Shown: positions 1-38,882 of the stretch, one piece after another
Numbering within the stretch: position 1 is the stretch's first letter
How the letters are laid out: every line of letters starts with the position of its first letter
Assembly: GCA_036476315.1 (NCBI GenBank)
Contig: JAZGBI010000045.1
Coordinates: 1 to 38,882, forward strand
Direction: 5' to 3'
Length of the DNA stretch: 38,882 bases
Source of the DNA: Candidatus Neomarinimicrobiota bacterium
GTDB taxonomy: Bacteria; Fidelibacterota; Marinisomatia; Marinisomatales; S15-B10
Notes under the pieces: generated by a model
Told to the model about the DNA's origin: nothing
The model's database searches: none
What the model saw: the letters and a program-made list of their open reading frames with translations, nothing else
Program-made: the position numbers and the translations under genes

Positions 1-1255
1 CAATGAAGTTTTCCATTACCAGTCGCAGCAAATGAGAATCTCCCTTCGTGTCCAGCCCGTCATGGATCATGAAGTCAACCTCACGCTTTGGATCTGTCTC
101 CTGGAGTTGTGCTGCCACTTCCTTTGCCATCGCAGTCAAATTGACCTTATCAAGCGTAATTTTGCTGCGCGTCACTCGTGACAACTCCAGCAAATCATCA
201 ATAAGCTGCGCCATTTTCTCAACTGAGGAACTCACCCGCCGAAGACTGTCTTTCCCCTGGTCGTCCAATTGGCCTCCGTAGTCCTCCAGAAGGATTTGAC
301 TGAAGCCGTCTATAGAGCGAAGCGGCGCCCGCAGGTCGTGCGAGACTGAGTAAGAAAATGACTCGAGTTCTTCGTTAGCGGCTTCGAGCTCAGAAGTACG
401 CTCTTTGACACGCTGCTCCAGCTCTTCGTTGAGTTTACGGACTTGTTCCTCTGCATGCCTGCGTTCACTGATTTGAGTAACCAGCTTTTCGTTGGTCTCT
501 GACAGTTCTTTTGTTCGATTAGCGACCTGCTTCTCCAGGTATAGGTGGCTACGGTCAATAACCTTCTGTCCATGAATGACTATTCCCAATAGCACCAGGA
601 ACAGACTACCCATGGTGCTGACCGTGGCCAAGATCTTTTCGCTGGTAGTTGCCAGCATGAATACTGTTCCTGGTTCCTCCAAATAATGATAGGTTTTTAG
701 GATACCAATGGGATTTTTCATGTCGTGGGGGTTAGCATAAATTGACCTGTAAATCTCAAAGAGTTTGACGATTTCGCCATTTTCCATAGGCATATCGATC
801 AGACCTGTACTGTATTGCCCATACCTTTTCAATTCGAAGCCAGGGTGATGAGCATGAATCGTACCCCGAGTTCCCTGAATGGTGCTGTACAAAGCCAGTC
901 GGTCATGGTCCAGGACTGAGAAGAATGCAATATTCTCAGGTATGCTGGGATGTTGGACAATTGAATCCATTGCGGTTGCATCCGAGAGACGTTCCAGACT
1001 CAGCACCTGAGCATCAGACGGTCGGAGCATCAGCTGATAGGTAAGGAGAGTATTTAGGTGATCAGCCTCTTGGATTGCTCTCCTCTCGGTTACTTGCAGT
1101 AGCCTTTCAAATTCCATTTTAGTGAAGATATAGTTGACCAGAAATGAGGCTAGCGAAACTACGACTATACTGGCAATTGTATAGTATAAGACCAGGGGGA
1201 ATCTCTTCTCACGTTTTGATTTTGAGATTTTCCCGAATACTGAACTCTTCCTCAT
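1..1255 (-). CDS. Sensor histidine kinase, N-terminal 418 residues (runs off the window)
   Basis: This is a membrane histidine kinase of a two-component system. I translated the reverse strand from ATG at 1255 to base 1 without a stop or frameshift. An N-terminal TM segment (about residues 19-44) is followed by an extracytoplasmic sensor region to about 198, a second TM (about 203-228), a long Glu/Arg-rich coiled coil (about 232-298) and the HisKA motif SHDLRAPL with the phosphoacceptor at His306. The frame leaves the window in VMENFI, at the beginning of the N-box, so the ATPase domain lies outside. The start has a good ribosome site (AGGAG, about 8 bases upstream). The signal sensed cannot be told and no response regulator is seen here. 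Confidence 0.93.
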   Translation of the reverse strand, partial: MRKSSVFGKISKSKREKRFPLVLYYTIASIVVVSLASFLVNYIFTKMEFERLLQVTERRAIQEADHLNTLLTYQLMLRPSDAQVLSLERLSDATAMDSIVQHPSIPENIAFFSVLDHDRLALYSTIQGTRGTIHAHHPGFELKRYGQYSTGLIDMPMENGEIVKLFEIYRSIYANPHDMKNPIGILKTYHYLEEPGTVFMLATTSEKILATVSTMGSLFLVLLGIVIHGQKVIDRSHLYLEKQVANRTKELSETNEKLVTQISERRHAEEQVRKLNEELEQRVKERTSELEAANEELESFSYSVSHDLRAPLRSIDGFSQILLEDYGGQLDDQGKDSLRRVSSSVEKMAQLIDDLLELSRVTRSKITLDKVNLTAMAKEVAAQLQETDPKREVDFMIHDGLDTKGDSHLLRLVMENFI

Positions 1256-1450
1256 ATCTTTTCTCCTAAGGTATCTCGGTTATACTCTGGCAAGACCAAT
1301 CTTCCTGCCAATGCCGCTCGTAAGAGCCAGTGACTGTTACCTGAAAATCTTTTTAGCCTGGATAATTCATCATCATTATTCTGATATTGCTTATGGAAAA
1401 GAATAATAAACACTTGTACCAGATTAATATTCATTCTGATGAATTATCCA

Positions 1451-1482
1451 CCGAAGGCCGCCTTCGGCGGGGTGTACCCCGC
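1451..1482. repeat. Two adjoining short palindromes
   Basis: CCGAAGG-ccg-CCTTCGG (1451-1467) runs directly into GCGGGGT-gt-ACCCCGC (1467-1482). Both are perfect hairpins in gene-free DNA upstream of the kinase. They resemble the GC-rich palindromes near 2244-2289, 8598-8869 and 22934, which suggests a dispersed REP-like repeat. There is no T-run, so a terminator role is doubtful. Confidence 0.6.
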
Positions 1483-1542
1483 AAGTCACTAAATATCCGG
1501 GACATGCGGCCCGTCGAAGATTCCGTAGAATACGGGAACGGG

Positions 1543-1574
1543 TGATCTATTCATGAAAACTCATGAATAGATCA
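1543..1574. repeat. Perfect 14-bp inverted repeat with 4-base loop
   Basis: TGATCTATTCATGA-aaac-TCATGAATAGATCA is a perfect AT-rich hairpin. The 12-mer TTCATGAAAACT at its centre (1550-1561) recurs at 2392-2403 in the stem-loop before the 2420 gene. On the minus strand the right arm supplies the stop codon of a possible gene remnant (1572-1667). It could be a terminator for that remnant or the end of a lost mobile sequence. Confidence 0.6.
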
Positions 1575-1667
1575 GGTTAGGGCTGTCATCTTCTTGTCTC
1601 TCTCCGCAATGTCACTAAGATTCTTGTTACTTGGGTGGTCGAACTTACCCTCCGCTTCCGATTTCCT
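1572..1667 (-). pseudogene. Possible C-terminal remnant of a decayed gene
   Basis: A 31-codon minus-strand frame reads like a genuine hydrophilic protein end (contains GKFDHPSNKN and SDIAERDKKM) and stops at 1572-1574. It is preceded by an in-frame TAG at 1668-1670, beyond which plausible protein sequence continues only in broken frames. It has no start of its own and I do not recognise the family. The rest of 1256-2344 holds only the palindromes listed separately. Confidence 0.2.
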
Positions 1668-2243
1668 CTACAAGTTTACGTGTCTTTTGGGAACCGGGTC
1701 TGTCGGTCAACAGACAGAGGAATTAATCAGACCAGTTAGGCGATACGCGGTCCAAAGAATGGGGGCTGGTCTTGTCCACTATCCCGTCAATGATGCTCCA
1801 AACATGGGAATTGTGATAGTTTAGAAGTCCAATTTGCTCCTGCAGAGGGCAGGAGAGAGGACAGAAAGACTAACTCCCAGCCTCCAATTCAGAAAAACTG
1901 TGCGACAATGAGTGTCGACTTCATATCATAAACTCCCCACCCCCCACGGTTTTTTCGCTGAAGGAAAAGTCCCTTGGAAAGCATAATGCGGTTTTGATTT
2001 GCTGGCTTTTCCATAATTAGTAAAAGAGCCTTACAAGATTTCTTGGTTTGGTTATTTTTGATTTGAAAGGAAGGAATAAACTCGTGGAAAGTTACCGTTT
2101 CCGTCGTTTTTTCAACGCTTTTCGTGCAATCTCTCTGAAGGTTTTTGAGGACTTTTTTCCAATAGCTTCGGTTGGAAAGCTGTTGGAAATTCTTGAGTTC
2201 TCGTCGGGTCGCAAAGGGACTGAAAATCCTTGTGTCGCCTGTC

Positions 2244-2289
2244 CCGCCAAAGGCGGCGGCCGGTCCCGCTAACAGCGGGGTCAGGCCCC
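2244..2289. repeat. Cluster of GC-rich palindromes
   Basis: Three small dyads lie in a row: CCGCC-aaa-GGCGG (2244-2256), CCCGCT-aac-AGCGGG (2265-2279) and GGGG-TCAGG-CCCC (2277-2289). The last is nearly the same as the dyad at 8599-8612 (GGGGTCAGACCCC). The cluster is non-coding and looks like a REP-type dispersed element. Confidence 0.5.
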
Positions 2290-2344
2290 GGCGAAACCCA
2301 TGGCGAGCCTCCGATTCGGTCCACAAAATCACAGTTGCACTCTA

Positions 2345-2414
2345 GCTCATTCTCCCTTAGAATAACATGAATTTACAGAAGGGCAGGACTGTTCATGAAA
2401 ACTGGAGAATGAGC
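2345..2414 (+). promoter_or_regulatory. Long nested stem-loop enclosing the ribosome site of the 2420 gene
   Basis: GCTCATTCTCC (2345-2355) pairs perfectly with GGAGAATGAGC (2404-2414), six bases before the ATG at 2420. Inside it, CATGAA (2367-2372) can pair with TTCATG (2392-2397). The only purine-rich Shine-Dalgarno-like sequence before the gene lies in the 3' arm, so the folded RNA would hide it. This is either a translational control element or a structured repeat placed before the gene. It matches no riboswitch class known to me. Confidence 0.45.
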
Positions 2415-2419
2415 AATTA

Positions 2420-2638
2420 ATGGAGGTTCTCACTAAGCTGGGACTTTTCCTTGTTCTCTTCGCTGTCATCGTCTTTGGGTCCAGGCTTCTTCTCACCAAG
2501 AATACAAAGGAACAGCTCAGGAAAATCAGGGGCCCTGTGTCAGGATATTTTCAGTCACAGAGCCGCCTCCTAATGAGACTGATAATCGTTCTGGCTCTCG
2601 TGATAGTGGGCCTCTACATCGTTTTTGAACTGCGATGA
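2420..2638 (+). CDS. Small two-TM membrane protein
   Basis: A 72-residue protein of unknown function. It has a hydrophobic segment at about residues 5-25, a basic/polar loop with several Lys and Arg (27-50), and a second hydrophobic segment (51-70), giving a hairpin in the inner membrane. Its stop codon overlaps the ATG of the following NYN-domain gene (ATGA at 2635-2638), so the two are translationally coupled. The gene pair suggests a membrane partner for the putative nuclease. ATG 2420 follows the long stem described at 2345-2414. Confidence 0.7.
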   Translation: MEVLTKLGLFLVLFAVIVFGSRLLLTKNTKEQLRKIRGPVSGYFQSQSRLLMRLIIVLALVIVGLYIVFELR

Positions 2639-3144
2639 TTCGATACATTGTTGATGGTCATAACCTGATGAACGGCGTGCCGCAGTACGAGGAGCTCCTC
2701 CAGAGGGACTACGCCGTCGCCCTCAAAACGTTGTATCACGATCTGAAAACCTATGCCGAGTCCAAGTCGGTACAGATCATACTCGCCTTCGACGGAAATC
2801 CGCCTTGGGAGCCCCCGGAAGATTCTGAAAGAATTTCCCTGAAATTCAGCGGTGAGGCCCGATCTGCCGACACTGTGATCATCGGGGATGCTGAAAAACA
2901 CAAGGGCCGACAGTCCATCGTAGTCACGGGAGACCGAAGGATCCTCCGAGCGGTGGCGGCCTCAGGGTGCCGCACCCTGACACCTGTGAAGTTCACCCGC
3001 CTCTTTTCCCGGAAGAGAAAAGGAGAAAGAGAAAGGCCCGGCTCAGGCGATGAAAAACCGGGATATTTGACTCCCCCTCAGGTCAGATGGTGGAAGACCG
3101 AGATGAAAAAGGCGCTGGCGGAGAAACGAAGGCAGAAAGATTGA
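2635..3144 (+). CDS. YacP-like NYN domain protein (PIN-fold RNase-like)
   Basis: A 169-residue protein of the YacP/NYN family, PIN-like nucleases thought to act on RNA. The signature VDGHNLMNG is at residues 5-13, a second acidic site is near FDGNPP (52-57), and ADTVIIGDAE and VTGDRRILRAV follow at about 78-87 and 97-107, giving the usual set of metal-binding Asp residues. The C-terminal 45 residues are very basic (RKRKGERERP, then Lys/Arg-rich), which fits nucleic acid binding. The length is normal for the family. It overlaps the 2420 gene by 4 bases (ATGA). Its substrate cannot be deduced. Confidence 0.85.
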   Translation: MIRYIVDGHNLMNGVPQYEELLQRDYAVALKTLYHDLKTYAESKSVQIILAFDGNPPWEPPEDSERISLKFSGEARSADTVIIGDAEKHKGRQSIVVTGDRRILRAVAASGCRTLTPVKFTRLFSRKRKGERERPGSGDEKPGYLTPPQVRWWKTEMKKALAEKRRQKD

Positions 3145-3187
3145 CTCTATCCAGATTCCCGGAAAAGGTGTTAGAAGGATTTTTTTC

Positions 3188-3217
3188 TTGACAACGGACA
3201 CGCGATCTCCAGATTAG
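3188..3217 (+). promoter_or_regulatory. Candidate promoter of phhA
   Basis: A perfect -35 hexamer TTGACA (3188-3193) sits in a T-rich tract (TTTTTTCTTGACA). The best -10 is weak: GATTAG at 3212-3217 with an 18-base spacer. The ATG follows at 3224, so any transcript from this site would have almost no leader. The same TTTTTTCTTGAC string precedes the genes at 27976 and 30391. Confidence 0.45.
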
Positions 3218-3223
3218 ACCATT

Positions 3224-4156
3224 ATGATTGAACAATACACCAGGTACGACCACCTATTTCAAAACGTAAAACCTCAGGCAGTTGGCGGTATCAAGATCTT
3301 CACCGAGCATGATTCCTCTGAAATCAGCCAGAAGTATGAGGAGATTACCCTGGAGGAGCGCGAGATCTGGAAGCGGCTGTTTGACAGACTCATTCAACCT
3401 CTGGACAAGTATGCCTCGAAAGAGTACCTGGTTGGACTTCAAGAACTGAAACTGTCGAGTGGCCGGTGGCCCAAATTTCATGAGTTGTCCCAAAGAATCG
3501 ACGCCGAAACTGGCTGGCAGTTGCAACCCGTGGCCGGGTTTCTGAACGAATATCTTTTCTTCCAATTGAACTCACAGCGGAGATTCCCTGTGACCGACAT
3601 CATCCGCCAGTCTCGGCGCTTTGAGCAGAAATACGCAGGGCAGACTGTTCAGAATAGGGACGAATACACTCCGGAACCGGATATTTTTCACGATGTCCGG
3701 GGGCATTGCCCACTTCTCATGAACAAGCCTTACAGCGATTTTCTTGCGGAAATCGGACAACTGGGGTTTGATCTCATTACAGATAAATATGAACTTGGAC
3801 CGGAACTGGTGGCTCACAATTTGAAAAGGCTTCAGAACTTTGCCTGGTGGAGCTACGAATTCGGCGTTATGAAGAAACAGGACGACTCCTTACACTATCG
3901 ACAAACGCCCAATGACATGGATCACGAAATCTACGGCTCGGGAATCATCTCGTCTTACGATGAGGTGATGAACGTCGTGGTATGCAGTCGCGGGGAGTCT
4001 GACGTGTCCAGGCTATTGCCGTTTGATATTGAAGAGGTGGTCCTTACGCGCTTCGATTACTCTGACATTCAGGACCGATACTATGTGATCGATTCTATGG
4101 AAGATTTATACGCTACTTTCCACGACAATCGCGGACTTTTTCTCTACAAGGGATAG
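3224..4156 (+). CDS. phhA: Phenylalanine 4-monooxygenase (pterin-dependent)
   Basis: Hydroxylates phenylalanine to tyrosine using O2, tetrahydropterin and non-heme iron. The 310-residue protein shows the biopterin-dependent aromatic amino acid hydroxylase core. PEPDIFHDVRGHCPLLMN gives iron ligands His156 and His161, WWSYEFGV gives Glu212, and IYGSGIISS lies downstream. In characterised bacterial enzymes the second His and the Glu are about 41 residues apart; here they are 51 apart, so there is a roughly ten-residue insertion. The N-terminus lacks an ACT regulatory domain, as usual for bacteria. The gene converges on the tyrosine degradation operon (stop to stop 73 bases). No pterin recycling gene is in the window. 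Confidence 0.95.
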   Translation: MIEQYTRYDHLFQNVKPQAVGGIKIFTEHDSSEISQKYEEITLEEREIWKRLFDRLIQPLDKYASKEYLVGLQELKLSSGRWPKFHELSQRIDAETGWQLQPVAGFLNEYLFFQLNSQRRFPVTDIIRQSRRFEQKYAGQTVQNRDEYTPEPDIFHDVRGHCPLLMNKPYSDFLAEIGQLGFDLITDKYELGPELVAHNLKRLQNFAWWSYEFGVMKKQDDSLHYRQTPNDMDHEIYGSGIISSYDEVMNVVVCSRGESDVSRLLPFDIEEVVLTRFDYSDIQDRYYVIDSMEDLYATFHDNRGLFLYKG

Positions 4157-4229
4157 ATTCCTTCCCATAACATCCCACAAACGGGCCAGGCTGGCGGAAA
4201 TCTCCTACCGTAAAGTGTGACGTCCCATG

Positions 4230-4856
4230 TCAATCGTCGGGTCTAATCTTCCTGACGATCTCCATGGTATCTGTGACTCTCGCGTATCGATGGCCCGCCA
4301 ATCTGCCAATGGGCTGGAGTTTTTCCAAATTGATGTGACCGTCTTCATAGATCTCATCATCAACATGAAATAGCAGGATGGTTCCAATTACGAGAAAACC
4401 GCTCCCTGGCGAGCCGTCACCCACTTCCACGATTTGATTCAGCTTGCATTCAAAGTTTATGGGGGATTCGCCTACCCGGGGGGGAGTCACTTTCATCGAA
4501 GGGACTGGCGTAAGACCAGAGATTTCGAATTCGTTCACGTCCGCATCAAAATCGGTGGCACACATCACCATCTGGCGGGCAAACTTCTCGGAAACGATGT
4601 TGACGACGAACTCTTCAGTATGCCGGATGTTGTTCAACGTATCTTTGCTTTTCCCATCATATCCCCTTCTGGAGGGTGCAAACACGATGGTAGGTGGATT
4701 CGAGCAGACACCGTTGAAATAGGAAAAAGGAGCGAGGTTAGGAACCTCGTCTTTTGACAGGGTCGAAACGAAAGCTATGGGCCTTGGCAAAATGGAGCCA
4801 ATCATCAGCTTTTGAGTCGCTGAGAAATCCTGGTCTTTGGGGTCTATGATCACCAA
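4230..4856 (-). CDS. Flavin reductase family protein (FMN-binding split barrel)
   Basis: A 208-residue protein of the flavin reductase-like (DIM6/NTAB) family. The N-terminal half holds the FMN-binding pattern GSILPRPIAFVST, then LAPFSYFNGVCSNPP and KDTLNNIRHTEEFVVNIV, and GHRYARV near the C-terminus. Members are NAD(P)H:flavin reductases or flavoproteins of unknown reaction. It is the last gene of the tyrosine operon. Its TTG codon (4856-4854) comes straight after the hmgA stop, and GTG (4853) is the next codon; no clear ribosome site is seen, so translation may be coupled. Its place suggests a redox helper for the pathway or for phenylalanine hydroxylase, but this is inference. Confidence 0.85.
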   Translation of the reverse strand: MVIIDPKDQDFSATQKLMIGSILPRPIAFVSTLSKDEVPNLAPFSYFNGVCSNPPTIVFAPSRRGYDGKSKDTLNNIRHTEEFVVNIVSEKFARQMVMCATDFDADVNEFEISGLTPVPSMKVTPPRVGESPINFECKLNQIVEVGDGSPGSGFLVIGTILLFHVDDEIYEDGHINLEKLQPIGRLAGHRYARVTDTMEIVRKIRPDD

Positions 4857-6014
4857 TCAGACCGAATCTTCAAGCCAGGAGAGGCTGTATTCCGCATCGT
4901 CTATCTCCTCGCAGGCCGCAGCCACCTTAAGGGGTTTGAACGTGTCCATCATGACGGCAAATTCAGACGTCTCTTTCAACCCGATAGAGTCTTCCGTCTT
5001 CCCGGGTTGGGGGCCGTGCGGCGGGCCGGGAGGATGAAAGGAAATCGACTCCTCCTCCATCCCTTTCCGGCTCATGAAATTCCCCTCAACATAGTAGATA
5101 ACCTCGTCGGAATCCACGTTGCTGTGTGAATAGGGGGCCGGAATTGCATCGGGGTGAAAATCAAACAGGCGTGGAACAAAGGAACATATCACGAGACCAG
5201 AAGCCTGAAATGTCTGGTGGACAGGTGGCGGCTGATGGATTTTCCCCGTGATTGGCTCAAAGTCTTTTATATTGAAGATCCACGGGTAGTAGTACCCATC
5301 CCATCCCACCGCATCGAAGGGGTGATTCCTGTAGAAGTAGCTTTGATGCCCATCACGAACTTTCACCACTACTTCGAATTCCCCCTCTTCATCTTCTGGC
5401 TCAACAAACTCGGGAACGCGGATATCCCGCTCGTAATAGGGCGCCCCCTCCTTCAGTTGACCGTGGCGATTCCGGTATCTCCCCGGTGTTTCCACAGGGC
5501 CTGTCGTCTCAAATATGAGAAACCGGCAGGGACCATCCAGAACCAATTTCCAGATGACCGCCCGGGGAATAACGATATAGTCTCCCTCGGCGAACTTGAG
5601 CATGCCCAGATTGGAGTGAAGAGTTCCTGACCCCCGGTGAACGAAGATCACCTCGTCCCCGCAGGCGTTTCTGTAAAAACCGGCCATGGACTCACCGGGA
5701 TGAGCTTTTTGAAGGCGCACATCCTCATTGAAGAGAAGCAGTCTCCGGCTCCCGATGGCATCTCCTTCTGAATTGACGCCGGCCGTCCGGAAATGGTGAT
5801 GCCTGTGGGGCTTTTCCCACACCTCTGTCTCTACTGGCCTCAACTCTCCAACTCTGACCACCTGGGTGGGAGGATGGATGTGGTACACATTTGAGTAAAT
5901 GTCAGAAAAGCCCTGCCGGCTTATGTGTTCTTCCCGGTACAGTGAGCCGTCAGGTTGACGAAATTGGGTGTGGCGTTTGGGGGGGACAGAGCCCCTCTGG
6001 ACATAATATGGCAT
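4857..6014 (-). CDS. hmgA: Homogentisate 1,2-dioxygenase
   Basis: Opens the ring of homogentisate to give 4-maleylacetoacetate, with Fe(II) in a cupin fold. The protein has 385 residues, the shorter bacterial form. Cupin-type signatures are seen at NACGDEVIFVHRGSG (116-130) and in the catalytic region PYSHSNVDSDE (294-304) and PPGPPHGPQPG (328-338), which supply His297, the acidic residue at 303/304 and His333 as iron ligands. ATG at 6014 has a strong AAGGAG site that overlaps the stop of the preceding hydrolase gene. It is third in a tight four-gene operon with hpd and a fumarylacetoacetase-family hydrolase, which supports the assignment. Confidence 0.95.
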   Translation of the reverse strand: MPYYVQRGSVPPKRHTQFRQPDGSLYREEHISRQGFSDIYSNVYHIHPPTQVVRVGELRPVETEVWEKPHRHHHFRTAGVNSEGDAIGSRRLLLFNEDVRLQKAHPGESMAGFYRNACGDEVIFVHRGSGTLHSNLGMLKFAEGDYIVIPRAVIWKLVLDGPCRFLIFETTGPVETPGRYRNRHGQLKEGAPYYERDIRVPEFVEPEDEEGEFEVVVKVRDGHQSYFYRNHPFDAVGWDGYYYPWIFNIKDFEPITGKIHQPPPVHQTFQASGLVICSFVPRLFDFHPDAIPAPYSHSNVDSDEVIYYVEGNFMSRKGMEEESISFHPPGPPHGPQPGKTEDSIGLKETSEFAVMMDTFKPLKVAAACEEIDDAEYSLSWLEDSV

Positions 6015-6026
6015 AATGATTTCTCC

Positions 6027-7013
6027 TTAAACGATCGTGTTCTCGAGAGCCCCCAGCCTTTCAATCTCCAGTCTCATAACGTCTCCTCTCTTCAGCCAAC
6101 CGCCCACATTTTCGGGTTGAAGCTCGAGAATACATCCTGTTCCCACCGTTCCTGATCCCAGAAGATCTCCAGGCAACAGGCGAGTATTGGACGATGCACG
6201 TTCGATGATTGCGCCCCATGAATGATAAAGATCATTCGCATTTCCGTTGGAGACCTCTTTTCCATTCCGGAACGCTTTCATTTCAAGATCCAGCGTGTCA
6301 TCCTTCCAGCTATCTTCAAGTTCGTCCGCCGTAACCAAGTAGGGTCCCACTGACGTGGCGAAATCCTTTCCCTTCGCGGGACCCAAATTGAGTGCCATTT
6401 CCTCCCGTTGAATGTCCCGGGCACTCCAGTCGTTGATGATCGTAAAACCTGCAATTAGTTTCTGGGCCTCCCGGGCCGATATGTCCTTTCCGCCACCGGC
6501 AATAATAATGCCCAATTCAAGCTCAAAATCGAGGGCTTCCGTCCCGGCTGGCTTCGGGACTTCCGCTCTGTGACCGTAAAGGCTGGTGGGGTTGGAGTAG
6601 TAGAAAACAGGGATCTTGTACCAGGTGGGGTCCATCTCAAGCCCCCTCTTTTCCCGGGCAGCCTTCACGTGCCTCTCGAAGGCGTAGAAATCCCTGAACG
6701 TAGGGGGATCGGGTACCGGAGGATGAAAATGAACCGAGGCTTCCTTAACGGCAACAGGAGTGTTGTCCACCGTTAAGGTTGAGAGATCTTCCTTCAGGAT
6801 CCTCCCGGCCAGGTTCTGGACCCGGGCGAACTGATGGTTCCAGTCAGCGAGAATTGCCCTCATGCCTAGGGAGATTTTGTCAAAATCTTCGGAACTTGAA
6901 CGGTTCTTTTTCAGCCACCTTGTTGACCGAATTGTGTCCACTACCCATCCATCCTGGAGAAATCCCACTCTCGGAGATTCCCTGCCTTGTGTCGAATAAG
7001 TCAGCAGGCGCAT
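6027..7013 (-). CDS. Fumarylacetoacetate hydrolase family protein
   Basis: Probably cleaves fumarylacetoacetate (or maleylacetoacetate) to acetoacetate plus fumarate or maleate, the last step of tyrosine degradation. The 328 residues match the FAH fold. FRDFYAFERH holds Asp108 and His115, LDFELELG holds metal ligands Glu164 and Glu166, and TIINDWSARD holds Asp195, followed by GPAKGKDFATSVGPYLVT. It is shorter than animal FAH. It lies between hpd and hmgA with 12-13 base gaps, and an AGGAAA site precedes ATG 7013. FAH-fold enzymes accept several acylpyruvates, so the substrate is inferred from the operon. Confidence 0.9.
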   Translation of the reverse strand: MRLLTYSTQGRESPRVGFLQDGWVVDTIRSTRWLKKNRSSSEDFDKISLGMRAILADWNHQFARVQNLAGRILKEDLSTLTVDNTPVAVKEASVHFHPPVPDPPTFRDFYAFERHVKAAREKRGLEMDPTWYKIPVFYYSNPTSLYGHRAEVPKPAGTEALDFELELGIIIAGGGKDISAREAQKLIAGFTIINDWSARDIQREEMALNLGPAKGKDFATSVGPYLVTADELEDSWKDDTLDLEMKAFRNGKEVSNGNANDLYHSWGAIIERASSNTRLLPGDLLGSGTVGTGCILELQPENVGGWLKRGDVMRLEIERLGALENTIV

Positions 7014-7026
7014 GTGGTTTTTCCTT

Positions 7027-8112
7027 TCACAGGTTGCCCCTCATTTTCTGCTGCCGTTCGATGGCCTCAAAGAGGGCCTTGAAGTTCCCTTTTCCGAAAG
7101 CTTGAGAACCTTTGCGTTGAATGATCTCGTAAAACAGGGTGGGCCGGTCCTGAACGGGCTGAGTGAAAATCTGTAGCAGGTAGCCCTGTTCGTCTCTGTC
7201 CACAAGAATTCCCAGGTCCGCGAGAACGTCAAGATCCTCATCTATCTCTCCCACCCTGCCGGGAACTTCCTCGTAGTAGTCCCTTGGTACCTTTAAGAAT
7301 TCCACTCCCCGGGATTGCAGTTCCCCCAGCGTGGCGATTATATCGTCCGTGAACATGGCGATGTGCTGAACGCCGGGACCTTTGTAGTAATCTATGAATT
7401 CCTGAATCTGGGATTTCCTCAATCCGGGTGCCGGTTCATTGATGGGAATTTTTATGGTGTCGTTTTCGTTGGACACCACGATGGACCGTAAAGATGAATA
7501 CTCAGTCATTATATCCTTATCATCAGCGGACCAGAACTGGTGAAATCCCATGATTTTTTCGTACCACTCGACGACGGACTTCATGCAATTCTCTTCCTGA
7601 TTTCCCACCACATGATCGATGTACTTAAGCCCGAAACCTTCTGTGGCACCGAAATCCAGATTCCGGGTATTAGGAAGAAACAAACCGTGATAGTCATGCC
7701 GCTGTACGAACGAATGGATCGTATCACCGTAGGCCTTAATTCCAGACAGCGTGACCTTCCCGTTGTCGTCCTCGAGGGTGTATGGATCATACGCTGACTC
7801 CGCTCCTCGTTCCATCGTAACTTCCCACGCTGCTTGCGCGTTGTCAACCCGGAAAGCTACATCCTTTACCCCATCTCCGTGTTTCTTGATGTGTTCCCCC
7901 ACAGGACCAGTGTCGTCCAGAGGGGACGTAAGAACGAACGTGATATCATTTTGCTTCATCACATAACTCGTCTTGTCACGGGACCCGGTTTCCAGCCCCT
8001 GGTAACCCACAGGCTGGAACCCCAGAGCCCATCGGTAAAAATGAGATGCTTGCTTAGCATTGGAAACGTAAAATGAGACATGATCGAATGCCTCGATCGC
8101 GAACTCAGTCAT
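7027..8112 (-). CDS. hpd: 4-hydroxyphenylpyruvate dioxygenase
   Basis: Converts 4-hydroxyphenylpyruvate to homogentisate with Fe(II). The 361 residues form two vicinal-oxygen-chelate modules. The iron ligands are readable as His167 (YIDHVVGN), His250 (GPGVQHIAMFTDDI) and Glu329 (RPTLFYEIIQR). The C-terminal helix QAFGKGNFKALFEAIE is the usual gate helix of the family. Length is normal. ATG 8112 is preceded by AAAGGAG. It is the first gene of the operon hpd, FAH-family gene, hmgA, flavin reductase; a candidate promoter lies at 8137-8165. Confidence 0.96.
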   Translation of the reverse strand: MTEFAIEAFDHVSFYVSNAKQASHFYRWALGFQPVGYQGLETGSRDKTSYVMKQNDITFVLTSPLDDTGPVGEHIKKHGDGVKDVAFRVDNAQAAWEVTMERGAESAYDPYTLEDDNGKVTLSGIKAYGDTIHSFVQRHDYHGLFLPNTRNLDFGATEGFGLKYIDHVVGNQEENCMKSVVEWYEKIMGFHQFWSADDKDIMTEYSSLRSIVVSNENDTIKIPINEPAPGLRKSQIQEFIDYYKGPGVQHIAMFTDDIIATLGELQSRGVEFLKVPRDYYEEVPGRVGEIDEDLDVLADLGILVDRDEQGYLLQIFTQPVQDRPTLFYEIIQRKGSQAFGKGNFKALFEAIERQQKMRGNL

Positions 8113-8136
8113 GATATCTACTCCTTTCGATTTCTA

Positions 8137-8165
8137 TATTTACAAACCCGGCGTTGGAGCTTCAA
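8137..8165 (-). promoter_or_regulatory. Candidate promoter of the tyrosine degradation operon
   Basis: On the minus strand TTGAAG (8165-8160) and TAAATA (8142-8137) are 17 bases apart, ending about 25 bases before the hpd ATG. Both boxes are imperfect. It would give a short leader that contains the AAAGGAG ribosome site. Confidence 0.35.
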
Positions 8166-9022
8166 AGTATTTCTCAATTTCCGTCTGCCGGGTGAACGGT
8201 AATGTGAATACCGTGGGGCTAACCTGACGGTTTCCCTGCTTCTCAAATGGCCGTAACGGCCTGGTGAAAAGAGTTTCTAACTCAGCCTGCGGAAAACTTA
8301 TCCCAGAAATGTCACAATGAAATTTACGGCGGATCGTTCTTCCAGGCAGAGTAGAATTACAGTGACTGGAGAAAATCTCACCTTTTGCCACCTCTCCTTC
8401 TGGACAAAAGCATGTAGAAATTTGTGGTTTTGCTGTAGCCGGTTTGTTGATGGATTTTGATCTCTCCGGTGAACAGAAAGTGTTTTTTCCTGTTCTTTTC
8501 TTTAAAAGAAAAGGATGAAAAGAATCGTCGCTAAGGAAAGATCCGGCGCGGCTGACTTGCTCACCGAGGCAATCATTTTAACTCCTCCCGATTGTTATCG
8601 GGGTCAGACCCCGACATGGTCGCAAGCTCCCTACGGGGCAGTCAGAAAATGATTGTCCCCCTCGGCTCACGTCAGCCAAGAACGTGCTGCATTTTCCTCA
8701 TGCGACAGAAAAGCCAAGGTCTCCTTGTTGGTGCCGATTCATCGGCACCATCAGTGGCCTTAAAACAATTCAGCCAGGATAGGAGTTAGCAAGACCGAGG
8801 ATAGGAACCAATTACTGTCCCGTAGTGAGCGTGCGAACGTACGGGGTTTGAGTCCGGCAGCTGCCGGACGAGTTTAATTGGCTCCCGAGGCCGTAGACAC
8901 GGTCGAGATATTTCCGCCACGAGAGTGTGTGGGGTGTTTAAGAAAACGGAAGTTCACGGGGCCGTGTTCAGATTGGACAATGATCGCAAGATTTTACATG
9001 CTTCCCCACTAATCCCAAGCCC
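8166..9022. other. Gene-free region between the tyrosine operon and the 9029 gene
   Basis: About 860 bases without a convincing gene. A minus-strand open frame (8391-8140, GTG start) overlaps the hpd promoter and has no recognisable motif. The right two thirds carry several perfect palindromes, listed separately. The sequence has the look of accumulated repeat insertions rather than a decayed gene. Confidence 0.5.
8598..8869. repeat. Four palindromes in 270 bases
   Basis: In order: TCGGGGTC-a-GACCCCGA (8598-8614); TGGTGCCGAT-tc-ATCGGCACCA (8729-8750); CCCGTA ... TACGGG with a 15-base loop (8819-8845); and the perfect 18-mer GTCCGGCAGCTGCCGGAC (8852-8869). The first is closely related to the dyad at 2277-2289. 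None is followed by a T-run, so they are better read as REP-like elements than as terminators. Confidence 0.6.
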
Positions 9023-9028
9023 TTGGGT

Positions 9029-9535
9029 ATGGAAACTCGGTTTCGTAATTTGCTTTCACCTCCAATGAATACAACCGAGACTATCCTACCTTCCGTTCCT
9101 CCGGGTACGCAGGAACAGAGCCGATCCATTCCTCTCGATAATGAACTCCGGCTGATCCTTTTAAGACTCGTATTCTGGGGACGGATTGTGGGTATCATGA
9201 ACATGATTACCGGGACTCTCCTCTGTCTGGCACTTATTGCTCTTATCATCCCTGCCGTTGTCGTCGGAGTATTTCTCATTGTCATGGGTTCAAGACTCCT
9301 CTCAGCCTCCTCCCATTTCCGCAACGTTCTGAATAATCCGTCCGTCTCCCTTCTGTCGAAAGCCCTGCATAAACTGCGGTCGTATATCTTCCTCAATGGT
9401 CTTCTGCTTATTCTCCTGATCGCCTTTGTAGTGGTGGCGGTTATCTGGATCCTCGCTTTCGGCAGCGGGTTCTGGGAAATCTGGAACGAAAACATCAATC
9501 ATTTCGTCCTAACAATGACTCCCAGATCGGCCTGA
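9029..9535 (+). CDS. DUF5362-like membrane protein
   Basis: A protein of about 168 residues from ATG 9029 (an in-frame TTG at 9023 and ATG 9065 are alternatives; none has a clear ribosome site). A polar N-terminal 45 residues is followed by three or four hydrophobic segments: about 50-70, 72-92 and 115-145. The layout and the internal SRLLSASSHFRN region resemble the DUF5362 family. Its function is unknown. The large transporter-like gene begins 32 bases downstream on the same strand, so the two may be co-transcribed. Confidence 0.65.
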   Translation: METRFRNLLSPPMNTTETILPSVPPGTQEQSRSIPLDNELRLILLRLVFWGRIVGIMNMITGTLLCLALIALIIPAVVVGVFLIVMGSRLLSASSHFRNVLNNPSVSLLSKALHKLRSYIFLNGLLLILLIAFVVVAVIWILAFGSGFWEIWNENINHFVLTMTPRSA

Positions 9536-9567
9536 GGGTTGCATATTCTGACTTCACCCAATCCCCA

Positions 9568-12500
9568 GTGAAGTTCCCTTACCAACTGCTTCAGATCAAG
9601 AGTAGTGAAGGAACCAGGGTTTTTCGATTCTTCCTCTGCTTTTTTCTTCTTATCTCCGCTCTCGTCGTGGGGAGGACTGCAAGGGATACTTTTTTTCTTA
9701 GCAGGTTTAGTCCAGACTATCTGCCCCACGTATTCATTGCGGTGGCCGTTGTCGTGGGCGCCGCGGTTTCTTTCTATACCCGGATGGCCAGCCGGTTCGC
9801 CATGATCCCAACTGTCCTGGCCACCTATGGCATAGCCAGCCTGTCACTTATCGTCCTGCAGTTCTTCTTGAAGCTCCCGGGTGTTTATGCCCTCCTCTAC
9901 GTCTGGATGGAAGTAATTAGCACTCTCACGACGATCCAGTTCTGGCTTCTGGCCAGTAGAGCGTTCACTACAAGAGAGGCCAAACGTTTGTTTGGCATCA
10001 TAGGAAGTGGAGGAGCTGTAGCCAGCACTGCCATTGGATTTTCCATACGACCGTTTGTTCATACCTGGGGGACTGATTATCTCCTGATGATATCGGCGGG
10101 GTTTATCCTGGCGAGTTTCGGCATGATTTACACGCTCCGCCCTTTTATCTCCGGTCTGTCAATTCCTCGCACGAAGCGACACCAGGAGGAACGTGCCTCC
10201 AGGCATCCATTTCGAAATCCGTACCTCAGGACTCTCACACTCACTGTGGGAATTTCAACGCTCGTGGCCACTCTGGTTGACTATCAGCTGAAAATCATAG
10301 CGAGTGAAAGCCTGAATGAGGCCTCCCTGGCAAGCCTGTTCGGATCACTGTATGGCATCATTGGCGTAGCATCCATTCTTATGCAGTTCCTCGTGACAGG
10401 AAGATTACTCTCCAGGTTCGGAATTCTCTGGGGACTCATGCTCCTTCCTGCTGCTCTTGTGACAGGGAACATCATGCTCCTGATTAGTCCCGTGATTCTC
10501 TCCGCGATCATTACGCGGGCAGGGGATCAAATCTTCCGATACACGGTCCACGGTTCGGCCAGCCAGCTATTGTGGCTTCCCGTGCCTGCCGGGGAGACAG
10601 GGCGGGCCAAGCCGTTCATCGAGGGTACCATGAAAAACAGTGCTCAGGCCCTGTCCGGTTTCCTCATCATCGGCATGATGACTTTCCTCGATGTTCGATT
10701 TCTTAGTGTACCTTCTCTGCTCCTCTTGATCGTCTGGATCCTCGCCAATTTCAAGTTGAGGGACGGTTACCTCACTCAGTTGCAGAAAGCCATCGAAAAG
10801 CGGTCTCTCGATTTTGTGTCATTGGAAATCGATGTCACCGATCCCCTGATTGTCAAAACTGTTCGAAAAGCCATCATGGAAGGGGATGATCATCAGAGGC
10901 TTTTTGCTCTCGATAGCATCAAGGACCTTTCTCTTTCGCCGTGGTCAGCCGATTTGAGAAAGGTCTTTCCAGGAACATCACCCATTGTTCAGAAGAAGAT
11001 TCTGGAATTAGCAAGGAGAAACAGCGACGCGGTATCCGATGAGGACATACTGTCTCTGATGCATTCCGAAGATGATGGTGTAGCCGCTGAAGCTATGGTC
11101 GCCTGTGGCGAGCGGGAGCTTACACATGGCCTTCCGGCTCTCCGGGACATGCTTTCCTCGAACATTCACCGACGACGGTCAGGAGCGGCCGCGGGTATTC
11201 TGTTGATGGGAGTCAACAATGCTTCCAGGGCCAACTCAATTCTGAAAAGCATGCTCTACGACCCAAACAACGATATCCAGATTGCCGCGCTTCAGTCGGT
11301 TGGTCACATCCCCGCCATCGTCTCTGACAAGGGATTGGCAACACTACTTGAAGACGATTCTACCGACGTTCGGAATCTCGCCATCGGCTTGGCTGCCCAG
11401 CGCGGAAATCCCCTTCTGATACCCTCTCTTGTAAACAATCTTGGGGATCCTGCAACAATGTTCTCAGCCCGCGACGCACTGAGATCGTTTGATCCAGACG
11501 AGGTAACATCCACTCTTATCGAAAGACTGCCTGAGACGAGAGCATCCACAGCGCTTACGGCAGGAATCATACGAGCCCTGGGGAAATTCGGCAGGGGCCC
11601 TTCGGTGGACCCGGTTATACGGATGCTGAACGATGGGGAAGAGACGGTGACAGAAGAAATCGTAAACGCCCTGGTGAAAATCTCCCGGCGCGAAGGACTT
11701 ACCGAGGATCAGCTGACCGACATTGAGACGGTTCGAGATGGATTCATTCAGTCTTCCCACACTCACGCAGCCCTGCTTTCCCGGTTTACAGGGAACGACT
11801 CCGCCATCCTGATAAAAGACCACCTGCTCGTAACACTTGAGAAGCAGAGAAAGTGGATCCTGAAGCTCAGTCTCCTCCGTTTCCCTGACAGTCCAGTGGA
11901 AACTTTCTTACACCGTCTGTCCTCGGGTGATTTGAGAGCCAGGGCGAATGTGCTGGAAATGCTTGATAACCTGATGTCACATGATGATCGGGAAAGAATC
12001 CTGCCCCTTTTTGATGACGCTCCATCCCAGGATAGGATTTCTCATATTCAGGTGTCCCTGGAACAAACACTGGCAGAATGGCTCCGCTCAGGAAACGAAT
12101 GGATATCTGTAATTGCTCTGGACTACGTTTTGAGGAATAAGATGGTGCACATACTGGAGCTGAGCGAATGGGAACATGAGTCGGATTGGATGCGTTCTTC
12201 CGATTCCATGTTACACAAGGAGGTCATGACTCAAGACTGGAATCGGCAGGAATCATCGCTGCGACAGATGCCAGACTTTCAATGGGAAAAACTAATATTG
12301 AAGGAGATGCCCATGTACTCAACGCTTGAAAAGACTATTTTTATGAAAGGGGTAGCCCTGTTCCAGGAAATCTCTGGAGAAGAGGTAGCTCGCGTCGCCC
12401 AGATCTCAGAAGAAAGGCGGCTGAGTGCCGGTGAATCGGTATTCGACGAAGGGGATGTAGGGGATTCCATGTTCATTATCATGAATGGACAGATCCGCGT

Positions 12501-12744
12501 TCACAAGTCCCGGGAAAAAAGTGGAACGCAAAAAGAGGTAGCCGTCCTCTCCAGAGGTGAATTTGTGGGAGAGATGGCCCTTCTGGATCAGGAACCACGA
12601 TCCGCCTCCGCCTCCGCCCTTGAGGAAACCGTTCTGTTGGGAATCCACGGAGAGGATTTCTATGATCTCATGGCGAGTCGCGTGGAGATTATGCAGGGAA
12701 TCGTCAGGGTGTTAACGCGAAGATTGAGGGAAGCGATTGCCTGA
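9568..12744 (+). CDS. NTT/ADP-ATP-translocase-like membrane protein fused to HEAT repeats and a cyclic-nucleotide-binding domain
   Basis: A 1058-residue three-part protein. Residues 1 to about 395 form roughly twelve TM helices of the nucleotide transporter/ADP-ATP translocase (Npt-like) type; GRTARDTFFLSRF and REAKRLFGIIGSGGAVAS are family-like. Residues about 425-790 are tandem HEAT-type helical repeats. Residues about 922-1058 are a CRP-like cNMP-binding domain with phosphate-cassette residues readable as GEFVGEMALLDQEPRSASA (from 997), where Glu1002 and Arg1011 are conserved. The start is GTG 9568. It could be a transporter gated by a cyclic nucleotide, or a regulator using the MFS-like part as a scaffold; the transported substrate is unproven. 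Confidence 0.85.
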   Translation: MKFPYQLLQIKSSEGTRVFRFFLCFFLLISALVVGRTARDTFFLSRFSPDYLPHVFIAVAVVVGAAVSFYTRMASRFAMIPTVLATYGIASLSLIVLQFFLKLPGVYALLYVWMEVISTLTTIQFWLLASRAFTTREAKRLFGIIGSGGAVASTAIGFSIRPFVHTWGTDYLLMISAGFILASFGMIYTLRPFISGLSIPRTKRHQEERASRHPFRNPYLRTLTLTVGISTLVATLVDYQLKIIASESLNEASLASLFGSLYGIIGVASILMQFLVTGRLLSRFGILWGLMLLPAALVTGNIMLLISPVILSAIITRAGDQIFRYTVHGSASQLLWLPVPAGETGRAKPFIEGTMKNSAQALSGFLIIGMMTFLDVRFLSVPSLLLLIVWILANFKLRDGYLTQLQKAIEKRSLDFVSLEIDVTDPLIVKTVRKAIMEGDDHQRLFALDSIKDLSLSPWSADLRKVFPGTSPIVQKKILELARRNSDAVSDEDILSLMHSEDDGVAAEAMVACGERELTHGLPALRDMLSSNIHRRRSGAAAGILLMGVNNASRANSILKSMLYDPNNDIQIAALQSVGHIPAIVSDKGLATLLEDDSTDVRNLAIGLAAQRGNPLLIPSLVNNLGDPATMFSARDALRSFDPDEVTSTLIERLPETRASTALTAGIIRALGKFGRGPSVDPVIRMLNDGEETVTEEIVNALVKISRREGLTEDQLTDIETVRDGFIQSSHTHAALLSRFTGNDSAILIKDHLLVTLEKQRKWILKLSLLRFPDSPVETFLHRLSSGDLRARANVLEMLDNLMSHDDRERILPLFDDAPSQDRISHIQVSLEQTLAEWLRSGNEWISVIALDYVLRNKMVHILELSEWEHESDWMRSSDSMLHKEVMTQDWNRQESSLRQMPDFQWEKLILKEMPMYSTLEKTIFMKGVALFQEISGEEVARVAQISEERRLSAGESVFDEGDVGDSMFIIMNGQIRVHKSREKSGTQKEVAVLSRGEFVGEMALLDQEPRSASASALEETVLLGIHGEDFYDLMASRVEIMQGIVRVLTRRLREAIA

Positions 12745-12789
12745 GGTAAATACCTTACAGGCTCCCAACCTGCTGGGCTACCTGTTGGG
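12744..12789. terminator. Candidate bidirectional terminator between convergent genes
   Basis: Two small dyads lie between the stops of the genes ending at 12744 (+) and 12799 (-): AGGTA-aa-TACCT (12744-12755) and CCCAAC ... GTTGGG with a 14-base loop (12764-12789). There is no T-run. The convergent position is the main support. Confidence 0.35.
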
Positions 12790-12798
12790 TTGAGGCAC

Positions 12799-13134
12799 TC
12801 AAGGTTTTCCCTTGAGTATCTCGCCAGTTTTTTCTTCGACGGTTTCCACGGCTTTCTCCTTAACCGACTCACCCAGGTCACCCACCTTCTTAGTGATGGC
12901 ACCTTTCACCCCCTCGACCTCTTGCTCCACCGATTCTTTCAACTCCTGAGGCGTTGTGGGAACTTCCTTTCCCGTCAGAATGAGGTAGGCAAAGTACAAA
13001 ACCAGAAGGGCAGCCAAGAATAGTGCGAATTTTATCAGGCGCTTGATGAACGCAAACACGACCAAAAGGGCTAGAACGACAACCACCGCCAGGACGACCG
13101 GGTTCTGAGTCAGTTTATCGATTATCGAATCCAT
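12799..13134 (-). CDS. Small membrane-anchored coiled-coil protein
   Basis: A 111-residue protein of unknown function. Two hydrophobic stretches (about 13-27 and 31-53) are separated by a KRLIK turn. A highly charged Glu/Lys/Val tail (56-111) with heptad-like spacing reads as an amphipathic helix and recalls the YtxH/apolipoprotein-like tails of small stress proteins, though without a firm match. It follows the metallophosphatase/cytochrome gene by six bases on the same strand and is probably co-transcribed with it. The end of the gene contains a perfect hairpin (CTCAAGG-ttttc-CCTTGAG, 12797-12815). Confidence 0.65.
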   Translation of the reverse strand: MDSIIDKLTQNPVVLAVVVVLALLVVFAFIKRLIKFALFLAALLVLYFAYLILTGKEVPTTPQELKESVEQEVEGVKGAITKKVGDLGESVKEKAVETVEEKTGEILKGKP

Positions 13135-13140
13135 CCACCA

Positions 13141-14655
13141 TCACTTCTCACGCGCGTCAACGGGGATACTCAAAGACTCTCCAACATGGATCATGTCAGG
13201 ATTTTCGATGACCCCCTTATTTAGATCGAATATTTCTTTCCACCGAAAACCGTCATCGAGATAACGCTCTGCGAGGTGCCACAGCGTCTCCCCGGCCTCT
13301 ACACGGTGGAGAACGTAACGGGACTCCTCCTTAGCCACCTTAACAGGATGCGTTAATTTCGAGACGAATGCGGCAAATTCAAACAACGGACTGTTCTCCT
13401 GGTCGTGGCAACGGATGCACTGGACCTCCTCGATGGAGCCAGAAGGATAATGGTCAGGTTCTTTCAAGTGTGTCACGGGCATCCAGTGACATTCCGTGCA
13501 GTTGACATTCTTCAGTTCCGCTGTGATGTTGTAGTTTAGGTATCCGTCATCCCGGCCAAATCCCGTCGTGTGACAAACGAGACAGTCGGGACTCTTCTCT
13601 TTATGCTCTCCCTTCAATACCTGGAAGGAGGATGCGTGGGGTGTCGTGAGCCAATGCTCCAGTTCACTGGCATGGCACGTTCCGCATAGCTCTGAAGACG
13701 TTGCTAGAAAGGAAACGGGTATGGGGCTTATTCGTTCCACACGGCTCCCGCTCCGAATTCTTATGAGCCGGTTGTACTCCACGATCATGGCCACCGCCGT
13801 GGAGTCGTTGGGTAGTCCGATATCCATGGGCACCAGTACACCCTCGTAGCTCTCCAGGTTTTTTCTCTCGTCAAACACCAGTTCCAGCTGGCCCACGAAG
13901 TAGCCATCTTTTCCGGCCTGGACGATGAGCGTGTTGCCCAATTTCTCGGGTTCTTCCAGAATTGTCTGGGTGTGACCGCCAATGATGATGTCGATGCCGG
14001 AGACTGATGTGGCCAATTCCCGGTCTTTATCGATCCCGAGATGCGAAAGAACAACGAGGAGATCCACGCGGTCCCTGAGACCGGTAACGCGGTCCTGAAG
14101 AATTTCCCCGTAAGGCGTAATGTCTACAGCTTCCGTAACATGCTGGGGATAGAAGCGAAAGATTTCGGGATCCATAACGGATAGGATGCCCAACGTCATG
14201 CCGCCCCGGGTCACCGTGAGTTCCCTGCTTATGCGCGGCAGATTCGGTTTCGCAAGATTCGTTGACACAAAGGAAAGATCAGAAGTCTCCATCAGACCCG
14301 AAAGAAAATTGACGCCGCGGAAGAACTCCTGATCCCCAAGACCCACCGCATCGTAAGGAATCAATTCATAAACTCTGAAGGCCATACTGTCCTTCAAGGT
14401 GTTCCGGGTGGCAGAAAGAAAGTCACCGGCGTCAAGAAGTACCGTGTTGGGGTGCTCTTCAAGCCACTCCCGAATATAGAGAACACGCTTCTCCAGGGAT
14501 CCGTACGATTTCCCGGGACAAAGACAGTTTTCCAGGGCTCCATTGGTATTGTTTGTGTAGAGAATGTAGATGCTGGCGGCAGGGGCAGTCGTAATAAGAA
14601 GAGCGATAATGAAAAGGATTGGAAGGATAAAGCGGGGGGGCATTAGTCTCTTCAT
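13141..14655 (-). CDS. Exported degenerate metallophosphatase / tetraheme cytochrome c / LysM protein
   Basis: A 504-residue envelope protein from ATG 14655 (the frame opens at TTG 14700, but the ATG gives a compact signal peptide MKRLMPPRF...). Residues 30 to about 315 follow the 5'-nucleotidase/UshA metallophosphatase fold. The usual DxH is replaced by N36xN38, GNHE reads GDQE (107-110) and GHxH reads GHTQ (His228, Gln230); DAGD (Asp78) and LSH (His205) remain. A Cys-x-Cys pair (44, 46) lies just after the first motif. Four CxxCH heme sites follow (Cys324, 358, 386, 413), then a LysM domain (about 447-498) for peptidoglycan. Probably a periplasmic electron carrier anchored to the wall; phosphatase activity is doubtful. 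Confidence 0.85.
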   Translation of the reverse strand: MKRLMPPRFILPILFIIALLITTAPAASIYILYTNNTNGALENCLCPGKSYGSLEKRVLYIREWLEEHPNTVLLDAGDFLSATRNTLKDSMAFRVYELIPYDAVGLGDQEFFRGVNFLSGLMETSDLSFVSTNLAKPNLPRISRELTVTRGGMTLGILSVMDPEIFRFYPQHVTEAVDITPYGEILQDRVTGLRDRVDLLVVLSHLGIDKDRELATSVSGIDIIIGGHTQTILEEPEKLGNTLIVQAGKDGYFVGQLELVFDERKNLESYEGVLVPMDIGLPNDSTAVAMIVEYNRLIRIRSGSRVERISPIPVSFLATSSELCGTCHASELEHWLTTPHASSFQVLKGEHKEKSPDCLVCHTTGFGRDDGYLNYNITAELKNVNCTECHWMPVTHLKEPDHYPSGSIEEVQCIRCHDQENSPLFEFAAFVSKLTHPVKVAKEESRYVLHRVEAGETLWHLAERYLDDGFRWKEIFDLNKGVIENPDMIHVGESLSIPVDAREK

Positions 14656-14728
14656 CCGGTCGAGGGAGCTTCTCAGAATATGAAGGAAAAGAGAATACAA
14701 TTCAAGGCAATTCTGTCTAAGTTAATCC

Positions 14729-15376
14729 ATGTTCTTCATTCGAAAGCATTACCTGATTGTGCTACTGCCACTGCTGCCGACCACTGCTTCCGTCTTCGGC
14801 CAGGATATCTATCCTGCAGATACCCTCGTTTCCTCAAATGAAGTCTCCATGATAGGAAAAGCCTTCGTCCTGCCCATTTCCCTCTGGCAGAGATTCAGCT
14901 ATAATGTCCCCTTCATCCAATGCCAGTACTACCCCAGTTGCAGCAACTACGCCGCCGGGAGTATTTCAGAACATGGGGTGCTGTTGGGAACGGCCCTGGC
15001 CTCGGATCGAATAGTACGGTGTAATCCTTTCGCCCATCACTATCATCTTCGCGAGACACCTGGGGAGTTTCATCCCGATGGTCGCATCGTCGATCCCGTC
15101 CCGGCCTTACCCTTTGCTGCAGAGAACAATGGGAACAAATCCCCATTGCTTGCCTCGGCGTTCTCTACCCTCATCCCGGGAGCTGGCCGGATCTATGCAG
15201 GACGTACCTGGGACGGTATTCTCGGATTCCTCACGGTCGTTCTAGCCGCGAACGTCACGCGAGTGAGCCATCAGCGCGAAAGAAGGTTTGAGACGGCGAT
15301 TTTCGGACTTGTCACTGCAGCTTTCTATTCAGGGGAAATCCTTGGCGCTTACAGGACGACGGCAAAGATGCGTTGA
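14729..15376 (+). CDS. Exported YidD-domain protein with C-terminal membrane segments
   Basis: A 215-residue protein. A signal peptide (1-24, ending VFGQ) is followed by a YidD (membrane protein insertion efficiency factor) domain at about 44-125, with Cys65, PSCSNYA (Cys71) and RIVRCNPF (Cys98) matching the three family cysteines. Residues about 137-215 add SAFSTLIPGAGRIYAGR, a GxGxxYxG pattern of TM2/DUF5683-type membrane proteins, and two hydrophobic segments. Ordinary YidD is about 70-90 residues, cytoplasmic and encoded beside rnpA/yidC; here it is exported and elsewhere, so the role may differ. The gene is divergent from the cytochrome gene (73 bases between the starts). Confidence 0.8.
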   Translation: MFFIRKHYLIVLLPLLPTTASVFGQDIYPADTLVSSNEVSMIGKAFVLPISLWQRFSYNVPFIQCQYYPSCSNYAAGSISEHGVLLGTALASDRIVRCNPFAHHYHLRETPGEFHPDGRIVDPVPALPFAAENNGNKSPLLASAFSTLIPGAGRIYAGRTWDGILGFLTVVLAANVTRVSHQRERRFETAIFGLVTAAFYSGEILGAYRTTAKMR

Positions 15377-15430
15377 GCGCCGCAAGAATCACGGGTGAAG
15401 TGACTGTATATATTGGTAAGTTTGTCTGCG

Positions 15431-15456
15431 TTCGCCACGGTAGCTTAGGGGTAAAG
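15431..15456 (+). repeat. Duplicate of the 5' half of tRNA-Thr
   Basis: Bases 15431-15456 are identical to 15557-15582, which covers three bases of flank and the first 23 bases of the tRNA (acceptor strand, D arm). After the match the sequence diverges and no anticodon or T arm can be folded. It is a tRNA fragment left by duplication or by integration at the tRNA 5' half. Confidence 0.8.
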
Positions 15457-15502
15457 TCCCGACAGAGCCGTTTTCGACTTGATGGCAGGAATAAGGCCAC
15501 CA

Positions 15503-15525
15503 TAACTTCCCGATGGAGATCGGGA
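15503..15525. repeat. Hairpin between the tRNA fragment and the tRNA
   Basis: CCCGAT-ggag-ATCGGG (about 15510-15525, extendable by one T-A pair) lies between the two tRNA copies. It might be a terminator for transcription entering the tRNA gene or part of an inserted element. No T-run follows. Confidence 0.3.
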
Positions 15526-15559
15526 GTAGAGCAGCGCAACGACAGGTTTTCAAGAATTC

Positions 15560-15631
15560 GCCACGGTAGCTTAGGGGTAAAGCAGTCGATTCGTAATCGA
15601 CAGACCGGGGGTTCAAATCCCTCCCGTGGCT
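15560..15631 (+). tRNA. tRNA-Thr (anticodon CGT)
   Basis: A complete 72-base cloverleaf: acceptor GCCACGG/CCGTGGC, D arm GCTT-AGGGGTA-AAGC, anticodon arm GTCGA-TTCGTAA-TCGAC with CGT in the loop (reads ACG, Thr), variable loop AGACC, T arm GGGGG-TTCAAAT-CCCTC, discriminator T. CCA is not encoded. The D loop is short but keeps the GG pair. A duplicate of the first 23 bases lies 126 bases upstream. Confidence 0.93.
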
Positions 15632-15744
15632 CTGGTACCAGGACCCTTTATGCCGGAATAGTGATGGGATCGCCCCAGTTTCGCTAGGGCATTCCCCCGG
15701 GTCGTTTTTAGGGTCCCACGATAGAGTTCTTAATCTCAGGTCCA

Positions 15745-18700
15745 ATGTTTAAAAGACCGGTTTTCTGGATCCTCCTCACCCTTTTCTCCGTCACGTGTAT
15801 CGGACTCACCGTAAGGTATTTTCCTGAGGCCTTTCCGCTTGTAACACTCGATCTTCAAATGGATCGTCAAGCGGCTCTTCGTTCCGCCCGGGAACTGGCT
15901 CTTCAGCACAACTGGGGACCAGAAGAATTCAGACAGGCCGCGTCCTTTCAGCTGGACAGACAGACTCAGACTTTTGTGGAGCTTGAAGCGGGGGGAACGG
16001 AAGCTTTCGCCAGAATGCTGGAGGAGGATCTTTATTCTCCCTACACGTGGCGTATCAGACATTTCAGGGAAGGCGAAACCAATGAAACGCTGATTCGGTT
16101 TACACCCAGGGGAACACCGCATGGGTTCGTGGAAAAACTCCACGAGGAAGAACCGGGAGCAAGTCTAACTACTGATTCGGCCCTCTCCATTGCCGTGCGC
16201 ACTGCCGAGGATACGTGGGGAATTGATCTGAACGACTACGAACGAGTCGAGGAGTCTCAGGAAACGCTTCCTGGAGGACGAACCGACCACACTTTTGTGT
16301 GGGAACGGCGAGGCGTGCAGGTGGGTGAGGGAAAATATCGACTTCGAATGGTCATCGGTGGAGATAAGCTTACCATGTTGACCCACTTTGTGAAAATCCC
16401 TGAAGCTTTTAGCCGGCGTCACCAGGAGATGCGCTCAGCCAACAATACGATTGCCGCCATATCTGTCGTGGTCGTGGGACTCCTTTACATACTCGGTGGA
16501 TGCATAATCGGAGTGTTCCTGCTTCTCCGAAAGAGGTGGATTCTCTGGCGGAAGCCGATAATGTGGGGGTTTGTGATCTCATTCCTTCAGGTTCTCGAAG
16601 GAATCAATCGATGGCCTTTGACGTGGATGAGCTATGACACTGCCCTCACTGCCAGCCGCTTCCTGCTGACACAGATCGCGATTCTCGTCATAAGTTTTAT
16701 CTCTCTCGGTGTTATCGTCTCCCTCGCCTTCATGGCCGCCGAAAGCCTGTCGAGGAAGGCATTCCCTCACCACATTCAACAGTGGCGACTTTGGTCCCGG
16801 GGTGTTGCGAATTCTCTCCCCGTACTGGGTAGAACAGTGGCAGGCTATCTTCTCGTGAGTGTCTTCTGGACTTATGAGGTGGGACTCTATTTTTTCTCCA
16901 CAAAAGTCCTTGGCTGGTGGACGCCGTCTGAAGCACTGTTTCAACCGGATGTGTTGGCCACCTATTTCCCCTGGCTCTCATCCATTGCCATTTCGGCTCA
17001 GGCAGGTTTCCTCGAGGAAAGTCTCTTCCGGGCCGTGCCCATTGCGGGAGCGGCACTCCTTGGCACCAGATTTGGCCACAGAAAGGCATGGATCGCAGGG
17101 GCATTCGTACTTCAGGCCCTCGTCTTCAGCGCCGCTCATGCCAACTATCCCACCCAGCCCGCCTACGCGCGCCTGGTTGAATTGATTATTCCGTCAATTG
17201 GGTTTGGATTGATCTACCTGTTTTTCGGCCTCCTCCCCGCTGTCATACTGCACTTTGGGGTCGATGTGGTGGCCTTTGCCATGCCTCTGTTCGTTTCATC
17301 GGCTCCCGGGACCTGGCTGAATCAACTCACGATCGTGCTCGCTTCCCTGATCCCTCTGCTCGTCGTGCTTGGAATAAGACTCCGGGCGGGCAAATGGCGT
17401 AGGATTTCTGAAACAGACTACAATCGAGCGTGGGCCGTACCCGAAAAGGAGCGGGTGGTAAAGGAACCGTTGGAATGGCCGAAGAGAGAGACTCCAGGTC
17501 CGGCAACAGTCCGGCTCGTACCGCTGGCGGGACTCGTGGGACTGGTCCTCTGGTTTGGATTTACAGATTTCCGCACCGATGCTCCCCGTCTTACCATTTC
17601 CCGTGGTGATGCCACCGCGCTGGCTGAAGAAGCCCTCTCTGAAACAGGCATGGAGTTGCCGGAGAATGCACGGACCTTGAATGGAATCGAGGGCCGGGTG
17701 GATCAGCGTGACCGCTTTGTCTGGCAGACGGGGGGGAGAGAACTCTACGAAGAACTCATGGGTGAGCACCTGGAGCCCCCCCATTGGAGAATTCGTTTTG
17801 TCCAGTTTGAAGGGGACGTGGCGGAGAGGGCTGAAGAGTTCCAGGCGTTCGTGGCGGGTGACGGGGAGGTTTTCAGAATTCGTCATCAGCTCCCGGAGGC
17901 ACAGGAGGGAGCCTCCCTTTCAGAAGAGAAGGCAAGAATCCTCGCTCACACAGCTATTGAAAACTTGTACGGGATGGATCCCGCGAAGCTTAAGAAGGTA
18001 TCGGCTGAGGAGTCGAGGCGTCCTAACCGGCGCGACTGGCTATTTACCTTTGCGGATACGGTGAACTACCCCTTGAGCGAGGGGGAGGCCAGGATTGCGA
18101 TAGAGATTAGCGGAGATAACATCGGGGACAGCAGAAAATATGTGCACGTGCCTGAAGATTGGGCCCGGGGAGAGAGAAATCGCAATAACCTGACAGGAAT
18201 ACTCGTGCTCTTTTGCAGCATTATTCTCATCGTCGCCCTGGTTACAGGCATCGTTGGAGCGGTGGTCAGGTGGAGTAGGAAGGACTTTTCTGTCCGTGTT
18301 TTTGCCGCCTTCGGAACCGTTCTGTTTGGATTGGGGGTTATCAGCATAATCAATGGCTGGCCAGCCACAAAGGCCCGATTCTCAACCGCGGAGCCGGTAT
18401 CGAACCAGATGTTCACCGCCATTGCATTTCCTCTTCTTGGGATTCTCTTCCTCTCCATCGGTGTAGCCCTTCTCATTGGATTGATTCACAACTGGAAAAG
18501 GGAAGAGCCTGACCTCGACTGGGGCAGGGCCGCCGTTTGGGGAATCTCCTCCGGTGCCTTCGCGTTAGGAGTGAGTTCTCTGATAGCCCGCGTTGCACCT
18601 TCTTTGGAACCCAGGTGGGCAGAATATGCGTCGCTGGGCAGCTATATCCCCTTCCTGGCGGCAGGGATGCAACCGGTAGTTCAGTACGTTACAGCCACCA

Positions 18701-19074
18701 CCGTTCTGCTCATCATCTTCGTTACGATGGATCGTTTCACCAGGGGATGGACGAAGAAGAAAGTGACCGCGTCAGCTGCTCTGGTATTTATGGGAGTCAT
18801 CATCACCGGCTCTGGATCCATTGACAACCTCTGGTTCTGGATCGTTTCTGGCCTCGAGCTGGGGGCACTTCTACTTCTGGCCTACCTCTTTGTATTGAGA
18901 TTTCACCTGGCTCTTGTCCCACTCATAGTAGGGACGATGATGATTATGGGTGAAGCAGGGGACAGTGTCTATCGAGCTCACCCGGCGTCCTTGCCGGGTA
19001 CCATCCTTGCCATCACCCTAACCGGGCTGTTTTCTGTCTTCTGGTACGAAAGCCTGCGTAAAGGCCGGAGTTAA
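15745..19074 (+). CDS. Giant CPBP-family intramembrane protease with duplicated extracytoplasmic module
   Basis: A 1109-residue membrane protein. After an N-terminal TM (8-26) comes a soluble module (about 40-220), a TM block with the CPBP (CAAX-protease-like) motifs EExxxR (Glu424, Glu425, Arg429), FSAAH (His465) and ILHFGVD (His503), a TM near 582, a second soluble module (about 619-805) and a final block of about eight TMs without those motifs. The two soluble modules are homologous: each starts with an Ala-rich helix, has a WRIRF-type strand (YTWRIRHF, PHWRIRFV), a PGASLT / EGASLS turn and a V(K/H)xPE(A/D) end. CPBP proteases are normally 200-300 residues. Substrate unknown. Confidence 0.85.
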   Translation: MFKRPVFWILLTLFSVTCIGLTVRYFPEAFPLVTLDLQMDRQAALRSARELALQHNWGPEEFRQAASFQLDRQTQTFVELEAGGTEAFARMLEEDLYSPYTWRIRHFREGETNETLIRFTPRGTPHGFVEKLHEEEPGASLTTDSALSIAVRTAEDTWGIDLNDYERVEESQETLPGGRTDHTFVWERRGVQVGEGKYRLRMVIGGDKLTMLTHFVKIPEAFSRRHQEMRSANNTIAAISVVVVGLLYILGGCIIGVFLLLRKRWILWRKPIMWGFVISFLQVLEGINRWPLTWMSYDTALTASRFLLTQIAILVISFISLGVIVSLAFMAAESLSRKAFPHHIQQWRLWSRGVANSLPVLGRTVAGYLLVSVFWTYEVGLYFFSTKVLGWWTPSEALFQPDVLATYFPWLSSIAISAQAGFLEESLFRAVPIAGAALLGTRFGHRKAWIAGAFVLQALVFSAAHANYPTQPAYARLVELIIPSIGFGLIYLFFGLLPAVILHFGVDVVAFAMPLFVSSAPGTWLNQLTIVLASLIPLLVVLGIRLRAGKWRRISETDYNRAWAVPEKERVVKEPLEWPKRETPGPATVRLVPLAGLVGLVLWFGFTDFRTDAPRLTISRGDATALAEEALSETGMELPENARTLNGIEGRVDQRDRFVWQTGGRELYEELMGEHLEPPHWRIRFVQFEGDVAERAEEFQAFVAGDGEVFRIRHQLPEAQEGASLSEEKARILAHTAIENLYGMDPAKLKKVSAEESRRPNRRDWLFTFADTVNYPLSEGEARIAIEISGDNIGDSRKYVHVPEDWARGERNRNNLTGILVLFCSIILIVALVTGIVGAVVRWSRKDFSVRVFAAFGTVLFGLGVISIINGWPATKARFSTAEPVSNQMFTAIAFPLLGILFLSIGVALLIGLIHNWKREEPDLDWGRAAVWGISSGAFALGVSSLIARVAPSLEPRWAEYASLGSYIPFLAAGMQPVVQYVTATTVLLIIFVTMDRFTRGWTKKKVTASAALVFMGVIITGSGSIDNLWFWIVSGLELGALLLLAYLFVLRFHLALVPLIVGTMMIMGEAGDSVYRAHPASLPGTILAITLTGLFSVFWYESLRKGRS

Positions 19075-19084
19075 TCCCGGAAAC

Positions 19085-20047
19085 CTACAGGATATGCGCG
19101 AGCAGAGGAGGCTTGCAATCGTCAAACCGGCGAAGACCGGCTTGCTCAGCTGCTTCTACGGCCATGTGGAATTCAACTGTGGAGGTGGGACGGTTGATTC
19201 CTTTGTATGAAGTCTCCCCCACCCTGTGGGCAGGACGGTACTGATTCATGATATTGACAAAGGTGTCGGGCGACACTTCCGATGAGAGAAACTCGAAGAT
19301 GCTCCGGGAATCATCCAACATTCCGGGCATCACCAGATGACGCACCAGAAGCCCGCGCACCGCAAGTCCCCTTTCATCAAACTGTAAATCCCCTACTTGA
19401 CGGTACATCTCCCTGATGGCTGCCCTTGCAATCACGGGGTACCTGGCGGACTTCAAATATCGCTTTGACATTTCTTCCTCCCAGATCTTGAAATCGGGCA
19501 TATAAATGTCTACGAGGCCCTCCATGATTTCCAGACTTTCCAGAGAATCGAAAGAACCGGTATTATAGACTAGGGGGAGACGGAGACCTCCCTGGATGGC
19601 AATGGGTAGTGCCTCGACGATCTGCGGCACCACATGTTCCGGTGTCACAAAGTTAATATTATGACACCCTTTCTCCTGGAGTTCCAGCATCATCTTCGCC
19701 AGCTGCTCGGGCACCACTTCCACACCACTATGACGCTGGCTGATGTCAAAATTCTGACAGAAGACGCATTTGAGATTGCAGTGGGAAAAAAAGATCGTTC
19801 CGGAACCCTTCCATCCGCGAAGACAATCCTCTTCACCAAAATGGGAGAAATAGCTGCTCACCATGGCATAGCGGCCGCTCATGCAGACGCCCCGTCCGTT
19901 CTCCAGCCGGTTGACGTCACACTCCCGGGGGCATACGCGACATGGGCTCAGCATGGAGAGAGCCTTCTCAACCTTCTCATCCAGAACGCCGGATTCGTAA
20001 GTCTCAAGATAGGCAGGCCATGAAGATGGTTTTTTCTGAAATGTCAT
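19085..20047 (-). CDS. PflX-like radical SAM protein (COG1313 type)
   Basis: A 320-residue radical SAM enzyme resembling the pyruvate-formate-lyase-activating-enzyme-like PflX proteins. The SAM cluster motif is Cys90-NLK-Cys94-VF-Cys97. An N-terminal cysteine set Cys36-xx-Cys39-PRE-Cys43 and Cys55 could hold a further Fe-S cluster. NFVTPEHVVPQI, VYNTGSFDSLE, DIYMPDFK and RHLVMPGMLDDS follow in the order expected for this family. No glycyl radical enzyme and no MEMO/AMMECR1 gene is nearby, so the target is unknown. It is convergent with the CPBP gene (10 bases between stops). Confidence 0.85.
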   Translation of the reverse strand: MTFQKKPSSWPAYLETYESGVLDEKVEKALSMLSPCRVCPRECDVNRLENGRGVCMSGRYAMVSSYFSHFGEEDCLRGWKGSGTIFFSHCNLKCVFCQNFDISQRHSGVEVVPEQLAKMMLELQEKGCHNINFVTPEHVVPQIVEALPIAIQGGLRLPLVYNTGSFDSLESLEIMEGLVDIYMPDFKIWEEEMSKRYLKSARYPVIARAAIREMYRQVGDLQFDERGLAVRGLLVRHLVMPGMLDDSRSIFEFLSSEVSPDTFVNIMNQYRPAHRVGETSYKGINRPTSTVEFHMAVEAAEQAGLRRFDDCKPPLLAHIL

Positions 20048-20135
20048 TTCTCAGGAAATTGCTTAACGCACCTTTTGCCCATGTCACCCAGATCAAATAG
20101 TATCGGTTGGCATTGTCAAATGCTCCATCGTCGTT

Positions 20136-20609
20136 TCAGTCTTTGCTGGCAGACGCCTCGGCAACACGGAGCTTAGAATCAATCATTTCGCCGTGGCTCA
20201 GACCGAGCAAGTAAGCAAGTTTGTGAATGAGATAGTCTTCATGCTCATCAAGAATGCCATCCGCATAGATGACCGCCCATAGGGTATCCAGTATCCCAAG
20301 TTTCTCGTCCCGATTGCAGTTGTCACCGATAAGCTTGCTGAACTGCCAGAGATCGATGCTGGCTTTCCGTTCCTCCTCCGCAAGCTCAATCACCTTTTCC
20401 GCGTCCTTGCGGGTCAAACCAAATTTCTCTTCCATAGTCCTGATAATGTCCCGCATTTCACCATCGGTGAATTCACCATCCGCTTGAGCCATTTCGAGAA
20501 GAAGGGCACAGACTGCCAACGGCACAGGATCCGGCCCCTTGGCCCCACCGGACTGATCTTCATCAACGGCAATGTACTGACTGACGAATGACTTTATTCT
20601 AAACAGCAT
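20136..20609 (-). CDS. TerB-like protein
   Basis: A 157-residue helical cytoplasmic protein with the TerB (tellurite resistance/DnaJ-associated) pattern. Two pseudo-symmetric acidic metal-binding-like sites are seen, MAQADGEFTDGE (about 40-51) and IYADGILDEHEDYLIHKLA (about 113-131), separated by the charged helix region. TerB proteins are thought to act at the membrane in stress responses, but the biochemistry is poorly known. It follows the FKBP gene by 14 bases on the same strand and is likely co-transcribed. No other ter genes are in the window. Confidence 0.8.
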   Translation of the reverse strand: MLFRIKSFVSQYIAVDEDQSGGAKGPDPVPLAVCALLLEMAQADGEFTDGEMRDIIRTMEEKFGLTRKDAEKVIELAEEERKASIDLWQFSKLIGDNCNRDEKLGILDTLWAVIYADGILDEHEDYLIHKLAYLLGLSHGEMIDSKLRVAEASASKD

Positions 20610-20623
20610 AAGTGAGCTGACAC

Positions 20624-21031
20624 TTACTCGGCACTGAGCAATTCCACCTCGAATATCAACGTGGCGTCGGGTGGAATGGGCTCGATTCCTTCTTCACCGT
20701 AGGCGAGTTCAGGTGGTATGATGAGCTTCCGTTTTCCTCCAACCTTCATTGTTGCCACACCTTCGTCCCATCCTTTGATCACCCGTCCCACACCAAGTAC
20801 GAATGAAAACGGTTTCCCGGAGCCTACTGAGCTGTCAAATTGTGTTCCATCCTCCAGCCATCCCGTGTAATGAACGGTAACGTATCGATCTGGCTGGGGG
20901 GATTTGCCCGTTCCTACCACCATGTCCACGTATTTCAACCCTGATGAAGTGGTGACCTCATTACCGGCGTCTTCTTTTGAGCACCCCAGGAATATCAGCA
21001 GCCATACCAGAACTATCCCCTGTTTCCTCAT
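20624..21031 (-). CDS. FKBP-type peptidyl-prolyl isomerase, probable lipoprotein
   Basis: Catalyses cis-trans isomerisation of prolyl bonds, here in the envelope. From ATG 21031 (GGGAGG ribosome site; the frame also has ATG 21049) it has 135 residues. The hydrophobic leader ends in FLGC, a lipobox-like site with Cys17. The FKBP domain fills the rest: [48 protein letters not shown] and [10 protein letters not shown] carry the usual active-site aromatic and Asp residues. It is followed at 14 bases by the TerB-like gene. Confidence 0.92.
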
Positions 21032-21171
21032 GTATCCTCCCTTCTTCATATGAATAGTTGAATAGACGGTAAGTGTAAGATGATTTGACTAAAAATCCTA
21101 AACGAGAGATGGTGTACTTAGTAAATTCCAGGTGCATTCCCTCGCGTTCCTGAACCAGAGGGAGAACTGAA

Positions 21172-21897
21172 ATGAGACAATTCGTTCTCATCATCATTCC
21201 ACTGTTCTTGCTCCTGTCGTGTTCCGAGAGGAACGGGTTGACAACAACATACTATCCCAACGGAAATAAGAAGGAAGAAGGAAAACTTAAGTACGACAAG
21301 AGGGACGGACCATGGACCTGGTGGTACGCAAGCGGTCAAAAGCGGGGGGAGGCTGTTTATACGTACGGCAGGAGAAACGGATCCAGTGTCTGGTGGTTGG
21401 AAAACGGAGAAAAGGAACGGGAAGGAATGTTCAAAAACGACAAGCTCGACGGGAGGTGGATTTTCTGGTACGACAGCGGCCAGAAGAAGACGGAGAAAAA
21501 CTTCCGGATTGGAACTGTGGAAGGCAGATATGTTAGTTGGTTTGAAAACGGAAATCGGAAGCAGGAAGGAACATACAAGCGCGATAGGAAAGATGGGAAG
21601 TGGACCTACTGGTATAAGAACGGCCAGCCACGGAGAGAAGAAAACTACAGAGAGGGAACGCGTGATGGAAAATGGTTCTGGTTCCGCCGTGACGGTTCAC
21701 AAGGCCTGGAGGGCAACTACAAGGATGGAAAAAACCACGGACTATGGGCAGCCTGGTACGAAAATGACCAACTGGAATTCCAGCAGCATTACAGGGACGG
21801 CGAAAAGGTGGGTACGTGGACCTACTGGAACGATAGGGGAGAAGTCGTCAAAGTGGAACATCACGAATCCGCGCTACTTTCCGGAAGTGAAAAATGA
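21172..21897 (+). CDS. MORN-variant (YwqK-type) repeat lipoprotein
   Basis: A 241-residue exported protein. A signal peptide ends in LLLSC (lipobox, Cys17). The rest is about nine tandem repeats of roughly 23 residues with the pattern DGxWxxWYxNGQxxxExxYxxG, the MORN variant found in proteins labelled YwqK family antitoxin. The repeats form a beta-hairpin sheet; in an exported lipoprotein this is more likely a surface or binding scaffold than an antitoxin. ATG 21172 has a GGGAGA ribosome site. It is transcribed away from the FKBP gene, with about 140 bases between them. Confidence 0.88.
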   Translation: MRQFVLIIIPLFLLLSCSERNGLTTTYYPNGNKKEEGKLKYDKRDGPWTWWYASGQKRGEAVYTYGRRNGSSVWWLENGEKEREGMFKNDKLDGRWIFWYDSGQKKTEKNFRIGTVEGRYVSWFENGNRKQEGTYKRDRKDGKWTYWYKNGQPRREENYREGTRDGKWFWFRRDGSQGLEGNYKDGKNHGLWAAWYENDQLEFQQHYRDGEKVGTWTYWNDRGEVVKVEHHESALLSGSEK

Positions 21898-22101
21898 GAT
21901 AAAAACAAGCGCCTCGGCGGTCCCGTCCAGCGTTGGCTCATTCGTAGAATAGTCCCAGAGATCATCATGGTACACCGCCAGTTCGTCTTCTTTCGAGAGA
22001 CGAATGCCCTTTGAGAAGAGCGAGCATTGACAAACCCATGGAAAATCTGAGAAATTGGTTGACGTATATTGTCCATACCGTTGTTCGATAAACTTATGGG
22101 A
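21874..22101 (-). pseudogene. Possible gene remnant without a start codon
   Basis: A 75-codon minus-strand frame between stops (TGA at 22104-22102, TAG at 21876-21874) reads like a real protein, with NFSDFPWVCQCSLFSKG, LSKEDELAVYHDDLWDY and NEPTLDGTAEAL. It has no in-frame ATG and overlaps the 3' end of the YwqK-type gene by 24 bases. I do not recognise the family. Either it is a decayed gene or the frame is open by chance. Nothing else is seen in 21898-22193. Confidence 0.22.
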
Positions 22102-22193
22102 TCAGATGAGTGGTGCCGACCTTTCGGATTCTGCTCCAGCCCACCTGGTGTAGGTTAAGAGTCATAGGCATGCCGAATGGCTAGGCGCGTACA

Positions 22194-22499
22194 TCATCTT
22201 GCGTCAGCCAGCGCCTTTACTTCACTCGCCAGTCGATCCCCCAGCTCATCCTTGTGAACCTCCAGCTCGTACCTCGCCTGAAGATTCAACCAGAACCGCT
22301 CTGATGTGCCAAAGTACCGGGAAAGTCTCAGTGCGGTATCCGCCGTAATGGCTCTCTTCCCGAGAACGATTTCATTGATCCGACGAGGGTCAACATTGAT
22401 ATCCCTTGCGAGCCGGTATTGGCTAATTCCCATCGGCTTGAGGAACTCTTCAAGAAGGATCTCCCCCGGATGGATTGGTTCGATTTCCCGCTTGTCCAT
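22194..22499 (-). CDS. higA: HigA-family antitoxin (XRE helix-turn-helix)
   Basis: The antitoxin of a HigBA type II module: it binds and neutralises HigB and represses the operon. The 101 residues match the HigA/VapI family. IHPGEILLEEFLKPMGIS opens the protein, an XRE helix-turn-helix (about 25-60, SQYRLARDINVDPRRINEIVLGKR) follows, and FGTSERFWLNLQARYEL is the family hallmark. ATG 22499 has a GAGGAGG ribosome site, 10 bases after the toxin stop. The order toxin then antitoxin is typical for higBA. A dyad in the promoter (22816-22828) is its likely operator. Confidence 0.95.
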   Translation of the reverse strand: MDKREIEPIHPGEILLEEFLKPMGISQYRLARDINVDPRRINEIVLGKRAITADTALRLSRYFGTSERFWLNLQARYELEVHKDELGDRLASEVKALADAR

Positions 22500-22509
22500 A
22501 GTTACCTCC

Positions 22510-22794
22510 TCACGAATGATAATCTGTTATCTCAACCGAGTACGCATCGCCTTCACGCCACTCGAAGCAAATGCGCCATTGATCGTTGATACGTATGCTA
22601 TGCTGACCTGCACGAGATCCTTTCAGCTTCTTCAGACGATTCCCGGGTGGGATTCTTAGATCCTGCAAGGAATCAGCAGCGTCAAGGACAAGAAGTTTTC
22701 GGAGCTCATGGCGCGGGATCTGCGGCGGAAGCCTCCTAGGTCTCTGGCCGCAAAACAGCTTCTTTGTGTCTGAATCAGCAAAGTGCTTGATCAC
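22510..22794 (-). CDS. higB: HigB-family toxin (RelE/ParE superfamily)
   Basis: The toxin of the pair, a ribosome-dependent mRNA interferase in characterised systems. The 94 residues show the HigB pattern: an N-terminal MIKHFADSDTKKLF, the central DLRIPPGNRLKKLKG, QHSIRINDQWRICFEW and the end YSVEITDYH, with a C-terminal His/Tyr set as in active members. The start is GTG 22794 with no ribosome site, only eight bases beyond the -10 box, so translation may be leaderless. Confidence 0.94.
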   Translation of the reverse strand: MIKHFADSDTKKLFCGQRPRRLPPQIPRHELRKLLVLDAADSLQDLRIPPGNRLKKLKGSRAGQHSIRINDQWRICFEWREGDAYSVEITDYHS

Positions 22795-22802
22795 TACAAA
22801 GA

Positions 22803-22831
22803 ATATTAGCGTACTACACTATTAGTGTCAA
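22803..22831 (-). promoter_or_regulatory. higBA promoter with internal operator
   Basis: On the minus strand a consensus -35 TTGACA (22831-22826) is 17 bases from -10 TAATAT (22808-22803). A dyad ACACTA-a-TAGTGT (22828-22816) overlaps the -35 end and spacer, the expected position for HigA repression. The predicted transcript start falls at or next to the GTG start of higB. Confidence 0.75.
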
Positions 22832-22933
22832 GCACTATGAATGCCCGTGCAAGATCTGTTTGCTAAACTACTTCGCTCAATGTTTTCTTTTCTCAAGACC
22901 ATATTTATCATATTTCTCTGTGAGCTCTGTCCC

Positions 22934-22955
22934 ACCTGCCTGCGGGCAGGCAGGT
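22934..22955. repeat. Perfect palindrome, REP-like
   Basis: ACCTGCCTGC-gg-GCAGGCAGGT is a perfect 10-bp stem with a two-base centre. It lies 16 bases after the stop of the EamA gene (minus strand) and could end its transcript, but there is no T-run. The GCCTGCC/GGCAGGC core is also the core of the in-frame insertion at 30041-30071. Confidence 0.65.
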
Positions 22956-22970
22956 TAAATGCGAAGCTAT

Positions 22971-23879
22971 TTAATCGGAGTGGCTTCGTGGTAAACGGTT
23001 TCTTCTCATCTGCACCAGTACAGCACCCACAGCGGCAATCACAATGCCTGTTCCTTCAATGGGCGTAATCTTCTCACCAATGAAAACCCATGCCAGGATG
23101 GCAATTTGAATCAGCATCGTTCCGTTTATGATGCTGGATTCCATTGCTGTTAACGTCCTGAGGGTCACATTCCAGAGAGTGAAAGCGAAAGCCGTATTAA
23201 TGACAGCCAGCCATATCAGGTACATAAAACTTCTGGGACTTACACTTGGCAGCCCCTCCGTTGTAAGTCCGATGATCAGAAGAAGAGCTGACCCTATTCC
23301 CATACTCACCAGTGTCACCACCAGGGGACTGATATTCCGGTTTCGATTGATGTCCCGTCCCAGTACGGATGCCCAGGAGTTTGCCAGCACGCCCACAGTC
23401 ATAATCACCAATCCCCACGCCTCGTTACCGGTCAGCACAACGGGATAGAAGTACGCAATCATGCCGATGATAAATAGAGATACACCCGTCCACTGGAGCA
23501 GTGTTGGCCTTTCTTCGAGAAGAAATATTCCACCGATCGCCACAAACAGTGGAGTGAGGTTAAGAATGAGACTAACGGTGACGGCTGGTAATAGGGAAAG
23601 GCCCAGGAACTGTGCGCCCTGGGTCACCGTGTAGAATACGAGGCCTAACATGACCAGTTTTTTCCACTGGTGCGTCGTTAACCTCTTTATCTCCTCGAGG
23701 TGTTTCCTCGTCAGAATAAAAGGGACAAAGCAAACGAAGGCTATGACATAACGCAGGCCCGCAAACGTTATGGGTGGGATTTCCAGCAATCCCCACTTAA
23801 TGATAATGAATGAAGTTGACCAGAGGAAGGTAACCAGAAGCGCTTGAAGAACTGCGATCAGGTGAGGAAAGACCAACAT
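22971..23879 (-). CDS. EamA/DMT-family transporter
   Basis: A 302-residue inner-membrane protein with ten hydrophobic segments in two EamA repeats (about 7-137 and 155-290). Typical motifs are present: WSTSFIIIKWGL in TM1, GLRYVIAF in TM2 and TPLFVAIGGIFLLEERP at the end of the first repeat, matched by AILAWVFIGEKITPIEGTG in the second. The C-terminal RRNRLPRS tail is basic and cytoplasmic. Family members export amino acids or other small metabolites; the substrate here cannot be told. The gene stands between the higBA pair and a small membrane protein on the same strand. Confidence 0.92.
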   Translation of the reverse strand: MLVFPHLIAVLQALLVTFLWSTSFIIIKWGLLEIPPITFAGLRYVIAFVCFVPFILTRKHLEEIKRLTTHQWKKLVMLGLVFYTVTQGAQFLGLSLLPAVTVSLILNLTPLFVAIGGIFLLEERPTLLQWTGVSLFIIGMIAYFYPVVLTGNEAWGLVIMTVGVLANSWASVLGRDINRNRNISPLVVTLVSMGIGSALLLIIGLTTEGLPSVSPRSFMYLIWLAVINTAFAFTLWNVTLRTLTAMESSIINGTMLIQIAILAWVFIGEKITPIEGTGIVIAAVGAVLVQMRRNRLPRSHSD

Positions 23880-23909
23880 CTCCCGCCCCGGATTTCTGCA
23901 TTGTCGGGG

Positions 23910-24242
23910 CTATTCTTTTTTCGTCTCATCGGGCTTGCGAACCCAGGAACGCCGTTCTGTGAAGGATTCGATCTTCAAATCCGCCCAATCATTGATGATT
24001 TTCCTAAGTCGTTCAACGTGCTCCGGCTCGTCTGACAGTTTCTCTTCCATGGATTGGATCAGCTCCTCACGGATCTCCTGTATTTGCCCATAACTCATGA
24101 CGGATTCTCCTGTCCAGGATTCCCGTTCGGCCCGCTTGGCTTCTCTGCGGGATTCCACATGAGCCAGTTGATGCCTCTTCCCAAACAAAAATACCACAAG
24201 CAAAACAATCAGGATTATGAAACCGATTATGATCTCATTCAT
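23910..24242 (-). CDS. Single-TM protein with cytoplasmic helical tail
   Basis: A 110-residue protein of unknown function. An N-terminal TM helix (about 4-20) ends in GKRHQ and is followed by a strongly charged, helical tail rich in Arg and Glu (AKRAERES, then EIREELIQSMEEKL), so the tail should lie in the cytoplasm. ATG 24242 begins nine bases after the SLC13 permease stop on the same strand, so it may be a small accessory subunit of that transporter. Confidence 0.65.
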   Translation of the reverse strand: MNEIIIGFIILIVLLVVFLFGKRHQLAHVESRREAKRAERESWTGESVMSYGQIQEIREELIQSMEEKLSDEPEHVERLRKIINDWADLKIESFTERRSWVRKPDETKKE

Positions 24243-24251
24243 GGCTAATCC

Positions 24252-25553
24252 TCACTGCAGAGTCACCGGAATTTTTAACACGGTTACCCAGTAGAGAACG
24301 ACCATACCCACCATGACCATGAGTGCTACAGGCCACGCGGGGATGGCCAAGCGAATGAAATCCTTGGCTTCCAGTTGGCCACTTGCGTAGACAATGGAAC
24401 TTGCCGGCGTGCCAATGACGAGCCAGTATGACAGGGACGTGGCAATAGCCAGGGCCACACCCACGAGAAGAGGATTTGTAGAGGAACTTTGTGCCATGTC
24501 CAGGACCACAGGACCGATCACTGCCACGGTGGCTCCGGCGCTCATCAAGTTCGTGAGTCCAGCACCCATCGCCACCGCCAGGAGTACCAGGGCAACGCCC
24601 GATTTGATGCCTAGAGGGGCTACCGCGGTGAGGATACTGTCCGCCAGCCATCCGGCGGCGCCGGAAGACTTGAAAACGGATCCGAGACTTATGGCACCAG
24701 CATACAGAATTATGACGCCCCAGCTTACATTGGTTTCATAGTCTTTCCATGAGGTGAGCCCCAGTAGCATGTACAAGACGGCGCCGGTGATGGCTACACC
24801 GCCAAGGCCAAGAGAAAACCCAAGCAAGTGCCGGGTGATCGACTTGTCCGTAATCCAGAGATAAACTACGAAGATCATGATGGCCAGGACCACCCACTGC
24901 CTGAACGTCATTTTTCCGTGCTTTTCCAGATCCCGTTTCAGAGTTGTGACGGCACCGGAAAGGTCATTCACCTCAGGTTTGAACAGCAACGGCAACAGAA
25001 AGGCCATTACCACCGACATCACCACGGTGTAGAAAACACCCATGGAAATCCACCGCATGAAGGATACTTCGATCCCGATGTTGGATAAGAACCCAATCAT
25101 GATAGCATTTCTGGCTCCCCCCGTGGGGCTCATGGGGGCACCTATCATGCAGCCCATCGCGATTGACATCATGAGCAACTTTCCCAACCTCGGTGCCGGC
25201 ACTGTCTTATTGGTCAGTGTAAAAAGCGCCAGCGCTATAGGAATGTACATGGGAGCAATCGATGCTTCATTGATGAACGCTGATGGAATGGCCGTCCCCA
25301 GGAGAATGCCCAGGACGATCATCCGGGTCTTCGTGCCCGAGAGTTTCACCACCAACATGCCGATCCGCTTGTCAAGCCCGTATTTCACCAGTGTAGCCCC
25401 GATAGCCAGGGAACCGGCAATAAACCAGACAGCATCATGGGCGTAGGTGGAAACGATCTCCCCGGGTGGCGTGACTCCAAAAAATAGCTGGACCAGGCCG
25501 ATGATGAGTGCCACAGCCGGCATAGGCACGGCCTCCGTGGCAAAGAATACCAC
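24252..25553 (-). CDS. SLC13/DASS-family permease, main body (5' part cut off by an in-frame TGA)
   Basis: This 433-codon frame carries most of a sodium/dicarboxylate (or sulfate)-type SLC13 permease. FFATEAVPMPAVALIIGLVQ is the typical family opening, followed by NEASIAPMYIPIALAL, a conserved GAPMSPTGGARNAIMIG loop, a central cytoplasmic stretch, and a second half with NLMSAGATVAVIGPVV and GTPASSIVYASGQ, giving about eleven TMs. The first codon, GTG 25553, directly follows a TGA (25556-25554) in the same frame. The 85 codons upstream of that TGA carry the missing N-terminus, so the gene is split by a single nonsense codon where a Trp would fit. It may be inactive unless read through. Confidence 0.85.
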   Translation of the reverse strand: MVFFATEAVPMPAVALIIGLVQLFFGVTPPGEIVSTYAHDAVWFIAGSLAIGATLVKYGLDKRIGMLVVKLSGTKTRMIVLGILLGTAIPSAFINEASIAPMYIPIALALFTLTNKTVPAPRLGKLLMMSIAMGCMIGAPMSPTGGARNAIMIGFLSNIGIEVSFMRWISMGVFYTVVMSVVMAFLLPLLFKPEVNDLSGAVTTLKRDLEKHGKMTFRQWVVLAIMIFVVYLWITDKSITRHLLGFSLGLGGVAITGAVLYMLLGLTSWKDYETNVSWGVIILYAGAISLGSVFKSSGAAGWLADSILTAVAPLGIKSGVALVLLAVAMGAGLTNLMSAGATVAVIGPVVLDMAQSSSTNPLLVGVALAIATSLSYWLVIGTPASSIVYASGQLEAKDFIRLAIPAWPVALMVMVGMVVLYWVTVLKIPVTLQ

Positions 25554-25811
25554 TCAGGCAGCTAGGAGGGCGATTATGGTTTTGATATGCGTGGCTTTGA
25601 TGGCAATTGTTGCAGGATCAAGATGGCTGAAAAGGACTTCAGCTTTGGCCGTCATGGAGACCGGGGTGGGCAGAAAGAAGCGTATCACCACGAAAAGGGA
25701 GACACCGACGGCCAGCCATTTGAAGTTGGTGGTTTTTGCGAAACCGCCCGAGGAACTCTTCTCAGAAGTGGGCATTGTTTTCGGCAAATATGACGCAGCA
25801 GATAGTTCCAC
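25554..25811 (-). pseudogene. N-terminal fragment of the SLC13 permease
   Basis: Eighty-five codons in the same frame as the permease body, ending at the TGA 25556-25554. It has a hydrophilic cytoplasmic start with a Ser-rich patch, then FKWLAVGVSLFVVIRFFLP (TM1), TAKAEVLF and the beginning of the next helix IKTIIALLAA, which runs straight into VVFFATEAVP after the stop. The start could be GTG 25811 or ATG 25775. Seen together, the two frames make one permease of about 519 residues, a normal SLC13 length. No homopolymer is near the stop, so a simple indel is not the cause. Confidence 0.8.
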
Positions 25812-25952
25812 GCAAGAAAAAGACTGTCCTCCCCAACTATCTGGTGTATTTAGACATGCAAGTCGTAAATTCTCGCGGCTGGTGTCTTCAGACTCCTTGA
25901 TCCAGGGGGGATCCTCGATAATTTTCTGACAGAATAGACCTAAGAAAGATCA

Positions 25953-26789
25953 ATGCATAAGTTGGATGGAAAAGTAGCCCTGGTGACTGGCAATTCACGG
26001 GGAATTGGACCCTACATATCCCGGACCCTTTCCCGGGAAGGTGTGACCATTGTGGGAGTAGCCCGTTCCGCCGAAGGACTGGAACGAACTGAGGTGGATA
26101 TACGGGCTCAAGGAGGAAAGTGCTATTCCCTCCCCTTCGATCTGACTCAGCTGAACGACTTACCCGATCTCGTTGAACGGGCGACATCCGTGGCCGGAGA
26201 GATCGATATCCTGATTAACAATGCCGCTTTGGAATCCTACAAATATTACGTTAACAATGACCGAGAAGACGTCTCATCCATTCTCAAGTTAAACTTGAGG
26301 GTACCCATGGAATTGAGCAGATTGATGCTGCCGACCATGCAAGAAAGAGGGGGACATATTGTCAACGTCGCATCCCTGGCAGGGAAAAAGGGAATCATCT
26401 TCAATTCGATCTACTCAGCCAGTAAGTCAGGTTTGATTACCTGGACTGACGCCATGGACCAGGAATTGAGGGGAACAGGGGTTGGCATTTCCGTCATTTG
26501 CCCCGGGTATGTCCGGGGGGTCGGTATGTTTGCTAACAGTCATCTGGAAGCTCCCCGTTTGCTCGGGACGTCGAGTCCCCAGTCGGTGGCCGACGCTGTC
26601 CTCAAGGCCATCAAGGAAGAGAAGTCTGAAATCATTGTCAACCCGGGTCCCATAAAGCCCCTGCTTGCCCTTGGGCAACTGATTTCTTCTTCCTTTGCCT
26701 ACAAGATTGTCAGGTGGTTCGGAATCGTCGAAATGAACAAAAAGCGTGTGGCAATGCAAGAAAAGTTGGAAAGAAGAGACGACGGCTGA
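25953..26789 (+). CDS. Short-chain dehydrogenase/reductase
   Basis: A 278-residue NAD(P)(H)-dependent oxidoreductase of the classical SDR type. The cofactor motif is TGNSRGIG (12-19), with NNAA about residue 90, NVASLAG carrying the catalytic Ser region, and Tyr154-SAS-Lys158. The sequence after CPGYVRGVGMF is the usual PG motif followed by a substrate loop. The C-terminal tail (PLLALGQLISSSFAYKIVRWFG) is hydrophobic and amphipathic, as in SDRs acting on lipids at a membrane. The substrate is unknown. It is the first plus-strand gene after the permease region. Confidence 0.92.
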   Translation: MHKLDGKVALVTGNSRGIGPYISRTLSREGVTIVGVARSAEGLERTEVDIRAQGGKCYSLPFDLTQLNDLPDLVERATSVAGEIDILINNAALESYKYYVNNDREDVSSILKLNLRVPMELSRLMLPTMQERGGHIVNVASLAGKKGIIFNSIYSASKSGLITWTDAMDQELRGTGVGISVICPGYVRGVGMFANSHLEAPRLLGTSSPQSVADAVLKAIKEEKSEIIVNPGPIKPLLALGQLISSSFAYKIVRWFGIVEMNKKRVAMQEKLERRDDG

Positions 26790-26826
26790 TCTGGTGTGGG
26801 CTGGGAACTCCCCCTAGTCCCGCAGG

Positions 26827-27399
26827 ATGGTGAGTGGAATTTCAGTGAGGCTCAAAAGATTAATAGCAGCTCTGTTCTTCTTGCTCACGGTTTCTCAATC
26901 CAATTCCCAGGTTCACCTGGGCATAAAATTCATCGGACCGACCATTCACCTGAAGAAAAGCCCGCATCCTCATTTGTACCAGAGGAGGCTGGACAGGAAT
27001 GGATTCCTGGTGCTGAACGTTGGGATTATCGTATCATTCGAGGTATTCCTGTATAAGGACATGGTCTCACTGAAAATGGTTCAGGGAGTCCTGTCAGATT
27101 GTGCCGAACATCTCGCAGGATTTTCACATATCGGCTTAAGGGGAACCCTCGCTGGTAAGAATCACTCCATAAGTATAGGTAACGGTCCCACCGTTTTCTA
27201 CCGGAAAGACTGGCGGTCCTTGCCCGGCTATGTAGATGAGGGAATATTCAAAAGAAAACGGGGCTGGCAGTATGTCTTTTTCTGGCATGCGGGAGAAGTG
27301 GAATACAATTCCCACATTAACGGAAACTTCACTCTATCAACAACAATTATTCCCGGTCCTCCCGAGTTCGTCGCGCTGGCCTCCGGAGTTCGTTATTAA
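26827..27399 (+). CDS. Exported protein, probably membrane-barrel-like
   Basis: A 190-residue protein of unknown family. A signal peptide (about 1-28, RLIAALFFLLTVSQSNSQ) is followed by a Gly- and aromatic-rich body with alternating hydrophobic residues and no further TM helix, and with several short amphipathic strands (VHLGIKFIG, FLVLNVGIIVSFEV, HISIGNGP-like, WQYVFFWHAG). This suggests a small outer-membrane beta structure. ATG 26827 is followed by an in-frame GTG; no strong ribosome site. It follows the SDR gene by 37 bases and could be co-transcribed. Confidence 0.55.
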   Translation: MVSGISVRLKRLIAALFFLLTVSQSNSQVHLGIKFIGPTIHLKKSPHPHLYQRRLDRNGFLVLNVGIIVSFEVFLYKDMVSLKMVQGVLSDCAEHLAGFSHIGLRGTLAGKNHSISIGNGPTVFYRKDWRSLPGYVDEGIFKRKRGWQYVFFWHAGEVEYNSHINGNFTLSTTIIPGPPEFVALASGVRY

Positions 27400-27474
27400 C
27401 TGCAAAACACCGTACTTTTTTCCGTCATCATTGGCCTACTTTGTCGCTGTGAATACGGGGGTTTTGATCAAAGA

Positions 27475-27921
27475 ATGATGACGCACTTGCTCGCAGGAAA
27501 AAAGGGGGGCTACAAAGGTCTCATTCTCCTGTTGCTAAGTTCTCTGTGCTGGAGCCAGACATCACCCTACCCTGATCAATTCCACAGCATCGAAGGGGCT
27601 GATTCCTTGCTCCATGAAGCGGTAGCGGTTGATGGCATAACATTTGATGATAATGAGCACGGAATAAGACTCCAAGATGATGGATTAACAGGATCTATCA
27701 TTCTGAATGATCGGAGTAGTCCGGTGCCATTCAACCTTGGTCTTCCTTCCTGGAACGGTACCGCACCTCATGATAGCACCGCCTTTAGAATTTTCATACG
27801 GTTTCCGCAGGACTCGGGTTCCCATAACCTTTTATGGGGATTTTCAGTATTGAGTGGTTTTTTCTTGACTTTACAGGAAGACCATGGTATCCTAATCAGG
27901 ATGGGTGCGCTATACTCCTGA
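27475..27921 (+). CDS. Exported protein, apparently truncated
   Basis: A 148-codon frame. It starts with a signal peptide (MMTHLLAGKK, hydrophobic core LILLLLSSLCWSQ) and a mature part of convincing extracellular character to about residue 115 (SIEGADSLLHEAVAVDG, DSTAFRIFIRFPQDSG). The last 30 residues are encoded by the promoter DNA of the next gene (TTTTTTCTTGAC at 27859-27869) and look unlike protein. The gene therefore seems to have lost its 3' end and now runs into the upstream region of the 27976 gene. The family is not recognised; it may be a remnant of a larger secreted protein. Confidence 0.5.
   Translation: MMTHLLAGKKGGYKGLILLLLSSLCWSQTSPYPDQFHSIEGADSLLHEAVAVDGITFDDNEHGIRLQDDGLTGSIILNDRSSPVPFNLGLPSWNGTAPHDSTAFRIFIRFPQDSGSHNLLWGFSVLSGFFLTLQEDHGILIRMGALYS
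27859..27893 (+). promoter_or_regulatory. Candidate promoter of the anchor-B protein gene
   Basis: A T-tract runs into -35 TTGACT (27865-27870), followed after 17 bases by TATCCT (27888-27893). The string TTTTTTCTTGACTTT is shared exactly with the promoter region at 30283. The expected start near 27900 leaves a leader of about 75 bases before GTG 27976. Confidence 0.55.
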
Positions 27922-27975
27922 TTTCCATCTAATAGCGCAAGTCCTTTGTGAAGTAGCAAGAGGGGTGGTAAGCAG

Positions 27976-30114
27976 GTGAAAAAATACCGTAGGTGCGTCG
28001 TGTGGGCCGCTTTATTGTATCTGTGCATTCCCCCACACTATCTCCTTGGGGGACGGCTGAGTTCTTCTCCTGGTTCCGTCAGGAGGATCTGGTTTTCTTC
28101 CACGGCATGGTCCACGGGAGATACCACCGGGGGCTCAGATGTGTGGGGGTACGAGGCACCTGACGGGGAAGAGTATGCCATCATGGGCGTCCGGGATGGA
28201 GTGGCCGTGGTGAGGGTCTCGGACATGAGCACTATCGACGTCTTGCAGGGTCCGAAGGACAATGATTACTACTACCACCGAGATATCAAAACCTACGACC
28301 ATTACGCCTACGTGGTGAATGAAATGCCGGGTACAAATGAAGGCTTGATGATACTTGATCTTAACTACCTTCCCGACAGCGTGCGGTTTGTGGGAAGTTA
28401 TTCCGGCAATGGTCAGGTCCGCTCCCACAACCTCTCCATCGATACGGAAACGGGATACGCCTATATCGTGGGACAGGACTACTCCGGCTTTCGAATCGTG
28501 AGTCTGGAAGATCCAGAGAGTCCGGTAGAGGAGGGGTACGTTGCCACGCCCGATATTCACGATGTTTTTGCCCGGAATGATACACTCTATGTGGCCGAGG
28601 GGTCCAACAGAACTTTTTCCATATATGACTTGAATGACAAAAGTAATCCCCTGCTGTTAACTCGAGTATACATCCCCTCGGAAGGTTACAGTCATAACAT
28701 CTGGCCAACGGATAATGGGGACTATGTTCTCACCACGGAAGAGACTGCTAATCGGACGGTGAAAGTGTGGGACGTCCGGGATTTGGGGAATGTCCAGCTC
28801 GTGGGAGAATACCTCGGAGGAAACCGCCTGGCCCATAACGTGCATGTGAAGGGATCTCTGGCTTTCATTTCCCACTACGCCTATGGCATAACAGTGGTGG
28901 ATCTCAAGGATCCCGCTAATCCCTATGAGATTGCCTCATTTGACACCTATGGAAAAAATGACGGCGGGGGTTTTTACGGCTGCTGGGGAGCTTATCCCTT
29001 TGCCTCCAGCGGGCATGTGTACACCAGCGACATTGAGGGGTATCTTACCGTACTGAAGTTTCCTGATGATTTCATAACACTACGCGTGGCGAATATGACA
29101 GTGGGACCCGCCTATGTGGCTCCTGGTGCCGGGGAGGTTGAGATCACCGCCGAACTATTCAGCACCTATGATTCCTCTTTTTCCGTGACGGCGGACGTTA
29201 TGGCCTTTGATTCCGTGTCCGTAGATATGTTTTCCCTTCTGGACGATGGTGCACACCATGACGGGGAAGCAAACGACAACATCTGGGGAGGATCGTGGTC
29301 GGCCGATACCATGGAGGCCACCTATCACATCCGGATAGGGGCACAACAGGACGGCGTCACCGTTCCCGTGCGAAATCCGTCGAAGATCCCCTTTACCACT
29401 ATCGGTCCCATTGTGTATGATGAGACCATCTTTCTGACCGACACCGTTGCCAATGCGGGGGACAACCTGATTCTGAGGGTGGCGTTGAAAAATGAAGGGT
29501 CCACAACCTCGGCGACTGAAGTAAAGGGGGTGTTCACGTCCGGCCATGATTGCGTGACGGATCTAAATCCTTCGAGTCTCACCTACGGGGAGATCGCAGC
29601 GGGCGAAACCTCCGTTCCCTCTAAGGGCTTTCTGGTGTTGCGAATCTCAGAGACATGCCCATCAGGAACCGATATTCCAGTGGGTGTCGTCATTTCTAGC
29701 GAAGGCAATTCTTTCTGGGAGGACAGTTTCTCGGTCCATGTTGAGCCCGAGGTGAGCGTCGCGGAGACGAAAGGTCAGGTACCAGAGACTTACGCGCTGC
29801 ACCCCAACTACCCTAATCCTTTTAATCCGATAACAGCATTGCCGTATGACCTTCCGAGAAGGGCCCACGTGGATCTCACCATTTACGACATTCTTGGTCG
29901 GCCTGTGACGACCCTCGTGCGGGGTGTGGAAGAGCCTGGATCTAGGTCAGTTGTATGGGATGGAACAGATGATTTCGGAGAACCTGTCAGTGCCGGAGTT
30001 TACCTCTACCGCATCTCCGCAGGATCCTTCGGACAGGCCCGCCTGCCAGCCACTCACATTGTGGGGCAGGCAGGTGATTTTGTCCGGACCCGGAAAATGA
30101 TTTTACTGCGATGA
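27976..30114 (+). CDS. Choice-of-anchor-B secreted propeller protein with C-terminal sorting domain
   Basis: A 712-residue exported protein. The GTG start (27976) has an AGGGG/GCAGG-type ribosome site. A signal peptide (1-25) precedes a beta-propeller of LVIVD-like repeats (about 40-365) with the choice-of-anchor-B pattern (DIKTYDHYAYVVNE, RSHNLSIDTETGYAYIVG, YSHNIWPTDNGDYVLTTEE, AHNVHVKGSLAFISHY). Then come Ig-like modules (about 370-600), also present in the next gene product, and a C-terminal sorting domain (NYPNPFNP, IYDILGRPV, WDGTDDFGEPVSAGVYLYR) of the type IX secretion kind. An 11-residue in-frame insertion (ARLPATHIVGQ) near the end is encoded by a palindromic element (30041-30071). 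Probably cell-surface; ligand unknown. Confidence 0.9.
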   Translation: MKKYRRCVVWAALLYLCIPPHYLLGGRLSSSPGSVRRIWFSSTAWSTGDTTGGSDVWGYEAPDGEEYAIMGVRDGVAVVRVSDMSTIDVLQGPKDNDYYYHRDIKTYDHYAYVVNEMPGTNEGLMILDLNYLPDSVRFVGSYSGNGQVRSHNLSIDTETGYAYIVGQDYSGFRIVSLEDPESPVEEGYVATPDIHDVFARNDTLYVAEGSNRTFSIYDLNDKSNPLLLTRVYIPSEGYSHNIWPTDNGDYVLTTEETANRTVKVWDVRDLGNVQLVGEYLGGNRLAHNVHVKGSLAFISHYAYGITVVDLKDPANPYEIASFDTYGKNDGGGFYGCWGAYPFASSGHVYTSDIEGYLTVLKFPDDFITLRVANMTVGPAYVAPGAGEVEITAELFSTYDSSFSVTADVMAFDSVSVDMFSLLDDGAHHDGEANDNIWGGSWSADTMEATYHIRIGAQQDGVTVPVRNPSKIPFTTIGPIVYDETIFLTDTVANAGDNLILRVALKNEGSTTSATEVKGVFTSGHDCVTDLNPSSLTYGEIAAGETSVPSKGFLVLRISETCPSGTDIPVGVVISSEGNSFWEDSFSVHVEPEVSVAETKGQVPETYALHPNYPNPFNPITALPYDLPRRAHVDLTIYDILGRPVTTLVRGVEEPGSRSVVWDGTDDFGEPVSAGVYLYRISAGSFGQARLPATHIVGQAGDFVRTRKMILLR
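30041..30071. repeat. Palindromic element inserted in frame in a coding sequence
   Basis: GCCTGCC-ag-CCAC-tcacatt-GTGG-GGCAGGC forms an 11-bp stem with a two-base bulge inside the sorting domain of the 27976 gene. The paralogous end of the next gene lacks it (FGQAGDF against FGQ-insert-AGDF). The outer core matches the intergenic palindrome at 22934-22955. Confidence 0.65.
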
Positions 30115-30282
30115 TTCTTGGCATCTAATATCCCCTGATTGCAGAACACAATTTATCGTACAGAGTTTTCCAAAACACCGTGACTGAGGCAATATGGACA
30201 TTTGAGCTGACAGCGTACCGGACTTGAAATCCACCGATGGTAAACAGCGGTAACTCTTATGAAGACACTCCTTCGGCAGGGG

Positions 30283-30318
30283 TTTTTTCTTGACTTTTCT
30301 TGTCTTACAAAGGATATT
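30283..30318 (+). promoter_or_regulatory. Candidate promoter of the M28 peptidase gene
   Basis: TTTTTTCTTGACTTT (30283-30297) holds -35 TTGACT (30290-30295); GATATT (30313-30318) lies 17 bases on. It lies inside the longer open frame that begins at ATG 30259, which argues that translation starts downstream at GTG 30391. No other signal is seen in 30115-30282 except one copy of TCCTTCGGCAGG (30269-30280). Confidence 0.55.
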
Positions 30319-30390
30319 GTCTATCACGGATGCAACAACAACAAAGACTTGGGTGGCTGTTTGCCTTTTACATTCAGGGAGGGTAGTCAT

Positions 30391-32805
30391 GTGAGAGTTT
30401 CATTGGGATACGTTTTTCTTATTGGGATTTTCGTCACCTCAATAATTACAGGTACGATCATCAGAGTCCCCCAGCACCCGCTGAAGAATGCATACACCTT
30501 CCAAAGCCAGTTACCGCTCAATCCACTCATCGAGGAAATGGTCAATATGGTCTCAGAGGATGAACTTCTGAACAATCTTGAATCACTGGTGGGGTTCCAC
30601 ACTCGCCATACGTCATCGGACACTTCCTCAACCGATACTGGGATCGGGGCGGCTCGGAATTTCATATTGAGCAGTTTCGAGGAATATAGACAAGCCGGCG
30701 GAGGCTCTTTGGAAGCCAGTTTCTTCGTTTTCCCGGCAACTGTATGTGAAGTCGTCAATTCTGCCCACAAGAATGTCCTGGCCACCATACCTGGGATTTC
30801 CACCCCTGAAAGGGTGTTCATGGCTAGCGGACATATGGACAACAGACCCATTGACATCTGCGATTTCACCTCCTTCGCCCCCGGGGCGAACGATGACGGC
30901 AGCGGAACGGTTGTATCCATGGAGCTGGCCCGAATATTCAGTCATTTTACAGACAGCTTTGAAAGCACAGTGATCCTAATGACAGTCACCGGCGAAGACG
31001 AAGGACTCTACGGGAGCACCGCCTATGCAGATTGGGCCCTGGAGAACGACCTGGGTATTAATGGTATGATCACAAATGACGTGGTGGGAAACATAGAAGG
31101 ATGCGTGGATCCGGAGTGTCCCACGGGAGAGGAAATTATCATAGACAGCACAAGTGTGAGGCATTTTTCCGGTGACCCGTCCACGTCAACTTCCCGACAA
31201 CTGTCCCGATACATGAAGCTCAAGGCGGAGCGGTATGTTAATGACGTGGATTGGACTGTCAATCTGATCCCAAGCATTGACCGGCCAGGGCGGGGCGGGG
31301 ACCACATGCCTTTCTACAATAATGGATATCCCGCGGTAAGGTTTACGGAACCCCACGAATATGGCGACGGCTCTGGACTAAACGGTCGTCAACACAACGA
31401 AACGGACCTGGTGGAGTTCATGGATATGCCTTATCTCGCCCGTATCGTGAAAACAAATATAGCTGGCCTGGCATCACTTGCCATGGCCCCGGACCGACCC
31501 AAAGATCTGGTGGCTGAGGACCCGGGAACGGGGACACAGATCCTGATGACCTGGCCTTTCACTCAATCTGAAGCGGATTTCTCCGGCTACCGTGTCGCCT
31601 ATCGGTCGACGTACCCTGAAGAATCCCTTTTCTACAACGATATAATTGACGTAGGAAATGTGAACCAGTATACCCTCTCGGGCCTGAAACCCAATGTCTC
31701 CCTTTATGTGAGCGTTTCCGCCTATGACACGTCAGGGAATGAGAGTGTCTTCTCGGACGAGGTCCTACTTGCCCCCATTGTCGTGGAAGAAGTCAGTGTT
31801 CTTCCGACTTATGTAACACCTGGCAAAGATTCCGTGGTCGTGACTGGTGTTGTCGTGAGTGACACATCTGGACTTACCCTTTACGCCGAGATAGAGACAC
31901 CGGATGAGAGGCCACTTGACTCACTTCGTTTGTATGATGACGGGACTCACGAGGATGTCGCAGCAGGAGACGGTCTGTTTGCGAACGTCTGGCCGGCCCC
32001 ACCGATCGACGAACAAGTTTATTTTGTCGATCTCCATATTACAATAAGTGACAGCGACACAGTCACTTCTGAGCTTGATAACGTGCAATTATTCACCACT
32101 ATTGGCCCTCTTGCTTATGAATCGGTAGTGCCTCTAAATGATACCATTCCGAACCCCGGGGAGAACTTAATATTTAGGGTCAATCTAAAAAATCATGGGT
32201 CAACAGCCACCGCAACCGATGTTACCGCACAACTAAGCTCCAGTCATACGTGTGTGAATGAACTGATCGCAAACAATGCGGGTTGGGCTGACATCCCTGC
32301 CGGAGAAAGTTCTAATATGACCTCTGGCTTTTACATTTTGAACATCGCAGAGACCTGTCCAGGGGGAACAGATATCCCCATTGATATGTCTATCGCCAGT
32401 GAAGGTTACTTTTTCTGGAGTGATAGTTTCACTATACACGTATACGACATAGGGCCAGTTGAAATAGCAAATCAGGAAGGGATACTTCCCGAGGTACACG
32501 CCCTGCTTCAGAACTACCCTAACCCCTTCAACCCAGTCACAACCTTACGGTATGATCTACCTGAGCGATCTGAGGTTGTGCTAACGGTTTATGACATCAT
32601 GGGCAGAGAGGCCAGGACGTTGGTTCAAGGTATGGAAGAGCCGGGATACAAGTCGGTCAGCTGGGATGGCACTGATGATTCTGGCAATCCTGTGAGCGCA
32701 GGAGTTTACCTGTACCGCATCTTCGCCGGCGGGGTCCTTCGGACAGGATCCTTCGGGCAGGCTGGTGATTTTACTCAGACCCGCAAGATGTTGCTACTCA
32801 AGTAG
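30391..32805 (+). CDS. Secreted M28-family metallopeptidase with FnIII, Ig-like and sorting domains
   Basis: An exported zinc aminopeptidase-like protein of 804 residues from GTG 30391, chosen because GGGAGG precedes it, a signal peptide follows (YVFLIGIFVTSIITG) and the promoter lies upstream. The M28 domain (about 50-350) has all zinc and catalytic residues: His148 (GHMD), Asp168 (GANDDGSG), Glu202/Glu204 (GEDEG), Asp230 (TNDVVGN) and His322 (TEPHEYG). An FnIII domain (about 365-465), Ig-like modules (to about 690) and a C-terminal sorting domain (NYPNPFNP ... WDGTDDSGNPVSAGVYLYR) follow. The last 330 residues are homologous to those of the preceding gene. Probably degrades peptides outside the cell or at its surface. 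Confidence 0.92.
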   Translation: MRVSLGYVFLIGIFVTSIITGTIIRVPQHPLKNAYTFQSQLPLNPLIEEMVNMVSEDELLNNLESLVGFHTRHTSSDTSSTDTGIGAARNFILSSFEEYRQAGGGSLEASFFVFPATVCEVVNSAHKNVLATIPGISTPERVFMASGHMDNRPIDICDFTSFAPGANDDGSGTVVSMELARIFSHFTDSFESTVILMTVTGEDEGLYGSTAYADWALENDLGINGMITNDVVGNIEGCVDPECPTGEEIIIDSTSVRHFSGDPSTSTSRQLSRYMKLKAERYVNDVDWTVNLIPSIDRPGRGGDHMPFYNNGYPAVRFTEPHEYGDGSGLNGRQHNETDLVEFMDMPYLARIVKTNIAGLASLAMAPDRPKDLVAEDPGTGTQILMTWPFTQSEADFSGYRVAYRSTYPEESLFYNDIIDVGNVNQYTLSGLKPNVSLYVSVSAYDTSGNESVFSDEVLLAPIVVEEVSVLPTYVTPGKDSVVVTGVVVSDTSGLTLYAEIETPDERPLDSLRLYDDGTHEDVAAGDGLFANVWPAPPIDEQVYFVDLHITISDSDTVTSELDNVQLFTTIGPLAYESVVPLNDTIPNPGENLIFRVNLKNHGSTATATDVTAQLSSSHTCVNELIANNAGWADIPAGESSNMTSGFYILNIAETCPGGTDIPIDMSIASEGYFFWSDSFTIHVYDIGPVEIANQEGILPEVHALLQNYPNPFNPVTTLRYDLPERSEVVLTVYDIMGREARTLVQGMEEPGYKSVSWDGTDDSGNPVSAGVYLYRIFAGGVLRTGSFGQAGDFTQTRKMLLLK
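32735..32762 (+). repeat. 14-bp tandem repeat in the peptidase sorting domain
   Basis: TCCTTCGGACAGGA (32735-32748) is followed at once by TCCTTCGGGCAGGC (32749-32762). The same motif occurs once at the equivalent place in the 27976 gene (30025-30037), and TCCTTCGGCAGG occurs at 30269-30280. The extra copy adds residues (GVLRTG) just before FGQAGDF. Confidence 0.6.
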
Positions 32806-32928
32806 CCTTCTAGAACCTACCCAATCCCCGCCTACGGACTATGAGTCCGTTGCCCGAATGTCGGTTTACCGACGAGCCTCTACCCTTTCCGTTTCCCTTG
32901 TATCCACAGAAACCGTATCCATAATCTG
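32767..32928 (+). repeat. Direct repeat, copy A (peptidase gene end plus downstream)
   Basis: About 160 bases starting in the last codons of the peptidase gene (TRKMLLLK and stop) and extending some 120 bases downstream match 35366-35527. There are identical runs of 17 bases (32776-32792 = 35375-35391) and 27 bases (32864-32890 = 35463-35489), all at an offset of 2599. Small hairpins CGGACT-atg-AGTCCG and GTCGG-ttta-CCGAC lie in this copy only. Confidence 0.85.
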
Positions 32929-33573
32929 GTAATATTTGGCTTTAGTTGACAGAGTCTCACGGAGTTCACCCAATCAAATAACCCCGCCCTCTCCCAATGA
33001 GAAAGTGGGGTCTTCGATGAGCTTGCACCTCGTCCGTCTTCATTTCATCATGACGGATAAATAGTGGAGCGTAGAAGTGCTTGCTCGTCGTAACGAAGTG
33101 TAAACGAGTACCCTGGGCCCGACTCCCCGCCAGCCAGCGAGCAGGGAACCTGTGGCCTACGGATCATCCAGAGGAACCTTCGGAGAAGAGCGCTGCTGGC
33201 ATCACAATTTATTGACGTGCGAGACGCATTTCAATCTCATTTGCATCCACCAATCCGTATCCACTTTCGTGCTGTTCGGTTGGTTTTGAAGGCACTTGAT
33301 ATATACTTGGCTAATGAGGAAGTTTCTCATTACTATTCAGCGGTTAGTGAATCTTAACGAGGTGGGGCTGTTACAATGGCGGGTAAAGGATTGTCGCTCA
33401 GTATATCCAGTGGATGCGCCTTTCAGTGTGGGTCGTTTCTTCCGTTATAAATCTTCCCGTTCTTGAGAACCAATGACTATTCATTTCTACGCCCGCAATC
33501 AAAGTAACCTTGTGAAGAATGAATGGGTATTTCCGGAACCCATGTCGCTTCCCGATCGTGATGATCGCAGGAT
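32929..33573. other. Gene-free region before the LCAT-like gene
   Basis: About 645 bases without a supportable gene. ACCCC ... GGGGT (around 32982-33012, with an inner TCTC/GAGA pairing) and AATGAG-gaagttt-CTCATT (around 33313-33331) are weak hairpins. TTGGTT (33280-33285) and TATACT (33302-33307), 16 bases apart, could be a weak promoter about 270 bases before the lipase gene. The open frames on either strand have no recognisable content. Confidence 0.45.
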
Positions 33574-34980
33574 GTGAGGATGAAGCAATTGAAACCAACA
33601 GTTCTTGGTTTGGCATTCACGCTGTCCATAACGGCTTGGACTTGCACAGGGCCACCTGGGCTGTTACCTAGAGCGGGCGTTTCCATCCATCCCGAGAATC
33701 CAGTAATCATTATTCCGGGAATAATGGGAACACAGCTGATTGATCCGGAGACAGGGGACGTAGTCTGGGGAAAAATTTTTGATCTGAAAGCTATGGGACC
33801 TCATGAAGCGCTCATAAACCCGAACAGGGATGGCATTGAACTTCCCATAAATCGCAGGCCGATTCAGCACAACCGAGACAAGCTCGTTCCGAGTTCGATA
33901 GTTACCCGGTTCGAAATGATTAACCGGGTCCTGGAAGTGAAAGTGTATCAAGGACTTGTTGAAACGCTGTCGAGCTGCGGACTCCACAAAGGAGACATTC
34001 AACACTGTACAGCCCAGGACAACCTGTTTCTTTTCCCTTATGATTGGAGGCGGGACCTGGTGGAATCAGCGATTCTTCTTGGGGAGCGTATCGAGGCGAT
34101 CAAAAGGGTCTACCGTAATCCCGATCAGAAGCTGACGATCATCGCCCACAGCATGGGAGGCCTTGTTGCAAAATACTACCTGATGTATGGCCAGAAGGAC
34201 GTGATCACTGGAGTGGATGATGTGAGCCAGCTACCTCAGCCAGATTACTCGGGTGCTCGAAACATTGACAAGATTTTTTTCCTCGGAACCCCTCACCGCG
34301 GTTCTGCTTATGCGTTCAAAGCATTGCATGAGGGTGAATACCTCATGCCCCTTCTTTCCGTTTCCAGCTGGGCAACCTTCACGATGCCATCTTTGTACGA
34401 AATGTTGCCCCTTGACTCAAAAACATTCATCCGTGACCGGCAAGGAAACTCGCTTGATATCGATATCCACAATATTCAAACATGGACGGAATACGGGCTT
34501 GGCATTTTCAACGATGTGGAGTGGAAATCTTTCGAGCACCAGTGCTCTATTCTCTTTCCTGAAAAGGGAGCAGAGCTTGCACGCTCGAGATGGTTTGAAT
34601 TCAGAGATTTCATTCATGATGCTCTTGTGCGCGGAAAGTTTTTCCAAGCTACTCTCGCGAAATTGGATTGGGATAAAGTTGAGACGGATCATTACATAAT
34701 TGCTGGGAATTGCTATCCTACCTTGAGTGGAGTGGAGGTTGTAGAATCGAAGTCTGGCAAAGCGGAGTTTCGTGCTGTGAAGAGAAAACTGTTCAAGGAA
34801 AAGTACTATCTTACTGACAAGGGCGATTACACGGTGTTATACCGAGATCAATCGCCGGAGATTGACTCAGCCAGGGGTGTTCTGACCGGCTGTTTTACGC
34901 ACCGGCGGATGCCCAGCTATCGTGAGGTCCAGCAGTTGATTATTGAGAGCTTGCAGTTAGAAAGAAAATCCCCCGGCTAA
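33574..34980 (+). CDS. LCAT-like alpha/beta-hydrolase (lipase/acyltransferase), exported
   Basis: A 468-residue protein of the lecithin:cholesterol acyltransferase-like family, which hydrolyses or transfers acyl chains of phospholipids. An N-terminal signal peptide (about 1-25, ending near AWTC) suggests export, perhaps as a lipoprotein, though the lipobox is not canonical. VIIIPGIMGTQLIDPETG (near 46-63) is the oxyanion-side motif, FPYDWRRDLVES is family-like, IAHSMGGLVAKYY carries nucleophile Ser193, and FLGTPHRGSAYAF follows. C-terminal GCFTHRRMPSYREVQQLI contains the likely catalytic His. The start is GTG 33574 (ATG 33580 is an alternative; the ribosome site is weak). It is bracketed by the direct repeat A/B. 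Confidence 0.85.
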   Translation: MRMKQLKPTVLGLAFTLSITAWTCTGPPGLLPRAGVSIHPENPVIIIPGIMGTQLIDPETGDVVWGKIFDLKAMGPHEALINPNRDGIELPINRRPIQHNRDKLVPSSIVTRFEMINRVLEVKVYQGLVETLSSCGLHKGDIQHCTAQDNLFLFPYDWRRDLVESAILLGERIEAIKRVYRNPDQKLTIIAHSMGGLVAKYYLMYGQKDVITGVDDVSQLPQPDYSGARNIDKIFFLGTPHRGSAYAFKALHEGEYLMPLLSVSSWATFTMPSLYEMLPLDSKTFIRDRQGNSLDIDIHNIQTWTEYGLGIFNDVEWKSFEHQCSILFPEKGAELARSRWFEFRDFIHDALVRGKFFQATLAKLDWDKVETDHYIIAGNCYPTLSGVEVVESKSGKAEFRAVKRKLFKEKYYLTDKGDYTVLYRDQSPEIDSARGVLTGCFTHRRMPSYREVQQLIIESLQLERKSPG

Positions 34981-35090
34981 ACAGTCATTTTTGAAGTGCA
35001 ATCACGCATTCTTTTAGACCACGGTTTTGAACGCGTTGCCAAGATCGTATCGGCGGTGATCGTCGGTTTTCTTCTTGGATAGCTTTTCTA

Positions 35091-35365
35091 AAGGTAGACT
35101 TGGAAGATCCCGAATTCAGAAAGAAAAAGTTGAGTATTGCTGATGCATATTATCAATCGAAACGAGCCCAAGTGATGTATACTTATTGGCTTGCGGAAAG
35201 ACTGAAAGATACAAATATCACGGCCAATTGCATCCAGGTACCTGCAGTCCGAGTGGATGTTAGTAGATATTCGAACCTCCCCTCAATCATGAGATTTCTC
35301 TACTCGCTCAAGAGCAAATTCGCTTTGACGTCTGAAGAGATGGCAGAAACATATACTTATCTGGC
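35091..35365 (+). pseudogene. Remnant of a retinol-dehydrogenase-like SDR gene
   Basis: The frame from about 35091 reads as the middle-to-late part of an SDR: KVDLEDPEFRKKK, then AYYQSKRAQVMYTYWLAERL with the catalytic Tyr-xxx-Lys, then NITANCIQVPAVRVDV and LTSEEMAETYTYLAT. The N-terminal cofactor domain is absent upstream, where 34981-35090 has no matching sequence, and the C-terminus is replaced after TYLATL by repeat copy B read in another frame (RPARCYCSNSPF). Both ends are therefore lost and no good start exists (TTG at 35100 opens the frame). It is unrelated in detail to the SDR at 25953. Confidence 0.8.
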
Positions 35366-35527
35366 GACTTTATCCAGACCCGCAAGATGTTATTGCTCAA
35401 ATAGCCCTTTCTAATCTCCCAATCTCCCGTCTACGTACTGTGAGTCCGTTGCCGTGAAGCCAGTTTACCGACGAGCCTCTACCCTTTCCATTTCCCTTGT
35501 GTCCATAGAAACCGTATCCATAATTCT
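35366..35527 (+). repeat. Direct repeat, copy B (orphan sorting-domain gene end)
   Basis: It matches 32767-32928. In the ancestral frame it encodes IQTRKMLLLK and a TAG stop, the tail of a sorting-domain gene whose body is missing, followed by the same downstream sequence. The SDR remnant enters it in a different frame. Some differences lie in loops of the hairpins of copy A, so those stems are not conserved. Nothing is recognised in 35528-35727. Confidence 0.85.
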
Positions 35528-35727
35528 GCTTTTCAACACATTTTGAGTCTGCTGCTAACGTGATTTATGGCCGTTGCCCTCTGTAATTGTGGTTGAATTT
35601 GCTTTGGGGTTTTGTAAGTTTAATTGTGCTGGTGATTCCCAATCCATATCGTCAATGATCTCATCCACATTTCACATCATAGCACGCCCCCAGATGGCCA
35701 GGAACGAATCATGAAAGATCACTTGGG

Positions 35728-37881
35728 ATGTTGAAACTCATCGGCACTTCCCTTCTCACTGCCGCTGTCATGTTTTTGTTTACCCTTGTATCGTTAAGCT
35801 GCGAGATTAAGAAGGAGAACCCCTATACGGAATGGAGAATGTATGGGGGTGACCCGGAGGGGAGCCGTTATTCAGACCTTGACCAGATCAATCGCTCGAA
35901 TGTTCACCAACTCCAAGTGGCGTGGGTTTACCACACCGGAGACAAGCGAGATGATCCACCTTCCACCATCGAATGCAATCCGATTGTCGTGGACGGAGTC
36001 ATGTTTGTCACCTCCCCTTCTCTGAAGGTCATTGCCCTGGATCCGGTGACCGGGGAAATGATTTGGACATTCGATCCATTTGAGGGAGAGATGGCGAAAG
36101 GAATCAGCCGTGGCGTCACGTATTGGGAGGACGGAGACGATAAGAGAGTTCTCTTTACGGCAGGTTCCAGGCTTTACGCCCTGGATGCGGAAACCGGGAG
36201 ACCGATTCCCGACTTCGGTGATTCCGGGACGGTGGATCTTCGAAAGGGGTTGGACAGGGACATAACAGGACTCTCTATAGGTGCAACGACACCGGGAATT
36301 ATATATAACAATCTCATTATTCTTGGTTCGTCGGTGGGTGAGGGACCACAACCGGCGGCACCGGGTCACGTCCGTGCCTTTGACGCGCGGACTGGCGACA
36401 GAATGTGGATCTTCCACACGATTCCACACCCCGGGGAGTTTGGGTATGAAACGTGGGCAGAGGATTCCTGGAAAACCGCCGGTGGTGCCAATAACTGGGG
36501 AGGTATGACACTTGACCAGAAGCGGGGATTGGTGTTCATCGCCACCGGATCTCCCAGCTTCGATTTCTATGGTGGTGACCGTCACGGCAAGAACCTGTTT
36601 GCCAATTCGATTGTTGCCCTCAAGGCAACCACCGGGGAACGTGTCTGGCATTTCCAGACGGTCCATCACGATCTTTGGGATTCTGATCTGCCGTGCCCCC
36701 CCAATTTGGTTACGGTGGATCCCGACGGGTCGGGAAGGCCAATAGATGCTGTTTCACAGGTGACTAAAACGGGCAACGTTTTCCTGCTGAACCGTGACAC
36801 CGGGGAGCCTCTGTTCACCGTCGAAGAGCGGCCGGTTCCATCTTCAGATCTGGAAGGTGAAGAGGCATGGCCTACTCAGCCGATTCCTCTGAAACCGCCC
36901 CCATTCGCTCGGCAGGCTTATACCGAAGATGAGGTGACAGATATATCACCGGAAGCACATGAGTTTATTCTCCGACGGTTCAAAGAGGCAAGAGGTGGTG
37001 AGATTTTCGTGCCACCAAGCCAGGAAGGCACCATTGTATTTCCCGGATTCCACGGAGGTGCCAACTGGAGCGGTGCCTCCTTTGACCCAACCACAGGGAT
37101 CTTATATGTCAACTCAAATGAAATCCCCTGGATCGTAACCATGAAGAAGGTGATCTCTGACCAAGGCGCGTCCCCTGCTCCCGCAGGCGAAGACATCTAC
37201 CGCATCTACTGCGCGAGCTGTCACGGCCTGGACAGGGAACAAGATGATCTACCCACCTTCTCCTCGATTCAGATCATAAAGAGAAATATTCCTGAGTCGG
37301 AAATATTGCAGTTGATCGATCACGGGCAGGGGCAGATGCCCGCCTTTCAGAATCTCTCGGATCAGGAGAAAGATGCTCTGGTTGCGTTTCTGTCCGGGAA
37401 AGAAGAACAGATTGGCCCGGAGATCAAGTATCCGTACCCCTATCTCTTCACCGGCTATCATCGCTTTATAGACCAGGACGGGTATCCGGCGGTCAAACCT
37501 CCCTGGGGTACTCTTAACGCCATCAACTTGAACACGGGAGAAATTGTCTGGAAAGTTCCCCTCGGGGACGTTCCAGAACTAGTGGATCGCGGTCTTTCAC
37601 CCACCGGCACGGAGACCTTTGGGGGCTGTGTTGTAACGGCCGGCGGATTGGTGTTTATTGGAGCGACCAAAGATGAAAAATTTCGCGCCTTTGACAAAGA
37701 CACGGGGGAAATGCTCTGGGAAACATCACTGGAAGCGGGGGGAATGGCCACGCCCTGTACGTACGAAGTAGCGGGCAAACAGTATGTTGTGATCGCCGCC
37801 GGTGGTGGCGCCGGAAAGCGCGCCCGGGGAAAACTGGATAAGAAATCGGGGGATGCCTATGTGGCCTTCGCCTTGCCCTAG
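35728..37881 (+). CDS. PQQ-dependent dehydrogenase with inserted cytochrome c domain
   Basis: A 717-residue periplasmic quinoprotein, probably a sugar or alcohol dehydrogenase that passes electrons from PQQ to heme c. A hydrophobic leader ends VSLSC (Cys25, a possible lipid anchor). WRMYGGDPEGSRYSDLDQIN and NVHQLQVAWVYHTGD open the propeller, and repeated W-type motifs follow (ALDPVTGEMIWTF, AFDARTGDRMWIF, ALKATTGERVWHF, INLNTGEIVWKV, AFDKDTGEMLWE). A c-type cytochrome (about 485-575; Cys495-AS-Cys498-His499) is inserted within the propeller before the last blades, with GQMPAF supplying the distal Met. ATG 35728 has only a weak ribosome site. The substrate cannot be told. Confidence 0.93.
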   Translation: MLKLIGTSLLTAAVMFLFTLVSLSCEIKKENPYTEWRMYGGDPEGSRYSDLDQINRSNVHQLQVAWVYHTGDKRDDPPSTIECNPIVVDGVMFVTSPSLKVIALDPVTGEMIWTFDPFEGEMAKGISRGVTYWEDGDDKRVLFTAGSRLYALDAETGRPIPDFGDSGTVDLRKGLDRDITGLSIGATTPGIIYNNLIILGSSVGEGPQPAAPGHVRAFDARTGDRMWIFHTIPHPGEFGYETWAEDSWKTAGGANNWGGMTLDQKRGLVFIATGSPSFDFYGGDRHGKNLFANSIVALKATTGERVWHFQTVHHDLWDSDLPCPPNLVTVDPDGSGRPIDAVSQVTKTGNVFLLNRDTGEPLFTVEERPVPSSDLEGEEAWPTQPIPLKPPPFARQAYTEDEVTDISPEAHEFILRRFKEARGGEIFVPPSQEGTIVFPGFHGGANWSGASFDPTTGILYVNSNEIPWIVTMKKVISDQGASPAPAGEDIYRIYCASCHGLDREQDDLPTFSSIQIIKRNIPESEILQLIDHGQGQMPAFQNLSDQEKDALVAFLSGKEEQIGPEIKYPYPYLFTGYHRFIDQDGYPAVKPPWGTLNAINLNTGEIVWKVPLGDVPELVDRGLSPTGTETFGGCVVTAGGLVFIGATKDEKFRAFDKDTGEMLWETSLEAGGMATPCTYEVAGKQYVVIAAGGGAGKRARGKLDKKSGDAYVAFALP

Positions 37882-37956
37882 CACCGTGATCGAGGTTGAA
37901 ATCGAAAACATCGGAGTCATTCGCAACAAGGCTGTTCCGATGAAACCCAAGGATTA

Positions 37957-37997
37957 ACCCAACTCGGGTTTATCTGACAAGCTGCTGCAAGTTGGGT
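37957..37997. terminator. Candidate stem-loop after the PQQ dehydrogenase gene
   Basis: ACCCAACT (37957-37964) pairs with AGTTGGGT (37990-37997) across a 25-base loop, about 75 bases past the stop. There is no T-run. The rest of 37882-38158 shows no gene. Confidence 0.35.
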
Positions 37998-38158
37998 GAT
38001 AACTGGGTACGTTTGGTTGGAGAATGATCGGATTCACTTCCTTTTTTCATAGCTAGGGAGCAGATATGTCCCTGGCCTCTCTTTCTATTGCATTTGATTT
38101 TGGAGATTGTATATTTGAATTAGCTTGTTGGTGTTTCGAGACTTCACTTGTCTCTATC

Positions 38159-38184
38159 TAAAATGACACCTTACTAGTAAGGTG
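38159..38184 (+). promoter_or_regulatory. Promoter -10 box with perfect palindromic operator
   Basis: TAAAAT (38159-38164) is a good -10 box, with only a poor -35 about 18 bases upstream (TTCGAG). Immediately after it the 18-base perfect palindrome CACCTTACTAGTAAGGTG (38167-38184) covers the expected transcription start. The position is that of a repressor operator. The ACCTTAC/GTAAGGT arms recall operators of MerR-type metal regulators, but the spacing is shorter. The regulator itself is not in the window. Confidence 0.55.
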
Positions 38185-38217
38185 AGAAACAAAATCCACG
38201 AAAAGGAGGAGATCAGT

Positions 38218-38571
38218 ATGGATAAATCGTTGAGGAATATCAGCTTTATTGCAGTTATAGTTGCTCTCATAGCCCTATCGGTCACAGCCACTGCACAAGA
38301 GACAGAAAAGAAAGCTGAAGAAAAAAAGGCAGAAGTGGCTACGATAAGTTTTGTGACCTCAGGTGGAGGTTGTGGTGATGCAGGAGCTTTCTGTTGTCTT
38401 CATCACCAGAAGGGATCTAAAGAAGCCCTTGAGAAAGTCAATGGAGTTACAAAGGTCGTCATGGACGCTGAAACGAAGCAGATCTGTATAGACTATGAGA
38501 AGGGAAAGTTAAGCTTAAATGAATTAGCTGAAACTGCGAAAGAGGCTGGTCACGATCTGGTTTTGCAGTAA
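38218..38571 (+). CDS. Exported HMA-like small protein with Cys/His-rich loop
   Basis: A 117-residue exported protein starting at ATG 38218, preceded by AAGGAGG (the upstream in-frame GTG 38182 lies in the operator). A signal peptide (1-27, cleavage near ATA-QE) is followed by a Lys/Glu linker and a ferredoxin-like HMA domain (about 42-117): EKVNGVTKVVMDAETKQI and LNELAETAKEAGHDL match the family helices and strands. Where HMA/MerP proteins have MTCxxC, this has GGGCGDAGAFCCLHH (Cys52, Cys59, Cys60, His62, His63). It probably binds a thiophilic metal in the periplasm; which metal is unknown. A palindromic operator lies just upstream. Confidence 0.75.
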   Translation: MDKSLRNISFIAVIVALIALSVTATAQETEKKAEEKKAEVATISFVTSGGGCGDAGAFCCLHHQKGSKEALEKVNGVTKVVMDAETKQICIDYEKGKLSLNELAETAKEAGHDLVLQ

Positions 38572-38715
38572 TTAGATCAACTACAGGTTCACATAGCATG
38601 GAAAGGGAGCAGGCATTGTCCTGTTTCCTTTCCTCTTGTTGGTGTAATCCTTACTTATTTTAACAATCAGAAATTCCCTGATTGATTCTTATATGATTTT
38701 GGTTTAACATGATTT

Positions 38716-38793
38716 AAGATGGGTACTATCCATACAGGATAGCTGAGATTAGACCCTTACAACCTGAACTGGGTAATGCCAGCGGAGGGAAAT
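38716..38793 (+). ncRNA. TPP riboswitch (THI element)
   Basis: The thi-box core is complete: the 5' GGGTA segment, a P3 stem CTATCC-ataca-GGATAG, CTGAGA (38743-38748), ACCC (38753-38756), ACCTGAAC (38762-38769), then GGTAATGCCAGCG (38772-38784) and GGAGGGAA. These are the pyrimidine- and pyrophosphate-sensing elements of thiamine pyrophosphate aptamers. It faces right, so it controls a thiamine synthesis or transport gene beyond the window. The P1 helix looks weak. Confidence 0.93.
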
Positions 38794-38846
38794 GAGAAAC
38801 AGACTATCAGAACCGTCTTCGGTTTGAGGGCGTTTTCTGTTTTCTC
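38794..38846 (+). terminator. Expression platform of the TPP riboswitch
   Basis: GAGAAACAGA (38794-38803) can pair with TCTGTTTTCTC (38836-38846, one bulged base), enclosing a small AACCG-tctt-CGGTT hairpin (38811-38824). The U-rich 3' arm makes an attenuator possible. Whether the switch acts on termination or on translation cannot be decided because the gene start is outside the window. Confidence 0.45.
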
Positions 38847-38882
38847 TCAGACTCCCGCTGTTCAGTCGAAGTAATTTCTTTA

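Follow-up and report, generated by a model that had tools for sequence, protein, structure and literature searches.

Repeats behind secretion-tag gene ends in a Candidatus Marinimicrobia genome: most likely worn ends of small tRNA-inserting mobile elements

The window, here the full stretch of 38,882 nt, corresponds to contig C45 of a Candidatus Marinimicrobia MAG (2.6 Mb). It carries a repeat behind secretion-tag (T9SS) gene ends, most likely a worn end of small tRNA-inserting mobile elements. Judged from the sequence, there is a good chance that the flank following these gene ends is an attachment-site end (attR/attP-like) of integrative elements with a tyrosine recombinase that has its crossover site in tRNA anticodon loops, and that the segment from 32.8 to 35.4 kb represents cargo between two such ends. 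The flank is read as an att end since it recurs next to tRNA halves and integrase ends and since its layout corresponds to one described in the literature. All genome-wide counts given below rest on pattern and BLAST searches.

The direct repeat and its genomic context

The two copies of the repeat, A and B, cover 164 nt each (32762-32925 and 35361-35524) with 82% ungapped identity and an offset of exactly 2599, a gapped alignment extending them to 32762-32929 and 35361-35529, respectively. Both contain the identical 27-base run GTTTACCGACGAGCCTCTACCCTTTCC. A direct repeat with this fixed offset and a shared 27-base run had been described in an earlier note on this DNA and is thereby confirmed. 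The local score of the repeat was 224, compared to a maximum of 161 and a mean of 42 for other 551-nt stretches of the window outside 32.5-36.0 kb, with the maximum of 161 probably going back to a paralogous T9SS gene end. When the genome was searched with copy A, copy B was retrieved with a BLAST E of 9.7e-42.

Copy A starts within a gene. Its coding part, the GDFTQTRKMLLLK tail (32762-32805, plus strand, delimited by alignments), forms the end of a secreted M28 peptidase gene (30259-32805, plus strand; Peptidase_M28, 77 bits) that encodes fn3 and, at the C-terminus, a T9SS type A sorting domain (TIGR04183, 27.6 bits) and is a complete T9SS-tailed gene. Copy B starts with an orphan T9SS tail (35361-35404, plus strand), whose own frame reads LSGDFIQTRKMLLLK followed by a stop. 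Directly upstream lies an SDR remnant (35100-35360, plus strand), truncated at both ends and broken off at the 35361 join, which covers only positions 146-189 of the 195 of adh_short at a weak E of 0.005, below the cut-off. Reading of the frames confirmed that this SDR-like frame enters copy B out of frame, as had been noted before. Between the two att-like ends, an intact LCAT/PGAP1-type lipase gene of 468 aa is found (33574-34980, plus strand; Pfam LCAT, 48.4 bits). Within the family this lipase is unique to the genome under study, no homologue being present in the nine other genomes. Its absence from these relatives also fits an insertion, as weak evidence at these distances. The right-hand neighbor is a PQQ-dependent dehydrogenase gene with a cytochrome c domain (35728-37881, plus strand; Pfam PQQ, 684 bits). 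Family relatives of this enzyme are only 40-44% identical and an orthologous empty site was not identifiable. The lipase segment itself comprises 2.6 kb and contains neither a recombinase nor an adjacent tRNA. Likewise, tblastn searches with intact and partial integrases yielded no integrase gene or recognizable remnant beside the window sites, and neither an empty site nor an excised circle was seen there. As integrase, remnant, and empty site are all lacking, the window ends are regarded as relics or as non-autonomous.

That tail and 3′ flank form a multi-copy unit is supported by the search of the genome with copy A, which revealed five full or nearly full copies (two on C45, two on C92, and one on C64), so that a restriction to two copies is excluded. 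These five copies are related by descent. All other matches in the genome were short and of two kinds, comprising either the coding end of the sorting domain alone or the last ~40 nt alone. In 60 relatives, exclusively such short matches to the coding end or to the last ~40 nt were obtained, which implies that no other genome searched carries the joined unit.

Attachment-site-like anatomy and sibling sites at tRNA genes

The flank consists of an anticodon-arm hairpin, a spacer of ~20 nt, a CGACGAG box, a further ~23 nt, and two direct arm repeats. On the minus strand this corresponds to paired arm-type repeats TATGGATACGGTTTCTGTGGATAC, ~23 nt, a CTCGTCG box, ~20 nt, and the anticodon-arm core, which is a 5-bp inverted repeat around a 7-nt overlap. 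An arrangement with the 7-bp anticodon loop as the overlap and a core inverted repeat formed by the stem is established (PMC8371274, PMC4383910). In copy A, the core (32834-32850, minus strand) is an ACGGA-7-TCCGT hairpin, ACGGA-CTCATAG-TCCGT in full, which resembles a tRNA-Met anticodon arm with the anticodon CAT; its minus strand, ACGGACTCATAGTCCGT, is close to the anticodon arm of the genome's own tRNA-Met (..CCGGACTCATAATCCGTTGG..). It is followed by the CGACGAG box (32870-32876) and the paired arm repeats GTATCCACA-GAAACC-GTATCCATA (32900-32923), both without assigned strand, the latter located by pattern matches and blastn. A similar box occurs in most sites and, in a GTCGACGA-like form, near intact integrase-locus ends, and the arm region of copy A resembles that of other sites up to ~32964 (82% for 32900-32964 against C14 and C23, blastn). 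Copy B possesses the corresponding elements, namely an anticodon-arm hairpin with one stem mismatch and the anticodon CAC (35433-35449, minus strand), the CGACGAG box (35469-35475), and the arm repeats GTGTCCATA-GAAACC-GTATCCATA (35499-35522), the last two again without assigned strand. In both copies the arms start 49 nt after the core, and this distance is 45-52 nt at nearly all other hairpin-bearing sites.

Of 38 sites, 11 had a perfect 5-bp/7-nt hairpin at the distance predicted for it, compared to 5% of control windows, with the corresponding P of 1.7e-6 being optimistic because the set contains related sites. Among six related cores, only 1 of 60 stem positions was changed, as against 14 of 42 positions in the 7-nt loops (P 9e-6). 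The distal motif of the flank, GTRTCCAYA-N6-GTRTCCAYA, was found at 13 places in the genome, whereas the reversed-pattern control gave 0. A slightly narrower arm pattern had exact sites in 9 of 130 genomes of the order and none in controls, and the exact arm pattern was absent from 2.9 million viral contigs. In total, the genome contains about 15 att-like sites, 7 of which have a T9SS end within 250 nt, with T9SS tails numbering only 43 genome-wide. This association amounts to approximately three independent cases: the five related tail-plus-flank copies, the sites on C99 and C1, which have a Val-like core and are separate from these five, and the site on C112, where a real tRNA-Val half is present and the T9SS end is ~600 nt away. 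Successive sites share their orientation on C92, C99, C1, and C45.

The same layout also directly follows displaced tRNA 3′ halves, in which the tRNA is cut at the anticodon arm. In this genome this applies to Pro-GGG on C14 and Val-TAC on C112, and in relatives to Met, Val, and Lys in G032 and Val in G038; some other sites are located ~100-150 nt behind intact tRNA genes. Displaced tRNA fragments are known to be left behind by tRNA islands (PMC4383910). At the T9SS-linked cores, including copies A and B, a tRNA 3′ half is not recognizable beyond the arm, in contrast to the sibling sites on C14, on C112, and in the relatives, where the displaced fragment is present.

Starting from a C-terminal integrase fragment that adjoins one of the sites in G038, intact tyrosine recombinases of the order were traced. 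Three of these (G019, Ser; G080, Gly; G083, Gly) end just before or over paired repeats, after which come a GTCGAC-like box, the anticodon arm, and a tRNA 3′ half; G052 (Val) has the same arrangement, with arm repeats that are less clear. The genome under study encodes a 447-aa integrase of its own on C68, which overlaps GTGTCCCTA-N6-GTGTCCCTA, a variant of the arm layout, and abuts a displaced tRNA-Ser(GGA) 3′ half, the intact tRNA-Ser(GGA) being located on C14. Since its GTGTCCCTA arms are spelled differently from those of the window, the cognate recombinase of the window sites is not part of the assembly. An integrase with TATGGATAC-type arms is known, by its position, from the G038:C103 fragment only. 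That the arms are nothing but the 3′ end of an integrase gene was considered as well and would fit C68 and G019, where the repeats are in frame, but not the loci L097 and L099, where a stop codon precedes the repeats; they are therefore treated as elements of the site.

Homologous recombination and other explanations

According to the earlier note, tail and 3′ flank move as a unit by recombination among paralogous genes. In its full form, this explanation takes tail and flank to be passengers of homologous recombination or gene conversion between T9SS paralogues, with the att-like motif being an idle old relic, which we regard as the less likely account, albeit one to be taken seriously. Ample substrate exists in the 43 T9SS tails. 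Moreover, copy B belongs to an extended block (35361-35715, plus strand) that comprises the tail, the att-like end, and the promoter region as far as the following start codon and is shared with C92 (6408-6759) at 80% over 354 nt; the homology runs from 35363 to 35715 (~355 nt, 80%). The ~160 bases initially given for the repeat hence hold for A against B, but not for copy B against this C92 site. The downstream part of the block occurs at only two places in the genome, copy B and C92, the genes downstream are unrelated, and the upstream gene body at copy B is the SDR piece. Because the block ends inside two genes, it is not seen as the product of an integrase, and its exact extent is, judging by these boundaries, better explained by duplication or homologous exchange. 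T9SS tails have also been shuffled with flanks that are not att-like, as at C92 9827 (contig end) and on C14 they run straight into truncated TPP-riboswitch leaders. Such joins of tails and blocks are not integrase joins and must owe something to duplication, homologous exchange, and deletion, which is why the recombination proposed earlier is kept as a partial explanation. As a whole, it does not agree with the att-site anatomy of the flank, with its occurrence without any T9SS tail at tRNA halves and integrase genes, and with a stem/loop pattern that is unlike neutral decay. Site-specific insertion and homologous recombination are possible side by side, and homologous shuffling probably contributes too. 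As a separate observation, TPP-riboswitch leaders are amplified nearby (12, compared to 0-1 in relatives).

With still lower probability, the sites might form a trans-mobilized, non-integron system of direct-orientation arrays, in which secreted (T9SS) cargo genes are each closed by a tRNA-anticodon-type att site, the next gene often begins with a TPP-riboswitch leader, and tRNA-targeting integrases encoded elsewhere move the genes.

The flank is very unlikely to serve T9SS genes as a conserved 3′ UTR element, be it a terminator or a structured RNA. Although it follows stop codons immediately and contains hairpins, the hairpin is not followed by a T-run, the repeat region has no Rfam match, most of the 43 T9SS genes lack the flank, and it is also found away from such genes and beside tRNA halves. 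Least probable of all are integron cassettes, each consisting of a T9SS gene and a flank with attC and moved by the genome's integron integrase: a genuine IntI with small, divergently oriented genes beside it is indeed encoded on C83 (TIGR02249, 439 bits; cut-off 265), but the intergenic sequences there are, as compared by eye, attC-like (..AACAA..GGCGTTAG..) and differ from the window flank with its direct arm repeats and tRNA anticodon arm, and the cargo genes carry long leaders of their own.

Proposed history and relation to known elements

Under the preferred reading of the flank as an att end, elements with tRNA-anticodon att sites would bring or capture T9SS and other secreted genes. One lineage of att ends may have become attached to the 3′ terminus of a T9SS gene and then increased in number, giving rise to the five copies and two with a different core family. 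Integrase genes would subsequently have been lost, with the att ends staying behind their cargo, and the segment from 32.8 to 35.4 kb (lipase, SDR remnant, and T9SS tail) could be an eroded or non-autonomous islet without an integrase of its own. Homologous recombination among the ends and the T9SS paralogues might add further mosaicism. We thus infer past recombination of the ends by an integrase, an arrival of the lipase by the same route, and the mosaicism contributed by homologous recombination. Present-day exchange would be hindered by the differing 7-nt overlaps of the cores.

Among known systems, the class A islands described by Islander (PMC4383910) share with the sites reported here an attP with a tRNA fragment, a tyrosine integrase, displaced 3′ tRNA fragments, and tandem accretion, as seen at the sibling sites. 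The window sites differ from these islands in lacking both an integrase and a tRNA 3′ half, with a T9SS gene end following the core instead. As Islander accepts a candidate only if it contains both an integrase and a tRNA fragment (PMC4383910), short integrase-less segments would be missed by such an approach. Tycheposons (PMC10872708) are likewise marine, tRNA-associated, and cargo-carrying elements with a tyrosine recombinase; however, they span 4-200 kb and include the recombinase, whereas the segments in this genome comprise ~2.6-4.3 kb with one or two genes and no recombinase. Integron cassette arrays are similar in that genes are followed by a recombination-type site and consecutive sites have the same orientation, but the sites described here are core-and-arm sites with a tRNA arm instead of attC, and the real integron of this genome is the one on C83. 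While tRNA-targeting islands are thus already known, integrase-less ends that lie in direct orientation behind T9SS genes and combine conserved stems with varied overlaps seem to represent a previously undescribed form of them. No paper on such elements in Marinimicrobia was found in the literature searched, which leaves out most subscription journals.

The cores, variable in the loop and conserved in the stem, provide a signature for direct sequence searches. If the proposed reading is right, att ends persist as repeats behind cargo genes after loss of the integrase, and the known anticodon-loop chemistry of integrases has a link to the way in which secreted degradative enzymes turn over in an uncultured marine phylum. 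The flank repeats would then record how this bacterium acquires and shuffles its secreted enzymes.

Number and position of TPP-riboswitch-like leaders

TPP-riboswitch-like leaders are amplified in the genome under study, which yielded 12 matches at E<=0.01, compared to none or one in each of 30 relatives; three of the 12 exceed the Rfam cut-off, the remainder being partial or degenerate. One leader lies in the window at 38709-38807, and others were found on the contigs C92, C99, C1, C12, C48, C8, C73, and C93 of the same genome.

Several of these leaders contain the terminator CAGAATCCTCTTCGGTTTGAAGGGGATTTTT. Additionally, att-like sites (tRNA-anticodon-arm core, CGACGAG box and paired arm repeats) are located 100-200 nt upstream of four leaders, and T9SS or FG-GAP genes follow some of them.

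Truncated leaders and a shared contig end

On C92 (9788-9886, stretch L029), a truncated leader is joined directly onto a T9SS gene end, that is, the 3′ end coding for the sorting domain, and a second direct fusion of this type is present on C14 (stretch L055, ~690-735). In both, the leader is cut off at roughly one and the same point of the aptamer (..CTTACAACCTGAACTGGG..), where the internal deletion in the leader at C8 45656 also ends.

Window positions 38741-38882 share 96% identity with C92 9822-9961, reaching the end of both contigs; this shared end represents an assembly break within a repeat.

Genes and repeats near att-like sites and tRNAs

A serpin gene on C1 (stretch L036, 5097-6509; Pfam Serpin, 402 bits) has an att-like site as its neighbour, together with a T9SS end. 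On C12 (stretch L053, 3024-3269), an ORF identified by eye as GIY-YIG-like begins right at the tRNA-Asn 3′ end.

A repeat of ~60-70 nt with 80-88% identity occurs at window 33019-33092, at C68 3410-3481, immediately past the displaced tRNA-Ser half, and on C12 and C23. Small palindromic CCAGAGGATCCTTCGGAGAAG-like inserts are present at window 33160-33190, C12 ~8400 and C90 ~20950, two of them falling within an att-like site, in its anticodon-arm core.

The C83 integron

The region 12717-17103 of stretch L077, on C83, is a true integron, whose IntI matched TIGR02249 with 439 bits in a profile search. IntI is oriented divergently from small genes, among them two identified by eye as a BrnT/BrnA-like pair, and attC-like sequences separate the genes.
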